Positions 1 to 64,000 of a DNA stretch of 64,000 nucleotides are shown in pieces. The notes under the pieces are model-generated. The model had not been told where the DNA came from. It saw nothing but the letters and a program-made list of their open reading frames with translations, and searched no databases. The DNA comes from Flavobacterium phragmitis (lineage in GTDB: Bacteria > Bacteroidota > Bacteroidia > Flavobacteriales > Flavobacteriaceae): assembly GCF_900112575.1 (NCBI RefSeq), contig NZ_FOMH01000012.1, positions 62,001-126,000 of the forward strand. The letters are read 5' to 3'. Numbering within the stretch: position 1 is the first letter of the stretch; every line of letters begins with the position of its first letter. The position numbers were made by a program, and so were the translations under genes.

Positions 1-673
1 TTTTATTGCCAATCTCTACAGGAACATCCCAGTGAGATTTTGAAGACAATGGAAATTCCTTCCATGCTTTCTTGCTATACCAATCCGACCCATCCGCTTT
101 TTTAGTAAGCAATGCTCCCGGCATATCTTTCCATTTAAAATGCTGAAAAGTACGAACTGCCTTAACATCAATAGGATATTTAGACAAAAGCATCATTCCA
201 TATTGTCCAGGATACATACCAAACGCCCATGCATCATTTCCAAAATTATCGAACTTCCCATCATTGTTCAAATCGTAAGAACTTGACTGTCCAGTATTCA
301 CTGTTGAATAGTAATAATAAGGATAATCAATAGCGGTGGTTTTACCTTGGCTAACATTCAAATAATTTTTAATAAATGCTTTTACACCAAGTTCAGGATC
401 TTTAATATAATCGAATTCGTTTAGCAAAATAACGTCTGGCCTAACAGTCTGAATAATCTGGGCAATATTTCTAATTTGAGCATTATGCCCTGAATTAAGT
501 TGATTAATCAGCATCTGCTCCGATTTTCCCATTGCGCCTTTGGGAGAATAATTATCAGATTCCATACTTACATTGTAGGTCGCAAATGTAAGTTCGGTTT
601 TTTCTTGCGACTCAGACTGTGAAAAAAGAACTCCGGAAGAAAGCACGGAAAGGATAAAAAATATTTTCTTCAT
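1..673 (-). CDS. Exported endonuclease/exonuclease/phosphatase family protein (3' end outside window)
   Basis: The gene reads leftward from an ATG at 673 and runs off the window edge, so only about 224 N-terminal residues are visible. A Lys-Lys start followed by a hydrophobic stretch (residues 4-18) ending FSQS is a signal peptide, so the protein is exported. The mature part starts LTFATYNV and has VRPDVILLNEFD, which matches the metal-binding Asn and Glu strands of the exonuclease/endonuclease/phosphatase fold, followed by a YYYYSTVNTGQ region. In Bacteroidota such secreted members are usually annotated as nucleases or phosphatases; the substrate cannot be told. The His and Asp catalytic residues expected near the C-terminus lie outside the window. 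The fold is fairly sure, the activity is inferred. Confidence 0.75.
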   Translation of the reverse strand, partial: MKKIFFILSVLSSGVLFSQSESQEKTELTFATYNVSMESDNYSPKGAMGKSEQMLINQLNSGHNAQIRNIAQIIQTVRPDVILLNEFDYIKDPELGVKAFIKNYLNVSQGKTTAIDYPYYYYSTVNTGQSSSYDLNNDGKFDNFGNDAWAFGMYPGQYGMMLLSKYPIDVKAVRTFQHFKWKDMPGALLTKKADGSDWYSKKAWKEFPLSSKSHWDVPVEIGNK

Positions 674-771
674 ATAAAATTAAATCTGCATTTCTGCATT
701 ATTGAAAACACGAATATAAGAAGGTTGTCCGGACACATGATAAATCTGTCTGTTAAATATACAACAAAAAA

Positions 772-796
772 AAGCCGCCACTTTTGGTGACAGCTT
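772..796 (-). terminator. Possible terminator after agmatine deiminase
   Basis: An imperfect hairpin (AAGC..CAC / GTG..GCTT with two mismatches) lies just past the aguA stop. On the minus strand it is followed by a run of T (the A run at 765-773). The stem is weak, so this is tentative. Confidence 0.35.
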
Positions 797-887
797 AAAT
801 AATATAAGAAAGTCTCTGTATATCTGACAATTCTATCACAGATTAAAAAAATCAAAACGATTACTTTATAATCTGTAGCTACTATTT

Positions 888-1928
888 TTATGCAGGAATC
901 TGCTGACTTAAACAATGTAAAGTTCCAAATCCCCAGATGAAATCAATACAGCTGATTCCAATAACTTCTCTGTCAGGAAAACATTCTGCTAAGATATTTA
1001 ATGCTACGCGATCATTACTATCGTTGAATGTTGGCACTAAAACGCAATTGTTCAGGATTAAGAAATTAGCATAACTCGCAGGTAATCTTAAATCTTCAAA
1101 ATCTACACGTTTTGGCATTGGCAATGCTACAATTACTGGAGATTTTCCGTTTTCTAATTTTGCATTTTGCAAACGTTTCAAATTATCCTGCAAAGGCTTA
1201 TAATTAGAATCGTTTTTATCAGTTTCAACAATGGTTACGATAGTATCTTCATTTACAAATCGGCATAAATCATCGATATGACCGTGTGTATCATCACCTT
1301 CTATTCCGTCTCCAAGCCAGATTACATTAGTAACTCCAAGATATTCTTTAAAAACCGCTTCATAATCTTCTTTTGTAAAACCAGCGTTACGAACTTGAAT
1401 TGTTGGATGCATTAAACATTCCTCAGAAGTCAGTAAAGTTCCTTTTCCGTTTACATCAATCGCTCCTCCTTCAACAATTACCGGCTTTCCTTTATACATA
1501 ACTTGCGTTAGCGGAACATCAATAAAATCCGCCACTTTACCTGGAACGAATTTATCTAATTGATAGTTTTTATATTTTGCCCAGCCATTGAAATTGAAAT
1601 TTAAAGCTTCTCTTTTCGAACCATTTTTTACAATAATTGGCCCAGAGTCGCGCATCCAGCTTCTGTTGGTTTTATGAATGATATAAGAAACATTTTCAAG
1701 ATTTACACGAGCTCTTTCAAGCATATCGGCAACTTTTTCTTTCAGTTTTTCGTCAGCTACAACCAAAAAAACAGTTTCAAAAGTGGCTACTTTTTTTATA
1801 AATTCTACAAAAGCCCATTGAACAGCTTCGTATTTTCCCGGCCAATCGTTACCGTTATGCGGAAAACACAATACAATTCCTTGTTGTTTTTCCCATTCTG
1901 CTGGAAATCTTCTATTATTTGTTGACAT
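888..1928 (-). CDS. aguA: Agmatine deiminase (peptidyl-arginine deiminase family)
   Basis: Converts agmatine to N-carbamoylputrescine and ammonia in putrescine biosynthesis; cytosolic. The 346 residues carry the family's guanidine-binding and catalytic motifs: WMRDSGP (91-97), EGGA (153-156), GDDTHGHIDD (211-220, catalytic Asp and His) and a C-terminal LHCLSQQ with the nucleophilic Cys near 339. There is no signal peptide, which argues against a secreted PPAD-type protein deiminase. The partner enzyme, N-carbamoylputrescine amidase, lies at 5383-6273 on the same strand, separated by two genes on the opposite strand; the two functions form one pathway. The start is the ATG at 1928. Confidence 0.9.
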   Translation of the reverse strand: MSTNNRRFPAEWEKQQGIVLCFPHNGNDWPGKYEAVQWAFVEFIKKVATFETVFLVVADEKLKEKVADMLERARVNLENVSYIIHKTNRSWMRDSGPIIVKNGSKREALNFNFNGWAKYKNYQLDKFVPGKVADFIDVPLTQVMYKGKPVIVEGGAIDVNGKGTLLTSEECLMHPTIQVRNAGFTKEDYEAVFKEYLGVTNVIWLGDGIEGDDTHGHIDDLCRFVNEDTIVTIVETDKNDSNYKPLQDNLKRLQNAKLENGKSPVIVALPMPKRVDFEDLRLPASYANFLILNNCVLVPTFNDSNDRVALNILAECFPDREVIGISCIDFIWGFGTLHCLSQQIPA

Positions 1929-2112
1929 AAATAGGTTCTAATTTAGAAAGTGCAAAGATAAGCATTCGTTAGGATTATAAAACAAATGAGTAAAAATCAT
2001 GCCCGTTTCACAAAAAAATATCCTTTAAAAATTAAGTTAAAGATTAAATAATACAGCCTTAATATTTAACATAGACCTCAGAATTACTTTTACCGAAACT
2101 AAAAACTAACAT

Positions 2113-3633
2113 ATGAAAAATTTATCTCTCTCATTATTAGCTGCAATTTTCATACTAGCAAGCTGCAACAATGATGAAAATTCGAACAGCGAACCTGAAG
2201 TTGTTGTTAACGAAAATCCTGGAACTTTTAAAGAAATTGGTTCTATTACAATTGGTGGAGAAGCTGCTGCAGAAATCTCTGCTTACTGCGAAAAAACAAA
2301 AAGACTTTTTACTGTAAATAACAGCGGTGTAAATCAAATTGATGTTATCGACATCTCTGATCCGACAAAACCTCTTAAAATAGGACAAATTAATTTGGCT
2401 GCATACGAAGGCGCTGCAAACAGTGTTTCTGTTTTTGATGGAAAGCTGGCTGTTGCTTTAGAATCGACTGTAAATAAACAAGGAAACGGTAAAGTAGTTG
2501 TTTTTAACACTTCAGATTATAGCTTAATTAAACAAGTTACGGTTGGTGCATTACCTGATATGGTTACTTTTTCTCCAGATGGAAAATATATTATGACTGC
2601 TAATGAAGGCGAACCAAACACTGATTATTCTCAAGATCCAAACGGAACAATTTCTATTATTGAAACAAGCTCTTATAATGTAACGACTTTAGATTTTGCT
2701 TCATTTGCTGGTCAAGCAGAAGCATTAAAAAGAGACGGATTCAGAATTTCAAAATTTGCGAAAACTAGTTTTGCACAAGATATAGAACCAGAATACATTA
2801 CTATTTCTGATGATTCAAAAACGGCTTGGGTAACTTTACAAGAAAACAATGGTGTCGCAAAAGTAGATTTGACTTCTAAAACTATTACTGCCATTTATCC
2901 TTTAGGTTTAAAAGATTACAATACTGCTGAAAATGCAATTGACCCAAGTGATAGTGATGACAAAATTGCTTTTAATCCTTGGAAAGCAAAAGGATTATTT
3001 ATGCCAGATGCAATCAGTCATTTTTCGGCAAATAACGTTCCTTACTTTGTTACCGCAAATGAAGGTGACGCGAGAGAATATACTGCTTATACAGATGTTA
3101 AGCGTATGAAAAATATGAAACTTGACGCAACTGTTTTTCCAGATGCTGCTACACTAAAATTAGATGCCAATTTAGGAAGATTGAACCTTGTTGCTGATAT
3201 GGGTGACACTGATGGCGACGGAGATTTGGACGAAATGGTAAGTTTTGGAGCAAGATCTTTCTCTATCTGGAACGGAAATACAGGAAAAATTGTCTACGAT
3301 AGTAAAAATGACCTTGACAAAAAAGCTCACGAACTAGGACTTTATGACGATAAAAGAAGTGATGACAAAGGTTCTGAGCCAGAAGCGGTGTATGTAGCCA
3401 AAATGGGAACTCAGAATATTCTTTTCGTTGGTTTGGAAAGAGCTGATGCGTTTTTAACTTATGATGTTACAAATCCAAATGCTCCACAATATTTACAAAC
3501 TGTAAAAACTGGAGATGCACCTGAAGGATTATTATTCATCCCAGCCTCTAAAAGTCCAACAAAAAGAAGTTTGTTAGTAGTAAGCAGTGAAGGTGACGGA
3601 ACGGTAAAAATCTACCAGCCAGATTTGAAATAA
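2113..3633 (+). CDS. Choice-of-anchor I type beta-propeller lipoprotein
   Basis: 506 residues beginning with a lipoprotein signal (hydrophobic run then LASCNN, lipidated Cys at 18), so it is anchored in the envelope. The rest resembles the choice-of-anchor I / LVIVD-repeat family, often loosely called alkaline-phosphatase-like: repeated strands such as VDVIDISDPTKP, NGTISIIETSSY and TYDVTNPNAPQ suggest propeller blades. MGDTDGDGDLDEM near residue 360 is an Asp-rich calcium-binding-like loop. The function is unknown; family members are secreted or surface proteins. It is divergent from aguA (184-base gap) and ends in a strong terminator. The family call is good, an enzymatic role is not supported. 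Confidence 0.75.
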   Translation: MKNLSLSLLAAIFILASCNNDENSNSEPEVVVNENPGTFKEIGSITIGGEAAAEISAYCEKTKRLFTVNNSGVNQIDVIDISDPTKPLKIGQINLAAYEGAANSVSVFDGKLAVALESTVNKQGNGKVVVFNTSDYSLIKQVTVGALPDMVTFSPDGKYIMTANEGEPNTDYSQDPNGTISIIETSSYNVTTLDFASFAGQAEALKRDGFRISKFAKTSFAQDIEPEYITISDDSKTAWVTLQENNGVAKVDLTSKTITAIYPLGLKDYNTAENAIDPSDSDDKIAFNPWKAKGLFMPDAISHFSANNVPYFVTANEGDAREYTAYTDVKRMKNMKLDATVFPDAATLKLDANLGRLNLVADMGDTDGDGDLDEMVSFGARSFSIWNGNTGKIVYDSKNDLDKKAHELGLYDDKRSDDKGSEPEAVYVAKMGTQNILFVGLERADAFLTYDVTNPNAPQYLQTVKTGDAPEGLLFIPASKSPTKRSLLVVSSEGDGTVKIYQPDLK

Positions 3634-3654
3634 TCATAAAATTATCAAAATTTT

Positions 3655-3686
3655 AAAAAGAGCAAAAACTAAATTTTGCTCTTTTT
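3655..3686 (+). terminator. Rho-independent terminator
   Basis: AAAAAGAGCAAAA pairs with TTTTGCTCTTTTT across a six-base loop, followed by T residues, 21 bases after the propeller lipoprotein stop. Confidence 0.85.
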
Positions 3687-3788
3687 TTTGCTTTTCATTG
3701 ATACTTAATTAACTAATTTTCATAATTATAAGCTAAAACATGGAAATTATGTAACCAGATATAGAACGTGTTTCTAAGATACGTACTC

Positions 3789-3796
3789 TAATTTTG
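3789..3796 (+). promoter_or_regulatory. Promoter -7 element of the OmpA gene
   Basis: TAATTTTG matches the Bacteroidota -7 consensus TAnnTTTG, 40 bases upstream of the OmpA-type start. No clear TTG is seen at the -33 position, so the assignment is moderate. Confidence 0.45.
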
Positions 3797-3835
3797 TCAT
3801 GAGTTTAAAATAAAAACAATTTAATTTTTGATATC

Positions 3836-5095
3836 ATGAAAAAGAAATTAGTATCAGCCTCTTTATTATTACTATCCTTCGCTGCAGGCGCACAAAATAT
3901 GGCTACCACTTCTGCAAAACCAAGTATGGACCAGGAATTCAATAAATGGTCGATAGAACTTAATGGTGGTGTTAACAAACCAACGAGAGCTATGACTCCA
4001 GGTTACACTACAGAATCTGCCAACTTCTTTCACGGAGATTTAGGTGTAAGATATATGTTTAGCCCTAAGTTTGGTTTGAAATTGGATGTTGGATACGATC
4101 AATTTAAAGAGAAAAAAAACACTCCAGATTTTGAAAGCCGTTACGTAAGAGCGAGTTTACAAGGAGTTGTGAATGTAGGACGTGCTTTAAATTTTGAAAC
4201 CTGGACAAACACAATTGGTCTTTTGGCACATGGAGGTTTTGGAGTTTCGCAAATTAGTACTGAAACAGGTTTTGGAGGACAGGATTATATGGCACACGGA
4301 ATTGCCGGCTTAACAGGTCAAATCAAATTGAGCAACAGAGTAGCATTGACTGGAGACCTTACCGGAATTGTGAACGGAAGACAAAACTGGAATTTTGACG
4401 GAATGGGCAACACTACAACGGGTTCATTTGACGGAGTTTTATTAAATGCTTCAGTTGGTCTAACGTTCTACTTAGGTAAACACGAAAGACACGCTGACTG
4501 GGTTGGTGAAGAAGACAGAATTAGTGAATTGGAAAGAAGAGTGGACTTAGTTGAAACTGGTCTAATCGATTCGGACAAAGACGGAGTTGCGGATTTATAC
4601 GATTTAGAACCAAACACTATTGCAGGAGTTGCTGTTAACACAAAAGGACAATCTATTGATACCAATCAAAATGGTGTGCCGGATGAGTTAGAAAGCTACT
4701 TAGATAAAACATATGAGAAAAAAGGAGCTGGAACAGCTACAAACAACACTGTTGAAGAATTAATTAACGGAGGTTATGTAAATGTTTATTTCGACTTTAA
4801 TTCGTCTAAACCAACAAATGCTTCATTGTCTGGCGTTGATTTCTTAGTGAAATATTTGAAAAACAATCCAGGAAAATCAGCTGATATTATTGGTTATGCT
4901 GATGAAATTGGAAGCTCAAGCTACAACACTGAATTATCAAGAAAAAGAGCTGAAGCTGTGAAAAAAGTAGCTGTAAATGCCGGAATTGATGCTTCAAGAT
5001 TGAATGTAATTGCTAATGGAGAGGATACTTCTGTTAACAAAAATTCAAAAGAAGCACGTCAAATCGTGAGAAGAGTTACTTTCCAAGTGAAGTAA
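3836..5095 (+). CDS. OmpA family outer-membrane protein
   Basis: 419 residues. The signal peptide (1-19) ends AAGAQ. Residues about 35-215 form an eight-strand-like beta-barrel (alternating aromatic segments ending VGLTFYLGKH). Next comes a short coiled segment (ISELERRVDLVE), then thrombospondin type-3-like calcium repeats (DSDKDGVADLYDLEPN, DTNQNGVPDELE). The C-terminal peptidoglycan-binding OmpA domain (about 310-419) includes VYFDFNSSKP and ELSRKRAEAVKKV. It likely links the outer membrane to peptidoglycan and is probably abundant. It is a single gene with its own promoter and a strong terminator. Confidence 0.9.
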   Translation: MKKKLVSASLLLLSFAAGAQNMATTSAKPSMDQEFNKWSIELNGGVNKPTRAMTPGYTTESANFFHGDLGVRYMFSPKFGLKLDVGYDQFKEKKNTPDFESRYVRASLQGVVNVGRALNFETWTNTIGLLAHGGFGVSQISTETGFGGQDYMAHGIAGLTGQIKLSNRVALTGDLTGIVNGRQNWNFDGMGNTTTGSFDGVLLNASVGLTFYLGKHERHADWVGEEDRISELERRVDLVETGLIDSDKDGVADLYDLEPNTIAGVAVNTKGQSIDTNQNGVPDELESYLDKTYEKKGAGTATNNTVEELINGGYVNVYFDFNSSKPTNASLSGVDFLVKYLKNNPGKSADIIGYADEIGSSSYNTELSRKRAEAVKKVAVNAGIDASRLNVIANGEDTSVNKNSKEARQIVRRVTFQVK

Positions 5096-5123
5096 TCTAT
5101 ATAAAGCTAAAAACGAGAAAAGG

Positions 5124-5155
5124 AGCTGTTTCATTTTTGAAACAGCTTTTTTTTT
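5124..5155 (+). terminator. Rho-independent terminator of the OmpA gene
   Basis: AGCTGTTTC and GAAACAGCT form a nine-base-pair stem with a six-base loop, followed by a nine-T run, about 30 bases after the OmpA stop. Confidence 0.9.
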
Positions 5156-5167
5156 ATAAAAATCTTT

Positions 5168-5330
5168 AAGCTCCAGCGGAGCGAGATATTTATAGAATTT
5201 GAAACCAACAAAGAAAAAAGCTACAGCGGAGCGATATATTAGATCATAAATAAATATGTCGCTCCGCTGGAGCTTTATATTACAAATGTCTGTTCTTTAC
5301 TATAAATATCTAGCTTCTCCGAAGCTTATA
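5168..5330. repeat. Cluster of four GCTCCAGCGGAGC-type palindromic repeats
   Basis: Three copies of a unit reading AAGCTCCAGCGGAGCGAYAT followed by ATTTATA: plus-oriented at about 5168-5193 and 5218-5241 (one A replaces C), and minus-oriented at about 5252-5278. A fourth, degenerate minus-oriented copy (5301-5330) has AGCTTCTCCGAAGCT. Each core is a hairpin (GCTCC/GGAGC). The opposing copies 2 and 3 could also fold into one large cruciform. They fill the space between the OmpA gene and aguB. I believe such units are dispersed in Flavobacterium, but this is from memory. Confidence 0.75.
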
Positions 5331-5332
5331 AA

Positions 5333-5371
5333 AGAAAGAGCTGTCTTTTCAGACAGCTCTTTCTTTTATAA
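5333..5371 (-). terminator. Rho-independent terminator of aguB
   Basis: AAAGAAAGAGCTGTCT and AGACAGCTCTTTCTTT form a long near-perfect stem around a short loop, immediately downstream of the aguB stop. It could work in both directions. Confidence 0.85.
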
Positions 5372-5382
5372 TTTTAATCGAA

Positions 5383-6273
5383 TTATTTATCGATTGCTCT
5401 TTTTGTAATATCTCCAAAAGCATCAATTCTTCTGTCTCTGAAGAATGGCCAATTTTGGCGAACATTTTCTTGAAGATCTAAATCAACCTCAGCAATTAAG
5501 ATTTCTTCTTTATCGTGTGAAGCCTGAGCTAAAATTTCTCCTTGTGGCCCAGCGATGAAAGATGCTCCCCAAAACTGAATTCCTTCAGTTCCTTCAAGGT
5601 ATTTTTCTAAACCAATTCGGTTCGCAGCCGCAACGAAAACGCCATTTGCTACTGCATGACCTTTCATTACGTTCATCCATGCTCCGTACTGATTTTCTCC
5701 GTATTGCTCTTTTTCTTTTGGATGCCATCCGATAGCTGTTGGATAGAATAAAACCTCTGCTCCTTTTAAAGCTGTAATTCTAGCTGCTTCTGGATACCAT
5801 TGATCCCAACAGATTAATGTTCCAACAGTTCCTTTTTTAGTTTCGATTGCTTGGAAACCTAAATCACCTGGCGTGAAATAGAATTTCTCATAGAAATGCG
5901 GATCGTCTGGAATGTGCATTTTACGGTACAAACCAGCTTCTGTACCATCTGTATCGATAATATAAGCACTGTTGTGGTAGATTCCAGCCATTCTTTTTTC
6001 GAAGAAAGGAACAATAATTACTACTCCTAATTCTTTAGCCAATTCGCTGAAAGCAATAAATGAAGTACTGTATAATGGTTCTGCTAATGCAAAATTATCT
6101 ACATCTTCGCTTTGGCAGAAATAATGACTGCTATATAATTCAGGAAGTAAGATAACCTCTGCGCCTTGACTTGCAGCATCTCTTACCCAGCTGATACATT
6201 TTTTAAGATTATTTTCAGCAACATCATTCAGGTTTAACTGAATTACTGATATTTTATATTTTCTTTTCGGCAT
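5383..6273 (-). CDS. aguB: N-carbamoylputrescine amidase (carbon-nitrogen hydrolase)
   Basis: Hydrolyses N-carbamoylputrescine to putrescine, CO2 and ammonia. The nitrilase-superfamily triad is visible: Glu45 in LLPELY, Lys118 in YRKMHIPDD and Cys155 in LICWDQWYPEAAR. PTAIGWHPKE after the Cys is typical of the plant-type AguB. I chose the ATG at 6273 (MPKRKYKI, 296 residues); the frame is open ten codons further but the conserved fold starts here. It works with agmatine deiminase at 888-1928. Confidence 0.92.
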   Translation of the reverse strand: MPKRKYKISVIQLNLNDVAENNLKKCISWVRDAASQGAEVILLPELYSSHYFCQSEDVDNFALAEPLYSTSFIAFSELAKELGVVIIVPFFEKRMAGIYHNSAYIIDTDGTEAGLYRKMHIPDDPHFYEKFYFTPGDLGFQAIETKKGTVGTLICWDQWYPEAARITALKGAEVLFYPTAIGWHPKEKEQYGENQYGAWMNVMKGHAVANGVFVAAANRIGLEKYLEGTEGIQFWGASFIAGPQGEILAQASHDKEEILIAEVDLDLQENVRQNWPFFRDRRIDAFGDITKRAIDK

Positions 6274-6376
6274 GACATAAAATTTAGAGTGCAAAAATAA
6301 CACTTTTTAAAGGAATGGCAAAGTCAGTTCAATTTACTTAACAATATGGCATAACAAAAGAGCTTAAAAGCCCTTT

Positions 6377-6667
6377 TTATATTTGTTGTGCAAAACTTCG
6401 TTTGGTTGAAAATATTTTTGAGATATAAATTACTTCACCTTCCACCAAATATAATATTTTAAAATCCTTAACTATAATTCTTCTATATTCAGGTTCAATT
6501 TCATCTTTTTGATATTGCTCACTAAAACGTATATTTTTAGTAGAATTCAAAATCTCGTTTTTAATATTATTTGCGCCTTGTTCAGATTTCTCTTTATAAT
6601 AATTAAAAATTGTCCTTAATTGATTTTTAGCTGTATTAGTCCAAACTACCTTCAATCGCTTTTCCAT
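6377..6667 (-). CDS. Type II toxin, RelE/ParE superfamily
   Basis: 96 residues starting MEKRLKVVWTNTAKNQL, with the ParE-like pattern of an N-terminal strand, two helices carrying Tyr and Lys residues (FNYYKEKSE), then EYRRIIVKDFKILYLVEGEVIYISKIF, the beta-sheet characteristic of RelE/ParE toxins. Family members are either mRNA endonucleases or gyrase poisons; the sequence here looks closer to ParE, but the target is not decidable. I use the ATG at 6667, which overlaps the antitoxin stop (TAATG), so translation of the two genes is coupled. Confidence 0.82.
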   Translation of the reverse strand: MEKRLKVVWTNTAKNQLRTIFNYYKEKSEQGANNIKNEILNSTKNIRFSEQYQKDEIEPEYRRIIVKDFKILYLVEGEVIYISKIFSTKRSFAQQI

Positions 6668-6912
6668 TACCAATTCTCAGATTCTTTTTCTAAATCTTTT
6701 TGTGAAATATATTCTCCTCTTTCAATTTCTAATTTCACGTTAGCCAGTTCAGTTTTATACTCACTTCTGGTAACTGGTTTTCCGTCTATTGAAAATGCAA
6801 CTATTTCTTCCTCTTGATAACTCTCAATTACTGCTTTTACAACTTTTAAAAGACGCTCATCAGCTGCGTTTATATATTCTAACACACTTTCTCTCAACTC
6901 TAAGGCTCCCAT
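6667..6912 (-). CDS. Antitoxin of the ParE/RelE-like pair
   Basis: 81 acidic residues preceding and overlapping the toxin by one base (TAATG). The N-terminal helices (LRESVLEYINAADERLLKVVKAVIESY) are followed by VAFSIDGKPVTRSEY and an acidic C-terminal helix, a layout common in short Bacteroidota antitoxins that wrap the toxin with the C-terminus. The family assignment rests mainly on the pairing and size. The N-terminal region is presumed to dimerise and bind the operon promoter. Confidence 0.78.
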   Translation of the reverse strand: MGALELRESVLEYINAADERLLKVVKAVIESYQEEEIVAFSIDGKPVTRSEYKTELANVKLEIERGEYISQKDLEKESENW

Positions 6913-7056
6913 AATTATATTTTTTTTTGATCTTTCAAAGATAGAAATTTTCGTTCATATTTTTAATTATAACAGAAAACCATTTTACATCAGCCTAAAA
7001 TCAAACCTCTGCAAAATGGCTCATCAACCTAAAAAAATATCAACTAAGAAAGCGGT

Positions 7057-7470
7057 TTATTCAATCACAACTTTCTGAGTCAAGAATTCAGTTTCTGATT
7101 TTTTGAATTTGATTTCGATAGTTCCTTTTGCAGTTGCTTTGAATTTGTAAACTGTCTTTTTAGGATCTGGCACTTGTTGTGTACAAACTCCATCTACTGG
7201 ATATTTTGCTACAACTTGCAGACCTTTTACCTCACCGATTGTAGCTTCTGAAATCTTATCAAATTCGCCACAAGCGTTATCAACCAAATAAGTTACATCG
7301 TAACTCAATTCATCATTTACTTTTCCAGTTGCTGGACCTTCAATTTTTGTCACAAATGCTGTTTTTGTTTTAACTGATGTTTCAGCTTTATCGTCGTCGT
7401 TGCTGCATGAAATTAATACAGTTGATAAAAATAATACTACTAAAACTGATTTTAATCTAAAACTTTTCAT
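7057..7470 (-). CDS. Small putative lipoprotein of unknown function
   Basis: 137 residues with a lipoprotein signal (hydrophobic 9-20, then LISCSN, Cys at 22). The mature part has a DDDK linker and a single domain of alternating strands (KIEGPATGKVNDELSYDVTYLVDNACGEF and GTIEIKFKKSE), resembling an immunoglobulin-like fold; two Cys could form a disulfide. I do not recognise a named family. It stands alone with its own upstream region. Confidence 0.7.
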   Translation of the reverse strand: MKSFRLKSVLVVLFLSTVLISCSNDDDKAETSVKTKTAFVTKIEGPATGKVNDELSYDVTYLVDNACGEFDKISEATIGEVKGLQVVAKYPVDGVCTQQVPDPKKTVYKFKATAKGTIEIKFKKSETEFLTQKVVIE

Positions 7471-7646
7471 ATAAAATAATAATTAATTGTTAATTACTAT
7501 GAAGATGCTGTGTAGTTGCAAAGGTTGCTTTGGTAAAATGTTAAATAGTTTACTCAAAATTTCAACCTTCTATAAATCAGAAACTTATTTTTTGTTATTT
7601 TTTTCCAAAATGCCAATATTTCTTATAAAAATAAAAACTTCTCATC

Positions 7647-7716
7647 TAGCCCCGATCGAAGCGACATCCTTTTTCCTGCTTCTTTAGCAGGGAAAAGATA
7701 CAGCGGAGAGCGGGAC
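7647..7716. repeat. Dispersed REP-like palindrome (TAGCCCCGAT...GCGGGA type)
   Basis: It starts TAGCCCCGATCGAAGCG, has a central stem (TTTTTCCTGCT / AGCAGGGAAAA) and ends ATACAGCGGAGAGCGGGAC. These paired ends resemble a repeat I recall as common in flavobacterial genomes. A longer relative sits at 42073-42218. It is non-coding. Confidence 0.7.
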
Positions 7717-7760
7717 AAAACTTGAACTGAAAATGATATTTCTGCTTCAAAAAAAACAAA

Positions 7761-7790
7761 AAAACACCAGCCTCTCGACTGGTGTTTTGA
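7761..7790 (-). terminator. Terminator of the DUF808 gene
   Basis: AAAACACCAG and CTGGTGTTTT form a ten-base-pair stem with an eight-base loop, and on the minus strand a T-rich run follows. Confidence 0.85.
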
Positions 7791-7807
7791 ATATCTAAGA
7801 ACAGAAA

Positions 7808-8698
7808 CTAAACTGCTGTTTCTTTCTTTTTGAATATTTTTTTGAAAAGATTTACTATTCCTAGAGTTACAAAACCTAAAACTAGTCCTGCCATAAATTC
7901 TTTAATAATTGACGGAATATTAATTTCTTCTGCTAGATGATGAATATAAGGGATATAATGCACAAACAATCCTCCCGCGACCATAATCAAGGCAATTGTT
8001 CCAATTACGGTCAAAGCTTTAATTACTTTTGGAAGTGCTTGAACTAAAATATTTCCGATAAATTTTAATACACTTTTTTCTTTTTTGCTATGCTGAATCA
8101 TTTTAAAACCAACTTCGTCCATACGAACAATTAGCGCTACGATTCCGTAAACACCTATAGTTGCAATGATTGCAATGATGGATACAGTAATAATCTGTTG
8201 CAATAATGGTTTCCCGATTACTGTTCCTAAAGCGATAATTACGATTTCTACAGAAAGAATAAAATCAGTTACAATTGCTGATTTTACTTTGTCTTTTTCG
8301 ATTACCAAAATTTCTTCTTCGGTAAGAACTTCATCAGTTATTCCCTCTGATTCTTCATGCGCGTGAGGAAAAAAGAACTCGTAGATTTTTTCTGCTCCTT
8401 CGTATGCTAAAAACAATCCTCCCAAAACCAAAATCACCATGATGGCAACAGGGAAAAATGCACTTAACAAAAAAGCAATTGGAAGAATAATAATTTTATT
8501 CAATAACGAACCTTTACTGATTGCCCATAATACAGGAAGTTCTCTAGACGATGCAAATCCTGAAGCTTTTTCGGCATTTACAGCCAAATCGTCTCCTAAA
8601 ATTCCAGCTGTTTTTTTTGCAGCAACTTTACTCATTACTGCAACATCATCCATAATTGCTGCGATATCATCTAATAGAGCGAAAAAACCTGAACCCAT
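7808..8698 (-). CDS. DUF808 family inner-membrane protein (YedI-like)
   Basis: 296 residues. The N-terminus MGSGFFALLDDIAAIMDDVAVMSKVAAKKTAG is the hallmark of the DUF808 family. Several membrane segments follow (about 72-95, 148-170, 172-195, 235-255, 268-285) with a charged cytoplasmic loop around EEEILVIEKDKVKSAIVTDFILSVE. The molecular function is unknown in all organisms. It is a single gene with its own terminator. Confidence 0.9.
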   Translation of the reverse strand: MGSGFFALLDDIAAIMDDVAVMSKVAAKKTAGILGDDLAVNAEKASGFASSRELPVLWAISKGSLLNKIIILPIAFLLSAFFPVAIMVILVLGGLFLAYEGAEKIYEFFFPHAHEESEGITDEVLTEEEILVIEKDKVKSAIVTDFILSVEIVIIALGTVIGKPLLQQIITVSIIAIIATIGVYGIVALIVRMDEVGFKMIQHSKKEKSVLKFIGNILVQALPKVIKALTVIGTIALIMVAGGLFVHYIPYIHHLAEEINIPSIIKEFMAGLVLGFVTLGIVNLFKKIFKKKETAV

Positions 8699-8818
8699 TT
8701 TTTTAAATTTATTTTTAGTGATGCGAATCTAGACAATTTGCCTTAATCTGCCCAACAATCGGACATCAAAATTTGTATTTTTTATTCCTATTTTTCTGCT
8801 ATGTGCTTAAAACCAACT

Positions 8819-8938
8819 CTAACTGCATTGCCCTAACAGCACCCACAGAATAATGAAAACAATGATCGTTCCGAAACATCCGCCTCCTAATTTTTTAGCG
8901 CCATATCCTGCTAGCAATCCTCTGAAAATATTGTTCAT
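8819..8938 (-). CDS. 39-residue Gly-rich small membrane protein
   Basis: A short frame with an ATG at 8938 and a TAG at 8819. The protein starts MNNIFRGLLAGYGAKKLGG, with a glycine-rich amphipathic start, and continues into a hydrophobic segment (CFGTIIVFIILWVLL, about 21-35) ending GQCS. I recall near-identical small proteins in other flavobacteria, which supports a real gene; function unknown. It lies between the DUF808 gene and clpB on the same strand. The codon pattern looks coding. One predicted membrane span. Confidence 0.65.
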   Translation of the reverse strand: MNNIFRGLLAGYGAKKLGGGCFGTIIVFIILWVLLGQCS

Positions 8939-9052
8939 GATTTTATTATTTAAATTAATAATTTACTGATTTTTAAAAACTTAAAATTGAATATTTCTTC
9001 AAAATTTGTTGTTATAAGAATTAGGCAAAAAGTTTCAGAATTCACGGATAAA

Positions 9053-9083
9053 AAAAGCACCAGCCTTTCGACTGATGCTTTTC
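9053..9083 (-). terminator. Terminator of clpB
   Basis: AAAGCACCAG and CTGATGCTTT pair with one mismatch around an eight-base loop, 22 bases past the clpB stop, with T residues following on the minus strand. Confidence 0.75.
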
Positions 9084-9104
9084 TTAAGAATAACATGAAA
9101 AAAA

Positions 9105-11702
9105 TTATTTAGCTGTCTGGTTTCTAAAAACCAAATTGCCATCGAAAGCATCTAATAAAATGATGCTGTCTGTTGTTATATTTCCTGCCAAAATTTCTTT
9201 TGACAATTGATTTAAAACTTCTCTCTGAACAACACGTTTTACAGGTCTTGCCCCAAAATGCGGATCGTAGCCTTTGTCGGCTAGATAAGCAATAGCTTCT
9301 GGAGTTGCATCCATTGTAATACCTTGCAACGCTAGCATTTTTGTAACGCTTTTTAACTGCAGACTTACAATTCTTGAGATATTCTCTACTGTAAGCGGTG
9401 TAAACATTACGATTTCGTCGATACGGTTGATAAACTCAGGACGAACAGTTTGTTTTAACAATCCTAAAACTTCGTTTTTAGCAGCTTCTGTTGCGGCTTC
9501 AACGCTTCCTTTTAGGTTTTCAAATTTCTCCTGAATAATATTACTTCCCATATTTGAGGTCATAATAATAATCGTATTTCTGAAATCGGCCAAACGACCT
9601 TTATTGTCTGTTAAACGTCCTTCATCCAAAACTTGCAATAAAATATTGAATGTATCCGGATGCGCTTTTTCAATCTCGTCTAAAAGCACAACAGAATAAG
9701 GTTTTCTACGAACCGCTTCCGTCAACTGACCACCTTCGTCGTAACCTACATATCCTGGAGGCGCACCCACTAAACGGCTCACGCTGTGGCGTTCTTGATA
9801 CTCACTCATGTCAATACGAGTCATAGCGTTTTCGTCATCAAAAAGATATTCTGCCAATGCTTTTGCTAACTCTGTTTTACCCACTCCGGTCGTTCCTAAG
9901 AATAAGAACGATCCAACAGGTTTTTTCATGTCCTGCAAACCGGCACGGCTTCTGCGAACGGCATCACTCACGGCTTCAATCGCTTCTTCCTGACCTACCA
10001 CACGTTTGTGCAATTCGTCTTCCAAATGCAATAGTTTTTCTCTTTCTGTTTGAAGCATTTTTGTAACTGGAATTCCTGTCCATTTTGCAACAACTTCTGC
10101 AATATCTTCTCTGGTTACTTCTTCTTTAATCAAAGAATTTCCAGATTGGAATTCTAACAATTGTTTTTGCAAAGTTTCTTGACGTTCCTGCGCTTCTTTT
10201 ATTTTTCCGTAACGAATTTCGGCTACTTTTCCGTAATCACCTTCACGTTCTGCGCGTTCTGCTTCGTATTTAAAATCTTCGATTTCGTGTTTTACAGCCT
10301 GAATTCCGTCAACGATATCTTTTTCCTGTTTCCATTTTGCATAAATTTCGTTGCGTTCTTCTTTCAGGTTGGCCAATTCCATACCTAAAATTTTCAGTTT
10401 GCTTTCTTCTTTTTCACGTTTGATGGCTTCGATTTCAATTTCCAACTGCATGATTTTACGATCCAAAACATCTAATTCTTCTGGTTTTGAATTGATTTCC
10501 ATTCGCAATTTAGAAGCAGCTTCATCCATCAAATCGATTGCTTTATCTGGTAAGAAACGATTTGTAATATATCTTTGCGAAAGTTCTACAGCAGCAATAA
10601 TAGCTTCGTCTTTAATTTGAACTTTATGATGTGTTTCGTATTTTTCTTTGATTCCACGCAAAATCGAAATCGCGCTTTCAGTATCTGGCTCATCGATTAA
10701 TACTTTTTGGAAACGTCTTTCTAGCGCTTTATCTTTTTCAAAATATTTTTGATATTCATCTAAAGTTGTTGCTCCAATCGCTCTCAACTCTCCACGAGCC
10801 AAAGCTGGTTTCAAGATATTTGCCGCATCCATTGCGCCTTCTCCTCCACCCGCTCCTACAAGGGTGTGAATCTCGTCAATAAACAAAACGATATCTCCGT
10901 CTGCCGCTGTAACTTCTTTTACAACCGATTTCAAACGTTCTTCGAATTCTCCTTTGTATTTTGCTCCAGCAATCAAAGCTCCCATATCTAGTGAGAAAAC
11001 GATTTTATCTTTCAGGTTTTCTGGAACGTCTCCGTCAACAATTCTATGTGCTAATCCTTCTGCAATTGCCGTTTTACCAACTCCAGGTTCACCAATAAGC
11101 ATTGGATTATTTTTTGTTCTACGAGTCAAAATCTGCAATACACGTCGAATTTCTTCATCGCGACCAATAACTGGATCTAGTTTTCCTGTACGCGCTAATT
11201 CGTTTAAGTTTTTAGCGAATTTATTTAGCGAATTATACGTTTCTTCTGCCGAAGCCGAAGTTACTCTTTCGCCTTTTCTTAATTCTTCTATAGCCGTTTT
11301 AAGGCCTTTTCCTGTAACTCCCTGATCTTTTAAAATCTGAGAAACTTTGCTTTTTGAATCAAAAATGGCTAAAATTAAATGTTCGATCGAAACATATTCA
11401 TCGTTCATTTTTTGTGCGATAATTTCAGCTTCATTCAAAGCTTTATTAGCGTCTCTGGAAAGCATAACATCTCCTCCAGAAACTTTTGGAAAACTCTGAA
11501 TTGTACTGTCTAAAACTTGTAAAAACAAGGGCACATTTACATTTAGTTTTTTCAAGATAAATGGTGCCACGTTTTCATCAACTTCAAAAATAGCTTTGAA
11601 AATGTGTTCATTTTCAATTTGCTGCTGGCCATTACGCTGTGCTAACTGTTGAGACAGCTGAATGGCTTCCTGCGATTTAATAGTAAACTTATTTATATTC
11701 AT
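9105..11702 (-). CDS. clpB: ATP-dependent disaggregase chaperone ClpB
   Basis: 865 residues, full length. Order: Clp N-domain (1-145), first AAA+ module with Walker A GEPGVGKT (204-211) and Walker B FIDEIH, a coiled-coil middle domain (about 400-520, rich in Glu/Lys/Arg), second AAA+ module with GTTGVGKT (near 607) and the [12 protein letters not shown] Walker B, then the D2-small domain ending in [15 protein letters not shown]. It works with DnaK to rescue aggregated proteins after heat stress. The middle domain separates it from ClpA/ClpC. It is monocistronic with its own terminator. No heat-shock operator is evident upstream. Confidence 0.97.
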
Positions 11703-11908
11703 ATCTTTACGTTTTTGATTGATTTTATTTGTTTGAGATTTTATAAGATTAAAGTTACGATTTATTGAGTTAGATTTTTAGCCCAAATGATTTAACTTTG
11801 TATTCGAATAGACAAATTATATTCCATAACAAAAAAACAGACAAAACGGCATTAAAAAACTGATTTTTATCATTTTTAAATGTCAAAAAGTCATAAAACG
11901 CACCAAAT

Positions 11909-12298
11909 ATGAGTTTTTTTAATTCAATCTTCGGAAGTTCAGAGAACTCAGAAGCCACAAAAAGTAAAGTAAACTGGACAGAATTAACAGATATTCTTCA
12001 ATTAATGGAAATCGAAGCGATCTCAAAAGAAAAACCAGTCGTTATTTTCAAACACAGTACGAGATGCAGTATCAGCCGAATGGCATTAAAACAATTTGAA
12101 AGAGAATTTGACCTAGAAGGTGTTGTAGATGCTTATTTTTTAGATTTGATTACACACCGTGATATTTCGAACGAAATTGCAAGCCGATTTGGAGTTTATC
12201 ACGAATCGCCACAATTGATTTTAATCAAAAACGGAAAAGCTGTTTACGATGTTTCGCATAGTGATATTGATGCAGAGGCTTTGAAAAACAAAGTATAA
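11909..12298 (+). CDS. ytxJ: YtxJ-like monothiol bacilliredoxin
   Basis: 129 residues with a thioredoxin-like fold. VVIFKHSTRCSISRMAL (about 44-60) holds the single active-site Cys in the family's T-x-C-x-x-S context, and ESPQLILIKNGKAVYDVSHSDI matches the cis-Pro strand and the end of the fold. In Firmicutes YtxJ is a putative bacilliredoxin removing bacillithiol from proteins; many Bacteroidota have bacillithiol or a like thiol, but its role here is inferred. It is divergent from clpB with 206 bases between. Confidence 0.85.
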   Translation: MSFFNSIFGSSENSEATKSKVNWTELTDILQLMEIEAISKEKPVVIFKHSTRCSISRMALKQFEREFDLEGVVDAYFLDLITHRDISNEIASRFGVYHESPQLILIKNGKAVYDVSHSDIDAEALKNKV

Positions 12299-12445
12299 TT
12301 TTTGCCACTGATTAAAGGGTTTAAAAAAGATTTTTTCGCCACAAATTTCACAAATTTACACAAATCAATTCGTGAAAATTCGTGAAATTCGTGGCGACTT
12401 AAACAAGATTAGAAAATCATTTTAATCTATATAATCTGTGGCAAA
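12299..12445. repeat. Nested inverted repeats between convergent genes
   Basis: Outer arms TTTGCCACTGATT (about 12300-12313) and AATCTGTGGCAAA (about 12433-12445) enclose an inner imperfect palindrome, CGCCACAAATTTCACAAATT (12337-12356) with AATTCGTGAAATTCGTGGCG (about 12377-12396). It belongs to the same GCCACGAATT family as the elements at 20828-20935 and 37671-37710. It could act as a bidirectional terminator for ytxJ and the DUF2157 pair. Confidence 0.75.
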
Positions 12446-12450
12446 ATAAT

Positions 12451-13617
12451 TTAAAAACTTTCTCCAGATCCGCCACCACTAAAACCTCCTCCACCAAATT
12501 CCATTGGAGAATCTTGTGATTTTACTTCTGGCTTCATTCCGAAAGTTGAAGCTACAACTAATGCCTCAGCATTTAAAATTGAATCAGAATGGTTGATCCT
12601 ATCTGGTTTAAATGTCAGACCGCTTTCCTTTTCTTTTAGTTTTTTAATTGAGAAATACGCTATTGCGAACAACACAAGTCCGCCCAAAGTCAATGCAACT
12701 TCTATTGGCAAAACTGCGTAATAAAATCTAATAGTGTAGATTGAAAATCCAATTGCTAAAAAACTTATCCAAAGCATAATTCTATCTTTTGTTCTTAAAG
12801 ATTGAATTAAATAAACAATTGGAACAACAAAAGTAAAAGCGTAAAAGAAAAAAGCAAACGGAATATCGGTTCCTGGTTTTACTTCAGTCCCTAAAAGCTC
12901 TTCTGAAAGCTCTCGCACAATCATATAATTACAAGAAATATAAAACAATACCAAACAAAAACTATTCGCTAATAAAAGTCCACTATAATAATAATTTTTG
13001 TTTAGTTTACTGATTAATTTTTGGGTTACAAAATAGAAAACCGCTACAAAAATCATGGCGATAAATGGCAGAATAACTCTTCCAATATCTCCAAATTCAA
13101 ACATTTGAAAAAATAAAAACACAGTAACAGCTAAACAAAAAACCAGCATTGAAAGTAAATGTAAGTATCTAATATACATGAAAATTGCGGTCACTGCCAT
13201 AAATAAAGCTATCACAGACTGATATCCGTCTGTAGTGATTCCTATAGCAAATCCTACGTTTAAAATAGCACCTAAGATAAAAGCATCGTCTAAACCGTGA
13301 TTATGAAAATTTTGTTTCGCCAATATTTCTGAACCAGCAAAACCAACAGCGGCGAAAATATAACAGCAGATTTGAAAATAAGCATTCTCTGCACTTACTC
13401 CAATAATAGAAATTGCACCGCAAATAGAGCTATATAACATACTTCCTAACAAAAGGAATCCAATTCTAACCAAAATGTTATCCTGGCTTCTAAAAGCTGG
13501 TAATTCCTTTTTTACAAATTTCTTCTGATCCTTACTTATAAAACCTCCTTTGTATAAAGTATCAGCTTCATCTACTAAGATTTGGTTATCTAGCATTTTT
13601 TTATCGTACACTATCAT
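12451..13617 (-). CDS. Polytopic membrane protein, DUF2157-like, second of pair
   Basis: 388 residues. A short cytoplasmic N-terminus (MLDNQILVDEADTLYKGGFISKDQKKFVKKEL) matches the start of the upstream paralogue and of DUF2157 proteins. About ten membrane segments follow (roughly 50-320). The C-terminal tail ends in a Gly-rich FGGGGFSGGGSGESF, similar to tails of unrelated TPM/DUF2207 membrane proteins. Its start codon overlaps the end of the upstream gene by four bases (ATGA), so the pair is translationally coupled. Function unknown. Confidence 0.75.
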   Translation of the reverse strand: MIVYDKKMLDNQILVDEADTLYKGGFISKDQKKFVKKELPAFRSQDNILVRIGFLLLGSMLYSSICGAISIIGVSAENAYFQICCYIFAAVGFAGSEILAKQNFHNHGLDDAFILGAILNVGFAIGITTDGYQSVIALFMAVTAIFMYIRYLHLLSMLVFCLAVTVFLFFQMFEFGDIGRVILPFIAMIFVAVFYFVTQKLISKLNKNYYYSGLLLANSFCLVLFYISCNYMIVRELSEELLGTEVKPGTDIPFAFFFYAFTFVVPIVYLIQSLRTKDRIMLWISFLAIGFSIYTIRFYYAVLPIEVALTLGGLVLFAIAYFSIKKLKEKESGLTFKPDRINHSDSILNAEALVVASTFGMKPEVKSQDSPMEFGGGGFSGGGSGESF

Positions 13618-14621
13618 TCTGCTATTTCTTTATGAAAGTTTTTAATTAATTTGATAAACATAATAATTGACCCTATAAAATATACTGGCAATAAGAAGAT
13701 TAGTAATTCCCAAAAATCAGAAAAATCAATAGTATCAAAAAGTCTAAACAAAAGTATGTTTGCTCCAATATAACCATATACAATCATGAAAACATACAGA
13801 GACATCGCTTTCAATTGATAGCTAATCTTATAAAAATAAAAAGTTGAGCCTGCCAAAACACCTGCAAAAATTATCCAAGTAAAACTATCTTGATGCATTA
13901 AATTACTAATTGCTGCAATACTGATAATGTGTAAAGCGAAGGTGAGAAATACTAAACTAAAATGTGTTTTTAATGCAATTCGATTACTGTAGATTGTCCA
14001 TAAAATCAATAAAACCCCTAGCATCACAGCTGAGTAACTTAAACTTTGGCTGGCGTAAAAATCATTGTTGTTTAATAAATCGTGAGGTGTAACAGAAAGT
14101 CCAACATAAGCTGCTAAACCAGTAACAGCAATCGTAAGAACACTTCTATTATCAAAATAATATGCACAAAAGAAACTTACTATGGTTGGCACCAAGGTTG
14201 CCAACCCGTAATGTTCTCCAAAAGGTTTGTACTGAAATTGCAGATAACCAATAAAAATACACGTTAAAATATTAGCCAGTAAAACGAGATATTCTAAAAC
14301 AGGATGCTCAAATTGTGTTTCAGTTTTTTGAAAGCCTTTTGAATTCTTGAAACAATAGAAAAAGCAAACTGCGGTTACAACTAAAAGAAGCGAAAGAATC
14401 GCAATATGTCCAATCGAATCAATATTTTCATAAATTAAAATTCCTATTCCGGAAGTGAATAATAAAACCGATAAATAAAGGAAAAGTTTTAATTCTGTAT
14501 TTACCGAAAAGATGTTTAAACTTCGATATACTTTAACTTCTTCAAACTGATTTTCTGTAATCAAGCCTTTTTCAAATAGGTCTGCAGTGGCCTGCTCATT
14601 AAATTTCTTCATTTGATTCAT
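13614..14621 (-). CDS. DUF2157 domain membrane protein, first of pair
   Basis: 335 residues. The N-terminal helix pair (MKKFNEQATADLFEKGLITENQFEEVKVYRSL) is the DUF2157 signature region. It is followed by about ten hydrophobic spans. ATG codons at 14621 and 14612 are both possible starts. It forms a two-gene operon with the next, related gene. Function unknown. Confidence 0.8.
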   Translation of the reverse strand: MNQMKKFNEQATADLFEKGLITENQFEEVKVYRSLNIFSVNTELKLFLYLSVLLFTSGIGILIYENIDSIGHIAILSLLLVVTAVCFFYCFKNSKGFQKTETQFEHPVLEYLVLLANILTCIFIGYLQFQYKPFGEHYGLATLVPTIVSFFCAYYFDNRSVLTIAVTGLAAYVGLSVTPHDLLNNNDFYASQSLSYSAVMLGVLLILWTIYSNRIALKTHFSLVFLTFALHIISIAAISNLMHQDSFTWIIFAGVLAGSTFYFYKISYQLKAMSLYVFMIVYGYIGANILLFRLFDTIDFSDFWELLIFLLPVYFIGSIIMFIKLIKNFHKEIAE

Positions 14622-14805
14622 TTAAACTTATATTCAAATATAGGCAATTTAGTATGAATTTTCTCTTTGAATTCATTACATTCAACTATTGCATTTGGTT
14701 GTTTGTTTTTATTTTCCATTTAAAACGAAACTTTTCAAGAGTGTAAAAACAACACTTATCATTCTTAGAATCAAAACTTTAAAACACAAAAAACCAATAA
14801 ATTAA

Positions 14806-14835
14806 TTTGAAATTAATTTGAAACTTTTACATTTG
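14806..14835 (+). promoter_or_regulatory. Promoter of the pectate lyase gene
   Basis: TTTG at 14806-14809 and TACATTTG at 14828-14835 fit the Bacteroidota -33/-7 pattern with an 18-base gap. The predicted start of transcription would lie inside the operator-like palindrome next to it. Confidence 0.7.
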
Positions 14836-14849
14836 TGCAATCGATTACA
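14836..14849 (+). promoter_or_regulatory. LacI-family-like operator upstream of pectate lyase
   Basis: TGCAATCGATTACA is a near-palindrome with central CG that fits the LacI/CcpA-type operator pattern TGnAAnCGnTTnCA. It abuts the -7 box and lies 31 bases before the start codon, so a bound repressor would block initiation. No LacI-family regulator is encoded in the window. The match is seen; the role is inferred. Confidence 0.55.
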
Positions 14850-14879
14850 TTAACTATTGAGCCACACAAAAAAACATAA

Positions 14880-15956
14880 ATGAAAACAAAACTTATTTTA
14901 TTGGCATTGCTTATTCCGTGCTCTTTTATTTTTGCGCAAAATTATTTTATGAGCAGTCCTGAAGGATTTGGAGCTACTGCAACTGGCGGTGGAAACACTA
15001 GTCCTGTTACTGTTGCAACTTTAGCAGATTTAACCGCCAAACTTAAACTCACTACTCCGCAAGTTATTCTAATTTCCGGAACCATAACTTGTACTTACAC
15101 CAGTCTGCAGATAAACGACAAAACCATTATTGGACTTCCAGGAGCTCGTTTAGTCAATTTAGATCAAACTGCTGCGGGTTCTGGAATATTAAATTTAAAA
15201 CCGGGGTCAAATAATATTATCATTAGAAATTTAATTTTTGAAGGCCCTGGTGCGTATGATGTTGACGGACGAGACAATTTGACTTCTGAAGCCACCAATA
15301 TTTGGGTCGATCATTGCGAATTTCAAGACGGAATAGATGGTAATTTTGACAACAAAGGCGTTGCAGATAATGTGACTGTTTCTTGGTGCAAGTTTACCTA
15401 TTTAAAAACTCCAAAAGCTGGAGGATCTGGCGGTGCCGATGATCATAGATTCTCAGATTTAGTTGGTTCTTCAAAATCGGACGCTCCAGCAGATGGCCAT
15501 TACAGCATAACTTTTAAAAATTGTTATTGGGCAGAAGGCTGTAAAGAAAGAATGCCGAGAGCAAGAAATGCTGAGCTTCATATTCTAAACTGTTATTATA
15601 ACACATCGGTTTCAAGTTCACTGGCAATTGGTTTAGGAGGCGGTAATAATAATACAACTTGTTATGTTGAAGGAACTGATTTTGCTAAAATAGGAACCGC
15701 TTTTAAAAACTACATAAGCACAGATGGCGGAACAGTTGCCATTACATTTAATAATTCCTTAAAAGCATCGGCTGATTTTGGCGACCCTGTTTCAAAACCA
15801 ACTTATGTTTACACAACAATTCCGGTTGCAGATATTGCTGGCTACATAACAAACATATCTTGTGGTGCTGGCGCGACATTGCAGGTTTCTGCTGACGGCA
15901 AAATAGCTTCAAGCTGTTCTAATTTAGGAATCGGTAAAAAAAAAAGTCAGATCTAA
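14880..15956 (+). CDS. Secreted pectate lyase (PL1 family), frameshifted before its T9SS tail
   Basis: 358 residues. Signal peptide 1-20 (ends FIFAQ). The parallel beta-helix of polysaccharide lyase family 1 follows: NIIIRNLIFEGPG, ATNIWVDHCEFQDGIDG (the conserved WVDH and calcium-binding Asp region), a DDHRFSDLVG segment, and FKNCYWAEGCKERMPRARN with the catalytic Arg region. It cleaves polygalacturonate by beta-elimination outside the cell. The frame ends at a TAA (15954) just after ten consecutive A residues (15936-15945). With one A more, translation would continue into the T9SS C-terminal sorting domain. As read, the lyase reaches the periplasm but lacks its secretion tag. Confidence 0.88.
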   Translation: MKTKLILLALLIPCSFIFAQNYFMSSPEGFGATATGGGNTSPVTVATLADLTAKLKLTTPQVILISGTITCTYTSLQINDKTIIGLPGARLVNLDQTAAGSGILNLKPGSNNIIIRNLIFEGPGAYDVDGRDNLTSEATNIWVDHCEFQDGIDGNFDNKGVADNVTVSWCKFTYLKTPKAGGSGGADDHRFSDLVGSSKSDAPADGHYSITFKNCYWAEGCKERMPRARNAELHILNCYYNTSVSSSLAIGLGGGNNNTTCYVEGTDFAKIGTAFKNYISTDGGTVAITFNNSLKASADFGDPVSKPTYVYTTIPVADIAGYITNISCGAGATLQVSADGKIASSCSNLGIGKKKSQI

Positions 15957-16198
15957 ATCTTGAATATTATCCAACCATTATTGATAATCTATTGAATATC
16001 AAATTTCCTAGTACAGAAAACGGAACTGCTTCAATTAATTTGTTTTCTTCGAATGGATCAAAAGTTTATACAACCAAAAAAAGTGTAATTTCAGATGAAA
16101 AAATTGAATTAAATCTGGGAAATCTGGCAAAAGGAACTTATGTATGTAAAATTCAAATAGAAGATCGAAGCAAAACATTTAAATTAGTAAAAAACTAA
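15938..16198 (+). pseudogene. Out-of-frame T9SS type A sorting domain of the pectate lyase
   Basis: In the +1 frame relative to the lyase, an open stretch encodes a linker (SDLNLEYYPTIIDNLLNIKF) followed by a typical type A C-terminal domain: NGTASINLFSSNGSKVY, LNLGNLAKGTYVCKIQ and the terminal KTFKLVKN. This is the signal recognised by the type IX machinery. It has no good start of its own (only TTG at 15992), so it is the detached 3' end of the lyase gene. A change from A10 to A11 would restore one reading frame. Confidence 0.85.
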
Positions 16199-16213
16199 TA
16201 CTTCTATAAATCA

Positions 16214-16246
16214 AAAGGTCATTGAAACAAATCAATGACCTTTAAC
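16214..16246. terminator. Bidirectional terminator between pectate lyase and argH
   Basis: AAAGGTCATTGA and TCAATGACCTTT make a 12-base-pair perfect stem with a six-base loop between two convergent transcription units. Confidence 0.88.
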
Positions 16247-16273
16247 TTTTCACTTTTCAAATCTTACCAGACA

Positions 16274-17554
16274 TTAAAAAGCCTCTTTCATTTTATCTTT
16301 AATCGCATCAAGACATAAATTATTGATACTGCCTTCGTGTGTATGTTTAGTCTCTTTTGGAGATTTGTACGTTCCAGCCTCTAATTGTTCTGCAACGGCT
16401 TTATAAGCATCTCTAAACGGCATTCCTGAAACAACCATTTCGTTTAAAGTATCTACTGTAAACAAATAATCATACTTTTTATCTTCTAAAATATGATCTT
16501 TTACCGTGATGTCTTTTATTGAAAATATCGCAATATCCAAACAAGCTTTTAGGTTTTGAATCGCTGGAAATAAACCTTCTTTTAAAAGCTGTAAATCTCT
16601 GTGATAACCACTTGGAAGATTATTGGTAATTAAAGTGATTTCATATGGAAGCGCCTGAATCTTGTTACATTTCCCTCTAATTAATTCGAAAACATCTGGA
16701 TTCTTTTTATGAGGCATAATACTTGAACCTGTTGTAAGATGCGCCGGAAGACCAATAAAATCGAAGTTCTGGCTCATATACAAACAAACGTCCATGGCAA
16801 ATTTTGATAACGTTCCTGCCACACTTGTCATAGCAAAAGCAACTGTTTTTTCTGCTTTTCCTCGGCTCATTTGTGCAGCAACGGCATTGTACTTTAAGGT
16901 TTCAAAACCTAATTCTTGCGTTGTAAATGTTCTGTTGATCGGAAATGAACTTCCATAACCTGCAGCAGATCCTAACGGATTTTGATCTACAATTTTAGAA
17001 GCTGCATTTAACATCGTAATATCATCAATCAAACTTTCGGCGTAAGCCGAAAACCACATTCCGAATGACGATGGCATTGCGATTTGTAAATGCGTATAAC
17101 CTGGCAATAATACATTTTGATGTTTTTCTGCCGATTCCATCAACAAATCAAAAAGTGTTTTTACCTGCTCTTTTATCGCTTTTAATTCATCTTTTAAGTA
17201 CAAATGAACATCAACTAAAACCTGATCGTTACGAGAACGTGCGGTGTGGATTTTCTTTCCTGCATCGCCTAGTTTTACCGTTAGCAGATATTCGATTTTA
17301 GAATGTACGTCTTCGAAACTGTCTTCGATTTCGAAATTACCTACTACAATATCGGCAATGATTTCGTTTAAAGCGTCTACTAAAGATGTTGTTTCTTCTG
17401 AAGTTAACAGACCAATTTGTCCTAGCATTTTTGCATGAGCGATTGAACCTAAAGCATCGTATTTTGCTAAAACCAAATCCAGTTCACGGTCGTTTCCAAC
17501 GGTGAATTGTTCGATTTGTTTATCTGTTGGTATTCCTTTTTCCCAAAGTTTCAT
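16274..17554 (-). CDS. argH: Argininosuccinate lyase
   Basis: Last step of arginine biosynthesis: argininosuccinate to arginine and fumarate. 426 residues of the fumarase/aspartase superfamily, with the signature GSSIMPHKKNPD (flexible catalytic loop, near 284) and HTARSRNDQV (near 101) and GYTHLQIAMP (near 157). It is the last gene of the operon. A perfect hairpin repeat (17575-17607) separates it from argE. The length is slightly short of the 450-460 typical of the family, with no missing motif. Confidence 0.96.
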   Translation of the reverse strand: MKLWEKGIPTDKQIEQFTVGNDRELDLVLAKYDALGSIAHAKMLGQIGLLTSEETTSLVDALNEIIADIVVGNFEIEDSFEDVHSKIEYLLTVKLGDAGKKIHTARSRNDQVLVDVHLYLKDELKAIKEQVKTLFDLLMESAEKHQNVLLPGYTHLQIAMPSSFGMWFSAYAESLIDDITMLNAASKIVDQNPLGSAAGYGSSFPINRTFTTQELGFETLKYNAVAAQMSRGKAEKTVAFAMTSVAGTLSKFAMDVCLYMSQNFDFIGLPAHLTTGSSIMPHKKNPDVFELIRGKCNKIQALPYEITLITNNLPSGYHRDLQLLKEGLFPAIQNLKACLDIAIFSIKDITVKDHILEDKKYDYLFTVDTLNEMVVSGMPFRDAYKAVAEQLEAGTYKSPKETKHTHEGSINNLCLDAIKDKMKEAF

Positions 17555-17574
17555 AGTCTTTTACGTTTCGGAAG

Positions 17575-17607
17575 AAACCTGACAGGTTTTAAAAACCTGT
17601 CAGGTTT
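17575..17607. repeat. Perfect hairpin repeat in the argE-argH junction
   Basis: AAACCTGACAGGTTTT and its exact complement AAAACCTGTCAGGTTT are separated by one A. A near-identical hairpin lies at 23143-23169 in the argD-proA junction. It lacks a T tail and lies within the operon, so it may act in mRNA processing or stability rather than termination. Confidence 0.85.
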
Positions 17608-17620
17608 AACTTCGATATTA

Positions 17621-18691
17621 TTATAATTTAAAGAAATCCGTTAGTATTTTGATATACAGGTCGACTCCTTCTACAATTTCATTTACAAAAATAAATTCGT
17701 CTGCTGAATGCGAACGTAATGTTTCTCCTGGCCCCAATTTCAAAGATTGACAGCTTAAAACCGACTGATCTGAAAGCGTTGGCGAACCATAAGTTGTTCT
17801 TCCCAAAGCAATTCCTGCCTGAACCAAACCGTGCTCGATTGGAATAGACGATGAATTTAAGTGCATTGATCTTGGCGTTACTTCGGCATTTACATTTGCT
17901 TTAACCACTTCCAAAATCTCAGCATTCGTATAACGATCTGTTACACGAATGTCAACCACTAAATCACATTCTGAAGGCACTACATTATGCTGTTTTCCGG
18001 CATTGATTTGCGTTACGGTCATTTTTACAGGACCTAAAACATCAGAGATTTTGTCGAATTTATAATTTTTAAACCATTCCATTACCGGAATTGATTTGTA
18101 TAATGCATTATCATCATTTTGATGCGCGGCATGGCTTGCAGTTCCTTTTACTTTTACATCTAAAACTAAAAGTCCTTTTTCGGCAACTGCCAATTGCATT
18201 AAAGTTGGTTCTCCTACAATCGCACAATCTAGTTCTGGTAAATGTTTTAGAACACTGTTTAATCCATTTTTTCCACTGCTTTCTTCTTCGGCAGAAGCCA
18301 CAATTACAATATTGTGAGAAAGGTTTTGATTTTCGTAGAAATGTACAAAAGTCGCTAATAACGAAACTAAACAGCCTCCGGCATCATTACTTCCTAAACC
18401 GAATAGTTTTCCGTCTTTTTCAATTGCTTTAAACGGGTCGTTTGTGTATGCCTGATTTGGGCGAACGGTATCGTGATGTGAGTTTAATAAAAGTGTTGGT
18501 TTGTTTTCGTCGAAATATTTGTTGAAAGCCCACACATTATTGTTTTCTCTCTTGAATGGAATTTCATTCTGATTGAACCAATTTTCGATTAAAAGAGCTG
18601 TCTGATCTTCTTCACTTGAAAATGAAGGGGTTTCGATTAAGCTTTTTAATAAACTAATTGCTTCCTGGGTAAGCGTATCTATACTTTTCAT
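17621..18691 (-). CDS. argE: N-acyl-ornithine deacylase (ArgE-like, M20 peptidase family)
   Basis: Removes the acyl group from N-acetyl- or N-succinylornithine/citrulline in arginine synthesis. The zinc-dependent M20 fold is clear: NSHHDTV (first zinc His/Asp), GLGSNDAGGC (bridging Asp), AEEESSGKNG (catalytic Glu pair), VGEPT, and a C-terminal HSADEF with the last His ligand. The frame is open to 18727, but the extra 12 codons fall in the upstream repeat; MKSIDTLTQEAI at 18691 is the probable start (356 residues). In Bacteroidota the pathway goes through carbamoylation of the acylated intermediate. Confidence 0.9.
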   Translation of the reverse strand: MKSIDTLTQEAISLLKSLIETPSFSSEEDQTALLIENWFNQNEIPFKRENNNVWAFNKYFDENKPTLLLNSHHDTVRPNQAYTNDPFKAIEKDGKLFGLGSNDAGGCLVSLLATFVHFYENQNLSHNIVIVASAEEESSGKNGLNSVLKHLPELDCAIVGEPTLMQLAVAEKGLLVLDVKVKGTASHAAHQNDDNALYKSIPVMEWFKNYKFDKISDVLGPVKMTVTQINAGKQHNVVPSECDLVVDIRVTDRYTNAEILEVVKANVNAEVTPRSMHLNSSSIPIEHGLVQAGIALGRTTYGSPTLSDQSVLSCQSLKLGPGETLRSHSADEFIFVNEIVEGVDLYIKILTDFFKL

Positions 18692-18959
18692 AGGTTTGGT
18701 TTCTTTGCCACGAAGGCTCGAAGTCACAAAGTTTAATTTAAATCTGTGACATTTTTAATTTGCGCAAATTTCCAAAATTAAATTTTAAAAGTACTGCGCA
18801 ACTCTGTTTTTTTGCCACTAATTACACGAATTTTCGCAAATTATTTTTTTGTTTTAGATTTAAAATCAAAATGAACTTTTTCATGTCTGTTTAAAATTAT
18901 TTTCTCTTTTTTAAGCAGAAAAAAATTAGTGTCAATTCGTGTTATTCGTGACTATATCT
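18692..18959. repeat. argB-argE junction with imperfect GCCAC/GTGAC palindromes
   Basis: Two imperfect inverted repeats: a shorter one near the argE start (TTTGCCACGAAGG... with AATCTGTGAC, 18713-18750), and a longer one (GCCACTAATTACACGAATT at about 18814-18832 with AATTCGTGTTATTCGTGAC at about 18934-18952). The spacer is low-complexity AT. No gene is seen. Confidence 0.65.
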
Positions 18960-19733
18960 TTACAAAGTAATCGTTGTATGTGGAATATCTGAATTTTGGA
19001 GCATTTTGTGATGTCCAATTTTGATTTTCTGCACGCCTCTTGATAAACTATTAAAACAATTATCCAATTTTGGAATCATTCCGGAATGGATTACTTTTTC
19101 TTCTTTTAGTTTATTGTATAATATTTCATTGATTTGGGTTATTACAGATGAATCGTCTTCTGAGTCCATCAAAACACCTTGTTTTTCAAAACAGTAAGTC
19201 AGCGTCACATCAAAAACTTCAGATAATGCAATTGATAATTCGCTAGCGATTGTATCTGCATTGGTGTTTAATAATTGTCCGTTTTTATCGTGTGTAATCG
19301 CGCAAAGAACAGGAACAACTCCAGCCTCTAATAAAGTAGCTAATAATTTGGTATTCACTTGTTTTACATCACCCACAAATCCATAATCGATTGTTGGGTG
19401 ATTTCTTTTTGTGGACTGAATCAAATTTCCGTCTGCTCCAGAAAAACCAATGGCATTATTATCTTTTGCCTGCAATTGTGCTACAATATGTTTGTTGATT
19501 TGTCCAGCGTAAATCATTACTACAACGTCAAGCATTGGAGCATCTGTAATTCGGCGTCCGTCAATCATTTGCGGAACCAAACCAATACTCTGCGCCATTT
19601 TTGTAGCCGATTTTCCACCACCGTGAACTAAAACTTTATATCCTTCTATTTTAGAAAAATCGGTTAAAAATTGTTCTAATTCTGTCGGATTGTCGATGAT
19701 GTTTCCACCTATTTTGATTACTGATACTTGCAT
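18960..19733 (-). CDS. argB: Acetylglutamate kinase (or N-succinylglutamate kinase)
   Basis: Phosphorylates the N-acylglutamate gamma-carboxyl group with ATP. An amino-acid kinase fold: VIKIGGNIIDN (start), VHGGGKSATKMA (ATP-binding Gly loop), NKHIVAQLQ, NTNADTIASELSIAL (nucleotide site) and the C-terminal GMIPKLDNC helix. I place the start at the ATG at 19733 (MQVSVIKIGG, 257 residues); the open frame continues upstream into a repeat. In the Bacteroides pathway the substrate is N-succinylglutamate; which acyl group is used here is uncertain (see the transcarbamylase). Confidence 0.92.
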   Translation of the reverse strand: MQVSVIKIGGNIIDNPTELEQFLTDFSKIEGYKVLVHGGGKSATKMAQSIGLVPQMIDGRRITDAPMLDVVVMIYAGQINKHIVAQLQAKDNNAIGFSGADGNLIQSTKRNHPTIDYGFVGDVKQVNTKLLATLLEAGVVPVLCAITHDKNGQLLNTNADTIASELSIALSEVFDVTLTYCFEKQGVLMDSEDDSSVITQINEILYNKLKEEKVIHSGMIPKLDNCFNSLSRGVQKIKIGHHKMLQNSDIPHTTITL

Positions 19734-19760
19734 ACTTTTAGGTTCAGAGAGACAAAGTAA

Positions 19761-19822
19761 CAAAGTAACAAAGTGACAAAGTTTCTATTCAAGGTACAAA
19801 CCTTTGTCACTTTGTTACTTTG
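19761..19822. repeat. Inverted repeat of CAAAGTAA units in the argF'-argB junction
   Basis: A 21-base arm CAAAGTAACAAAGTGACAAAG (19761-19781) is matched by its perfect complement at 19802-19822, with a 20-base spacer. The arms are themselves built of short CAAAGTRA repeats and extend imperfectly outwards on both sides. Confidence 0.88.
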
Positions 19823-19841
19823 CTCCTTTGCAACTATAAAA

Positions 19842-20795
19842 TTATATTTTCTTCAAAATCTTTTGTAAAACTAATTGTGCTGAATACGTTCTGTTATTCG
19901 CTTGTTCAATTACGATTGAATTTTCTCCGTCTAAAACTTCGTCGCTTACAATTACGTTACGACGAACAGGAAGACAATGCATAAATTTTCCGTTGTTGGT
20001 TAAAGCCATTTTTTCAGCTGTAACTGTCCAATTTGGATCGCTATTGGTTACTTTTCCGTAATCGTTGAAATTACTCCAGTTTTTTACGTAAACGAAATCA
20101 GCATTTTCGAAAGCTTTGTTTTGATCGTATTCTATTTTGCAATCTTTTGTAATTTCTGGACTTAATTCGTAACCTTTTGGATGTGTGATTACAAATTCCA
20201 TCTCTTTTTGTAGCTGCATCATTTCTACGAATGAATTGGCAACTGCCTGAGGCAAAGCTTTTGGATGTGGCGCCCAAGAAAGCACTACTTTTGGTTTGTC
20301 TTTGTGTCTAGGCTTGAATTCTTCCATTGTAATCGCATCTGCTAATGACTGCAACGGATGACGAATAGCACTTTCCATATTTACAATCGGCACTGTTGCA
20401 TATTTCAAAAATCCTGAAATTACAGTTTCCTGATAATCTTTTTCCTTATCAACCAAACCTGCAAAAGCACGAATTGCAATAATATCACAGTATTGCGAAA
20501 CTACTTCTGCAGCTTCTTTAATATGTTCTGAAGCGCCAGAATTCATTACGGCTCCGTCTTCGAATTCCAACGTCCATCCTTCGTTGGTAAAATTCATTAC
20601 CATAACATTCATTCCTAAGTTCATCGCCGCTTTTTGAGTACTCAAACGCGTTCTTAAACTTGGATTGAAGAATAACATTCCAAGAGTTTTATTCTTTCCT
20701 AAACTTTGATTTTTAAGCGGATTCTTTTTGATTTTAATCGCTTGTTTTACCCATTTTGATAATGAGTTAATGTCTTTTATTGAAATATAGTTCAT
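19842..20795 (-). CDS. argF': N-succinyl/N-acetylornithine carbamoyltransferase (ArgF')
   Basis: Carbamoylates the acylated ornithine, a Bacteroidota variant of the urea-cycle step. The carbamoyl-phosphate motif reads FFNPSLRTRLSTQ (42-54) where classical OTCases have STRTR. ASEHIKEAAEVVSQYCDIIAIR (88 onward) and HCLPVRRNVIVSDEVLDGE are as in the acetyl/succinyl-ornithine family. The residue just before the conserved EH is Ser89; from memory this site is Glu in acetyl-specific and Pro in succinyl-specific enzymes, and small residues favour succinyl. The start is the ATG at 20795 (MNYISIKD, 317 residues); the longer frame adds a Lys-rich leader lying in a repeat. Confidence 0.9.
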   Translation of the reverse strand: MNYISIKDINSLSKWVKQAIKIKKNPLKNQSLGKNKTLGMLFFNPSLRTRLSTQKAAMNLGMNVMVMNFTNEGWTLEFEDGAVMNSGASEHIKEAAEVVSQYCDIIAIRAFAGLVDKEKDYQETVISGFLKYATVPIVNMESAIRHPLQSLADAITMEEFKPRHKDKPKVVLSWAPHPKALPQAVANSFVEMMQLQKEMEFVITHPKGYELSPEITKDCKIEYDQNKAFENADFVYVKNWSNFNDYGKVTNSDPNWTVTAEKMALTNNGKFMHCLPVRRNVIVSDEVLDGENSIVIEQANNRTYSAQLVLQKILKKI

Positions 20796-20827
20796 TTGTT
20801 TTTTTTGCTTTTTTAGTTGTTTTTTCC

Positions 20828-20935
20828 GCCACGAATTCACGAATTATTTTTTCAATCTTTGCGTTTTTTTTTTCGAATGAATTCGAATTAATATTTCGTT
20901 TAGATAGTAAAAAGAATAATTCGTGAATTCGTGGC
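20828..20935. repeat. Perfect 21-base inverted repeat in the proB-argF' junction
   Basis: GCCACGAATTCACGAATTATT (20828-20848) is exactly mirrored at 20915-20935, touching the proB stop codon. The 66-base spacer contains a second small palindrome (TTCGAATGAATTCGAA). The same unit occurs at 37671-37710. Confidence 0.9.
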
Positions 20936-21696
20936 TATAAAATTTTCGTAAATGGAATTTCGTCTTTCAATGCCCGCAGAATAAAATTATCATTCAGTCC
21001 GTTGACAATCCAGGTTTCGATATTTGCTGCTTTTGAAATTGCTGCTGCTTCTATTTTGGATTGCATCCCTCCTGTTCCATGTGATGATTTAGAATCGCCG
21101 ATTTCTTTCTCCAACGTTTTTAAATCATTTACCAATTTTATTGTTTCTGGAACTTTATTATGAATTGATTCTTTCGTGTAAATTCCGTTTGTGTTGGTCG
21201 CAATAATCAGAATATCAACATTTAGCAATACCGCAGTTAAAGCAGCTAATTTGTCATTATCACCAAACCGAATCTCATCTGTGGCAACGGTATCATTTTC
21301 ATTGATAATCGGAATGTAATTGTTTTTGACTAATACATTAATCGTATTTACAATGTTCTTTTTGGTCTGTTCTTTTTCGAAATCAGAATAAGAAAGTAAA
21401 CACTGCGAGGTATTTAATCCTAAATCTTTAAAATTCTCATTGTAAATCCGCATTAAATGTGGTTGCCCGATTGAAGCTAAAGCCTGTTTCACAAAAACAT
21501 CTTTATCCTGATTGTCCAGCTTTACAAACTGTTTTGCTGCTGCAATTGCTCCAGAACTTACTATGATAAATTCATATTCGTCGTTTAAAGCTGCAATCTG
21601 AACTCCAAGGTCTTCAATCTTTCCCCGCGAAATATGATTGGTTTCTTTGGTTAAAGTGTTACTTCCTATTTTTAATAAAATCCGTTTTTTTGCCAT
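20935..21696 (-). CDS. proB: Glutamate 5-kinase
   Basis: First step of proline synthesis: glutamate to glutamyl-5-phosphate. 253 residues of the amino-acid kinase fold (ILLKIGSNTLTKE, VSSGAIAAAKQF, INENDTVATDEIRFGDND, ATNTNGIYT, GTGGMQSKIEAA). No C-terminal PUA domain is present, so this is the short form (about 250 rather than 370 residues). I use the ATG at 21696 (MAKKRILLK). It sits next to proA inside the arginine operon, so proline and arginine synthesis share transcription. Confidence 0.93.
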   Translation of the reverse strand: MAKKRILLKIGSNTLTKETNHISRGKIEDLGVQIAALNDEYEFIIVSSGAIAAAKQFVKLDNQDKDVFVKQALASIGQPHLMRIYNENFKDLGLNTSQCLLSYSDFEKEQTKKNIVNTINVLVKNNYIPIINENDTVATDEIRFGDNDKLAALTAVLLNVDILIIATNTNGIYTKESIHNKVPETIKLVNDLKTLEKEIGDSKSSHGTGGMQSKIEAAAISKAANIETWIVNGLNDNFILRALKDEIPFTKIL

Positions 21697-21840
21697 GTCT
21701 TTTGTTTTTGCCACGAAGGCGCTAAGGCACTAAGTTTTTATGTTTTTTTGCCACGAATTACACAAATTGACGCTAATTTATTCAGCATCTTAATAAAAAA
21801 TAATTTGTATGAATTAGTGTAATTCGTTGCAAACCAAATC
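21697..21840. repeat. proA-proB junction with imperfect palindrome
   Basis: Arms GCCACGAATTACACAAATTG (from 21749) and AATTAGTGTAATTCGTTGC (up to about 21829) form an imperfect inverted repeat. A neighbouring GCCACGAAGGCGCTAAGGCAC stretch (21710-21730) is another common repeat type. Non-coding. Confidence 0.7.
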
Positions 21841-21892
21841 TTAAATTCTAATTATTAATTATCTAATTGCCTCAATTTTCAAATTATCTCAA

Positions 21893-23086
21893 TTACCTAA
21901 TCTGTCCTTCTCCGTAAACGTACCATTTATTGGTTACTAAATGCTGCAAACCAATTGGACCACGTTGATGTAATTTATCGGTGCTTATTGCTAATTCTCC
22001 GCCTAAACCAAATTGCCCTCCGTCTGTGAATCTAGTTGATGCATTTTGGTAAACTGCCGCAGCATCAATTGATTCCATAAACTGCTGTGCGGTTTCGTCA
22101 TCTCTGGTAATAATTGCTGCAGAATGTCCTCCGCAGTATTTATTAATCATATCAATGGCGTGATCTTGAGAATCAATGGTTCCAATTACGATTTTATAAT
22201 CTAAAAACTCTTCATACCAAATATCTTCATTTTGAAGTGTTTTAGTATTTTCGAAATTTGCTAATGATTTATCTACGATAACTTCCACTTTTGATTCTAC
22301 TAAAGCTTTGATTAACATTGCTGTAAAACCTTCAAAATTTGGAAGCTTAGAACTGATCAAAACTTTATCTAGTGCATTACAAGCCGAAATTTTAGCTGTT
22401 TTAGCATTTAAAATTACTTTTAAAGCCAAATCTGTATCTGCATCTTCATGAACGTAAACAAAATTATTTCCTCGTCCGCTTACGATTACAGGACAAGTGG
22501 CATGCGCTTTTACAAATTCAATTAATTTTTCTCCGCCTCTTGGAACTATTAAATCAACTTTTTGAGTTGGTTTTTCTAAAAAAGCCTGAGTTTCTGTTCT
22601 GTTGTAATTCAGATATTCCACCCAATCTTTTGAAACTCCATTTTCTTCTAAAGCTTTATGCCAAAGACTTACAATTTTCAAATTTGATTTTAAAGATTCT
22701 TTTCCGCCTTTTAATAAAATCTTATTACCAGATTTAAAAGCGATTCCACCCGCTTCGATTGTAACATCTGGACGAGATTCATAAATAATTAAAATCGTTC
22801 CGAAAGCGGCTGTTTTATTTATTACTTTAATTCCATTATCATGAGTAAAATGAAAACGCTCAACGCCAACGGGATCTTCCTGTGAAGCTAACTGATTTAA
22901 TGATAAAATCATTTCGTCGACTTTTTTATCATCTACTTTTAAGCGTTCTTCCATTGCTAAATCAGAGCCGTCATAATCAGCAAGATCTTCCTGATTGGTT
23001 AGGATTATCTCATTCCGCTCCTGCTCGACCAGCTTTGCCATAGTCCGCAAAACCGCATTGCGTGTTTCAATTGATAATGGTTTCAT
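21893..23086 (-). CDS. proA: Glutamate-5-semialdehyde dehydrogenase (gamma-glutamyl phosphate reductase)
   Basis: Reduces glutamyl-5-phosphate to the semialdehyde with NADPH. 397 residues of the aldehyde dehydrogenase superfamily: FGTILIIYESRPDVTIEAGGIAFKSGN (NADP site), VDLIVPRGG, and KISACNALDKVLI with the catalytic Cys near 235. ASTRFTDGGQFGLGGELAISTDK near the C-terminus is the ProA signature. It precedes proB in the operon. No proC is seen in this cluster. Confidence 0.96.
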   Translation of the reverse strand: MKPLSIETRNAVLRTMAKLVEQERNEIILTNQEDLADYDGSDLAMEERLKVDDKKVDEMILSLNQLASQEDPVGVERFHFTHDNGIKVINKTAAFGTILIIYESRPDVTIEAGGIAFKSGNKILLKGGKESLKSNLKIVSLWHKALEENGVSKDWVEYLNYNRTETQAFLEKPTQKVDLIVPRGGEKLIEFVKAHATCPVIVSGRGNNFVYVHEDADTDLALKVILNAKTAKISACNALDKVLISSKLPNFEGFTAMLIKALVESKVEVIVDKSLANFENTKTLQNEDIWYEEFLDYKIVIGTIDSQDHAIDMINKYCGGHSAAIITRDDETAQQFMESIDAAAVYQNASTRFTDGGQFGLGGELAISTDKLHQRGPIGLQHLVTNKWYVYGEGQIR

Positions 23087-23142
23087 AATTTCAAGTGGTT
23101 GGTTGTTTTTTGGTTGTTTCTTTTTATAGAAACTTATTAATA

Positions 23143-23169
23143 CCTAACAGGTTTTGGAAACCTGTTAGG
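23143..23169. repeat. Hairpin repeat in the argD-proA junction
   Basis: CCTAACAGGTTT and AAACCTGTTAGG form a perfect 12-base-pair stem with a three-base loop. It is a close relative of the hairpin at 17575-17607. Confidence 0.88.
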
Positions 23170-23184
23170 ATAATAGTATTATGT

Positions 23185-24324
23185 TTAGTTTTTTAATTCT
23201 TCTAAACTTTCTTTTAAAGCTTTTACAAACGTATCAATATCTGCTTTTTTAACAGTCAAAGGCGGTAAAATTCTTAACAGATTTTTATTGTTCGCGCTTC
23301 CTGTAAAAATGTGTTTTTCGATGATTAATTTCTTTCTTAGAGCTGCCACATCAAAATCAAACTCCACTCCAAGCATTAATCCTTTTCCTTTTACTTGTAT
23401 AATGCCTTCAACTTCTTTGATTTTTTCTAAGAAATATTCATAAACTTCATTTACATTCTTTTGTAAATCTAGTTTTTCAATTACATCTAAAACTGCAATT
23501 CCTGCTGCACAAGACAAATGGCTTCCGCCAAAAGTAGTTCCTAATAAACCGAAACTAGCTTCGAACTTTGGAGAAATTAAAATCGCTCCAACTGGGAAAC
23601 CATTCCCCATTCCTTTTGCAACGGAGATAATATCAGCGTTGATTCCGTGGTGTTGGAAAGCAAAGAATTTCCCACTTCTTCCGTATCCTGACTGTACTTC
23701 ATCTAAAATCAAAACAACATCGTGTTTTTTGCATGCTTTTTCTAAAGCCTGAAAAAATTCAGTTGTTCCTTGGTCTAAGCCTCCAACTCCTTGAATTCCT
23801 TCGATAATTACTGCTGTAACATCACCTTTAGCTAATTCAGCTTCAACTAATTCGATTTGATTTAGAGGCAAAAACGTTACTTCTTGCTGTGCATTAATTG
23901 GCGCAACAATCTTTTTATTATCTGTAACCGCAACCGCTGCAGAAGTTCTTCCGTGGAAAGAATTATCAAAAGCCACCACTCTTGATTTTCCGTTATGGAA
24001 AGAAGCTAATTTCAAAGCATTTTCATTTGCTTCAGCTCCAGAACTGCATAAAAACAGCTCATAATCTTCAAGACTAGAAAGTTTTCCTAATTTCTGAGCC
24101 AATTCCACCTGCAAAGGATTCTGAATGGCATTCGAATAAAAACCTAAATTATCAATCTGATTTTTAAGTTTTGCTACATAATCCGGCTGTGTGTGTCCGA
24201 TAGAAATCACACCATGACCGCTGTATAAATCTAAATATTCTACTCCTTTGTCGTCAATGATTGTACAATCTACTGCTTTTACTGGAGTTATGTCGTATAA
24301 TGGGTAAACGTTGAATAAGTTCAT
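23185..24324 (-). CDS. argD: Acetylornithine/succinylornithine aminotransferase
   Basis: PLP-dependent class III transaminase that makes N-acylornithine from the semialdehyde. 379 residues with LYSGHGVISIGH at the start, SGAEANENALKLA (phosphate-binding), NSFHGRTSA, LILDEVQSGYGRSGKFFAF (Asp holding the PLP pyridine N), SVAKGMGNGFPVGA (Schiff-base Lys near 239) and TTFGGSHLSCAAG. It follows argC by 86 bases that include GTTGTTGGTT/AACCAACAAC repeats. Confidence 0.95.
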   Translation of the reverse strand: MNLFNVYPLYDITPVKAVDCTIIDDKGVEYLDLYSGHGVISIGHTQPDYVAKLKNQIDNLGFYSNAIQNPLQVELAQKLGKLSSLEDYELFLCSSGAEANENALKLASFHNGKSRVVAFDNSFHGRTSAAVAVTDNKKIVAPINAQQEVTFLPLNQIELVEAELAKGDVTAVIIEGIQGVGGLDQGTTEFFQALEKACKKHDVVLILDEVQSGYGRSGKFFAFQHHGINADIISVAKGMGNGFPVGAILISPKFEASFGLLGTTFGGSHLSCAAGIAVLDVIEKLDLQKNVNEVYEYFLEKIKEVEGIIQVKGKGLMLGVEFDFDVAALRKKLIIEKHIFTGSANNKNLLRILPPLTVKKADIDTFVKALKESLEELKN

Positions 24325-24410
24325 GTTTTTTTGTTGTTGGTTGATTGTTGTTGGTTGATGGTCTTATCTGATGTTTCCATAAACTATAAACCAACAACTA
24401 TCAACTATTA
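24325..24410. repeat. argC-argD junction with weak TTGTTGGTT inverted repeat
   Basis: Tandem TTGTTGGTTGAT units (about 24333-24358) face ACCAACAACTATCAAC (about 24390-24405). The repeat is imperfect. It is analogous in position to the stronger palindromes in the other junctions. Confidence 0.55.
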
Positions 24411-25388
24411 TTAAAATCCGCTTGGTTTCAAATGTAAACCTGTGGTTTCTTCTAAACCGAACATTAAATTCATGTTTTGAATTGCTTGTCCTGAAGCACC
24501 TTTGGTTAAGTTATCTATAATTGATGTTATTAAAACCCGGTTTCCTTTTTTCAATAAACTAATAATACATTTATTCGTTTGTACCACTTGTTTCATGTTG
24601 ATGTTGGTTGTGGTAACGGTTACGAAAGGTTCGTTTTTATAGAATTCTTCGTATTTAGCAACCAATTGCTCCAAACTATCATCGCAAACTGTATATAAGG
24701 TTGCAAAAATTCCTCTTGGGAAATCTCCTCTGTTCGGAATAAAAAGCAATTCGCTATCAAAATCATCCTGCAACTGAACCAAACTTTCTGAAATTTCACC
24801 TAAATGTTGGTGTTCAAAAGCTTTATAATGAGACAAGTTGTTATTTCTCCAGCTGAAATGAGAAGTTTCAGAAAGGCTTACTCCTGCTCCTGTGCTTCCA
24901 GTTGTAGCGTTAATATGAACATCATTATTCAACAAATTATGTTTTGCTAAAGGTAACAAAGCCAACTGAATAGCAGTTGCAAAACAACCTGGATTTGCGA
25001 TATAATTTGTCTTTTTGATTTCCGCTTTATTAATTTCAGGCAAACCATAAATAAAATCTTTTCCTTCGAAATGAGCATCTTTATTCAATCTGAAATCATT
25101 TCCTAAATCAATAATCTTAGTATGACTCGCAAACTGATTTTCTTTCAAAAATGAAATTGATTTTCCGTGGCCTAAACACAAGAAAACAACATTTACATTC
25201 GGATTGATTTCAGCTGTGAAATTCATTTCGATATCGCCCATCAAATCGTGATGCGCCACAGAAAGTGGTTTTCCCGCATTTGTTGTACTGTAAACAAAAT
25301 CGATGTTTACTTTTGGATGATACATTAAAATTCTGATGAGTTCTCCGGCCGTGTAGCCCGAACCACCAATAATTCCGACATTAATCAT
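24411..25388 (-). CDS. argC: N-acetyl-gamma-glutamyl-phosphate reductase
   Basis: Reduces the N-acylglutamyl phosphate to the semialdehyde with NADPH. 325 residues: Rossmann motif VGIIGGSGYTAGELIRIL (4-21), VFLCLGHG, the active-site Cys in NYIANPGCFATAIQLAL (near 137), and HQHLGEISE with the catalytic His. Its start overlaps argG by eight bases, so the two are translationally coupled. Confidence 0.95.
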   Translation of the reverse strand: MINVGIIGGSGYTAGELIRILMYHPKVNIDFVYSTTNAGKPLSVAHHDLMGDIEMNFTAEINPNVNVVFLCLGHGKSISFLKENQFASHTKIIDLGNDFRLNKDAHFEGKDFIYGLPEINKAEIKKTNYIANPGCFATAIQLALLPLAKHNLLNNDVHINATTGSTGAGVSLSETSHFSWRNNNLSHYKAFEHQHLGEISESLVQLQDDFDSELLFIPNRGDFPRGIFATLYTVCDDSLEQLVAKYEEFYKNEPFVTVTTTNINMKQVVQTNKCIISLLKKGNRVLITSIIDNLTKGASGQAIQNMNLMFGLEETTGLHLKPSGF

Positions 25389-26574
25389 GATCTAATTTGT
25401 TTACAGATGAGAATATGTTTTGTGCATTTCCTAAAATCTTGATAAATCCTTTTGCATCGTCAGATGTCCAAGCATTGTTCATTTCGCCATACTGACCGAA
25501 ACCTGTGTTCATTAAATCATTTTCAGATTCGATTCCGTCAAGTGAGAAATGATATGGTTTTAATGAAACGGTTACCGTTCCATTTACTGTTTTTTGAGTG
25601 TCTTGCAAGAAAGTTTCGATGTTTCTCATAACTGGATCTAAGAACTGACCTTCGTGGAATAACATTCCGTACCAGTTTCCTAATTGCTCTTTCCAATATT
25701 GTTGCCATTTTCCAAGAGTGTGTTTCTCCAATAAATGGTGCGCTTTGATGATAATCAATGGCGCAGCAGCTTCAAAACCTACTCTTCCTTTAATTCCGAT
25801 AATCGTATCTCCAACGTGAATATCTCTACCAATTGCGTAAGCACTTGCCAGTTTTTCAAGAGCTACAATATTATTTGAAGGTTTATCTGTTTTTCCGTTT
25901 AAACCAACTAATTCTCCTTGTTCGAAATGAAGCGTAACTTTCTCTTCTCCATCTTTTTGCAATTGCGAAGGATAAGCTTCGCTTGGCAATGGCTGGCTTG
26001 AAGTCAAGGTTTCTTTTCCTCCAACGCTTGTTCCCCAAAGTCCTTTATTGATAGAATATTGTGCTTTTTCCCAAGAATAGTGAACTCCGTTTTGAGCCAA
26101 ATAATCAACTTCTTCTTGTCTTGATAATTTTAAATCTCTAATTGGAGTAATGATTTCGATTTCTGGAGCGATAGTTTGGAAAATCAAATCGAAACGGATT
26201 TGATCGTTTCCTGCACCAGTACTTCCGTGAGCGATTGCAGTTGCTCCTACTTTTTTTGCGTATTTTATAGCTTCAATTGCTTGAAAAACACGCTCTGCAC
26301 TTACTGATAACGGATATGTGTTGTTTTTTAATACATTTCCAAAAATCAAGTATTTGATAGCTTTATCGTAATATTTATCTAAAATGGTTAAGTTAGCATG
26401 CTGAGCACTTCCTAACTCGTAAGCTCTTTTTTCAATAGCTGTTAATTCTTCAGCAGAAAATCCTCCTGTGTCAACAAGAACAGTGTGAACTTCGTATCCT
26501 TTTTCATTTTTTAAATATTTCAAACAATACGAGGTATCTAATCCTCCGCTATAAGCTAATACTACTTTTTTCAT
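25381..26574 (-). CDS. argG: Argininosuccinate synthase
   Basis: Joins citrulline and aspartate using ATP. 397 residues: the PP-loop VVLAYSGGLDTSYCLKYL at the N-terminus, HGSTGAGNDQIRFD (aspartate/citrulline site), and SINKGLWGTSVGG. It is the second gene of the operon, 55 bases after the GNAT gene, and overlaps argC by eight bases. Confidence 0.96.
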   Translation of the reverse strand: MKKVVLAYSGGLDTSYCLKYLKNEKGYEVHTVLVDTGGFSAEELTAIEKRAYELGSAQHANLTILDKYYDKAIKYLIFGNVLKNNTYPLSVSAERVFQAIEAIKYAKKVGATAIAHGSTGAGNDQIRFDLIFQTIAPEIEIITPIRDLKLSRQEEVDYLAQNGVHYSWEKAQYSINKGLWGTSVGGKETLTSSQPLPSEAYPSQLQKDGEEKVTLHFEQGELVGLNGKTDKPSNNIVALEKLASAYAIGRDIHVGDTIIGIKGRVGFEAAAPLIIIKAHHLLEKHTLGKWQQYWKEQLGNWYGMLFHEGQFLDPVMRNIETFLQDTQKTVNGTVTVSLKPYHFSLDGIESENDLMNTGFGQYGEMNNAWTSDDAKGFIKILGNAQNIFSSVNKLDHD

Positions 26575-26629
26575 TTTTTATAATTTAGGCTAATACTTTC
26601 GTATTTAGCAGTTTGAGATTTCTTTTTGA

Positions 26630-27277
26630 TTAAATTTTGAATAAAAAAATAAAGGACAATATTTTGTTTAAAAACAGAGCCTGTTTAATTTTTTTAAGTC
26701 TGCTTAAAACAGCCTCATTAAAAGGATGTCTCGGCGGTGTTTTTTGTTTTTCTTTAGGATCGTACAACATTCCAGTACAAAGGCACATTTTGTTTTGTTT
26801 ACTTTGTAGAATTTCAAAATTGGTACAGGTTTTACAGCCCGCCCAAAAACTTGGATCGGTTGTCAATTCTGAGAAAGGAACCGGTTTATAACCTAGTTCA
26901 GAGTTAATTTTCATAACCGCTAAACCAGTTGTAATTCCGAATATCTTAGCATCTGGATATCTTTTTAAAGAATAGTCAAAAACTTTCGATTTGATTTTTT
27001 TTGCCAAACCTAAACTTCTGTAATCAGGATGTACAATTAATCCTGAATGTGCCACGAATTTTCCGTGTTCCCAGCTTTCGATATAACAAAAACCAGCAAA
27101 TTTCCCGTCTGCCAGAGCAATCATTGCATCACCATTCGACATTTTTTTCTGAATATACTCAGGAGTTCTTTTAGCAATCCCTGTACCTCTCAACAAGGCA
27201 GATGATTCTATCGTATCGCAAATTTCTTGTGCGAATTTGAAGTGTTCTTCCTGGGTAACAACAATAGAGATCTTCAT
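26630..27277 (-). CDS. GNAT acyltransferase opening the arginine operon, likely N-acylglutamate synthase
   Basis: 215 residues. GNAT fold with HSGLIVHPDYRSLGLAKKIKSKVFDYS (strand 4, the acyl-CoA pyrophosphate loop variant and helix 3) and KIFGITTGLAVMKINSELGYKPV. A Cys cluster (WAGCKTCTNFEIL, KMCLCTGMLYDP) follows, unusual for GNAT enzymes and possibly metal-binding. As the first gene of an operon that contains every other arginine step but no argA or argJ, it very probably makes N-acetyl- or N-succinylglutamate. That role comes from context. The start ATG is 27277. Confidence 0.8.
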   Translation of the reverse strand: MKISIVVTQEEHFKFAQEICDTIESSALLRGTGIAKRTPEYIQKKMSNGDAMIALADGKFAGFCYIESWEHGKFVAHSGLIVHPDYRSLGLAKKIKSKVFDYSLKRYPDAKIFGITTGLAVMKINSELGYKPVPFSELTTDPSFWAGCKTCTNFEILQSKQNKMCLCTGMLYDPKEKQKTPPRHPFNEAVLSRLKKIKQALFLNKILSFIFLFKI

Positions 27278-27434
27278 TTCAATAATTGAAGTTTAGCGTT
27301 AAAAATTAAAGAATATTGTTTGGCTTGAAATCCAGAATTGAATCCAATAAAATTAAGCAAAATAGAAGTAACATTCTCAAAATCAAAAACTTGATCAAGA
27401 AAATTTACAAAATAATAAATACTTTTAGGATATG

Positions 27435-27572
27435 TTTGTCCAACGGACAAATTATGTGATTTCAAAATGAAAAATGGATATGAATAAATATACGGCTATA
27501 AAACTCAGTGAACACTATAGAGATAGCGTCCGTACTTCGGGAGAAGTAATCGGTGAGTTTGTCCGTGACAAA
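27435..27572 (-). ncRNA. Structured leader of the arginine/proline operon (candidate attenuator or riboswitch)
   Basis: In transcript order: a hairpin TTTGTC/GACAAA (27558-27572); a closing stem AAACTCA/TGAGTTT (27554-27560 with 27501-27507) enclosing two hairpins, ACTTC-TCCC-GAAGT (27534-27547) and ACGCTAT-CTCT-ATAGTGT (27512-27529, one wobble), that is a three-way junction; and a later hairpin TTTGTCC/GGACAAA (27435-27451). ACGGACAAA at the start can also pair over nine bases with TTTGTCCGT of the last hairpin, giving mutually exclusive folds. A 28-codon frame (ATG at 27601, TAG at 27515) crosses the region and has two CGG Arg codons. I do not recognise a known riboswitch class. Confidence 0.5.
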
Positions 27573-27606
27573 GAAGTTATATGTAAACTTATTTTATTCA
27601 TCGGTG

Positions 27607-27634
27607 CAAAAGTACATCTTTTTTTTATTTACAA
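27607..27634 (-). promoter_or_regulatory. Promoter of the arginine/proline operon
   Basis: On the minus strand TTG (27634-27632), 17 bases, then TACTTTTG (27614-27607): a full match to the Bacteroidota -33/-7 pattern. Transcription would start near 27601-27604, about 325 bases before the GNAT start. Confidence 0.72.
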
Positions 27635-27690
27635 AACAAAAAATTAAAATTCTAACATTTTTTTTTCGTTTTGTTAATACATTTGAAAAA

Positions 27691-27725
27691 CAAAACCCGA
27701 TAATCATTTCTAATTATCGGGTTTT
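27691..27725 (-). terminator. Terminator of the M1 peptidase gene
   Basis: AAAACCCGATAAT and ATTATCGGGTTTT form a 13-base-pair stem with a short loop, followed on the minus strand by a T-rich tract, 24 bases past the peptidase stop. Confidence 0.9.
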
Positions 27726-27748
27726 AAATACTTTATAGTTTAAGCTTT

Positions 27749-30019
27749 TTATTTCTTCGTAAAAGGAATTACCTGATTATTCCCTAAAATAATCATATCG
27801 AAACCTGTTTTAGCTTCGTTAAATTTGAATTTTAATCCGGCTCTTTGTGATTCAAATGTATCTTTTTCACCGGCAACAGGAGACAAAGAGAATTTAGGAT
27901 AGTTTGGAAGTTCTGCACTCAAAACACTATTTTTCTCTGTCATTTCAATGGTCAAAGGAGATTTTGAAGTCACATAATTACCTAAATATGCATCTAAAAT
28001 AATATCTTTTTCCAATTTGCTTTTCCCAGCTGTCCAAACATTATTAGACTCATTATGATCAGGAAAAGCATTATCTGGATCCAAAGTGATACTCGCAATT
28101 TCTTCTGTAGAATTATGTTTGAAAGACCAGCTGTTATTACGCTGCCAAATTTCTACTGGGAGATTAACTCTTGTTACTTTTCCGCTTTTTGTTTTAACAT
28201 CTAAGACAATCGGCATTGGCATTTTATCAAAATTCTCCACTGTAATAACAGCTCCTTTTGCAGGATCATTTTTTACATACATAACAGAATTGATTCCTTG
28301 ATCGAATCTCCAGTTGTTTACGTACCAGCTTCTCCAGAACCAGCTTAAATCTTCACCAGCCACATTCTCCATCGTTCTAAAGAAATCATCTGGTTGCGGA
28401 TGCTTGTAAGCCCAACGATTAATATAAGTTCTGAAAGCAGTATCAAAACGCTCTTTGCCTAAAATCTGTTCTCTTAAAATAATCAATCCAGCACTTGGCT
28501 TAAAGTAGCATAACATTCCAATATTAGCCTCTTTCATATTATCTGGTGAGCTCATAATCGTTTCTAGATCGGGACGAGTAAAAGACTCTGCTTCTTCATG
28601 TAAATTTGCTGCCGGCTCTTTATATTCTCCATTGTTGAAGGCAGCAGTACTTAATGAATTGATAAAAGTATTGAAACCTTCGTCCATCCACCCGAATAAC
28701 CTTTCGTTAGAACCAACAATCATTGGGAACCAAATGTGTCCAAATTCGTGATCTGTAACTCCCCATAAATCTGCCCCTTTAGATTTCCATCCGCAGAAAA
28801 CGATTCCTGGATACTCCATTCCTCCTTCATTTCCTGCAACGTTTGTCGCCGCTGGATAAGGATATTCGAACCATTGTTTAGAATAATGTTCGATTGAAGC
28901 TTTTACATATTCTGTAGAACGGCCATAACCATCTCTTCCTGCACTTTCTACAGGATAAGCAGATAATGCCAAAGATTTTTTACCGCTTGGAAGATTAATT
29001 TTAGCACCATCTAAAATAAAAGCAGGAGACGATGCCCAAGAGAAATCACGTGCATTTTTCATTTTATAATGCCAAGTTTTTTCAGTTCCTGCATTTGCAT
29101 TTGCCGTCGCAGCAACCTCTTCAGCAGAACGAATTGTTACTGTCTGATCACTGTTAGATGCGTCTTTGTATTTCTTTAATTGATCTGCAGAAAATACTTC
29201 CTGACCATTAATCAATTCTCCAGAAGCTACCACATAATGATTTCCAGGAACAGTCAATTTTACATCAAAATCTCCATATTCAAGGTAAAACTCAGAAGCA
29301 CCTAAATAAGGAGCTGTGTTCCATCCGCGCACATCATCATAGACGCACATACGTGGATACCATTGTGCAATGGTAAAGATTTTTCCATTTTTAGTTTCCA
29401 AAACTCCCATTCTGTCTGAACCTTCAAAAGGCGCTATAAATGAGAATTCTATTTTTACTTTTACAGTTCCTCCTTTTGCAGCTAATTCTTCTGGAAGAAA
29501 AATCTGCATTCTCGTATCTGTAACTACGTATTTAGCTTCAATTTCTGTTTTCTTTTTACCAACAGAAATCACTTTTACTGATTTAATTTTATTTCCGCCA
29601 TCAAAAACCTGACCTTGCGCTCCATTACGGCTTCCTGTTAAAGGCACAACGGCATTTCCTCTAGAATCTTCTTTAAATAAGTTTTGATCCAAATTCAACC
29701 ATAAAAACCCTAATTTATCTGGACTATTATTAGTGTACGTAATTTCGTCCGTACCTACAATCTCATTTGTAGTTCCGTTTAACTTCGCTGTGATTTGGTA
29801 ATCAGCTCTGTTCTGCCAATACTCTACTCCAGGCTGACCGCTCGCTGCACGAGTTGAAGTTCCGTTTTTTGTATAAAAATGCGGACCAAAGGCATCATGA
29901 TAATTGTAATTGTTTACCGGATTTGCTGCTGTCGCTGACGGAGTTTGCTGCGCCCAGACCGATGAAATCCCAAAAAATAAAGCCGCGGTTAAAATGGCTT
30001 TTGCACATTGCTTTTTCAT
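27749..30019 (-). CDS. M1 family metallopeptidase
   Basis: Exported zinc aminopeptidase. The start at the ATG of [10 protein letters not shown] (30019, 756 residues) puts a clear signal peptide (ends SSVWAQ) at the N-terminus; the open frame upstream adds 28 implausible residues. The N-terminal beta domain (to about 350) is followed by [10 protein letters not shown] (the substrate-binding GxMEN equivalent) and HEFGHIWFP...WMDEGFNTF, the HExxH-(18)-E zinc site. The C-terminal part is beta-rich. It likely degrades peptides in the periplasm. Monocistronic. Confidence 0.9.
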
Positions 30020-30204
30020 ATTTTTTAGCTGTTTATGTAGCAAATTAATGAAAAAAAAAGCTATTGACAGAGAAATTTCCAAACATAAATTCAATTTTAG
30101 CAAAATTTTATCAATAAAATAATTTAGCTCATTTTACAAGAAAACTGAATTTTATAAAATATATTTACATCACTTTAAAAAACAATCATTTTATACTTGA
30201 TATT

Positions 30205-31056
30205 TTGACTACAACTATTTCAAATTCAAAACTAAAAGCTTCCATAAAACATGCTGGAGCTGAGTTATTTTCTATAAAAGACAATTTAAACAATGAATAT
30301 ATTTGGGAAGGAAATCCAGATTTTTGGGGCAAACACTCTCCTGTTCTTTTCCCTATTGTAGGAACATTAAAAAACAATACCTACACTATTAATGGCATAG
30401 AATATCAATTGCCAAGACACGGTTTTGCTCGTGATATGGAATTTGAATTAATTGATAAAACGGAAAGCAAAGCGGTTTTCTCCCTAAAATCTTCTGACGA
30501 AACACTCAAAAAATACCCTTTTGATTTTGAATTACAGCTTATTTATACACTTACTGAAAATTCTTTGGATTTAGAATACAAAATCATCAATAACAGTAAA
30601 GAAAAAATGCCTTTTTCAATTGGAGCACATCCTGCAATTGCATTACCAGATAATTTTGAAGATTATGCTCTTCAATTTGAAAAAGAAGAAGAACTTAAAT
30701 ATTACTTGCTTGAAAATGATTTAATTTCATCTAAGACTAAAATCTTAGAAACAACAAACAATAAAGTTTCTTTAAATTATGAGCTTTTTAAAAATGATGC
30801 TTTGATTTTTAAAAAATTAAACTCAAAGTCATTGACGATTCTAAAAAGCGCAAAACCATATATAAAAGTTGATTATCAAGATTTTCCAAGTTTAGGTATT
30901 TGGACAAAAGAAAATGCTCCATTTATTTGTATAGAACCTTGGTTAGGTTATTCTGATACGGATCAAAATACAGGAAATCTATACGAAAAAGAAGGAATTT
31001 TGATTTTGGATGAAAACAAAAATTTCTCTGCAAAATTTAGTATAACAATATTATAA
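30205..31056 (+). CDS. Aldose 1-epimerase family protein
   Basis: 283 residues of the galactose mutarotase-like beta-sandwich, LacX-type: YIWEGNPDFWGKHSPVLFPIVG, LPRHGFARDMEFEL (conserved His/Arg), SIGAHPAIALP (catalytic His) and CIEPWLGYSD (Glu base). It interconverts sugar anomers or acts on phosphosugars. The only plausible start is TTG at 30205 (MTTTISNSKLKA); no in-frame ATG lies near, and the conserved fold begins immediately. Twelve bases separate it from the next gene, so the two may be cotranscribed. Confidence 0.88.
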   Translation: MTTTISNSKLKASIKHAGAELFSIKDNLNNEYIWEGNPDFWGKHSPVLFPIVGTLKNNTYTINGIEYQLPRHGFARDMEFELIDKTESKAVFSLKSSDETLKKYPFDFELQLIYTLTENSLDLEYKIINNSKEKMPFSIGAHPAIALPDNFEDYALQFEKEEELKYYLLENDLISSKTKILETTNNKVSLNYELFKNDALIFKKLNSKSLTILKSAKPYIKVDYQDFPSLGIWTKENAPFICIEPWLGYSDTDQNTGNLYEKEGILILDENKNFSAKFSITIL

Positions 31057-31067
31057 TACAGTTTAAT

Positions 31068-31616
31068 ATGTTAGAGTTTGATTTTTCATCTTTTCCAATT
31101 ATCGAAACGGAACGGCTACTATTAAATAGAATTACAGAAGAAGATGTAAACGAAATTTTCGCCTTACGTTCTAATCCTGAGATAATGAAATATATTCCGA
31201 GACCATTAGCAAAAAACACTGATGATGCATTGGAACATATTAAAATAATAAAAGAGACAATTGATACCAACAAAGGGATTAATTGGGCAATAAGACTTAA
31301 AGATGATTCAAAATTATTTGGTTTCATAGGATTTTATAGATTACAACCAGAAAACTACAGAGCTGAAATTGGCTATATGATTTTACCTGAATTTCATGGA
31401 AAAGGATTTGTTCCTGAAGCAGTAAAAAGGCTTGTTAAATATGGCTTCGAAGAGCTAAAACTTCACTCTATTGAAGCCGTAATTGACCCTGACAATTATG
31501 CTTCTGAAAAAGTTTTACAAAAATGTGGCTTTGTTAAAGAAGCCCATTTCAAAGAATCTGATTTCTATAATGGTAAATTTCTAGACAAAGTAATCTACTC
31601 ATTGTTAGAGAACTAA
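31068..31616 (+). CDS. GNAT family N-acetyltransferase (RimJ/RimL-like)
   Basis: 182 residues: FPIIETERLLLNRITEEDVNEIFALRSNPEIMKYI is the standard RimJ/RimL opening; AEIGYMILPEFHGKGFVPEAVKRLVKYGFEEL is the acetyl-CoA loop (variant Q/HGKG) and helix; AVIDPDNYASEKVLQKCGF ends the fold. Such enzymes acetylate ribosomal-protein N-termini or small molecules such as antibiotics; the substrate is unknown. Confidence 0.9.
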   Translation: MLEFDFSSFPIIETERLLLNRITEEDVNEIFALRSNPEIMKYIPRPLAKNTDDALEHIKIIKETIDTNKGINWAIRLKDDSKLFGFIGFYRLQPENYRAEIGYMILPEFHGKGFVPEAVKRLVKYGFEELKLHSIEAVIDPDNYASEKVLQKCGFVKEAHFKESDFYNGKFLDKVIYSLLEN

Positions 31617-31692
31617 ATACAATATTCAATTCTGACAAAAAATAATCTTGTTAAAACTAGGTTAATCGGCAATAGTAACGATTTACTTACGT

Positions 31693-31700
31693 TATATTTG
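31693..31700 (+). promoter_or_regulatory. Promoter -7 element of the DUF3575 gene
   Basis: TATATTTG matches TAnnTTTG, 38 bases before the start. No matching -33 TTG at the expected spacing. Confidence 0.45.
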
Positions 31701-31737
31701 TGCCGAAAAAAATATTCCCTTCGATTAAAAGATACCA

Positions 31738-32292
31738 ATGAAAAAATTATTTGCCCTTACCGTTCTTCTTCTATCAATTCAATTACAAAGCCAGACTTTT
31801 ATCAAATTCAACGGAGCTACCGCTTTACTTGCGGTACCAAATATTGGAATTGAAACCAGCATTGGAGAAAAAACAACTTTTAGTGCAGATATAATGGCTT
31901 CTTTTTGGGAATCATTTAACGGACATCATCCAATGAAATTCATCACTTTAACTCCAGAAGTTCGTTACCACTTTAAAGAAAAATATAACGGATTCTATGT
32001 TGGAGCACATATAGGTGCTGACAAATATGAATTACAAAAATGGAATTACTGGAATAGTAATGAATATGAAGATGGTTTTGGTTACAGAATTGGAGCAACT
32101 GTAGGTTACAACTTAAAACTAAATGACAAATTCGTACTTGACTTTTTTGTTGGAGGTGGTTGGCACCAAGGATTCTACCACGGTTACTACAACGACGGAA
32201 CTCCAGGCAGATATGAAAAAGCGCCTAATTACAATAAAAGCGGTGAATGGCTTCCGTATCGTGGAGGCGTTATGATTTCTTATAAATTATAA
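31738..32292 (+). CDS. DUF3575 family outer-membrane protein
   Basis: 184 residues with a signal peptide (1-19, ends LQSQ) and a small beta-barrel pattern: [80 protein letters not shown], ending GGVMISYKL with the C-terminal aromatic/hydrophobic strand typical of outer-membrane barrels. Family members occur beside fimbrial genes in Bacteroidota, but no such genes are here. Function unknown. Its stop overlaps the convergent VF530 gene by six bases. Confidence 0.82.
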
Positions 32293-32508
32293 CTTAGGAA
32301 GTGTCTTAATATAAAGCTCTTCCAATTTTTTTCTCGCCCAATCTGTTTTTCTTAAAAAAGTAAGACTTGATTTTACACTTGGATTGGAATTAAAACATTT
32401 AATCGGAATTAATTCGCCTAAAGTATCAAAACCATAATAATCTACTAAGGTTTCTACAATTTTTTGAAGCGTGATTCCATGTAACGGATCTTTAGATTGA
32501 TTTTGCAT
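32287..32508 (-). CDS. VF530 family small DNA-binding-like protein (DUF2132)
   Basis: 73 residues: [34 protein letters not shown], then [25 protein letters not shown]. This is the complete VF530 family, a small helical fold related to DNA-binding domains. The role is unknown. It converges on the DUF3575 gene with a six-base overlap of the coding ends. Confidence 0.9.
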
Positions 32509-32532
32509 TTTATTTTTTTTTAAATTATATCA

Positions 32533-32563
32533 AAAAGGCCGTACTTAAAAAGTACGGCCTTTT
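32533..32563 (-). terminator. Terminator of the outer-membrane barrel gene
   Basis: AAAAGGCCGTACTT and AAGTACGGCCTTTT form a 14-base-pair perfect stem with a three-base loop, followed by T residues on the minus strand. Confidence 0.9.
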
Positions 32564-32614
32564 CTTTTGCAAAATTACTAAATTGAATTTTACAGTAATC
32601 AAATAAAGAATAAA

Positions 32615-33253
32615 TTAGAATACGAATTTAAATCCAACCGAAACCGGTGAAGTTAGATTAGGATTACTACCTGCTAAAGCAGTATTGTAAAACGGATCTA
32701 CATTGGCTACGTGCGCCAAACCAAAATTAGTAACTGTTGTTTTATCTCCAGTTTTTGGATCAACAGTAGTTGATGTGAAGTTCGCTAAGTCATAAGAAAA
32801 CTCAACTGAGAAATTTTTAGTTACAAAATAATCAAACCCTCCTGACATCGATACACCAACTTGAGTTACTTTTAATTCACTTTCTTTCTCTTTACCAGTA
32901 ATAACTGGCACTGCTAATTGTCCGAAGAAATAAAGTGAACCAGCAATATTCCAATACTTTCTAACTAAAGGCTGCGCAACAAATAAATCTGTTTTAGCAG
33001 CAGTGCCCGCATCAGAATCTGCTTTAATATTAATGTACCCAACTCCTGCTCCAACAGCTACAGATGGTGTTACAAATGTTCCAACAATTGGCAAAACAGA
33101 TAAAGTGGTATTTTTAGCATCTGCCGTTTTTGTCTGTTGAAAACCAAATTGAGAGGTTGCAAACCAAGCCCCTTTTAACCCTTGACTTGCTTCTTGCGCT
33201 TTAGCAGACAAACTAATTAGTACAATACTAACTAGCGTTACAATTTTTTTCAT
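32615..33253 (-). CDS. Outer-membrane beta-barrel protein
   Basis: The ATG at 33253 (MKKIVTLV, 212 residues) gives a clear signal peptide ending SAKAQ; the frame upstream is not needed. The mature part alternates hydrophobic strands (GAWFATSQFGFQQT, SVAVGAGVGYINIKAD, YFVTKNFSVEFSYDLANFTST) and ends SVGFKFVF, a C-terminal Phe typical of barrel insertion. It resembles the generic OmpW/porin-like barrel proteins of flavobacteria. Function unknown. Confidence 0.82.
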   Translation of the reverse strand: MKKIVTLVSIVLISLSAKAQEASQGLKGAWFATSQFGFQQTKTADAKNTTLSVLPIVGTFVTPSVAVGAGVGYINIKADSDAGTAAKTDLFVAQPLVRKYWNIAGSLYFFGQLAVPVITGKEKESELKVTQVGVSMSGGFDYFVTKNFSVEFSYDLANFTSTTVDPKTGDKTTVTNFGLAHVANVDPFYNTALAGSNPNLTSPVSVGFKFVF

Positions 33254-33379
33254 TTTAAATTTGTTTTTGAAATTATAAAGCAAACTTAAAAGGAAGCATT
33301 TTTGTCGTGGATGATTAAAATCATAGATTAGAATAAAACTTTAATTATCTTAGCCGGCGTAAGTTTTTCAATTTTGTCT

Positions 33380-33387
33380 TACATTTG
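33380..33387 (+). promoter_or_regulatory. Promoter -7 element immediately before smpB
   Basis: TACATTTG ends five bases before the smpB ATG. If used, the transcript would be leaderless or nearly so. No TTG at the -33 distance is evident. Confidence 0.4.
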
Positions 33388-33392
33388 CACTC

Positions 33393-33848
33393 ATGTTAAA
33401 ATCAGTCAATATATTAAATAAAAGAGCCCGATTTGATTATGAAATAATCGATACCTATACTGCTGGAATTGTTTTAGCAGGTACCGAAATCAAATCGATA
33501 CGTTTAGGGAAAGCCAATATTACAGAAAGCTTTTGCGAATTCAGTGGCATGGAGCTTTTTGCTATTAATACTTATATCGAAGAGTATTCTTTTGGAAATC
33601 AATTCAATCATAAATCAAGAAGTGAACGAAAACTTCTTTTGAATAAGAAAGAATTAAAAACGCTTCATAAAAATGTACAAGCAAAAGGACTTACTATTGT
33701 TCCGCTGAAATTATTTACCAATGAAAAAGGATTGGCAAAATTGCAGATTGGCCTTTGCAGAGGAAAGAAAAACTATGACAAACGAGAATCTTTAAAAGAA
33801 CAAGATACCAAACGAGATTTAGACCGTATTAAAAAAGCCTTTAATTAA
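33393..33848 (+). CDS. smpB: SsrA-binding protein SmpB
   Basis: Binds tmRNA and brings it to stalled ribosomes. 151 residues: [35 protein letters not shown] is the SmpB opening, KRSRSE-like basic region ([17 protein letters not shown]) and the C-terminal basic tail ([24 protein letters not shown]) that sits in the decoding centre. The gene for tmRNA (ssrA) is not visible in the window. Confidence 0.96.
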
Positions 33849-33928
33849 AGACTTTTTATTTTAACATAAAACTCTGTTTATTAATATTTTATCGTTATTT
33901 TTACTTATAACCAATTTAACTGTAAAAT

Positions 33929-34570
33929 ATGAAAAAGTACTTAGTTTTGTTTTTCGCAATAATGATACTTTCAAGTTGCGGCAGTAATACAGCAATTGTT
34001 AATAGCTGGAGAGATCCAAATATTACCGTTGCTCAAGAAAATTTCAAAAAAGTTCTTGTTATGGCTTTAGTAAAAGACGAAGCTGCCAGAAGAACAACCG
34101 AAAATAGAATTGCTTCAAGCAATCCAATTTTTAAAACTTCTTATCAATATTTAAACGGAACTAATTTAAAACTTACTAAAGAACAGCAACTGAAAATTTT
34201 ACAAGATGAAAATTTTGATGGCGTTGTTACCATGCGTCTAGTCAGCAAAGAAAAAGAAACTTCTTACGTACCTGGAACTTACACTGGAATGTATTACGGA
34301 GGTTTTGACGGAATGTATACCGGAATGTATGGCTATGGTTTTGGAAATTGGTACGGAATGTATTCTCCCGCATTTTATGATCCGGGCTATTATCAGGAAA
34401 CTACATCTTACATGGTTGAAACCAATATTTTTTCCTTAAAAGAAAACAAACTCATCTGGACAGGAACTACAAAATCTCAAAATGTCACAGATTTAGGTCA
34501 AACTGTCGATGCCATTATGCAGGCTGTAGTGAAAGAAATGAGAAAAGACGGTTCTTTACCTCCAAAATAA
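33929..34570 (+). CDS. Putative lipoprotein with Gly/Tyr/Met-rich segment
   Basis: 213 residues. Lipoprotein signal with lipobox LSSCGS (Cys near 17). SWRDPNITVAQENFKKVLVMALVKDEAARRTTENRI then NFDGVVTMRLVSKEKE resemble the DUF4136-like envelope lipoproteins. An unusual low-complexity stretch around 115-150 repeats Gly-Met-Tyr units (GMYYGGFDGMYTGMYGYGF). The C-terminal part (NIFSLKENKLIWTGTTKSQ) fits the same fold. Function unknown. Confidence 0.72.
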   Translation: MKKYLVLFFAIMILSSCGSNTAIVNSWRDPNITVAQENFKKVLVMALVKDEAARRTTENRIASSNPIFKTSYQYLNGTNLKLTKEQQLKILQDENFDGVVTMRLVSKEKETSYVPGTYTGMYYGGFDGMYTGMYGYGFGNWYGMYSPAFYDPGYYQETTSYMVETNIFSLKENKLIWTGTTKSQNVTDLGQTVDAIMQAVVKEMRKDGSLPPK

Positions 34571-34577
34571 AATCGAT

Positions 34578-34610
34578 AAAGCAACATTTAATCTGTTGCT
34601 TTTTTTTTAC
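34578..34610 (+). terminator. Rho-independent terminator
   Basis: AAAGCAAC and GTTGCTTT pair around a nine-base loop, followed by nine T residues, right after the lipoprotein gene. Confidence 0.8.
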
Positions 34611-34625
34611 ATCATAAAAATTGAC

Positions 34626-34633
34626 TAAATTTG
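34626..34633 (+). promoter_or_regulatory. Promoter -7 element of the Fic gene
   Basis: TAAATTTG fits TAnnTTTG, 22 bases before the start codon; the upstream TTG is too far for a standard -33. Confidence 0.4.
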
Positions 34634-34655
34634 TCAAGACAAAATTTTTCATTAA

Positions 34656-35705
34656 ATGAAATCACTTCTTAAAAATGCTAGAGAGCAAAAAGGTTTAAAA
34701 ACTCGTGAATTAGCACAACTTGCCGACATTGACCAAGCATTGATTAGTAAATTCGAATCGGGAACCAGAAAACCAACCAAAGATCAGGTTATTAAGCTGT
34801 CTCAGCTTTTAGAAATTGATTATGAAACCTTAATGATTGCTTGGCTTAAAGAAAAGATTCTTTATGAAATTGGTGATGAAGAATTTGTCTTAAAAGCTTT
34901 AAAAGTTGCTGAAGATGAAATCAAATACAACAAAACGGTTTCAAATCTTAAATTATCTACTTCTTTAGAGAAAATCCTAAAAGAAATCGATGCCTTAAAA
35001 GAAAAATTAGATTCTTATCGTCAATATGACAGCTTTAAAATAAAACAGGCCTTAGAATTAGAATATACTTTTGAAAGCAATAGAATTGAAGGTAACACCA
35101 TGACACTTCGTGAAACTGACATGGTTATCAATGAAGGCTTGACAATTTCTGGAAAAAGCATGCGGGAACATCTTGAAGCTATAAATCATCAGGAAGCAAT
35201 TGGTTTTATTAAAGAATTAATGAACAAAAACAGCTCTTTAAACGAACGAGATCTTTTATCCATTCATAATTTAATTCTACGAGGAATAATTCCGGAAGAT
35301 GCCGGACGTTACAGAAAAGTTCAGGTGATGATTCAGGGAAGCAGTCACATGCCTCCACAACCTTTAATGGTTCCACAGGAAATGGAAGAATATTTTGTTT
35401 GGTATGAAATCAATAAAAATAAACTCCATCCTATTATTTTAGCGGCAGAAATGCACGAGCGTTTAGCTACAATTCATCCTTTTATTGATGGAAACGGAAG
35501 AACTTCACGACTAATCATGAATTTAATTTTAATGCAAAAAGGCTATCCTATTGCTAATATTAAAGGCGATTACGAAACTCGAATGCAATATTACCAGTCT
35601 TTAGAAATTGCTCAAACCAAAAAAGACAAAGAAGATTTTTTTCTGTTTATAGCTCAAAAAGAAAAAGAAAGTTTGGAAAGATATATTTCAATTCTTACCC
35701 AATAG
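34656..35705 (+). CDS. Fic family protein with N-terminal XRE helix-turn-helix
   Basis: 349 residues. Residues 1-60 are an XRE-type DNA-binding domain (TRELAQLADIDQALISKFESGTR). A helical linker follows to about 130. The Fic domain has the inhibitory motif SNRIEGN (141-147, the S/TxxxE-G/N consensus) ahead of the core HPFIDGNGR (274-282), which has the catalytic His and the nucleotide-binding loop. Fic enzymes usually transfer AMP to Ser/Thr/Tyr of target proteins; the built-in inhibitory helix keeps it off until Glu145 is displaced. The HTH suggests self-regulation or DNA-directed activity. No separate antitoxin is next to it. Confidence 0.9.
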   Translation: MKSLLKNAREQKGLKTRELAQLADIDQALISKFESGTRKPTKDQVIKLSQLLEIDYETLMIAWLKEKILYEIGDEEFVLKALKVAEDEIKYNKTVSNLKLSTSLEKILKEIDALKEKLDSYRQYDSFKIKQALELEYTFESNRIEGNTMTLRETDMVINEGLTISGKSMREHLEAINHQEAIGFIKELMNKNSSLNERDLLSIHNLILRGIIPEDAGRYRKVQVMIQGSSHMPPQPLMVPQEMEEYFVWYEINKNKLHPIILAAEMHERLATIHPFIDGNGRTSRLIMNLILMQKGYPIANIKGDYETRMQYYQSLEIAQTKKDKEDFFLFIAQKEKESLERYISILTQ

Positions 35706-35706
35706 A

Positions 35707-35730
35707 AAAGCCCGTTTTAAGCGGGCTTTC
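35707..35730. terminator. Bidirectional terminator between Fic and pcm
   Basis: AAAGCCCG and CGGGCTTT pair with a seven-base loop between two convergent genes whose stops lie 28 bases apart. Confidence 0.8.
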
Positions 35731-35733
35731 ACA

Positions 35734-36375
35734 TTAATTTTTATCTTCCAACAAAGGAACAAATCGAAATTCTCCAAACTCATGTTTTTCGAATTGTGTT
35801 TCATTTTTTCTAATTAACAAAGTCATAATCTGAACGTCTTCTCCCAACGGAATAACAAGCCTTCCTCCTATTTTTAATTGTGCCATTAATGGTTGCGGAA
35901 TAAAAGGTGCACCAGCGGTAACTATAATACTGTCAAAAGGAGCAAAATTTGGAAGTCCTTTATAACCGTCCCCAAAAGAAACATGTTTTGGTCGAATATT
36001 TAATTTTGGAAACAATACAGAAGTTTGTTTAAACAATTCTTTTTGTCTTTCTACCGTGTAAACTTTCGCTCCAAGATGAAACAAAACAGCCGTCTGATAT
36101 CCAGACCCCGTTCCAATTTCCAAAACTTTATGCTCTTTCTGCACTTCTAAAAGCTGCGATTGAAAAGCAACAGTGTAAGGCTGTGAAATAGTTTGGCCTG
36201 CGCCAATAGGAAAAGCCTTATCCTGATAAGCGAAATCTTCAAAACTAGAATTCAAAAAAAGGTGCCTTGGGATTTTTTTTATCGCATCCAGAACTGCTTT
36301 ATCAGTAATTCCTTTTTGCTCTAAAGTGGTTACTAATTGATTACGAAGTCCTTGATGTTTGGCAGTGTCTTTCAA
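35734..36375 (-). CDS. pcm: Protein-L-isoaspartate O-methyltransferase
   Basis: Repairs isoaspartyl residues in aged proteins with S-adenosylmethionine. 213 residues: FAYQDKAFPIGAGQTISQPYTVAFQ (substrate-binding), HKVLEIGTGSGYQTAVLFHLGAKVYTVE (SAM motif I), FDSIIVTAGAPFIPQPLMAQLKIGGRLVIPLG. All family motifs are present. Convergent with the Fic gene. Confidence 0.95.
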   Translation of the reverse strand: MKDTAKHQGLRNQLVTTLEQKGITDKAVLDAIKKIPRHLFLNSSFEDFAYQDKAFPIGAGQTISQPYTVAFQSQLLEVQKEHKVLEIGTGSGYQTAVLFHLGAKVYTVERQKELFKQTSVLFPKLNIRPKHVSFGDGYKGLPNFAPFDSIIVTAGAPFIPQPLMAQLKIGGRLVIPLGEDVQIMTLLIRKNETQFEKHEFGEFRFVPLLEDKN

Positions 36376-36684
36376 AATGGGTAGGTTTTATTTTCGCAAA
36401 AATAAGAAAGAAAACAGGATTTCAAATATTGATTTTTAAATAATAAAAATGTAAAGTCAAAAGTCGAAAAACAAAAGCCATTATTTGTCAGGCCGAGGAT
36501 AGCCGAAGTCCTTTTCCTAACTGTACACTCCTCGACTTCGCTTTGGGTGAAAAGTTACAAAAAGAAAGAAGCAACAAACAATAAGCGACCAACAACCAAT
36601 AACTCACAACCAACAACTCACAATTACCTAAATTCATTTTCACGGTAAACAAATAAATTATATTTTTGTTTAAAATACATTCTC
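36376..36684. other. Gene-free stretch with repeats between pcm and the Gfo/Idh gene
   Basis: The 309 bases between the divergent starts contain an imperfect inverted repeat at 36485-36551 (GTCAGGCCGAGGATAGCCGAAGTC with CTCGACTTCGCTTTGGGTGA, a degenerate form of the AGCGAAGTCGA palindromes common in flavobacteria), a run of CAACAA/CAACTCAC units (36570-36627), and a candidate -7 box TATTTTTG (36661-36668) before the oxidoreductase start. I see no coding frame. Confidence 0.65.
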
Positions 36685-37650
36685 ATGTTAAAAGTAGGAG
36701 TTTTAGGTGCTGGTCATCTTGGTAAAATACATTTACGCTTATTACAACAATCTGACAAATACGAATTAGTTGGATTTTACGACGAAAATCAGGAAAATGC
36801 CGAAAGAATCTCAAAAGAATTTGGCTATAAAAATTTCAGCACAATTGCAAAACTTATTCACGCTGTCGACGTGATTGACATTGTTACTCCTACGCTTTCG
36901 CACTACAAATGCGCTAAAGTTGCCATCAAATCAGGAAAACATATCTTTATTGAAAAACCAATCGCCAATACAGTTGAAGAAGCCGAAGAAATTATTGCTT
37001 TAGCAAACGAATACAACGTAAAAGGACAAGTTGGTCACGTAGAGCGTTTTAATCCTGCTTTTATCGCTACAAAAGAAATGATCGAAAATCCGATGTTTAT
37101 AGAAACGCATCGTTTGGCAGAATTTAATCCTCGCGGTACAGATGTTCCTGTAGTTTTGGATTTAATGATTCACGATATCGATGCTATTTTAAGTGTTGTA
37201 AAATCTAAAGTAAAAAGCATCAATGCAAGTGGTGTTTCGGTTATCAGCGAAACTCCGGATATTGCCAACGCCAGAATCGAATTCGAAAATGGCTGTGTTG
37301 CTAACTTAACTGCCAGCAGAATTTCAATGAAAAACATGCGTAAATCACGCTTCTTTCAAAAAGACGCATACATTTCTGTTGACTTTTTAGAGAAAAAATG
37401 TGAAGTGGTTCGTATGAAAGATGCACCAGAAGTTCCTGGAGATTTTGATATGATTTTGCAGAATGCTGAAGGTGTAAAAAAACAAATCTATTTCACTAAT
37501 CCAGATGTTGAGCAAAACAATGCCATTTTAGACGAATTAAATTCGTTTGCAGATGCTATCAATAACGACACAACTCCAGTTGTAACACTTGAGCAGGCAA
37601 CAGATGCATTACGCGTGGCTTATCAAATTATTGATTGTTTCAAAAAATAA
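36685..37650 (+). CDS. Gfo/Idh/MocA family oxidoreductase
   Basis: 321 residues. N-terminal Rossmann domain: VGVLGAGHLGKIHLRLL (4-20), VDVIDIVTPTLSHY and HIFIEKPIANTVEEAEEII (the EKP motif that positions the nicotinamide). The C-terminal alpha/beta domain has RLAEFNPRGTDVPVVLDLMIHDIDAIL, with the catalytic-site Asp/His pair. The substrate is unknown, probably a sugar or inositol-like compound. It may be cotranscribed with the downstream hbd, across a repeat hairpin. Confidence 0.92.
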   Translation: MLKVGVLGAGHLGKIHLRLLQQSDKYELVGFYDENQENAERISKEFGYKNFSTIAKLIHAVDVIDIVTPTLSHYKCAKVAIKSGKHIFIEKPIANTVEEAEEIIALANEYNVKGQVGHVERFNPAFIATKEMIENPMFIETHRLAEFNPRGTDVPVVLDLMIHDIDAILSVVKSKVKSINASGVSVISETPDIANARIEFENGCVANLTASRISMKNMRKSRFFQKDAYISVDFLEKKCEVVRMKDAPEVPGDFDMILQNAEGVKKQIYFTNPDVEQNNAILDELNSFADAINNDTTPVVTLEQATDALRVAYQIIDCFKK

Positions 37651-37670
37651 TAAAATTTCAAAAAATAAAT

Positions 37671-37710
37671 TAGCCACGAATTCACGAATTATTTGGTGAA
37701 TTCGTGGCTA
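37671..37710. repeat. GCCACGAATTCAC hairpin repeat
   Basis: TAGCCACGAATTCAC (37671-37685) and its perfect complement (37696-37710) with a ten-base loop. The same unit flanks the spacer between proB and argF' (20828-20935). Confidence 0.9.
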
Positions 37711-37736
37711 AATCATAAAAAAATATCTAGCATAAA

Positions 37737-38624
37737 ATGAAAACAATAGCTGTAATTGGAGCAGGAACAATGGGTAACGGAATTGCTCATACTTTTGCAC
37801 AAAGCGGATTTACCGTAAAATTAATTGATGTTTCTGAAAAATCATTAGATAAAGGAATGGCAACAATTGCTGCCAACTTAGACCGTATGCTTGCAAAAGG
37901 AACAATCACTCAAGAAGATGTTGCGAAAACAATCACCAATATTATTACTTATACGGATATAAAAGACGGCGTTGTTGGTGTTGATTTGGTAGTTGAAGCC
38001 GCAACAGAAAATGTAGAATTGAAACTGAACATTTTCAAACAATTAAACGAATATTGTTCTCATAATACAATTTTAGCAACTAATACATCTTCAATCTCCA
38101 TTACGCAAATTGGAGCTGTTGTAGCACATCCTGAGCGCGTTATCGGAATGCACTTTATGAATCCGGTGCCGATTATGAAATTGGTTGAAATCATTCGCGG
38201 ATACAATACAAGCGATGAAGTAACTAAGATCATCATGGATTTATCTGAAAAATTAGGGAAAGTTCCTGTTGAAGTAAACGATTATCCAGGTTTCGTAGCA
38301 AACAGAATTTTAATGCCAATGCTAAACGAAGCAATCGAAACGTTATACAATGGTGTTGCTGGAGTTTATGAAATCGATACAGTAATGAAATTAGGAATGG
38401 GACATCCAATGGGACCATTACAATTAGCTGATTTCATTGGTCTTGACGTTTGTCTTGCCATTCTAAATGTAATGTACGACGGATTCAAAAACCCAAAATA
38501 TGCTCCTTGCCCACTTTTAGTAAATATGGTTAGAGCTGGAAAACTTGGAGTAAAATCTGGCGAAGGTTTTTACGATTATAGCGAAAGCAAAAAAGCAGAG
38601 AAAATCTCGAAGCAGTTTTTATAA
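37737..38624 (+). CDS. hbd: 3-hydroxybutyryl-CoA dehydrogenase
   Basis: 295 residues. NAD-binding IAVIGAGTMGNGIAHTFAQ at the N-terminus, the conserved TNTSSISITQIG and GMHFMNPVPIMKLVEII (catalytic His), then the all-helical dimerisation domain with NDYPGFVANRILMPMLNEA and GHPMGPLQLADFIGLD. It oxidises 3-hydroxyacyl-CoA in butanoate and fatty-acid metabolism. Eleven bases from yggS, so probably cotranscribed. Confidence 0.93.
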   Translation: MKTIAVIGAGTMGNGIAHTFAQSGFTVKLIDVSEKSLDKGMATIAANLDRMLAKGTITQEDVAKTITNIITYTDIKDGVVGVDLVVEAATENVELKLNIFKQLNEYCSHNTILATNTSSISITQIGAVVAHPERVIGMHFMNPVPIMKLVEIIRGYNTSDEVTKIIMDLSEKLGKVPVEVNDYPGFVANRILMPMLNEAIETLYNGVAGVYEIDTVMKLGMGHPMGPLQLADFIGLDVCLAILNVMYDGFKNPKYAPCPLLVNMVRAGKLGVKSGEGFYDYSESKKAEKISKQFL

Positions 38625-38635
38625 AAAGAAATACC

Positions 38636-39295
38636 ATGTCGATTCAATCGAATTTAAATACAATCAAATCAACTTTACCTGAACATGTAACTCTGGTTGC
38701 CGTTTCAAAAACAAAACCTGTCTCCGATTTGATGCAGGCTTATGAAGCTGGGCAACGCATTTTTGGAGAAAACAAAATTCAGGAAATGACGGAGAAATGG
38801 GAACAAATGCCAAAAGATATCCAATGGCATATGATTGGTCATGTTCAGTCGAATAAAGTCAAATTTATGGCGCCTTATGTGACTTTAATTCATGGCGTTG
38901 ACAGTTTGAAATTATTGCAAGAAATTAATAAACAAGCTTTAAAAAATAATAGAATTATAGATTGTCTTCTCCAAATTTATATTGCTGAAGAAGAATCTAA
39001 ATTTGGTTTAGACGAAAATGAACTAAATGCACTTTTAACTTCTGCAGAGTTTAAAGAGTTAAAAAATATTCGTATCTTAGGTTTAATGGGAATGGCCACT
39101 TTTACCGAAGACCAAAACCAGATTAAAAAAGAATTTACCCATTTAAAATCGATTTTTGATTCGATAAAAGAGCTGAAAACTGACAACTGCAGTCTGAACA
39201 CTATATCGATGGGAATGTCTGGAGATTATCAATTGGCAATAGAATGCGGAAGCACAATGGTTCGCATTGGAAGCAGCATTTTTGGCGGTCGTTAA
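38636..39295 (+). CDS. yggS: YggS family PLP-binding protein
   Basis: 219 residues, a single PLP-binding TIM barrel without the second domain of alanine racemase. The PLP Lys sits in LVAVSKTKP (residues 20-28); FGENKIQEM, WHMIGHVQSNKVK and MGMSGDYQLAIECGSTMVRIGSSIFG are the family motifs. It balances free PLP in the cell. Its TAA stop (39293-39295) is also the first three bases of the 18-base direct repeat of the element that follows. Confidence 0.95.
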   Translation: MSIQSNLNTIKSTLPEHVTLVAVSKTKPVSDLMQAYEAGQRIFGENKIQEMTEKWEQMPKDIQWHMIGHVQSNKVKFMAPYVTLIHGVDSLKLLQEINKQALKNNRIIDCLLQIYIAEEESKFGLDENELNALLTSAEFKELKNIRILGLMGMATFTEDQNQIKKEFTHLKSIFDSIKELKTDNCSLNTISMGMSGDYQLAIECGSTMVRIGSSIFGGR

Positions 39296-39310
39296 TTTTT
39301 CAATATCAAT
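39293..39310 (+). repeat. Left copy of direct repeat TAATTTTTCAATATCAAT
   Basis: Identical over 18 bases to 39702-39719. The first TAA is the yggS stop. In the right copy, the TAA is the stop of the four-helix-bundle gene. The pair brackets that gene. Confidence 0.9.
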
Positions 39311-39338
39311 TGCAATTGCAAAAATCAATATCAATTTT
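39301..39338. repeat. Left arm of the CAATNN array
   Basis: It consists of six-base CAATNN units (CAATAT, CAATTG, CAATTG, then CAAAAAT, CAATAT, CAATTTT). Bases 39307-39338 are inverted relative to 39761-39792, with 29 of 32 positions complementary. The arm lies directly between yggS and the four-helix-bundle gene. Confidence 0.85.
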
Positions 39339-39356
39339 AAAATGGGAAAAATTTAA

Positions 39357-39704
39357 ATAGAAAAAATATTCAATTTTGAAGATCGATTAGTGCGATTTGC
39401 TGGAGAATGTATTTTTTTCACTCGACAATTAGAAAGGTTATTTGAAAATGAATATTATAAAAATCAATTAATTCGATCATCAGGAAGTGCCTCTTTAAAT
39501 TTTGGAGAAGCACAAGGGACAATAACTGATAAAGATTTTGTTTTTAAAGTTTCATTAGTCGTGAAGGAGTTAAAAGAATCAAGAAACTCATTAAAAATTC
39601 TAGATTATATTAAAGAAGGCGATGACAGCAAAAGAAATAAACTTCTAATCGAAGTAGAGCAATTAATCGCAATTTCATCAAAAATGATAATAAATAAAAG
39701 ATAA
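39357..39704 (+). CDS. Four-helix-bundle protein (23S rRNA intervening-sequence / Avd-like family)
   Basis: The conserved family opening, EKIFNFEDRLVRFAGECIFF, is preceded by ATA at 39357, directly after an in-frame TAA; the first standard start is GTG at 39390, which would cut the opening off. So either ATA is used, or the start was lost by mutation. The full frame codes 115 residues: helix 1 through RQLERLF, then NQLIRSSGSASLNFGEAQGT, the family signature, FVFKVSLVVKELKESRNSLKILDYI and a last helix. Homologues sit in 23S rRNA intervening sequences, and the Avd subunit of diversity-generating retroelements shares the fold. No reverse transcriptase is nearby. Flanked by CAATNN arrays. Confidence 0.82.
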   Translation: MEKIFNFEDRLVRFAGECIFFTRQLERLFENEYYKNQLIRSSGSASLNFGEAQGTITDKDFVFKVSLVVKELKESRNSLKILDYIKEGDDSKRNKLLIEVEQLIAISSKMIINKR

Positions 39705-39838
39705 TTTTTCAATATCAATGACAATGGCAAAAAATCAATAACAATGACAACGGCAATTTCAAAATTGAAATTGATTTTTGATATTGCAATTGTTTTTTTG
39801 ATATTGTAATTGCCATTGATTTTTGACATTGACATTGA
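39702..39838. repeat. Right direct repeat and two-armed CAATNN array
   Basis: It starts with the 18-base repeat (39702-39719), continues in plus-oriented units (CAATAT, CAATGA, CAATGG, CAAAAAAT, CAATAA, CAATGA, CAACGG, CAATTT) to about 39760, then switches to minus-oriented units (ATTGAAATTGATTTTTGATATTG...) to 39838. It can fold as one long imperfect hairpin of about 130 bases. It stops two bases before the ATG of the nuclease gene at 39841, so it also forms that gene's 5' region. Confidence 0.88.
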
Positions 39839-39840
39839 AT

Positions 39841-41202
39841 ATGTACGCAATATTAGACATAGAAACAACTGGAGGCCAATTTAATGAAGAGGGAATTACC
39901 GAAATCGCTATCTACAAATTTGATGGGCATGAAGTAGTTGATCAATTCATCAGCCTTGTCAATCCTGAAATTCCGATTCAGCCTTTCGTAGTAAAACTGA
40001 CTGGAATTAATAACGCTATGTTACGTTCTGCTCCAAAATTCTACGAAGTTGCGAAACGAATTATAGAAATCACTCAAGATTGCGTTATTGTAGCTCACAA
40101 CGCCTCTTTTGACTATAGAATCCTGCGTACAGAATTCAGACGTTTAGGCTACGATTTTGAAGCTAAAACACTTTGTACAGTAGAACTAGCGAAAAAACTA
40201 ATTCCAGAACAACCGTCTTACAGTTTAGGAAAACTTGTTCGTTCACTAGGAATTCCAATGGCCGACAGACATCGCGCCAGTGGAGACGCTATGGCTACAA
40301 CGAAGCTTTTCAAAATGCTTTTGGAAAAAGATGTTGAAAAAACCATCGTAAAAGATTTTATAAAACTCGAAGTCGAAAAAGGAATTTCTCCAAAATTCTT
40401 GGATATATTAAATCAAATGCCGGCTAAAACAGGCGTTTATTATATCTACAAAGAAGATGGGACTTTAATTTACATTGGAAAAAGCCAAAATATCAAAAAA
40501 AGAGTCAATCAGCATTTTACGGGAGTTACAACCAAAAGCAAACGAATTCAGGCGGAAGTTTTCACCATAACTTACGACGAAACTGGAAGCGAATTAATTG
40601 CACTTTTAAAAGAAAGCCAAGAGGTTAAAGTAAATCGCCCTCGATATAATCGCTCGCAAAAGAAAACTATTTTCCCTTTCGCTTTATATGCCGAAAAAGA
40701 TTCAAATGGCTATATCAATTTAAAACTTGAAAAAGCAGACGGACGTAAAAAAGAAATCACTTCTTATGTTTCTTTGCAAGAAGGCAAAAATGCGCTTTTT
40801 AAGATTACGGCAAAATATCATTTGTGCCAAAAATTAACAGGTTTATACCAAACCAAAAAAGAGTGTTTTCAATATAAAATTAAAGAATGTGACGGAGCAT
40901 GCATTGGCGAAATCAATCCAGAAGTTTATAATTTGAGAGTACAGCAATTCATCTCAGAAAACAGTTTTGAAAACAAAAGCATGGTCCTTATTGACAGAGG
41001 AAGAAATGTAAACGAAAGAAGTGCCATTTTAATCGAAAACGGAACTTATATAGGTTACGCTTATTACGATCTTAATTATCAAATCACGAATATTGATATC
41101 TTAAAAAATATTTTGGTTCCGATGCAGCATAATCGAGATGTAAAGAATATCATTCAGAGTTATATCCGAAAAAGCAAATCATTAAAAATACTTCATTTTT
41201 AA
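39841..41202 (+). CDS. DnaQ-like exonuclease fused to a GIY-YIG (UvrC N-terminal) nuclease
   Basis: 453 residues from the ATG at 39841 (MYAILDIETTGG); the frame open to 39823 lies in the repeat array. Residues 1-165: DEDDh 3'-5' exonuclease (DIETTG, HNASFDYRIL, HRASGDAMAT). Residues about 195-285: GIY-YIG endonuclease as in UvrC and Cho (GVYYIYKEDGTLIYIGKSQNIKKRVNQHF, ELIALLKESQEVKVNRPRYN). The rest matches the UvrC-like region with a Cys cluster (CQKL, KKECFQYKIKECDGACIGE). Probably DNA repair, combining incision with end trimming. Such fusions are known in several bacterial groups, as stand-alone genes without uvrA/uvrB. Confidence 0.9.
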   Translation: MYAILDIETTGGQFNEEGITEIAIYKFDGHEVVDQFISLVNPEIPIQPFVVKLTGINNAMLRSAPKFYEVAKRIIEITQDCVIVAHNASFDYRILRTEFRRLGYDFEAKTLCTVELAKKLIPEQPSYSLGKLVRSLGIPMADRHRASGDAMATTKLFKMLLEKDVEKTIVKDFIKLEVEKGISPKFLDILNQMPAKTGVYYIYKEDGTLIYIGKSQNIKKRVNQHFTGVTTKSKRIQAEVFTITYDETGSELIALLKESQEVKVNRPRYNRSQKKTIFPFALYAEKDSNGYINLKLEKADGRKKEITSYVSLQEGKNALFKITAKYHLCQKLTGLYQTKKECFQYKIKECDGACIGEINPEVYNLRVQQFISENSFENKSMVLIDRGRNVNERSAILIENGTYIGYAYYDLNYQITNIDILKNILVPMQHNRDVKNIIQSYIRKSKSLKILHF

Positions 41203-41232
41203 CAAATCGAAACTTTCATTATCTTTAAGGAT

Positions 41233-42072
41233 ATGAAAAACAGAAAATCACAATACGAAATCTTCAGAGAAAAAGTCAAAATCGTTCTATATGGTACCAA
41301 TACCATTTTAGGACGAATGTTCGATTTAGTATTGTTGGGTTTAATCTTATTGAGCGTTCTTCTTATAATGTTGGACACTGTTGAAGGTGTAAGCTCTAAA
41401 TATCACCAACAATTGTTGATATGTGAATGGATAATTACAATATTCTTTACCATCGAATATATTTTAAGAATAATATCCATTCAAAAACCTATCAAATACA
41501 TTTTCAGCTTTTACGGAATCATCGATTTGCTTGCCGTTTTACCCATGTATTTATCCATCTTTTTCCCAGGCGCAAGCATTTTATCAATCGTAAGAGCATT
41601 GCGTTTTCTAAGATTATTCAAAATTTTGCATATTCCGCAAATCAACCATCAATCCCTGCAATTAAAAGAAGCAATAGAAGCCAGTAAAGAAAAAATTCTA
41701 GTCTTCATTTATTTTGTATTAATCAGCACCGTCATAATTGGAACAATTATGTATCTGGTTGAAGGCAGAGAATCAGGATTTACCAGCATTCCAATGGGAA
41801 TCTATTGGACAATCGTAACCCTTACAACAGTTGGTTACGGAGATATTTCGCCACAAACGCCACTTGGACAATTTATTGCAGCATTTGTAATGATTTTAGG
41901 TTACGGAATCATTGCCGTTCCAACAGGAATTGTAACAGCTGAATTTGCCAAAAGCAGTTTAAGAAACGGTACTGTAAGCGGTAAAAAAACATGCCGAAAA
42001 TGTCAGTCACAAGTTCATTTTGACAACGCAAAATATTGTTACGAATGCGGAACAGAACTGCCTAATAATTAA
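41233..42072 (+). CDS. Voltage-gated-type potassium channel with C-terminal zinc ribbon
   Basis: 279 residues. Six membrane segments: S1 near 27-47, S4 with regularly spaced Arg (IVRALRFLRLFKIL), and the pore loop with selectivity filter TVGYGD, then S6. The ion-transport family of small bacterial Kv-like channels. After S6 a cytoplasmic tail carries CRKCQSQVHFDNAKYCYECG, two Cys-x-x-Cys pairs forming a zinc ribbon, in place of an RCK domain. Lies between the nuclease and miaA. Confidence 0.9.
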   Translation: MKNRKSQYEIFREKVKIVLYGTNTILGRMFDLVLLGLILLSVLLIMLDTVEGVSSKYHQQLLICEWIITIFFTIEYILRIISIQKPIKYIFSFYGIIDLLAVLPMYLSIFFPGASILSIVRALRFLRLFKILHIPQINHQSLQLKEAIEASKEKILVFIYFVLISTVIIGTIMYLVEGRESGFTSIPMGIYWTIVTLTTVGYGDISPQTPLGQFIAAFVMILGYGIIAVPTGIVTAEFAKSSLRNGTVSGKKTCRKCQSQVHFDNAKYCYECGTELPNN

Positions 42073-42218
42073 TTTTAGAAGCCAATCCAGCTGTACATTC
42101 CAACTCCTCCTTATATTTGTAATTTTTTAAGGCATAAAAGGAGCTTCCGTTGGTCGCTCTTTTATACCAAAAAAATTTAACAAATATAAGTCCGGGGTTT
42201 CCATTTCCATCTGGGCTA
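42073..42218. repeat. Long degenerate REP-like repeat upstream of miaA
   Basis: Starts near GCCAATCCAGCTGTACATTCC, has internal arms TATATTTGTAATTTT and AATTTAACAAATATA and AAGGAGCTTCCG/GGTCGCTCTTTT, and ends AGTCCGGGGTTTCCATTTCCATCTGGGCTA (42190-42219). The ends mirror those of the shorter repeat at 7647-7716 (TAGCCCCGAT / GCGGGA). It occupies the whole 5' region of miaA, six bases from its ATG. Confidence 0.65.
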
Positions 42219-42224
42219 AAAACT

Positions 42225-43145
42225 ATGAAATACCTAATTACCATTGTCGGACCAACAGCTATAGGCAAAACAGCCTTAAGTATCACTTTGGCACAACATT
42301 TTAAATGCGAAATCGTTTCGTGCGACAGCCGTCAGTTTTTCAAAGAAATGACTATCGGAACAGCAGTTCCAAGTCAGGAAGAATTAAATGCTGCCAAACA
42401 TCATTTCATTCAAAACAAATCGATTTTTGAAAATTATACCGTTGGCGATTATGAAAAAGAAGCTCTAGCCAAAATCGAAGAATTATTTCAAACCAACGAT
42501 TTTGTTATTCTTATTGGAGGTTCAGGTTTATATGTAGATGCCATTTTAAAAGGTTTCGACGAATTTCCCGAAATCAATCCAAAAGTTCGAGAAGAAGTAA
42601 ATTCTAATTATGAAAAACTTGGAATAGAATATCTTCAAGAACAACTGAAAAATTTAGATCCAGAATATTATCAAAAAATAACAGCTGAAAATCCGCAGAC
42701 ATTGCAAAACCCACAACGAATGATGCGTTTTGTGGAAGTTTGCATTGGTTCTCAAAAACCCTATTCTTCTTTCTTAAACCAAAAGAAAAATAACCGCAAC
42801 TTCACTCCTATCCTAATTGGTTTAGATGCAGATAGAGAAATCATTTACAGCCGAATCAACCAACGCGTTGATATCATGATGAATGAAGGATTGTTAAAAG
42901 AAGCCGAAGCACTATATCCTAACAAAGCGTTAAATGCGCTTCAAACGGTCGGTTATAGAGAATTATTTAGTTATTTTGACGGAGAATTCACTTTGCCTTT
43001 TGCAATAGAAGAAATCAAAAAGAACACCAGAAGATTCTCCAAAAGACAATTAACGTGGTTCAAACGAAACGAAAACACCAAATGGTTTGATTACGCAACA
43101 GATAGAAAAGAAATTATAAATTACATAGAAAATCTTCTAAAGTAA
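42225..43145 (+). CDS. miaA: tRNA dimethylallyltransferase
   Basis: Adds an isopentenyl group to A37 of tRNAs reading UNN codons. 306 residues from the ATG at 42225 (MKYLITIVGPTAIGKTALS); the longer frame starts inside the repeat. P-loop GPTAIGKT (9-16), EIVSCDSRQFFKEMTIGTA, GGSGLYVDAIL, and the C-terminal KKNTRRFSKRQLTWFKR RNA-binding helix. All family motifs are intact. Confidence 0.95.
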   Translation: MKYLITIVGPTAIGKTALSITLAQHFKCEIVSCDSRQFFKEMTIGTAVPSQEELNAAKHHFIQNKSIFENYTVGDYEKEALAKIEELFQTNDFVILIGGSGLYVDAILKGFDEFPEINPKVREEVNSNYEKLGIEYLQEQLKNLDPEYYQKITAENPQTLQNPQRMMRFVEVCIGSQKPYSSFLNQKKNNRNFTPILIGLDADREIIYSRINQRVDIMMNEGLLKEAEALYPNKALNALQTVGYRELFSYFDGEFTLPFAIEEIKKNTRRFSKRQLTWFKRNENTKWFDYATDRKEIINYIENLLK

Positions 43146-43207
43146 AATAAAGTCTTTCATCTTTGCTCTATTTTCCGCAGGAAAAATCTAAAATCTAAAA
43201 TTAAAAA

Positions 43208-43954
43208 ATGCCAATATCTCCCAACTTCACATCAGTTTTAAGCAAAGACTGGGAAATCAATTTCACGCAATGTACGCCAAACGGCTACTTGAAATATACC
43301 GATTTATGCAATCTTTTACAATTAACCGCTGCTGCACATTCTGAAGTCGGCGGAATCAGTTTTTCTGATATGCAAGAATTTGACCAAGCATGGGTTTTAA
43401 GCCGAATGCGCGTTGAAATTACAGCATTACCAAAATGGCAAGATGTTGTAACCGTAAAAACATGGATTAACAGTTTAGAAAATTCACGATCTGTACGTGC
43501 CCTGGAAATGTATGTAAACGGAAAAAAGATCGTGGGAAGCGAAACCTATTGGGCAGTTTTCAATACCAAGGCACGTCGTCCAGAGGCATTGGCATTACCT
43601 TTTGAACATTTTGAACTATTTCCTGACAAAAGAGCGACAGAAGAAGGTTTTTCAAAAATCAATATTAATCACGAAAAAGAAGCCGTTTTCGAAAAAACAG
43701 TATATTTATCCGATTTAGATATTGTAAATCATGTCAACAATGTAAAATACCTGGAATGGTGCCTTGATCATGTTGACCCAAAACGAATCATGAAACAGGA
43801 AGTAAAAAGCTTCGAAATGAATTTCATGAAAGAGCTTTCGCTACAAGATAACGTGGTAATTCATGAAAGTGAAGATGACAATCATACTACTGCAACATTC
43901 AGCATTACAAAAGACGAAAAAACGTGTTTTGCTTTGGAATTGCATTGGAAATAA
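43208..43954 (+). CDS. Acyl-ACP thioesterase (FatA/FatB-like)
   Basis: 248 residues with two hot-dog domains: DWEINFTQCTPNGYLKYTDLCNLLQLTAAAHSE and WVLSRMRVEITALPKWQDVVTVKTWINS in the first, and the catalytic VNHVNNVKYLEWCLDHV (Asn/His) in the second. It releases fatty acids from acyl carrier protein. It ends before an inverted-repeat element. Confidence 0.9.
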   Translation: MPISPNFTSVLSKDWEINFTQCTPNGYLKYTDLCNLLQLTAAAHSEVGGISFSDMQEFDQAWVLSRMRVEITALPKWQDVVTVKTWINSLENSRSVRALEMYVNGKKIVGSETYWAVFNTKARRPEALALPFEHFELFPDKRATEEGFSKININHEKEAVFEKTVYLSDLDIVNHVNNVKYLEWCLDHVDPKRIMKQEVKSFEMNFMKELSLQDNVVIHESEDDNHTTATFSITKDEKTCFALELHWK

Positions 43955-43987
43955 TTTTTTTTTCTCACTATATCCCACAATATTGTC

Positions 43988-44079
43988 ATTTCGACGAAGG
44001 AGAAATCTCCACGAGAAACTCTACAAAGATTGGAATATAGTTGCGGAATTACTTGCGGAGATTTCTCCTTCGTCGAAAT
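43988..44079. repeat. 23-base inverted repeat ATTTCGACGAAGGAGAAATCTCC
   Basis: Perfect arms at 43988-44010 and 44057-44079 enclose 46 bases that include an ACGAGAAACTC / TTGCGGAATTACTTGCGG segment. The sequence type (TTTCGACGAAGGAGAAATCTCC) I recall as a frequent flavobacterial intergenic repeat. Lies between two convergent operons. Confidence 0.9.
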
Positions 44080-44111
44080 TGAAAAACTTTGCGTAATTAT
44101 ACTTTCTAAAA

Positions 44112-44144
44112 AAAACGATGCAAAATTTGCATCGTTTTTTTTTA
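44112..44144. terminator. Terminator of the rtcB-prfH operon
   Basis: AAAACGATGCAAA and TTTGCATCGTTTT form a 13-base-pair stem with a one- to two-base loop. T and A tracts on both sides allow use in both directions. Confidence 0.9.
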
Positions 44145-44151
44145 GAAAAAA

Positions 44152-44685
44152 TTACTTTGATTTCTTTTTAGAACCTTTCTTAGATTTCTTTTCTTTTTTC
44201 TTTTTCAGCAAATCAATTTTATTCTCAATCCTCTTCTCAACATCTGAAATATCAGATTCATAATTAAATTGCAACAAATGAAGTTTTGCATTTTTAATTT
44301 CTTTTAATGCCTCTTTAAACTTGTTTTGTGCTTCCAAAAGAATGGCTTTCTTGACATAAATTTCTGATTTGTTTATTCCTTTAACAGTCAGAGCAAAATC
44401 AATTAATTTTTGTGCTTCTTCGTAATCTTCATTTAAAATCAACGTTTTCAGATAAAACGGATATACTTCAAGAGCATGAATATTAATCGATAAAGCCTGC
44501 TGAAAATAAGATTTCGCCTCTTCATAATTCATTAATTGTTCTGCTTGAATTCTTCCGTACAAACACAAAACCATCGTGTTTTTATCATCATAAGAAAAAG
44601 CATAATCTAAAGATTCAATTGTCCCTTCCAACCAAAATGGATAATTATCCAAGGCCTGAAAAAGGTATTTATCAGTTGTTTTCAT
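44152..44685 (-). CDS. TPR-like protein with Lys-rich tail, last gene of the rtcB-prfH operon
   Basis: 177 residues. About four TPR-like helix pairs (YGRIQAEQLMNYEEAKSYFQQAL, YEEAQKLIDFAL, KAILLEAQNKFKEALKEI) and then a strongly basic C-terminus of alternating Lys/Ser (from about 160, KKKKEKKSKKGSKKK). Its start overlaps the end of prfH by 14 bases, so it is part of the same translation-coupled unit. The basic tail suggests binding RNA or the ribosome; no function is known. The link to RtcB/PrfH is by position. Confidence 0.78.
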   Translation of the reverse strand: MKTTDKYLFQALDNYPFWLEGTIESLDYAFSYDDKNTMVLCLYGRIQAEQLMNYEEAKSYFQQALSINIHALEVYPFYLKTLILNEDYEEAQKLIDFALTVKGINKSEIYVKKAILLEAQNKFKEALKEIKNAKLHLLQFNYESDISDVEKRIENKIDLLKKKKEKKSKKGSKKKSK

Positions 44686-45361
44686 TGCGTAAATCGTTTT
44701 TTAATTTCTGACGAGGCCCCTTGTAGCTTTTCTCTACTTTGTTCTTTTTAAAATCACTTCCTGTAAAAACTCTCACGGGATTTCCACGTTCTACATTGAG
44801 TTGATTTTCCCATTGTTTTCCAACATGATTTTTAAGCTGAATTAATTTCTCGTCTTCTAGTTTTTTTAATAATCTTTCTGTTGCCAGATTTTTGTTTTGG
44901 TGCTGAGAACGGCTGTCCATAGCGACAACTGCAATTCCAGTCGGAATATGAGTTGCCCGAATAGCCGAACTCACTTTATTCACATGCTGACCGCCAGCTC
45001 CAGAACTCCGCATTGCTTGATATTGAATATCATTTTCTGATACTGAAACATTCTTCTGTTGTTCAATTTCAAAAATTCCAATAAACCAATTTTTACGCTT
45101 ATGCATTTTCCTAAACTGACTCTGGCCAATCCATTGAATCGTTCCAACCCAAGATTTCACAAACTGATCAGCATTTTTTCCTTTTACAGAAATCGATGCG
45201 GTTTCAATAGTTCCGTTTTCTTCTCCTTTTTCTCTTTGGAGTAAAACCACATCTAAATTTTGATCCTGAGCTTCTTCCAAAACTTTTTTAAGCACTTGGG
45301 CGACAACCCAAGTGCATTCTGCAGGTCCGCGACCCGCTGTTATCTGAATTATTCTTTCCAT
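44672..45361 (-). CDS. prfH: Peptide chain release factor homologue PrfH
   Basis: 229 residues. The catalytic GGQ loop is intact (SSGAGGQHVNKVSSAIRATH, 119 onward), the part that hydrolyses peptidyl-tRNA. The codon-recognition domains of RF1/RF2 are absent; a short N-terminal domain (QITAGRGPAECTWVVAQVLKKVL) typical of the RF-H family stands in. RF-H with RtcB2 is reported to release peptides from ribosomes whose decoding centre has been cut, so that RtcB can religate the 16S rRNA. It overlaps the genes on both sides by 13-14 bases. Confidence 0.93.
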   Translation of the reverse strand: MERIIQITAGRGPAECTWVVAQVLKKVLEEAQDQNLDVVLLQREKGEENGTIETASISVKGKNADQFVKSWVGTIQWIGQSQFRKMHKRKNWFIGIFEIEQQKNVSVSENDIQYQAMRSSGAGGQHVNKVSSAIRATHIPTGIAVVAMDSRSQHQNKNLATERLLKKLEDEKLIQLKNHVGKQWENQLNVERGNPVRVFTGSDFKKNKVEKSYKGPRQKLKNDLRNENN

Positions 45362-45954
45362 TTTTCTAATATTTTAAGAAGCTTTTCTCTGTTTTTTGCT
45401 TCTTTAATAAATTTTGGAAGCCTTGAAAGCATTGTTCCGTTACCGCTTCCATTATTATTTCTTTCTCTTAAATCGGCTTTAATGTATTTTTCCAAATAGA
45501 TTATATGCTCCTGATTGTAAACCCAAAATATATTTCCTTTGACTTCTTTTTGAAACCAAAGAAGCAAATTATGCCAAGGTTCCCTAACCAAGCCATCTTT
45601 TTTTGATTCTTTTCTAATTCTAGAAACAACTGGTTTTATTTCTTCCTGAAAACTGCAATGCGGACATTTAACTAGATATGTTTCTGGCCTTTCTTTAAAA
45701 ACCTGAGATTCATAATCAAATTTTTCATAACAATTGCCACAATAGTGTTTCCCATACGCTTTGTAGTGATAAACTGGTTCATCAATCTTATAAAAGCAAG
45801 TTTTGCATTCAAAAGCCATTCTAGTACATTTTCCGCATTCACAATTTTTAGGAACTTCTTTCAGAACTCCTTTACATTCACATTTCGGACATACCACGAA
45901 AATCTCTTTATAAAAATTTCCTAGCCATTTATTTTCATCTTGAAACCTTTCCAT
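45349..45954 (-). CDS. Cysteine-rich, multi-zinc-ribbon protein between rtcB and prfH
   Basis: 201 residues. Five Cys-x-x-Cys-type sites in the first 100 residues: C22/C25(/C27), C38/C40/C43, C50/C53, C72/C75 and C97/C100, consistent with two or three zinc ribbons. The second half is helical and basic (PKFIKEAKNREKLLKILEKWKE at the C-terminus) with aromatic WHNLLLWFQKEVKGNIFWVYNQEHIIYLEKYI. I do not recognise the family. Its end overlaps the prfH start by 13 bases and it follows rtcB by 12 bases, so it belongs in the operon. A role in binding rRNA or the damaged ribosome is a guess. Confidence 0.8.
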   Translation of the reverse strand: MERFQDENKWLGNFYKEIFVVCPKCECKGVLKEVPKNCECGKCTRMAFECKTCFYKIDEPVYHYKAYGKHYCGNCYEKFDYESQVFKERPETYLVKCPHCSFQEEIKPVVSRIRKESKKDGLVREPWHNLLLWFQKEVKGNIFWVYNQEHIIYLEKYIKADLRERNNNGSGNGTMLSRLPKFIKEAKNREKLLKILEKWKE

Positions 45955-45966
45955 AATTTTTACTTT

Positions 45967-47358
45967 TTAACGATCCATTCTAACAATCTTTGGCGTAAAA
46001 GTGCCTAGAACTTCAACTAGATCTGTTTGATTTGCCATTACCTTCGTAATGTCTTTATATGCCATTGGAGCCTCATCAATATTTCCACCAATTAAAGTCA
46101 CATCATGTTTCTTCAATTCTTTATTGATTTGGCTTTGCGTGAAACTGCTTTTGCATTTCGCCCTCGAAAACAAACGTCCCGCGCCATGCGAAGCTGAATT
46201 CAGGCTTTCAGCATTTCCTTTTCCTTTAACAATAAAACCTGGTGCCGTCATTGAACCGGGAATAATTCCCAACTGACCTTCGCCAGCAGGAGTTGCTCCT
46301 TTTCTATGCACGATACATTCCTGACCGTTTACGATTTCTTTCCAGGCAAAATTGTGATGGTTTTCAATCGTTACCACTACTCTTTTTCCAATTGCTTTGG
46401 CAATTCGTCTGTGAATATCATCATGACAGGCTTTGGCATATTCTCCAGCTAAATTCATTGCCAGCCAATATTCCTGACCGTCGTGCGTATTCAAATCCAA
46501 CCAAGCCAAATGCTGTACGTTTTTTGGCAACGGACATTGTTTTGTTGCCAAATAAGTATAATGCTTTGCAATATTAGCGCCCAATCCGCGAGAACCGCTG
46601 TGTGACAGAACAGCAAAATATTCCCCTTTTTCCAATTTCCATTCATTCTCAGGACTATCAATTTTAGCAATTCCAAATTCCACAAAATGGTTTCCCCCAC
46701 CAGATGTTCCTAATTGTTTATAGGCTTTTGGAAGAAGATTTTTCAATAACGGAATATCTTGAAATCCACTATTATAAAACACCTCATGATCTACTCTTGA
46801 AGCATGTGTTTCATACATTCCAAACTTCGTATTGTCTTTTAAAATAGCTTCTAATTGATGTTCTTTTCCTTTAAAATGAGAAGCTGGCAAATCAAAAATT
46901 GAAAGGCTCATTCGACAGCCAATATCAACACCAACTCCGTATGGAATCACAGCGTTATCAGTTGCTAATACGCCACCAATTGGCAATCCGTAACCCGAAT
47001 GCGCATCTGGCATTAATGCTCCTGCAACAGAAACCGGCAGTTTCAACGAATCGTACAATTGAAATTTTGCCTGTTCGTCAATTTCATTTTCACCAAAAAT
47101 TTGAAAAGGAGCTCTCGTATTTTTAAGCTGATGCATTCTTACCTGAACTGGTTTGATTAAACCTTCGGCTACTTTTCCCCAAGTTCCGTTTCCTTCGTAC
47201 TTTTCAGGATTCAGCAAAACATCTTTTGCTTCTGTTAGAATAGATTCTTTTTTTTCTCTTTTTCTATATCTGTTTATCTGCCCTAAGGCGATGTTTATTG
47301 AATTATTCTTTGGAAATCCTAATTTAATCAGGTCTTTTCCAGATAATTTATTTCCCAT
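45967..47358 (-). CDS. rtcB: RNA-splicing ligase RtcB (PrfH-associated type)
   Basis: Joins 2',3'-cyclic phosphate (or 3'-phosphate) to 5'-OH RNA ends using GTP and Mn2+. 463 residues with the complete metal/guanylation site: D145-x-x-C148 (VDIGCRM), H224 (GGGNHFVEF), H253 (LSHSGSRGLG), H334/H335 (NHHNFAWK), HRKGATPAGEG (351 onward) and SHGAGR with H391, the guanylated His. VDIGCRM replaces the more usual GCGM. Gene order with prfH two genes on matches the reported ribosome-repair pair. It overlaps the upstream gene by 11 bases. Confidence 0.95.
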   Translation of the reverse strand: MGNKLSGKDLIKLGFPKNNSINIALGQINRYRKREKKESILTEAKDVLLNPEKYEGNGTWGKVAEGLIKPVQVRMHQLKNTRAPFQIFGENEIDEQAKFQLYDSLKLPVSVAGALMPDAHSGYGLPIGGVLATDNAVIPYGVGVDIGCRMSLSIFDLPASHFKGKEHQLEAILKDNTKFGMYETHASRVDHEVFYNSGFQDIPLLKNLLPKAYKQLGTSGGGNHFVEFGIAKIDSPENEWKLEKGEYFAVLSHSGSRGLGANIAKHYTYLATKQCPLPKNVQHLAWLDLNTHDGQEYWLAMNLAGEYAKACHDDIHRRIAKAIGKRVVVTIENHHNFAWKEIVNGQECIVHRKGATPAGEGQLGIIPGSMTAPGFIVKGKGNAESLNSASHGAGRLFSRAKCKSSFTQSQINKELKKHDVTLIGGNIDEAPMAYKDITKVMANQTDLVEVLGTFTPKIVRMDR

Positions 47359-48127
47359 GATTTTCTATCATTTCATCTGCATATTGCTGATACAAAGCAT
47401 GCAGACTTTTATTTTTAATTGGGTTTATCTCTTTTGGATTTTCTTTTTCGTAGTAACTCCATTTACGAGAACTCCCGTATAATAATCTATTTATTTTATC
47501 TCTCAGATTGTGATTAACAACATAATTGTCTATAAGCTGAATTTCGCTTTCCAAATCTGAATCGACCATCTTAGTATGTGTTATCATATAAGGACTAACA
47601 CGAAGTACATATCGCCAAGGTTCATTAAATACGTAATGAATTTTGTATCTTTTACAATTACTGCACCAGCGCTCTCTTTTGTAAAAATGTACTTTTTCTT
47701 TTTCGGTCAATTCGAGTTTCGAACTTCTCCATTCCCATTCTGAAAACTCTTTTACAGTTTGGATTTTTTCAACATAAACATGTTTTCTTTTTCTCTTTTT
47801 CTTTCTCTTAAAAGATTTTTCTGGAGAAAACTGCCATGTATTTATTTTTTCCAATAATTCTCTGTAAAATGGAGCTTCACTTGATCTAGCAACATCATCT
47901 CTTAATTTAAAATTGCGTTGCCAGCCTTTTTGATAAGGAATTTCTAAAGGAACTAAAGGTAAGTTTCTGCGTTTTTTCCAAAGTTCAACTTCAAGCTTCC
48001 TTAACTGAATTAATTGTTTTTCAAAATCTTCTTTTACTAATCTTTTCTTTTTTCTTTTACTTTTAAAACGAGTGCATAATGCATACTCGTCCACCGTATA
48101 ATTTTCCATAAAAAAATTATCGTGCAT
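47348..48127 (-). CDS. Unrecognised basic protein, first gene of the rtcB-prfH operon
   Basis: Up to 259 residues. A TTG at 48142 could extend it by five residues; ATG at 48127 (MHDNFF) or 48109 (MENYTVDEYALC) are likelier starts. Two clusters of Lys/Arg (KSKRKKKRL, SFKRKKKRKRKH), many aromatic residues and one Cys-x-x-Cys (RWCSNCKRYKIHYVFNEPWRYVLRVSPYM) are visible. No known domain is recognised. Its end overlaps rtcB by 11 bases. The very basic composition suggests nucleic-acid binding. A small AGCC/GGCT hairpin lies in front; no clear promoter was found. Confidence 0.75.
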   Translation of the reverse strand: MHDNFFMENYTVDEYALCTRFKSKRKKKRLVKEDFEKQLIQLRKLEVELWKKRRNLPLVPLEIPYQKGWQRNFKLRDDVARSSEAPFYRELLEKINTWQFSPEKSFKRKKKRKRKHVYVEKIQTVKEFSEWEWRSSKLELTEKEKVHFYKRERWCSNCKRYKIHYVFNEPWRYVLRVSPYMITHTKMVDSDLESEIQLIDNYVVNHNLRDKINRLLYGSSRKWSYYEKENPKEINPIKNKSLHALYQQYADEMIENHGK

Positions 48128-48213
48128 TAAATTAACAGCCAAAAAGGCTTAACTTTTTATCCTAACAGATAAATTTTAAAATCGATTTTCGGGAAAATTT
48201 TGAAGTGTCTAGA

Positions 48214-48252
48214 ATAAAAAAAGCCCGAAACTTATTGTCTTCGGGCTTTTTT
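48214..48252 (-). terminator. Strong terminator of the candidate small RNA
   Basis: AAAAAAGCCCGAA and TTCGGGCTTTTTT form a 13-base-pair stem around a 12-base loop; on the minus strand a T run follows. Confidence 0.9.
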
Positions 48253-48391
48253 ATATATCTAAAAGTATATTTCTAAGATTGAAATAAGCCACGAAGAATT
48301 GCTTCACCAAATACGTTTGATGTAAAGCTCTGAGATGTCGATGTAAGTACAAACACTATTTCTTCGTTTTAAAGGGTTATTAAATTTTTCG
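48214..48391 (-). ncRNA. Candidate 6S-like small RNA (possibly the 6S-Flavo class)
   Basis: On the minus strand, a -7-like AATATTTG (48403-48396) precedes a sequence of about 180 bases that folds as one long interrupted hairpin: AATAACC with GG(C)TTATT (48375-48381/48283-48290), then ACGAAGAA with TTCTTCGT (48360-48367/48291-48298), then GTTTG with CAAAC (48350-48354/48315-48319), with bulges between. A strong terminator ends it (48214-48252). Length, shape and terminator resemble 6S RNA. The class is remembered, not searched, and other small RNAs remain possible. It does not code. Confidence 0.5.
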
Positions 48392-48621
48392 AGTGCAAAT
48401 ATTCAGAATTGTTTTTTGATTTTCCAAATTATTTTAAAGAAAATTCTTCAAAACAAATTAAAGCCATATTTTTTGACTCTCTAAAACTAATACTATTTAT
48501 TTAAAAATCAAGCAATTAAAAACAAATCTAAATCATAAAAAAACAAACCAAAAATATTTTAGCATAATGCACAAAAAAAGCCCTGATTACTCAGAGCTTA
48601 TATTTTATTTCGGTGAATTAA
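48253..48621. other. Stretch without protein genes between the rtcB operon and rprY
   Basis: The 369 bases contain the candidate small RNA (up to 48391), its promoter region and the rprY terminator (48578-48599). I see no plausible reading frame. Confidence 0.7.
48578..48599 (-). terminator. Terminator of rprY
   Basis: AAGCCCTGA and TCAGAGCTT pair over nine bases (one wobble) with a four-base loop and a seven-T run on the minus strand, 23 bases after the rprY stop. Confidence 0.75.
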
Positions 48622-49338
48622 TTATTCAGAAACTTTGCTTTTTACTACTAATCTGAAACCTTCTCCGTGAATGTTTAAGATTTCAACATCTTCATCTGCT
48701 TTTAAGTACTTTCTCAATTTAGCGATGTAAACGTCCATACTTCTTGAAGTAAAGTAATTATCGTCTCTCCAGATTTTTGTTAAAGCTAATTCTCTTGGCA
48801 TTAAATCATTTTCATGAAGAATAAGCATTTTAAGCAATTCATTTTCTTTTGGAGACAATTTAATCGGCTCTTCATCTTGATAAGTCAAGAATCTCAATTT
48901 TGAATTTAAGTGGAATTTACCAATGTTAAATTCAAACTGTACTTGTTCTGCTTTTGTATCGGCTGATTTTCTTTGAATGATTGCTTTAATTTTCATTAAA
49001 AGAACTTCAGAATCAAAAGGTTTATTTAAATAGTCATCAGCACCTGCTTTATATCCTTTCAAAACATCTTCTTTCATCGATTTTGCTGTTAAGAATATAA
49101 TTGGCACTTCACTGTTCTTCTCTCTAATTTCTTTGGCCAAAGTGTAACCATCTTTATAAGGCATCATTACATCGAGAATGCATAAATCATATACATCCTT
49201 CTTGAATTTCTCGAAACCTTCCATACCGTTTTTAGCTAAAGTAACTTCAAAGTCATTTAACATTAGATAATCTTTAAGAACCGCCCCAAAATTTAGGTCA
49301 TCTTCTACTAAAAGTATTCTTTTGTTAGTATTTTCCAT
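48622..49338 (-). CDS. rprY: DNA-binding response regulator RprY (OmpR family)
   Basis: 238 residues. Receiver domain with LVEDDLNFG (acidic pocket), the phosphoacceptor Asp in LCILDVMMPYKDG (near 55) and the conserved Lys in LNKPF; then an OmpR-type winged helix (ISPKENELLKMLILHEN..RSMDVYIAKLRKYLKADEDVEILNIHGEGFRLV). Pairs with the histidine kinase three bases upstream. In Bacteroidota the RprXY system regulates ion transport and stress genes. Confidence 0.93.
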   Translation of the reverse strand: MENTNKRILLVEDDLNFGAVLKDYLMLNDFEVTLAKNGMEGFEKFKKDVYDLCILDVMMPYKDGYTLAKEIREKNSEVPIIFLTAKSMKEDVLKGYKAGADDYLNKPFDSEVLLMKIKAIIQRKSADTKAEQVQFEFNIGKFHLNSKLRFLTYQDEEPIKLSPKENELLKMLILHENDLMPRELALTKIWRDDNYFTSRSMDVYIAKLRKYLKADEDVEILNIHGEGFRLVVKSKVSE

Positions 49339-49341
49339 ATT

Positions 49342-50928
49342 TTAATTTATTAATGGTATTTTTATTATAAAGGTGCTACCTTTTCCTTTTTCGCTTTCTA
49401 CATATACTTGACCATTGTGATCCTCTACTATTCTCTTTACATATGCCAATCCTAAACCATGCCCTTTTACGTTATGAAGGTCACCGGTATGCTCTCTGTA
49501 AAACTTCTCAAAAACTCGTTTCTGAGCTATCTTACTCATTCCCAAACCATGATCTTTTACTTTTATCAGAATCATATCTTTTACATTCTCTGTAAAGACC
49601 TCAATTTTAGGGGTGTCTGGAGAATATTTTATGGCATTTTCCAAAATATTAACCAATACATTGGTAAAATGAACTTCATTTATTAAAACTGTCGTTCTTG
49701 CTGCATCATAATGTCTTTCGACTGTACCTTGTCTGTCTTCTAATATCAAGTTAACATGCTCAATTGCATCATCAATTATATCAGTAACTACAGTAGGCTC
49801 TTTTGTAATATCAAGCTCTCTTTTTTCCAGTTTAGAAATACGCAGTACATTTTCAACCTGAGCATGCATTCTTTTATTTTCATCCCGAATCATTTGAAGA
49901 TAACGATAAACTTTCTCTTTATCTTCAATAACCTTTGGACTCCTAATAGCATCAAGTGCTAAATTTATTGTAGCAATTGGAGTTTTAAACTCATGCGTCA
50001 TATTGTTTATAAAATCGGTTTTGATTTCAGAAATATGTTTTTGACGCAATAATTGATTTAATGCACTCGTATAAGCAACAATTATAATTAGTGTAAAAAC
50101 TATTGATAGAATAGTAATACTTAACAACTCAGATAATAAGAACTTCTTTTTATTTGGAAAAGTTATGTACAATTCATATTTACTATTTCCTTCATTATCA
50201 GTAAAAACAGGAACTTGATAACTTGCGTTCTTATCATAATGAAAACCATCTGATCGAATCTTTGTTGGAACGCCATTATTTAGGACACCAAATTCAAACT
50301 TTGTTTTAACACCGTATTCTGCTAATTCTTTTTTTAGTAAACTTTGTAACTTTTCCTTATTAACCCTTTCTTCAATCGGTAATACATCAGTAAAATCTTT
50401 TACTGCAATATCCCTCTGCATTTTACTAAGCATTTCCAAGGTTCCTGATTTTTCAATTCTTATATCAGGTATCACACTCTGACTTAAAGAATTTTGATCA
50501 ATTATGCTGTTGCTATTGTAAATTTCAGTTACTCTCTTAGAATTGAAACTTTTGAATCTGTCGCTGGAGAACTTTTTATTAAATAACAAATTATTGATAC
50601 CATAATCTTCGGAGGATAAAGTATTAGAATATACAATTGTTTTATTTGTTTTACTATTTCTCTGAACGTAATAAACTTCCAGCAGGTCTTCTTTTTTGGG
50701 TTCTTTACCTGTACTGTTTTTTAAATTATTGTAATCAACAAAGTATTTGTACTGTTCCTGCTTTTCCAGTTTATCAGCAACATTCCCAATAACTTGGGTT
50801 ACGTGGTATTTAAATTGTTCTTCATTATTCTTGAACGAAGAATTGAACCAAAATACTTGAACCAGAATTATCCCGATTAAGGACAAACTCATCAACAAAA
50901 CAAGTATTCTAAAAAATAATTTATTCAT
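49342..50928 (-). CDS. rprX: Sensor histidine kinase RprX
   Basis: 528 residues. First membrane span 6-28, a large periplasmic sensor region (about 30-265), second span near 268-292, then the dimerisation domain with the phosphorylated His in NNMTHEFKTPIATI and the ATPase domain with N box ILENAIKYSP, G1 DHGLGMS and G2 GHGLGLAYVKR. It is the partner of RprY, separated by three bases, and follows coaE. Confidence 0.93.
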   Translation of the reverse strand: MNKLFFRILVLLMSLSLIGIILVQVFWFNSSFKNNEEQFKYHVTQVIGNVADKLEKQEQYKYFVDYNNLKNSTGKEPKKEDLLEVYYVQRNSKTNKTIVYSNTLSSEDYGINNLLFNKKFSSDRFKSFNSKRVTEIYNSNSIIDQNSLSQSVIPDIRIEKSGTLEMLSKMQRDIAVKDFTDVLPIEERVNKEKLQSLLKKELAEYGVKTKFEFGVLNNGVPTKIRSDGFHYDKNASYQVPVFTDNEGNSKYELYITFPNKKKFLLSELLSITILSIVFTLIIIVAYTSALNQLLRQKHISEIKTDFINNMTHEFKTPIATINLALDAIRSPKVIEDKEKVYRYLQMIRDENKRMHAQVENVLRISKLEKRELDITKEPTVVTDIIDDAIEHVNLILEDRQGTVERHYDAARTTVLINEVHFTNVLVNILENAIKYSPDTPKIEVFTENVKDMILIKVKDHGLGMSKIAQKRVFEKFYREHTGDLHNVKGHGLGLAYVKRIVEDHNGQVYVESEKGKGSTFIIKIPLIN

Positions 50929-50987
50929 CGAAACAAAATTAATATTTTAACAATATACTAAATAATACATTAACCAAATATTAACAT

Positions 50988-51584
50988 TTAAGACTGATTT
51001 TGTTTTATCTTTAAAATTTTAAGAATTTTAACAACTTCTTCCTTGGCAACTTTAAGATTATTGTTATTAATCACGAAATTGCTCTTAGAAATTCGTTTTT
51101 CATCATTCCACTGCATTTTCATTCTACTTAAAACTTGTTCTCTTGTAGTTTGATCGCGTTTTATCACTCGTTCAATTCTTACCTCTTCTGGTGCAGTAAC
51201 TGTTATAATTACATCACAATCTTTGTAACGTCCACTCTCAAACAAAATAGCTGCTTCATAAATAACATAATCATAGTTTTTGTATTTCAGCATCCAAGAT
51301 TCAAAATCTCTTTTTACAGCTGGATGTACAATGTTATTTAATTTTGCCAATTCTTCTTTATCATTAAAAACAATCTGAGCTAATTTCGCCCGATTTAAAA
51401 CATCTCCATCAAAAATGCTTTGGCCAAATGCAGTTTTTACCTCTTCTATAATCTCTTTTGACTGCATTACCCTTTTAGCTCCATCATCTGCTATATAAAC
51501 AGGAACGCCCATTTCTTCAAAATAGTTTGCAACAGTTGTTTTACCGCTGCCAATTCCTCCTGTAAGGCCAATAACTTTTGCCAT
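50988..51584 (-). CDS. coaE: Dephospho-CoA kinase
   Basis: Last step of CoA synthesis. 198 residues: P-loop IGLTGGIGSGKTTVA (5-18), IADDGAKRVM, HPAVKRDFESWM, and LID-like VIKRDQTTREQVLSRMKMQ. Only two bases lie between it and the glycosyltransferase gene upstream, so they are cotranscribed. Confidence 0.95.
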   Translation of the reverse strand: MAKVIGLTGGIGSGKTTVANYFEEMGVPVYIADDGAKRVMQSKEIIEEVKTAFGQSIFDGDVLNRAKLAQIVFNDKEELAKLNNIVHPAVKRDFESWMLKYKNYDYVIYEAAILFESGRYKDCDVIITVTAPEEVRIERVIKRDQTTREQVLSRMKMQWNDEKRISKSNFVINNNNLKVAKEEVVKILKILKIKQNQS

Positions 51585-51586
51585 TA

Positions 51587-52585
51587 TTATAATTTAAAAA
51601 ACATACGTGGAAAAGCTTCTTGGGGTTTCTTTTTCAATAGAATTATTTTTACATACGATTCTAAAAATCCTGTTCCGTAACCGTAGAATTGTTTCCAAAC
51701 TGCTATTACAGAAAGATATCCAATCTTAACACTTTTATTTTGAATACTTGCTGTAAGAAAAATTATAACGAAATATACGAAATATAATTGTAATAAAATA
51801 TCTATATTGAAAATTAACAATAAAAAAGCTAATAATAAGCCCAGAATAAAAAGGGTCGGAAAGAAGAAAGTCAGCTTATTATGCTCTGGGTACCAGCTAT
51901 TTAAAATAGGTCTTGCGATACCAAATTTCTTTACTTGTATTGAGAATTTTTCCCAATCAATTCGTCTTTTATGATACACATAAGCCTCAGAAAACAGTCT
52001 TGTCTCAAATCCTAAGTTCCATAAACGTATTGATAAATCAGGATCTTCTCCAGGATGAATATTTCCAAAACCCTTTGAAGCCTCAAAGGCTTTCTTTGAA
52101 ATCCCCATATTAAAACTACGTGGCTGAAATTTGGTTATTTTCTCAGATCCTCCCCTAATTCCTCCTGTAGTCAAAAAAGAAGTCATAGCAAAATTGATTG
52201 CCTTTTGAATACTAGAAAAACTATCTAGCGCTTTATCTGGACCGCCAAAACAATCTACATATTCTCTATCTAATTCTTTACGTACTTCTGTCAAATAATT
52301 AGGCGGAATAATGCAATCGGAGTCAAAAATGATAAAATAATCTCCCCTAGCCCTCTGCATTCCGAAATTTCTAGAATCTCCAGGACCTGAATTTTCTTTA
52401 AAATAATAGGATATGTTTAATTTTCCTTGATAATTCATCACCACATCTCGGCATGGAACTGACGATCCATCTTCGACAAGAACAATTTCAAAAGCTTCAT
52501 TATAATCAGATTTGGTGAGACTTTCCAAAAGCTCATCAACTTCATCTGGACGATTATACACGGGTATAATTAAAGAGAAAATCAT
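51587..52585 (-). CDS. Family 2 glycosyltransferase
   Basis: 332 residues from the ATG at 52585 (MIFSLIIPVYNRP), which is where the GT-A fold begins; the longer frame adds a spurious hydrophobic lead. FSLIIPVYNRPDEVDELLESL, VLVEDGSS, NSGPGDSRNFGMQRARGDYFIIFDSDCIIP (DxD metal site) and HPGEDPDLSIRLWNLGFE are GT2 motifs. Two C-terminal membrane spans (about 240-290) anchor it, so it likely adds a sugar to a lipid or envelope glycan. A TATCTTTG -7-like box (52643-52636) precedes it. Confidence 0.9.
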   Translation of the reverse strand: MIFSLIIPVYNRPDEVDELLESLTKSDYNEAFEIVLVEDGSSVPCRDVVMNYQGKLNISYYFKENSGPGDSRNFGMQRARGDYFIIFDSDCIIPPNYLTEVRKELDREYVDCFGGPDKALDSFSSIQKAINFAMTSFLTTGGIRGGSEKITKFQPRSFNMGISKKAFEASKGFGNIHPGEDPDLSIRLWNLGFETRLFSEAYVYHKRRIDWEKFSIQVKKFGIARPILNSWYPEHNKLTFFFPTLFILGLLLAFLLLIFNIDILLQLYFVYFVIIFLTASIQNKSVKIGYLSVIAVWKQFYGYGTGFLESYVKIILLKKKPQEAFPRMFFKL

Positions 52586-52656
52586 AGCAGAATATGCGTT
52601 TTTAAAGGGAATATTTTTAAGTTCAAAAATTTTAACAAAGATAGGGTATATTAACA

Positions 52657-52688
52657 AAAAAACCATCAACTTTCGATTGATGGTTTTT
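52657..52688 (-). terminator. Terminator of fabV
   Basis: AAAAACCATCAA and TTGATGGTTTTT form a 12-base-pair stem with a seven-base loop. It lies 25 bases past the fabV stop. Confidence 0.9.
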
Positions 52689-52712
52689 GCTTTACTTTAA
52701 GTAAAAATAGTA

Positions 52713-53903
52713 TTATTTGATGCTTTCTATTTCAACAACTTCGTTTGCTTCTGCGTTGTAATCAACACCTGCAAATTCGAAACCGAATAAATTCAAGAAG
52801 TCATTTCTGTATCCTGCTAAATCTCCAATTTCTGGTAAAGATTCCGTTGTAGCTTCCAACCAAAGTTTTGCTACTTTAGCTTGAACATCTTCACGCATTT
52901 CCCAATCATCAATTCTGATTCTTCCTTTTTCGTCTACAGGAACTTCAGAACCGTTGTATAATCTGTCTTGGAACAAACGCTGAATTTGCTCGATACAACC
53001 TTCATGAATTCCTTCTTCTTTCATGATTTTGTATAAAAGAGAAATGTATAATGGAATTACCGGAATTGCAGAACTTGCCTGCGTTACCAAAGCTTTGTTT
53101 ACAGAAACATAAGCTTTACCACCTATAGATTTTAAAGAATCACCAATTGTAAATGCCGTAGCTTCTAAGTGGTCTTTTGCACGACCGATAGTTCCTTTAC
53201 GATAAACAGCTTCTGTTAATGATGGTCCGATATAAGAATAAGCAACAGTTGTAGCGCCTTCTGCTAATAAATTTTCATTTTTTAAAGCATCAATCCACAT
53301 TGCCCAGTCTTCACCTCCCATAACAGCAACTGTGTTCTCAATATCTTCTTCGTTTGCTGGAGCAATTGAAACTTCAGAAACTTTTCCTGTATGGAAATCA
53401 ACTGTTTTATTTGTAAAAGTTTGTCCAATTGGTTTTAAAACTGAACGGTGCGTTACTCCTGTATTTGGATTTGTACGCACAGGAGAAGCTAAACTATAGA
53501 TTACAAGATCAACTTGTCCTAAATCAGCTTTAATTAAATCTAAAGTTTCTCTTTTAATTTCATTTGAGAACGCATCTCCGTTAATGCTTTTTGCATATAA
53601 ACCTGCTTTGTGAGCTTCTTTTTCAAATGCTGCCGAATTGTACCATCCTGGAGATGCTGTTTTTCCTTCAACTGGCGGTTTTTCAAAAAACACTCCAATT
53701 GTCGATGCACCAGAACCAAAAGCACTAGTAATTCTTGAAGCCAATCCGAAACCAGTAGAAGCACCAATTACTAAAACTTTTTTAGGTCCAGCAATTTCTC
53801 CTTTTGATTTTACGTATTCGATTTGATTTTTTACATTTTGCTCAGCTCCCGTTGGGTGGGCAGTCAAACAAATAAATCCTCTCATTCTAGGTTCTATAAT
53901 CAT
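52713..53903 (-). CDS. fabV: Trans-2-enoyl-CoA/ACP reductase FabV
   Basis: Last reductive step of fatty-acid elongation. 396 residues: VLVIGASTGFGLASRITSAFG (NADH site with the FabV Gly pattern), VIYSLASPVR, and YSYIGPSLTEAVYRKGTIGRAKDHLEATA, the catalytic Tyr-x8-Lys of the FabV class, resistant to triclosan in studied members. The N-terminal PRMRGFICLTAHP is as in the family. Confidence 0.95.
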   Translation of the reverse strand: MIIEPRMRGFICLTAHPTGAEQNVKNQIEYVKSKGEIAGPKKVLVIGASTGFGLASRITSAFGSGASTIGVFFEKPPVEGKTASPGWYNSAAFEKEAHKAGLYAKSINGDAFSNEIKRETLDLIKADLGQVDLVIYSLASPVRTNPNTGVTHRSVLKPIGQTFTNKTVDFHTGKVSEVSIAPANEEDIENTVAVMGGEDWAMWIDALKNENLLAEGATTVAYSYIGPSLTEAVYRKGTIGRAKDHLEATAFTIGDSLKSIGGKAYVSVNKALVTQASSAIPVIPLYISLLYKIMKEEGIHEGCIEQIQRLFQDRLYNGSEVPVDEKGRIRIDDWEMREDVQAKVAKLWLEATTESLPEIGDLAGYRNDFLNLFGFEFAGVDYNAEANEVVEIESIK

Positions 53904-53925
53904 CTTGCAATTATTTTTTTTTGTA

Positions 53926-54447
53926 TTATTTCAATTTCAGTTTTAATTTTTCAAAAATAGACATTTTATCCTTAACCCTTTTCATATTGGTATTCATATT
54001 CTCAATAAAATTTGGGTTTAAAGCATTTTTCTTAGCCTCTTTATAATAATTATAAGACGCTCTATATTGCCCTTCATACTCCGCCATTCTAGCTAATTCA
54101 CTGTTATAAGAAGAGTTATCAGCATTTTCCAAATTAGACAGCGTAAAATCTATATGTTGTTTTGCCTCTGCATATCTACCAATATCAATAAGCAGATAAG
54201 TATAATTTAAATATGGCGCAGCGTATTTGGGATCAAATTTCATTGCTAGTTTATAATGATAAATCCCTTTTTCATAATCACTTAACTTATTGTAGTAGAT
54301 CCATCCTAAGTGATTATGAGCTTTTCCAAAATCGGGATATTGCGATAATATTTCTTCTAAAAGTTCTTTAGCATCGGCTGAATTCCCTTCAGAAATTAAT
54401 GAGTCTGCTTTTATAAATTGATTTTCGTAAAAACTTAAACTTTCCAT
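53926..54447 (-). CDS. TPR repeat protein
   Basis: 173 residues of tetratricopeptide repeats: SLISEGNSADAKELLEEILSQYPDFGKAHNHLGWIYYNKLSDYEKGIYHYKLAMKFDPKYAAPYLNYTYLLIDIGRYAEAKQHIDFTL, an array of about four motifs, and a basic C-terminus. No signal peptide, so cytosolic. It is nine bases from recN and read in the same direction, and is likely the last gene of the bamD operon. Partners unknown. Confidence 0.8.
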   Translation of the reverse strand: MESLSFYENQFIKADSLISEGNSADAKELLEEILSQYPDFGKAHNHLGWIYYNKLSDYEKGIYHYKLAMKFDPKYAAPYLNYTYLLIDIGRYAEAKQHIDFTLSNLENADNSSYNSELARMAEYEGQYRASYNYYKEAKKNALNPNFIENMNTNMKRVKDKMSIFEKLKLKLK

Positions 54448-54456
54448 TGTGGTATT

Positions 54457-56109
54457 TTAATTCAACAATTCTTTTGCGTGATTCAGCGCCGAATCAGAAA
54501 TATTAGCTCCAGACAACATTTGGGCAATTTCTAGAATTCGATCTTGTTGTGACAAAAGTTTTAACTCTGATTGTGTATCATCTCCAACGGTTGATTTAGA
54601 AACTTTGAAATGAGAATCGCCTTTCGCCGCAATTTGCGGTAAATGTGTAATAGCAAAAATCTGCATCGTATTACTCATTTCTTTCATAATTTCTCCCATT
54701 CTAATTGCAATTTCTCCAGAAACACCAGTATCAATTTCATCAAAAATCAAAGTTGGTAGTTTTGAATATTTAGCCAAAATCGCTTTTACAGCCAGCATAA
54801 TACGAGACATTTCTCCTCCTGAGGCTACTTTTTTCAATAAACCAAAATCAGTTCCCTTATTGGCAGAAAATAAGAATTGCAACTCATCTTTTCCGTTTTG
54901 AAAATACGTTTCTGAAGTTGTTAATTCCATTTTAAAGCGAACATTCGGCATTCCTAAAGTTTCCAAAATCGAAATTAACTGCTCTGATAGTCTTGGAATA
55001 GCATTTATTCTATTTTGATGAATTTGATCTGCATAATTATCCAATTCAACCGCTTTTTGTTCAATAATTTTAGATAAAGAAGCTATTTCCTCATCCATAT
55101 TATCCAATTCCAATAATGCATTTCCTAAATCGGACTGAATTTGAAGCAACTCATCAACAGAATCTACCTGATGTTTTTTCTGAAGATTATAAATCAATTG
55201 TAATTTTTGATTTACCAACTCCAACTGTGCAGGATCGTTTAATAATTTCTCTGAACAATTTTCCAATTCCTTTGAAACATCATCAAATTCAATAGTCAAA
55301 CTTGATATTCTTTCAAATAAACTTTGATATTCTGCTGAAAAAGGAGCTACTTTTTGCAAAGCATTTTTAATCTCGTTTAGATTATGAAAAACACCAAACT
55401 GTTCTTCATTCGCAATGGCTAAAGATTTATCTAAAGATTCTTTGATTATTTCAACATTATTCAGCTTTTCATAATCGGCTTCCAGTTCTTCCTGTTCACC
55501 CGATTTTAATTGTGCCGCCACTAATTCATTCAGCAAAAATGTATTGTATTCCAGTTCTTTTCCAGAATCACTCTGCTTTTTAATCAAAGCATTCCATTTT
55601 GATTTATCTGATTTATAAGATTTCAAAAGCTTTTGATATTCTGAAATAATATCCGAATTAGCAGCAATAGCATCAATAATCTTAAACTGAACACTTTCGT
55701 CAGATAGTTCTTGTGTTTGCTGTTGCGAATGAATATCAATTAAATACAAACTTAAATCTTGCAGTTCCTGAAGATTAACCGGACTGTCATTTATGAAAGC
55801 ACGGGATTTTCCAGATGGAAGAATTTCACGTCTAATGATTGTTTCGTCTTCATAATCCAAATCATTAGCTTCAAAAAAATCTTTTAGATTGTATTTTGAA
55901 ATTTCAAATTGTGCTTCAATAACACATTTTTCTTCTTTATTTTTTAATGAAGTAAGATCTGCTCTTTTTCCCAAAACAAGACCGATAGCTCCTAAAATAA
56001 TCGATTTTCCTGCACCTGTCTCACCTGTTATTATAGAAAAACCTTTAGAAAAATCTATGGCTAGCTTTTCGATAAGAGCATAATTTTTAATTGACAGCGA
56101 TGTAATCAT
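54457..56109 (-). CDS. recN: DNA repair protein RecN
   Basis: SMC-like ATPase for double-strand break repair. 550 residues: Walker A in FSIITGETGAGKSIILGAI (near 36), a long coiled coil (about 155-390), the ABC signature LLKKVASGGEMSRIMLAV and Walker B LPTLIFDEIDTGVSG, then the D-loop/H-loop IFAITHLPQIAAKGDSHF. It is full length, in the BamD-RpoZ-CoaBC-PorD gene string. Confidence 0.95.
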   Translation of the reverse strand: MITSLSIKNYALIEKLAIDFSKGFSIITGETGAGKSIILGAIGLVLGKRADLTSLKNKEEKCVIEAQFEISKYNLKDFFEANDLDYEDETIIRREILPSGKSRAFINDSPVNLQELQDLSLYLIDIHSQQQTQELSDESVQFKIIDAIAANSDIISEYQKLLKSYKSDKSKWNALIKKQSDSGKELEYNTFLLNELVAAQLKSGEQEELEADYEKLNNVEIIKESLDKSLAIANEEQFGVFHNLNEIKNALQKVAPFSAEYQSLFERISSLTIEFDDVSKELENCSEKLLNDPAQLELVNQKLQLIYNLQKKHQVDSVDELLQIQSDLGNALLELDNMDEEIASLSKIIEQKAVELDNYADQIHQNRINAIPRLSEQLISILETLGMPNVRFKMELTTSETYFQNGKDELQFLFSANKGTDFGLLKKVASGGEMSRIMLAVKAILAKYSKLPTLIFDEIDTGVSGEIAIRMGEIMKEMSNTMQIFAITHLPQIAAKGDSHFKVSKSTVGDDTQSELKLLSQQDRILEIAQMLSGANISDSALNHAKELLN

Positions 56110-56172
56110 AGGGCAGTTTTGTAAAAATAAAAGTTATAGTGATAATAAAGATTGCAAAGACAGGAAACGAGA

Positions 56173-57063
56173 TTAATATTTAATCTGTGACCATTTAGTA
56201 GAGTTTAACGGTGAAACTTTATTCAAAACATCAGTTAAATCTGTAATTGGAATACTTGGTCCACCAGAAAAAATAGAAACAATTTCATCTGATTTTGCGT
56301 CAAAGAAAACTCGAGTTATAAAAGCATTTGGTTTTACTGAATTTAGTTTTCCTATTAACAGTAAAGCATTTTTTATTTTTTCTTTTGCTGCTTTTTGATC
56401 CAAAGTCATTGCATCCAATCCTGTATGATAAGCATAAGTTGTTTGACGTAAATCACTATAAGTTGGAGCAATCATATCATTAATCAAATAGTAACGATTC
56501 TGAAGTCCGTCTGACTGATTCCATCCTCTAAATCCACCTTGCTGTGCAACATTGGCAATATTTTGCGCAGTTTGAAGATATTGATTGCCTGCTCCCATTT
56601 GAAAAGTATCGGCATCCATTCCTAAAATCAAATAACAATAAAAAGAGATAACAGAAACTAAATTAGAATCGTAAGTCGTCGGATTGAACAACAATGGTTC
56701 GTATTCAATATACCTAAAATTAAAATCTTTATCGTTGTAATTTAAAACAGGTGAAGAATAAGTAGAATTAAAAATCAATCGGGACGATTGAACCTGAATA
56801 GTTCCTGTAAACTGATCTGAGCTGTTCGAAGATAAAGTAATATACATGGAACAGTTTATTCTTTCATTTTGCTTTAAAGGAGATCCTGTCCAGTCTGTTT
56901 TATTTATAAATTCAGATAAAGAAGTCTGAAGTGTTTTAAAAACCTGATTATTGGGATTTGTAAGTCGCTCTGTATTAATAGTTACCGTACAGTTTAGCTG
57001 TTGTGCTTGCACAAAACCAAAGCTTAAAAACACCAATAGTGTAACTATCTTATTCATACTCAT
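56173..57063 (-). CDS. porD: DUF4835 family protein, PorD-like (type IX secretion)
   Basis: 296 residues with a signal peptide ending FVQAQQ (about 20). LNCTVTINTERLTNPNNQVFKTLQTSLSEFINKTDW matches the DUF4835 opening, and FRYIEYEPLLFNP, FYCYLILGMDADTFQ and GGFRGW(N) sit in conserved places. Members of this family have been named PorD and linked with the type IX secretion machinery; the exact job is unclear. Two ATG codons (57063, 57057) are possible starts. Next to coaBC in a conserved Bacteroidota gene string. Confidence 0.8.
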   Translation of the reverse strand: MSMNKIVTLLVFLSFGFVQAQQLNCTVTINTERLTNPNNQVFKTLQTSLSEFINKTDWTGSPLKQNERINCSMYITLSSNSSDQFTGTIQVQSSRLIFNSTYSSPVLNYNDKDFNFRYIEYEPLLFNPTTYDSNLVSVISFYCYLILGMDADTFQMGAGNQYLQTAQNIANVAQQGGFRGWNQSDGLQNRYYLINDMIAPTYSDLRQTTYAYHTGLDAMTLDQKAAKEKIKNALLLIGKLNSVKPNAFITRVFFDAKSDEIVSIFSGGPSIPITDLTDVLNKVSPLNSTKWSQIKY

Positions 57064-57128
57064 TTAAATATTTAATTTTACAAACACAAACAGTTCCCTA
57101 TTTCTGCTTCCGGCGTATATTTTAAATT

Positions 57129-58340
57129 TTATTCTGAAAAATGCAACATCACCTTATTCAAAATATCAGCCGCTACCGATTCTTTTGATTTTAATTCCAT
57201 TGGTTCTATTTCAAAATTCTTATCGATAAAGGTTACTTTATTCGTTTCTTTTTTAAAACCTGCTCCTTTATCTTGTAAGGAATTTAAAACAATCAAATCT
57301 AAGTTTTTTTTCTGAATTTTCAACTTAGCATTTTCAATTTCATTTTCAGTTTCTAATGCAAAACCAATCAAAAACTGATTTTTTTTGATAGCTCCTAAGG
57401 AAGACAAGATATCTTTTGTCTTTTCAAGTTCTATCGAAAACTCAGCGTCCGATTTTTTAATTTTTTGAGATGCAACAACTTTTGGCCTGTAATCCGCTAC
57501 AGCCGCTGCAGCTATCGCCGCATCAACATCATTAAAATATAAATGACAAGCATCATACATTTCTTGAGCAGATACAACATCAACCACTTTAATTGAAGCG
57601 TTTTTTGCTTTATAATGTGTTGGACCGGCAATCAAAAAAACTTCTGCTCCCAGATTTGCTGCTTCATTAGCAATATCAAATCCCATTTTGCCTGAAGAAT
57701 GATTTCCTATAAAACGCACAGGATCTATCGCTTCGTACGTTGGTCCAGCGGTAACTAGTATTTTTTTTCCTTTTAAAGGCAATTTGCTTTCTAAATCAGC
57801 TTCAAGAAAAGCGACAATATTTTCTGGTTCCGCCATTCGGCCTTCTCCAGACAAACCGCTTGCCAATTCTCCTGTTTCAGCAGGAATCATAATATTTCCA
57901 AAATGTTTTAAAGCATTAAAACTAGCTACTGTTGAAGGATGTTTGTACATATCCAAATCCATTGCAGGCGCAAAGTATACTGGACATTTAGCAGATAAAT
58001 AGGCTGCGATTAAAAGATTATCGCAGTTTCCTGTAGTCATTTTAGACAAAGTATTGGCAGTTGCAGGCGCAATCAGCATAATATCAGCCCAAAGAGCTAA
58101 TTCTACGTGATTGTTCCAAACTGCTTCTTCATCATCTTGATTAAAGAAACTTGAATGTACTGGATTTTTTGATAAGGTAGATAATGTAAGTGGGGTTACA
58201 AAATCCTTAGAAGCAGGTGTCATGATCACTTGGACATGTGCACCTGCTTTTATAAAAAGTCGTACTAAAGAAGCCGTTTTATACGCTGCGATTCCACCGG
58301 AAACTCCCAGTAAAACCTTTTTCCCGTTTAAAACTGACAT
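57129..58340 (-). CDS. coaBC: Bifunctional phosphopantothenoylcysteine decarboxylase/phosphopantothenate-cysteine ligase
   Basis: 403 residues. CoaC half (1-180): KKVLLGVSGGIAAYKTASLVR (FMN flavodoxin fold), NHVELALWADIMLIAPATANTLSKMTTGNCDNLL, and a PAMDLDMYKHPS in place of the usual PAMN. CoaB half: VLVTAGPTYEAIDPVRFIGNHSSGKMG and AAAVADYRP. Both steps in CoA synthesis. The next gene is rpoZ, seven bases upstream. Confidence 0.95.
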   Translation of the reverse strand: MSVLNGKKVLLGVSGGIAAYKTASLVRLFIKAGAHVQVIMTPASKDFVTPLTLSTLSKNPVHSSFFNQDDEEAVWNNHVELALWADIMLIAPATANTLSKMTTGNCDNLLIAAYLSAKCPVYFAPAMDLDMYKHPSTVASFNALKHFGNIMIPAETGELASGLSGEGRMAEPENIVAFLEADLESKLPLKGKKILVTAGPTYEAIDPVRFIGNHSSGKMGFDIANEAANLGAEVFLIAGPTHYKAKNASIKVVDVVSAQEMYDACHLYFNDVDAAIAAAAVADYRPKVVASQKIKKSDAEFSIELEKTKDILSSLGAIKKNQFLIGFALETENEIENAKLKIQKKNLDLIVLNSLQDKGAGFKKETNKVTFIDKNFEIEPMELKSKESVAADILNKVMLHFSE

Positions 58341-58347
58341 TGTACTA

Positions 58348-58665
58348 TTATTTGTTTGAACTTCTGTGGTAAGTTTTACCGTCTAACCATTCTTGAACAG
58401 CTAAAGCGTGTGGTTTTGGTAATTTCTCGTAGAATTTAGAAACTTCGATTTGTTCTTTATTTTCAAAAACTTCTTCTAGACTATCGTTATAAGTAGCAAA
58501 CTCTTCTAATTTTTCAGTCAATTCTTTTTTAATCTCTGAATTAATTTGATTTGCTCTTTTAGCCATAATGGTAATTGCCTCATACACATTTCCTGTTGGC
58601 TCTTCAATAACCGTTTTGTTGTAAGTTATTGTGTTAACAGGAGCATTCGTCTTTTTTAAATCCAT
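58348..58665 (-). CDS. rpoZ: DNA-directed RNA polymerase omega-like subunit
   Basis: 105 residues of the Bacteroidota RpoZ-like type: NTITYNKTVIEEPTGNVYEAITIMAKRANQIN carries the AxxxxRAxQI motif of omega, and the C-terminal helix ends EWLDGKTY. Stabilises RNA polymerase. It sits between bamD (nine bases) and coaBC (seven bases). Confidence 0.88.
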   Translation of the reverse strand: MDLKKTNAPVNTITYNKTVIEEPTGNVYEAITIMAKRANQINSEIKKELTEKLEEFATYNDSLEEVFENKEQIEVSKFYEKLPKPHALAVQEWLDGKTYHRSSNK

Positions 58666-58674
58666 GACTTTTAT

Positions 58675-59469
58675 TTATTTAGTAAATTTTTGTAAATCTG
58701 TTTCAACTCTAGCATACATTTCGTCTGCTTTTGCTTTGTATTTTGTATCGCTTTTAAACTTCATTAGGTTACCGTAAGCTACCTTAGCAACATTTAAACG
58801 CTCTTCCATTTTTGAAGGAACACTGTTAATTGCCAATTGATAAGCCGAATCATATTTGTAAAATAATGCATCTTCTTTAAAAGGCGTTCCAGGAAAATCA
58901 GCGATAAAATTATCAAATGCAACTAAAGCTGATTTATAATCTGAAATTGTATTATATCCTTTAGCATTTTCATATGCTTTTTTCTCCAATTTACCATTTA
59001 ACATCTGAACTGTCTCATTTGCTTGAGCCAAATATTCCGAGTTTGGATAATTATCAATAAAAGCTTGTAATTTTTCTAATGCTTTTACAGTATCAGTTTG
59101 ATCTAAACTATACACTGGAGCTAATTTAGAATAACTATATGCACCTAAAAATGCTGCTTCTTGTACTTTTTCACTTCGCGGATAACCCGAAACAAAACTT
59201 TCAAACTGATAACCAGCTAAATAATATTGCTTTGTTTTATAGTAAGACTGAGAAAACATATAAAAAAGCTTTTCTGCCTGCGGTTTACCTCTATAAGAAG
59301 GTGCTAACTGCTCAAAAAGACGAATTGCCTTGTTATATTTACCAGCATCATACATTTTAGTTGCCATCTCAAATTTAGCTGCAACATCTTCATTTTTTAA
59401 AGCTTTTTGATATTCTCCACAAGAAGCAAAAAGGGCAACAACAATTAACAATGATACTATTTTCTTCAT
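58675..59469 (-). CDS. bamD: Outer-membrane protein assembly factor BamD
   Basis: 264 residues. Lipoprotein signal with lipobox LFASCGE (Cys near 17), then five TPR-like motifs (KNEDVAAKFEMATKMYDAGKYNKAIRLFEQL, YYKTKQYYLAGYQFESFVSGYPRSEKVQEAAF). It is an inner-leaflet outer-membrane lipoprotein that helps BamA fold barrel proteins. It is the first gene of the operon and follows a strong promoter. Confidence 0.93.
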   Translation of the reverse strand: MKKIVSLLIVVALFASCGEYQKALKNEDVAAKFEMATKMYDAGKYNKAIRLFEQLAPSYRGKPQAEKLFYMFSQSYYKTKQYYLAGYQFESFVSGYPRSEKVQEAAFLGAYSYSKLAPVYSLDQTDTVKALEKLQAFIDNYPNSEYLAQANETVQMLNGKLEKKAYENAKGYNTISDYKSALVAFDNFIADFPGTPFKEDALFYKYDSAYQLAINSVPSKMEERLNVAKVAYGNLMKFKSDTKYKAKADEMYARVETDLQKFTK

Positions 59470-59535
59470 TTATTTACTTTTATTATGATCTCTTAGACAA
59501 TTTGCCAAAACAAAATCACACCGAAGTTTCGGTGG

Positions 59536-59565
59536 CAAATTTAGTTATTAATTTAGCGACTGCAA
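59536..59565 (-). promoter_or_regulatory. Promoter of the bamD operon
   Basis: On the minus strand, TTG (59565-59563), a 19-base gap and TAAATTTG (59543-59536). Transcription should begin within the small CCACCGAA/TTCGGTG hairpin that follows (59518-59534). Confidence 0.7.
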
Positions 59566-59605
59566 AATAATTTTTTAGTATCTTAAAATACTAACACTTT
59601 AACAA

Positions 59606-60487
59606 TTATTTAATGCTGTTTTTTACAAACTCATTCAGTCGCTCTGCTAAAGAATCATCTACAGAAACTAATGGAAGTCGAACAGTATTATCAGCAATTC
59701 CAAGAGCTTGGAAGATTTGTTTGATTCCAGCTGGATTTCCTTGCTCGAAAATCATATCGATACTGTCTGATAAAAAGTAATGTGTTTTGAATGCATCTGC
59801 CACTTTTTTGTTTAGTCCTAAACGAATCATTTCTGAAAATTCTTTCGGAAAACCTTGACCAATTACAGAAATCACTCCTGCTCCACCTGCCAAAACGATT
59901 GGTAATGCCAGCATATCATCTCCAGAAATCACTAAGAAATCTTTTGGAGCATTTTTAATAATCTGCATTGCTTGAGCCATGTCTCCTGCTGCTTCTTTTA
60001 TTGCAACAACGTTTTCAAAATCATTAGCTAAACGAATTACCGTTGAAGGAAGCATATTGCTTGAAGTTCTTCCTGGAACATTATATAAGATTACAGGAAT
60101 TGGAGATGCTTCAGCAATTGCTTTAAAATGCTGATAAATCCCTTCTTGCGTAGGTTTATTGTAATATGGAGAAACAGACAATATTGCTTCAAAAGCACTA
60201 AAATCTCTTGTTTTTAATTCTTCAACAATCTGCATAGTATTATTCCCTCCAACTCCTAAAACTAGAGGTAATCTTCCCTTATTCACATCAATCACTGTCT
60301 TTATAACCAGCTCTTTTTCTTCTGATGTAAGGGTAGCATTTTCTGCTGTTGTCCCCATAACCACAAGATATTCAACCCCTCCATCGATAGAGAAGTTTAC
60401 AATTCGCTGTAAAGCCTCGATGTCAACTGAAAAATCTTTTTTAAATGGTGTTACTAGCGCAACTCCAGTTCCTATTAATGATTGCAT
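59606..60487 (-). CDS. dapA: 4-hydroxy-tetrahydrodipicolinate synthase
   Basis: Condenses pyruvate and aspartate semialdehyde for lysine and diaminopimelate synthesis. 293 residues: [30 protein letters not shown] (the TTGE equivalent), [16 protein letters not shown], the catalytic Tyr in [12 protein letters not shown] and the Schiff-base Lys in VAIKEAAGD. It is 15 bases downstream of the DUF6913 gene. Confidence 0.96.
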
Positions 60488-60502
60488 ATTTTAATTTATA
60501 AT

Positions 60503-61015
60503 TTATTGTATATTTTTTAAATACCTAAACAATTCCGACACGAACAGTTTATAGTTTTCTAATTCCGTATTAATCATCAAACGATTCAAATTATTATCTA
60601 CAGAGGCAAATCCAACTTTGAATTGGGCCTTTGATTGGTTTGTAATCATCATTAAGAATCTATTCTCTTCATTATAATAACTCAGCAAAAGATCAAATTT
60701 TGAATTTACAAATTCATTCACAAAGTCTTCTGCAATTTCCCCCTTCCAATTAATATGACTTTTGCCAAAAGTAGGTCGCAAATACGTTTCTTTTTTCTTG
60801 AATTTTGCATTGTAAGCCAGAACTTTTATGTTTTCTGGAGCAATTCCTTGAAGTGTTAGCTCTTTTATCAACATTTCTGAATGACTTAAACTACTCTCAT
60901 CTATCAATAAACCAATTGTTTGAACGTTCTTTGAAAAGTCCGTTTTTTTTTGATTACTCCAGTTATTTTTTAATGATTTTTTTACAAAAAATTCCTTTAT
61001 ATAATTCAAAAACAT
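60503..61015 (-). CDS. DUF6913 family protein
   Basis: 170 residues: KNVQTIGLLIDESSLSHSEMLIKELTLQGI, NIKVLAYNAKFKKKET, FVNSKFDLLLSYYNEENRFLMMITNQSKAQFKVGFA, an alpha/beta pattern. The family is found next to dapA in many Bacteroidota. Function unknown. No signal peptide or membrane span. Confidence 0.85.
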   Translation of the reverse strand: MFLNYIKEFFVKKSLKNNWSNQKKTDFSKNVQTIGLLIDESSLSHSEMLIKELTLQGIAPENIKVLAYNAKFKKKETYLRPTFGKSHINWKGEIAEDFVNEFVNSKFDLLLSYYNEENRFLMMITNQSKAQFKVGFASVDNNLNRLMINTELENYKLFVSELFRYLKNIQ

Positions 61016-61062
61016 AGTACTTTTACCAGATTACAAAATTAATTATTTAAGTTTCATTTAAA

Positions 61063-61842
61063 ATGGTAAAACTAAAAAAGTATAACGGATTTTTAAAACT
61101 TTTTGTTATATTCTTAACACTTTTTTCAATATTTTCTTGTAGCCCAAAAAACTACAACCTAACCAAGATAGAAGGAAAACAGCTTCCAGTTACTGAAAAA
61201 GCTGGCGAAACTCCCACAATCGAAGCTTTTATAAAGCCTTATCGCGATCATATCAACCAAGACTTAGACAACGTTTTAGCCTATTGTCCTGAAACGCTGG
61301 ATAAGAGTACTGGAAAATGGCAGACCAACATTGGAAGTTTGTTGGCCGATGTGTGTTTACAAAGAGGCAATCTAGTTTTTAAAGCTCGTGAGAAAAAAGA
61401 TATTGATGTATGCCTTTTAAATCACGGCGGTATTCGTGCTATTCTCCCAAAAGGAAATGTAACCACAAGAACGGCTTTTGAAATTATGCCTTTTGAAAAC
61501 AATTTGGTTGTTATTGCTCTAAAGGGCGAACAAATCTTAGACATTGCTGCTTATATTATAAAGGAGAAAAAACCGCAACCTTTGTCTGGAATGACTTTTA
61601 CAATTGCAAAAGACAATACGGCAAAGAATATTATGGTACAAGGAAAACCGCTTGACTTAAATAAAACGTATTATGTTGCTACAAATGATTATTTGGCAAA
61701 TGGCGGCGACAGTATGACTTTTTTCGCAAAAGGAACTGAGAAATTTGATTTGAACTATAAGCTTAGAAATGTTTTAATCGATTATTTTAAAGAAGTGGAC
61801 ACTGTTGTAGCTCCTAAAAACGTCAGAATTACCGAAGAATAG
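61063..61842 (+). CDS. 5'-nucleotidase C-terminal domain lipoprotein
   Basis: 259 residues. Lipoprotein signal with lipobox FSCSPK (Cys near 27). The mature part is the substrate-binding C-terminal domain of UshA/CpdB-type 5'-nucleotidases: IGSLLADVCLQRGN, VCLLNHGGIRAILPKGNVT (NxGGIR) and YYVATNDYLANGGDSMTFF. Its catalytic half is the next gene; the two together would make one full enzyme. Confidence 0.92.
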   Translation: MVKLKKYNGFLKLFVIFLTLFSIFSCSPKNYNLTKIEGKQLPVTEKAGETPTIEAFIKPYRDHINQDLDNVLAYCPETLDKSTGKWQTNIGSLLADVCLQRGNLVFKAREKKDIDVCLLNHGGIRAILPKGNVTTRTAFEIMPFENNLVVIALKGEQILDIAAYIIKEKKPQPLSGMTFTIAKDNTAKNIMVQGKPLDLNKTYYVATNDYLANGGDSMTFFAKGTEKFDLNYKLRNVLIDYFKEVDTVVAPKNVRITEE

Positions 61843-61885
61843 ATCAACAAAAAGAATATTAGCATTCCTGCAAAAAATATAAAAA

Positions 61886-62797
61886 ATGAAAAGAAGAGAG
61901 TTTATCGAAAAAACAGCAGCGAGTACTGCCCTACTAAGTTTAGGATTGTCTTTGAGCAGTTTTGGAACAAACGATATTAAACATTTAACAATTCTACATA
62001 CCAACGATGTGCACAGTCATATCGATCCCTTTCCTGCTGATGATCCGCGTAATCCAAATAAAGGAGGTGTTTCTCGTCGTGCGGCATTGATTGAATCTAT
62101 TCGAAAAGAAAATCCTAATGTTCTTTTATTAGATGCCGGAGACATTTTTCAAGGAACTCCTTATTTTAATTATTACGGAGGCGAATTGGAGTTCAAATTA
62201 ATGAGTATGATGAAGTATGATGCATCTACTATTGGAAATCATGATTTTGATAATGGCTTGGACGGATTATACGCTCAGCTTCCGCACGCTACTTTTGATT
62301 TCATCAACTCCAATTATGATTTCAAAAATACCGTTATGGACGGACATGTAAAACCTTATAAAATTTTCAATAAAAACGGAATTAAAGTTGGCGTTTTTGG
62401 TGTTGGAATTGAATTACAAGGTTTAGTAGATAAAAAATTGTATTTAGAAACGGTTTACAACAATCCGGTTGAAATCGCTCAGGATATGACCAAACTTTTA
62501 AAACACGAACAAAAATGTGATTTGGTAATTTGTCTTTCGCATTTAGGTTATAAATACAAAGATGATCCGGAAAAAATCAGTGACTTGAAATTTGCTGAGC
62601 AAACTCAGGATATCGATTTAATTATTGGTGGTCACACTCATACTTTCTTAGATAAACCAACCGTTGTAAAAAACAAAGCCGGTAAAGATGTTTTGGTAAA
62701 TCAAGTGGGTTGTTACGGAATCAATTTAGGTCGTATTGATTTTTACTTTGATAAAGATAAAGCTCATACCAACCAAGGTACCACTATTGTTGTATAG
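61886..62797 (+). CDS. 5'-nucleotidase N-terminal metallophosphatase (Tat-exported)
   Basis: 303 residues. A twin-arginine signal (MKRREFIEKTAASTALLSLG) replaces a Sec signal. Metallophosphoesterase motifs: ILHTNDVHSHIDPF, LLLDAGDIFQGTPYFN, STIGNHDFDNG, and GGHTHTFLD, binding two metal ions. It ends before the C-terminal substrate domain, which is encoded 43 bases upstream. The last 14 bases overlap the convergent membrane-protein gene. Confidence 0.92.
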   Translation: MKRREFIEKTAASTALLSLGLSLSSFGTNDIKHLTILHTNDVHSHIDPFPADDPRNPNKGGVSRRAALIESIRKENPNVLLLDAGDIFQGTPYFNYYGGELEFKLMSMMKYDASTIGNHDFDNGLDGLYAQLPHATFDFINSNYDFKNTVMDGHVKPYKIFNKNGIKVGVFGVGIELQGLVDKKLYLETVYNNPVEIAQDMTKLLKHEQKCDLVICLSHLGYKYKDDPEKISDLKFAEQTQDIDLIIGGHTHTFLDKPTVVKNKAGKDVLVNQVGCYGINLGRIDFYFDKDKAHTNQGTTIVV

Positions 62798-63476
62798 GTT
62801 TCTTTTGAATTCTGGCTTTTTCTAAAAAGTATTCTACCATAAAGAAATAAGCCAGAATTTGGGTTACATCTCGTATTAAAACCAAAACGATAGAATACGA
62901 GAAATATTCGTTGAAAATATAAAAGATGTCTGAGAAAATGTAGCTTATCGCCATTAAAGACATTAATAGTGTAATATGAGTTCCTTTTGTGATGTAACTT
63001 ACAAAACAGAAATAACTCATTATACTTAAAACAATACCATAAAAAGTATACAGCAAGTTGAATTTCTTCATATTATCAAGCTGTAAACTCAAAACAGAAA
63101 TCAAAAGATAAACAATAAAAACTACCACTATAGAAATGGGCAGAATATCTCGTTTTGTCAATTTTATTCTGTCATGCTCAGTAATAAAAATTTTTACAAT
63201 TAGAAGATAAACAATTAAGAAACTAATTACTGCTCCTAATTCAGAGCTTTCTATATCCATTAAATCGTAAACTTGTCCGATAAAGCAGAAAAAGAAAATT
63301 GCTCCCTCGGTTTTTCCAATTTGAAATTCACTGCTGATTAAAAAGTAGATAAAAATAGCCGGAAGAACAATCGCTTTGGCATAAGTCGCAAAAAAGTCCT
63401 GTTGTGCCCAATCAAAAATAATGGTACACAACAAGGCGAAAAAAAACAAAATTAACGACGGTTTATTCGCTTTCAT
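62784..63476 (-). CDS. Polytopic membrane protein of unknown function (YhhN-like pattern)
   Basis: 230 residues with seven to eight hydrophobic spans and few charged loops (ITEHDRIKLTKRD in the middle; KARIQKKPIQQ at the C-terminus). The pattern resembles YhhN/TMEM86-like proteins, but I see no decisive motif. It overlaps ligA by 14 bases at its start and the nucleotidase gene by 14 bases at its end. Confidence 0.72.
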   Translation of the reverse strand: MKANKPSLILFFFALLCTIIFDWAQQDFFATYAKAIVLPAIFIYFLISSEFQIGKTEGAIFFFCFIGQVYDLMDIESSELGAVISFLIVYLLIVKIFITEHDRIKLTKRDILPISIVVVFIVYLLISVLSLQLDNMKKFNLLYTFYGIVLSIMSYFCFVSYITKGTHITLLMSLMAISYIFSDIFYIFNEYFSYSIVLVLIRDVTQILAYFFMVEYFLEKARIQKKPIQQ

Positions 63477-64000
63477 TTAATTTGTTTATAAAATCTTCTT
63501 CCGATAATATAGGTATATTTAATTTAGTTGCTTTTTCTAATTTAGCTGGCCCCATATTATCTCCCGCAACGACAAAGTCGGTTTTTGCAGAAATAGAACT
63601 TCCTACTTTCCCCCCATTATCCTCTATCGCTTTCTTTAATTCATCTCTTGAAAATTGGCTGAAAACTCCTGAAACTACAAAAGTTTTACCAATAAATTTC
63701 TCGGTAGCATTTGGGTTGATTTTTTCTACAATTTCAAATTGTATTCCGTAACTTTTTAGGCGTTCTATAATGATTTTATTTTCTTCATTTTCAAAGAATT
63801 CGATAACGCTTTTTGCAATTCTTTCTCCAATTTCATCAACCAAAATCAAATCCATCAAAGAAGCTTGGCTTAAAGCATCTATATTTTTATAATGTTTCGC
63901 TAATTTTTTAGCTACTGTTTCGCCGACAAAACGAATTCCTAATGCAAACAGTACGCTCTCAAAAGGAATTTCTTTTGATTTTTGAACTCCATTCACCAGA
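63463..64000 (-). CDS. ligA: NAD-dependent DNA ligase, C-terminal part (5' end outside window)
   Basis: About 179 C-terminal residues, open to the window edge. The segment LVNGVQKSKEIPFESVLFALGIRFVGETVAKKLAKH is the helix-hairpin-helix region of LigA, followed by VDEIGERIAKSVIEFFEN and the BRCT domain (IGKTFVVSGVFSQFSRDELKKAIEDNGGKVGSSISAKTDFVVAGDNMGPAKLEKATKL). The catalytic nucleotidyltransferase domain lies beyond the edge. It overlaps the membrane-protein gene by 14 bases. Confidence 0.95.
   Translation of the reverse strand, partial: LVNGVQKSKEIPFESVLFALGIRFVGETVAKKLAKHYKNIDALSQASLMDLILVDEIGERIAKSVIEFFENEENKIIIERLKSYGIQFEIVEKINPNATEKFIGKTFVVSGVFSQFSRDELKKAIEDNGGKVGSSISAKTDFVVAGDNMGPAKLEKATKLNIPILSEEDFINKLNESE

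Follow-up and report, generated by a model that had tools for sequence, protein, structure and literature searches.

Four-helix-bundle genes enclosed by inverted short-repeat arrays: a candidate class of transposase-less mobile units in Flavobacterium and other bacteria

The yggS–exonuclease junction

We analyzed a 64-kb stretch of the Flavobacterium phragmitis genome (the window), in which a gene for a four-helix-bundle (4HB) protein lies between yggS and an exonuclease gene and is flanked by arrays of the degenerate repeat CAATNN. The junction contains the following features.

38636–39295, plus strand: yggS, the upstream neighbour, encoding a YggS family PLP-dependent protein (TIGR00044, 211 bits); its TAA opens the first 18-base repeat
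39293–39310, plus strand: 18-base direct repeat, copy 1
39298–39341, plus strand: CAATNN array upstream of the 4HB gene (left arm)
39357–39704, plus strand: 4HB gene (PF05635/TIGR02436); the frame starts with ATA, and the first usual start is GTG at 39390
39702–39719, plus strand: 18-base direct repeat, copy 2
39707–39758, plus strand: downstream CAATNN array in direct orientation
39763–39838, minus strand: downstream inverted CAATNN arrays (right arm)
39841–41202, plus strand: downstream neighbour, encoding a DnaQ-like exonuclease / GIY-YIG (UvrC-like) protein

A preliminary description of this DNA had reported the repeated 18-mer, the inverted arms, and a right flank that carries the array in both orientations, and all three were reproduced. 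The 18-mer, TAATTTTTCAATATCAAT, has exactly two copies in the window (39293–39310 and 39702–39719) and none on the opposite strand; its TAA is the stop codon of yggS in the first copy and of the bundle gene in the second. The arms at 39307–39338 and 39761–39792 are complementary at 29 of 32 positions and can be extended to 42 nt with 86% complementarity (39302–39343 and 39756–39797). On the right flank, a direct array (about 39707–39758) is followed by the inverted arrays, which stop two bases short of the exonuclease ATG at 39841. The sequence CAATNNCAATNNCAAT occurs three times in the 64 kb, each time at the 4HB locus, where shuffled sequence would be expected to contain 0.06 occurrences. 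The predicted RNA fold of the unit is modestly better than that of shuffles (z −2.15; 4 of 100 shuffles did equally well), and its best predicted stem is local to the right flank. A search for known RNA families returned a single match, DnaX at 18.1 bits, under the gathering score of 35.

The four-helix-bundle protein

The call of a four-helix-bundle gene was confirmed by profile search, with matches above the cut-off to PF05635 (34.6 bits against 33.8) and to TIGR02436, "four helix bundle protein" (47.6 bits against 24). PF05635 is the sole Pfam match of the protein at E≤0.001, and no transposase family among the Pfam profiles matched it. The AlphaFold model (pLDDT 93.6) has four helices, and its best PDB matches are 2gsc and 2rld, with TM-scores of 0.79–0.86. 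The sequence of the window protein alone finds no PDB match; the family profile does find 2gsc and 2rld. Judged by these matches, the window protein belongs, as a divergent representative, to the S23/IVP four-helix-bundle family, which is widely distributed: PF05635 is present in 60 of 61 Flavobacterium genomes and in 90 of 118 genomes of a phylum-wide draw.

The window copy opens with ATA, whereas the 21 next closest orthologues (L158–L178) all begin with ATG. The gene may thus be weakly translated, or be starting to decay, in this strain.

Inverted arrays around other 4HB genes

The window genome has nine PF05635 genes, and all nine are bracketed by their own inverted low-complexity array with units of 6–8 nt. 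The motif differs from locus to locus: CAAAGNNN, TTAGTCC, CAGTCT, TCAGTNN, ATAGANN, GTTTATT, AATTNNN, CCAAATT, and CAATNN. To score bracketing, the upstream flank of each gene was aligned with the reverse complement of its own downstream flank, with a threshold score of at least 15. The nine loci score from 15.5 to 32, above all 70 pairings of mismatched flanks.

Across the genus, 60 of 96 loci reach the threshold (L050 and L068 were left out as too short), whereas the same is seen in 3% of the 1418 mismatched pairs and for one of the 58 ordinary genes of the window. These counts are not independent, as many of the loci are orthologues. Grouped by shared outer flanks, at least half of the loci are bracketed in 19 of 26 site clusters, one of which, with 38 loci, is possibly chained. 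By the flank test, about one third of the genus's 4HB loci have no bracket, and the share is larger outside the genus. In the phylum-wide draw, 39% of 28 loci (two of them, L133 and L148, from the same genus) are bracketed against 1% of mismatched pairs; by site cluster, the count is 9 of 20. A scan of named genomes, from which the best 80 of 585 matches were taken, gave 57% of 74 usable loci against 3% of mismatched pairs; some of the 74 are from Flavobacterium, and six further loci were omitted for short flanks. Among metagenome-assembled genomes of other named phyla or groups, for which the taxon assignment can be wrong, seven of eight usable loci reach 15 (SAR324, Chlorobiota, Peregrinibacteria, Syntrophobacterales, Desulfosarcina, Lambdaproteobacteria, and Clostridia), and one from Patescibacteria falls below. 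Six of ten 4HB loci on cyanobacterial plasmids score 14.5–31.5, above every mismatch, and four do not. One 4HB protein searched against 72,556 plasmid records matched 26, mostly cyanobacterial by their listed genera. Carriage by phage was also considered and set aside, since the search with one 4HB protein found no match among 50,697 phage records.

The 4HB loci share further traits. Of 71 bracketed loci, 64 have repeats with a period of 7 or 8. Both neighbours are co-directional with the 4HB gene in 113 of 123 loci; for window genes the figure is 35 of 59. With ties set aside, G outnumbers C in the upstream arm at 98 of 109 loci. Bracketing, its dependence on each locus's own motif, the placement between co-directional genes, and the arm polarity are all established by comparing sequences. 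The window unit itself is atypical, with reversed arm polarity (it is among the 11 exceptions), an additional direct array, and a divergent protein. Its layout of array, gene, direct array, and inverted array was rejected as a general plan because only 6 of the 71 bracketed loci have a direct downstream copy of the upstream arm. Among the ten cyanobacterial plasmid genes, three oppose both neighbours, and two of these three are bracketed; bracketed genes that oppose both neighbours (L112, L114, L420, and L423) may help to test orientation.

Gain, loss, replacement, and duplication of units

We compared the other eight 4HB sites of the window genome with the corresponding sites in genomes G006, G262, G209, and G015, giving 32 comparisons. 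The same 4HB gene (87–97% identity) was found in 11, a 4HB gene of another lineage (32–74%) with another array motif in five, and no 4HB gene in 16, one of which (L004 in G209) is possibly not the same site.

A clean empty site lies between mraY and murD. The stop codon of one gene abuts the start codon of the other in G262 and G209, and G000, G006, and G015 carry a unit there. Division clusters normally have mraY and murD side by side, so the unit at this site was most likely inserted. No target duplication was seen at this junction, the sole empty site examined. At the L003 site, the upstream gene is 89–98% identical in all four relatives; in G262 the 4HB gene is missing there, but an inverted array with the same motif is present. 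This array scores 18.5 (direct) and 17.0 (inverted) against the arms in G000, compared with 6 to 7.5 for two other relatives. Among 39 fragments taken from elsewhere, one or more reach 19.5, so a motif of this kind is not confined to L003.

Genome G052 has two copies (protein 96.6% identical, DNA 85%), one at each of the two junctions within a run of three co-directional genes whose middle member is FadB-like (under the curated cut-off); the sole block shared between the copies is the gene plus its arrays. The pair could alternatively represent two arrivals of one lineage rather than a copying event. When similar proteins (at least 75% identity) occur at different sites, the motif can be common to both: four of nine such pairs score at least 14, compared with about 1% of pairs at 40–60% identity, and the nine pairs amount to three independent cases (L116/L124, L082/L089, and L103 against the gmk site). 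These observations indicate that a gene and its arrays behave as one mobile unit. The loci compared display an empty site, geneless arrays at sites that bear the gene elsewhere, replacement, and duplication, which is the behaviour of a unit as far as locus comparison can reveal it. A 4HB gene between the guanylate kinase and nicotinate mononucleotide adenylyltransferase genes of Flavobacterium columnare is listed in a table of phage elements (PMC5524665), and a 4HB gene of the window genome (L002) likewise adjoins a guanylate kinase gene.

The ends are not conserved as in fixed-end transposons, as the motif differs among the nine loci of the window genome. Two enzymes that might act in trans were considered and rejected. 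Across 61 genomes, 4HB copy number is unrelated to that of reverse transcriptase (PF00078; rho 0.09, with 29 of the 61 lacking PF00078) or of Y1 transposase (rho 0.16, with 20 of the 61 lacking Y1), and the 11 genomes without either enzyme have from 0 to 9 4HB genes each.

History of the window unit

Proteins of the window type (at least 73% identity, fragments included) occur in 61 of 299 genomes of the genus. We compared the best 30 of these loci, the window locus included. The same exonuclease gene is downstream in all 30, and yggS is upstream in all 29 with enough sequence, in L186 with an additional stretch. CAATNN repeats are present on at least one side in all 30, in numbers and order that vary by species. 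The median dN/dS to the window copy is 0.046 for the 4HB gene (19 orthologues), 0.043 for the exonuclease gene (19), and 0.048 for yggS (8). By this measure, the window 4HB protein is under strong purifying selection.

A second, separate set comprised 25 loci centred on the exonuclease gene or its nearest match; 23 of them have yggS upstream, and three (G000, G004, and G005) have the 4HB gene. At the junction, G006, G015, and G008 have neither the gene nor CAATNN arrays; each of these spacers finishes with a short array whose motif is different, or with what is left of one. On the exonuclease tree, these three absences are nested in a 25-species clade with 22 presences, and the whole tree requires eight presence/absence changes, in a sample that favours presences because rows were chosen for having the gene (L168 was omitted, being from the same genome as L014). 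The nested absences, the fixed junction, and the selection on the protein together lead to the conclusion that the window unit is old, held at one place, and repeatedly lost rather than newly arrived, as read from these alignments.

The preliminary description had proposed that gene and arrays inserted behind yggS as a unit, and had suggested looking for an empty junction in related strains. Its notion of a unit is supported for the class, which shows gain, loss, replacement, and duplication; recent arrival at this locus is not supported, given the exonuclease gene in 30 of 30 loci and the dN/dS of 0.046. Junctions without gene and arrays do exist in G006, G015, and G008, but as absences among presences. 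A recent insertion in this strain would fit the sister G006, which lacks both gene and CAATNN arrays here; we nevertheless consider it very improbable, as both are found at the same junction in 29 other best loci and the three absences are nested. The same description held that a gene fixed at this place in all relatives, with diverged flanks, would count against a mobile unit. This is partly so, the gene being fixed at the junction where it is present and absent from close relatives.

In G001 (L026), a 151-nt spacer at the window's junction contains an inverted CAATNN array without the 4HB gene. This spacer is a good candidate for studying what remains after loss of the gene.

Arrays without the gene

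Four consecutive CAATNN units (CAATNN×4) occur in 173 of the 299 genus genomes, and a reversed control gives zero in most. The median number of matches is 10 in the 61 genomes with the window-type gene and 0 in the 238 without it, in counts that include the gene's own locus and overlapping matches and ignore kinship; at least 15 matches are found in 20 of the 61 and in 20 of the 238. For eight of the 20 array-rich genomes without the gene, 30 4HB loci (of 43 matches) were examined and had no CAATNN bracket, in that none has more than one CAATNN×2 or more than two ATTGNN×2. The suggestion that CAATNN arrays might always accompany this gene family is contradicted, since arrays occur without the gene and other 4HB sites carry other motifs. 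Freely occurring arrays had been named as evidence against a unit, and on this point the result is mixed: geneless arrays are found at the G001 junction and in genomes without the gene.

In the window genome, CAATNN×3 occurs at 28 places besides the window locus. Of 25 inspected, 13 are outside any open frame of at least 80 codons and several directly follow a stop codon. Some arrays are kept at their site, L239 in four of five genomes and L240 in five of five, including relatives without the gene, and CAATNN sites persist in G006 and G015, both of which lack the window-type gene. Within the window, several spacers contain geneless inverted arrays, among them the following two.

19741–19828, no strand: geneless inverted array of CAAAGNNA / CAAAGTNA units, of the same build; it fills the spacer between two minus-strand genes and has the same motif in four of four relatives
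24331–24408, no strand: geneless inverted array of GTTGNTG type; entirely different-motif hairpins occupy the same site in two of four relatives

Because geneless arrays of the same build are common, the arrays may have a life of their own. Other arrays were also observed. A 185-nt CAATNN array without a 4HB gene occurs in the window's own genome soon after a stop codon (L194 1500–1685; C5:175758–175942); three relatives were recovered for this site, and their arrays are much shorter. Short-period repeats of GCCACGAATTCACGAATT type, some inverted, are in the window spacers at 12340–12393, 18924–18950, 20830–20933, 21750–21830, and 37675–37690 and constitute another geneless array family. A solo array of ACAACCAACAACTC is located at 36569–36623, upstream of the gene at 36685.

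Comparison with known systems

The closest known thing to these units is the intervening sequence (IVS) of 23S rRNA, and on our best reading they are its relatives, placed in the spacers of protein genes. The Coxiella burnetii IVS is described as having an S23p open reading frame and a 28-bp stem of terminal inverted repeats that is cut by RNase III, with tandem heptamers upstream of the reading frame in strain-variable number; its mobility has been suspected (PMC4990558). The likeness is in the protein family (PF05635 takes its name from the IVS), the terminal inverted repeats, and the short-period repeats, and the window unit has such terminal inverted repeats around its S23p-family gene (42-nt arms, 86%). 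However, an IVS lies inside a 23S rRNA gene and the window unit between yggS and an exonuclease gene; the arms of the units are made of the repeats themselves, with an own motif at each locus of the window genome; and an IVS is excised by RNase III, whereas cutting of the units is a proposal.

The REPIN-RAYT system is described as a single-copy gene beside its own type of repeat, with several types per genome, each with a gene; the repeats are in inverted pairs, geneless copies are dispersed, and RAYT is a Y1 transposase (PMC3116915). The 4HB gene is likewise a single-copy gene found beside its own repeat type, in inverted pairs, with dispersed geneless copies and with several types in one genome, each accompanied by a gene. 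The 4HB protein is not a Y1 transposase (PF01797), though, its copy number is unrelated to Y1 or reverse transcriptase genes, and the arrays are tandem 6–10-mers with free motif and apparently weak dependence on the gene, since the two are associated across the 299 genomes but many arrays occur where the gene is absent. Avd of the diversity-generating retroelements has a similar fold; the model compared with Avd structures (4dwl and 8ub7–8ube) gives TM-scores of 0.72–0.78 by query length, with E-values of 0.1 to 0.7 that are not significant. In contrast to those retroelements, no reverse transcriptase adjoins the 4HB gene: the one RVT_1 match in the genome is on contig C12 and the window is on C17. 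A transposon with fixed ends and target duplication is not matched either, because the motif varies and no duplication is seen at mraY–murD.

The cyanobacterial STRR sequences are intergenic tandem heptamer repeats, comparable to the TAACTGA repeats. The latter are intergenic heptamers described from Beggiatoaceae, Cyanobacteria, and five Bacteroidetes (PMC4679880). Like the arrays, they are tandem heptamers that lie in spacers and frequently stop at a start codon; they differ in that nearly all are direct and of a single motif (PMC4679880). The main text of that paper has no match to "four helix" or "S23". The 4HB family, the rRNA IVSs, and the spacer heptamers are each already known separately. 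Openly licensed PMC papers, preprints not included, yielded no description of inverted arrays around free-standing 4HB genes or of their behaviour as units.

Proposed role of the units

Our preferred interpretation, to which we give about an even chance, is that the feature at the yggS–exonuclease junction belongs to a widespread class of mobile, IVS-like units without a transposase, in which paired arms make the insertion tolerable at the RNA level. Each unit consists of an S23/IVP 4HB gene inside inverted arrays of a degenerate 6–10-nt (mostly 7–8) repeat, usually positioned between the stop and start codons of co-directional genes. The arms would pair in the operon transcript into a long stem that is then cut or otherwise tolerated, by analogy with the RNase III cleavage of the stem of the 23S rRNA IVS, and the insertion would thereby spare the neighbouring genes. 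The 4HB protein, probably a homopentamer like its solved relative, may bind the arms or their RNA and help the unit to persist and spread using host enzymes. Slippage and template switching could produce the changes in array length and spacing. The antisense cyanobacterial copies, with three of ten opposing both neighbours, would be poorly expected under this RNA reading. The small advantage of the window unit's fold over shuffles (z −2.15), the 4HB loci that lack a bracket, and the frequency of geneless arrays also weigh against the interpretation.

The same facts can be arranged differently. The locus might be regulatory, with a vertically kept 4HB protein binding its own RNA or DNA motif, the flanking and dispersed arrays being sites that govern its own operon and a regulon. 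The fixed place and the dN/dS of 0.046 are in keeping with this, as are the dispersed CAATNN arrays in spacers, some of them kept at their site (L239 and L240), and a motif preserved despite rearrangement of copy number. We find a regulatory locus rather unlikely, since whole units are gained, lost, replaced, and duplicated at other loci, G006 and G015 retain CAATNN sites without the gene, and the motif was replaced wholesale at one site (w24325).

A neutral origin, by slippage and quasi-palindrome correction in permissive spacers where the 4HB gene merely resides, would account for the geneless inverted arrays in several window spacers, the change of motif at orthologous sites, and the abundance of CAATNN arrays in genomes without a CAAT-bracketed 4HB gene. 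It would not lead one to expect bracketing that far exceeds that of ordinary window genes and recurs in other phyla, an empty site (mraY–murD) with no spacer at all, arm polarity that prevails one way relative to the gene, or a duplicated block (G052) that ends at the arrays, and we judge it improbable. We take a similarly sceptical view of an arrangement like REPIN-RAYT, in which a single-copy, vertically inherited 4HB gene serves dispersed copies of its flanking repeats in trans. The gene is indeed held at a fixed place, and CAATNN×4 is more frequent in the 61 gene-bearing genomes than in the 238 others (medians of 10 and 0), but these counts include the gene's own locus and overlapping matches and ignore kinship. 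Moreover, 20 genomes without the gene still have at least 15 matches, the 30 4HB loci examined have no CAATNN bracket, and the protein matches no transposase family.

The reading as IVS-like mobile units can be extended to a bolder and more tentative proposal, possible in our opinion although we lean against it: that the units are a categorically new sort of mobile element, with neither transposase nor reverse transcriptase, whose ends can be any inverted short-period array with lineage-varying motif and prevailing strand polarity, and whose sole gene encodes a pentameric 4HB protein. The rRNA IVSs would then be members residing in rRNA genes, and the relics of such elements would include many of the heptamer arrays and geneless hairpins found in spacers of Bacteroidota and Cyanobacteria.

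For PF05635, a common family without an assigned function, the consistent anatomy described here provides a first testable role. The class offers an origin for rRNA IVSs and may account for the heptamer arrays seen in spacers of bacteria. Any movement of gene plus arrays would take place without a recombinase of the unit's own. The class may also account for the presence of PF05635 among cas genes on cyanobacterial plasmids and in CRISPR-association surveys; a figure legend in PMC10910872 that deals with new associations of CRISPR adaptation modules mentions the family. In the cyanobacterial plasmids, the 4HB gene is among cas genes in three of the ten loci examined (L417, L421, and L422), with units between cas6 and cas4 and between cas10 and cmr3.
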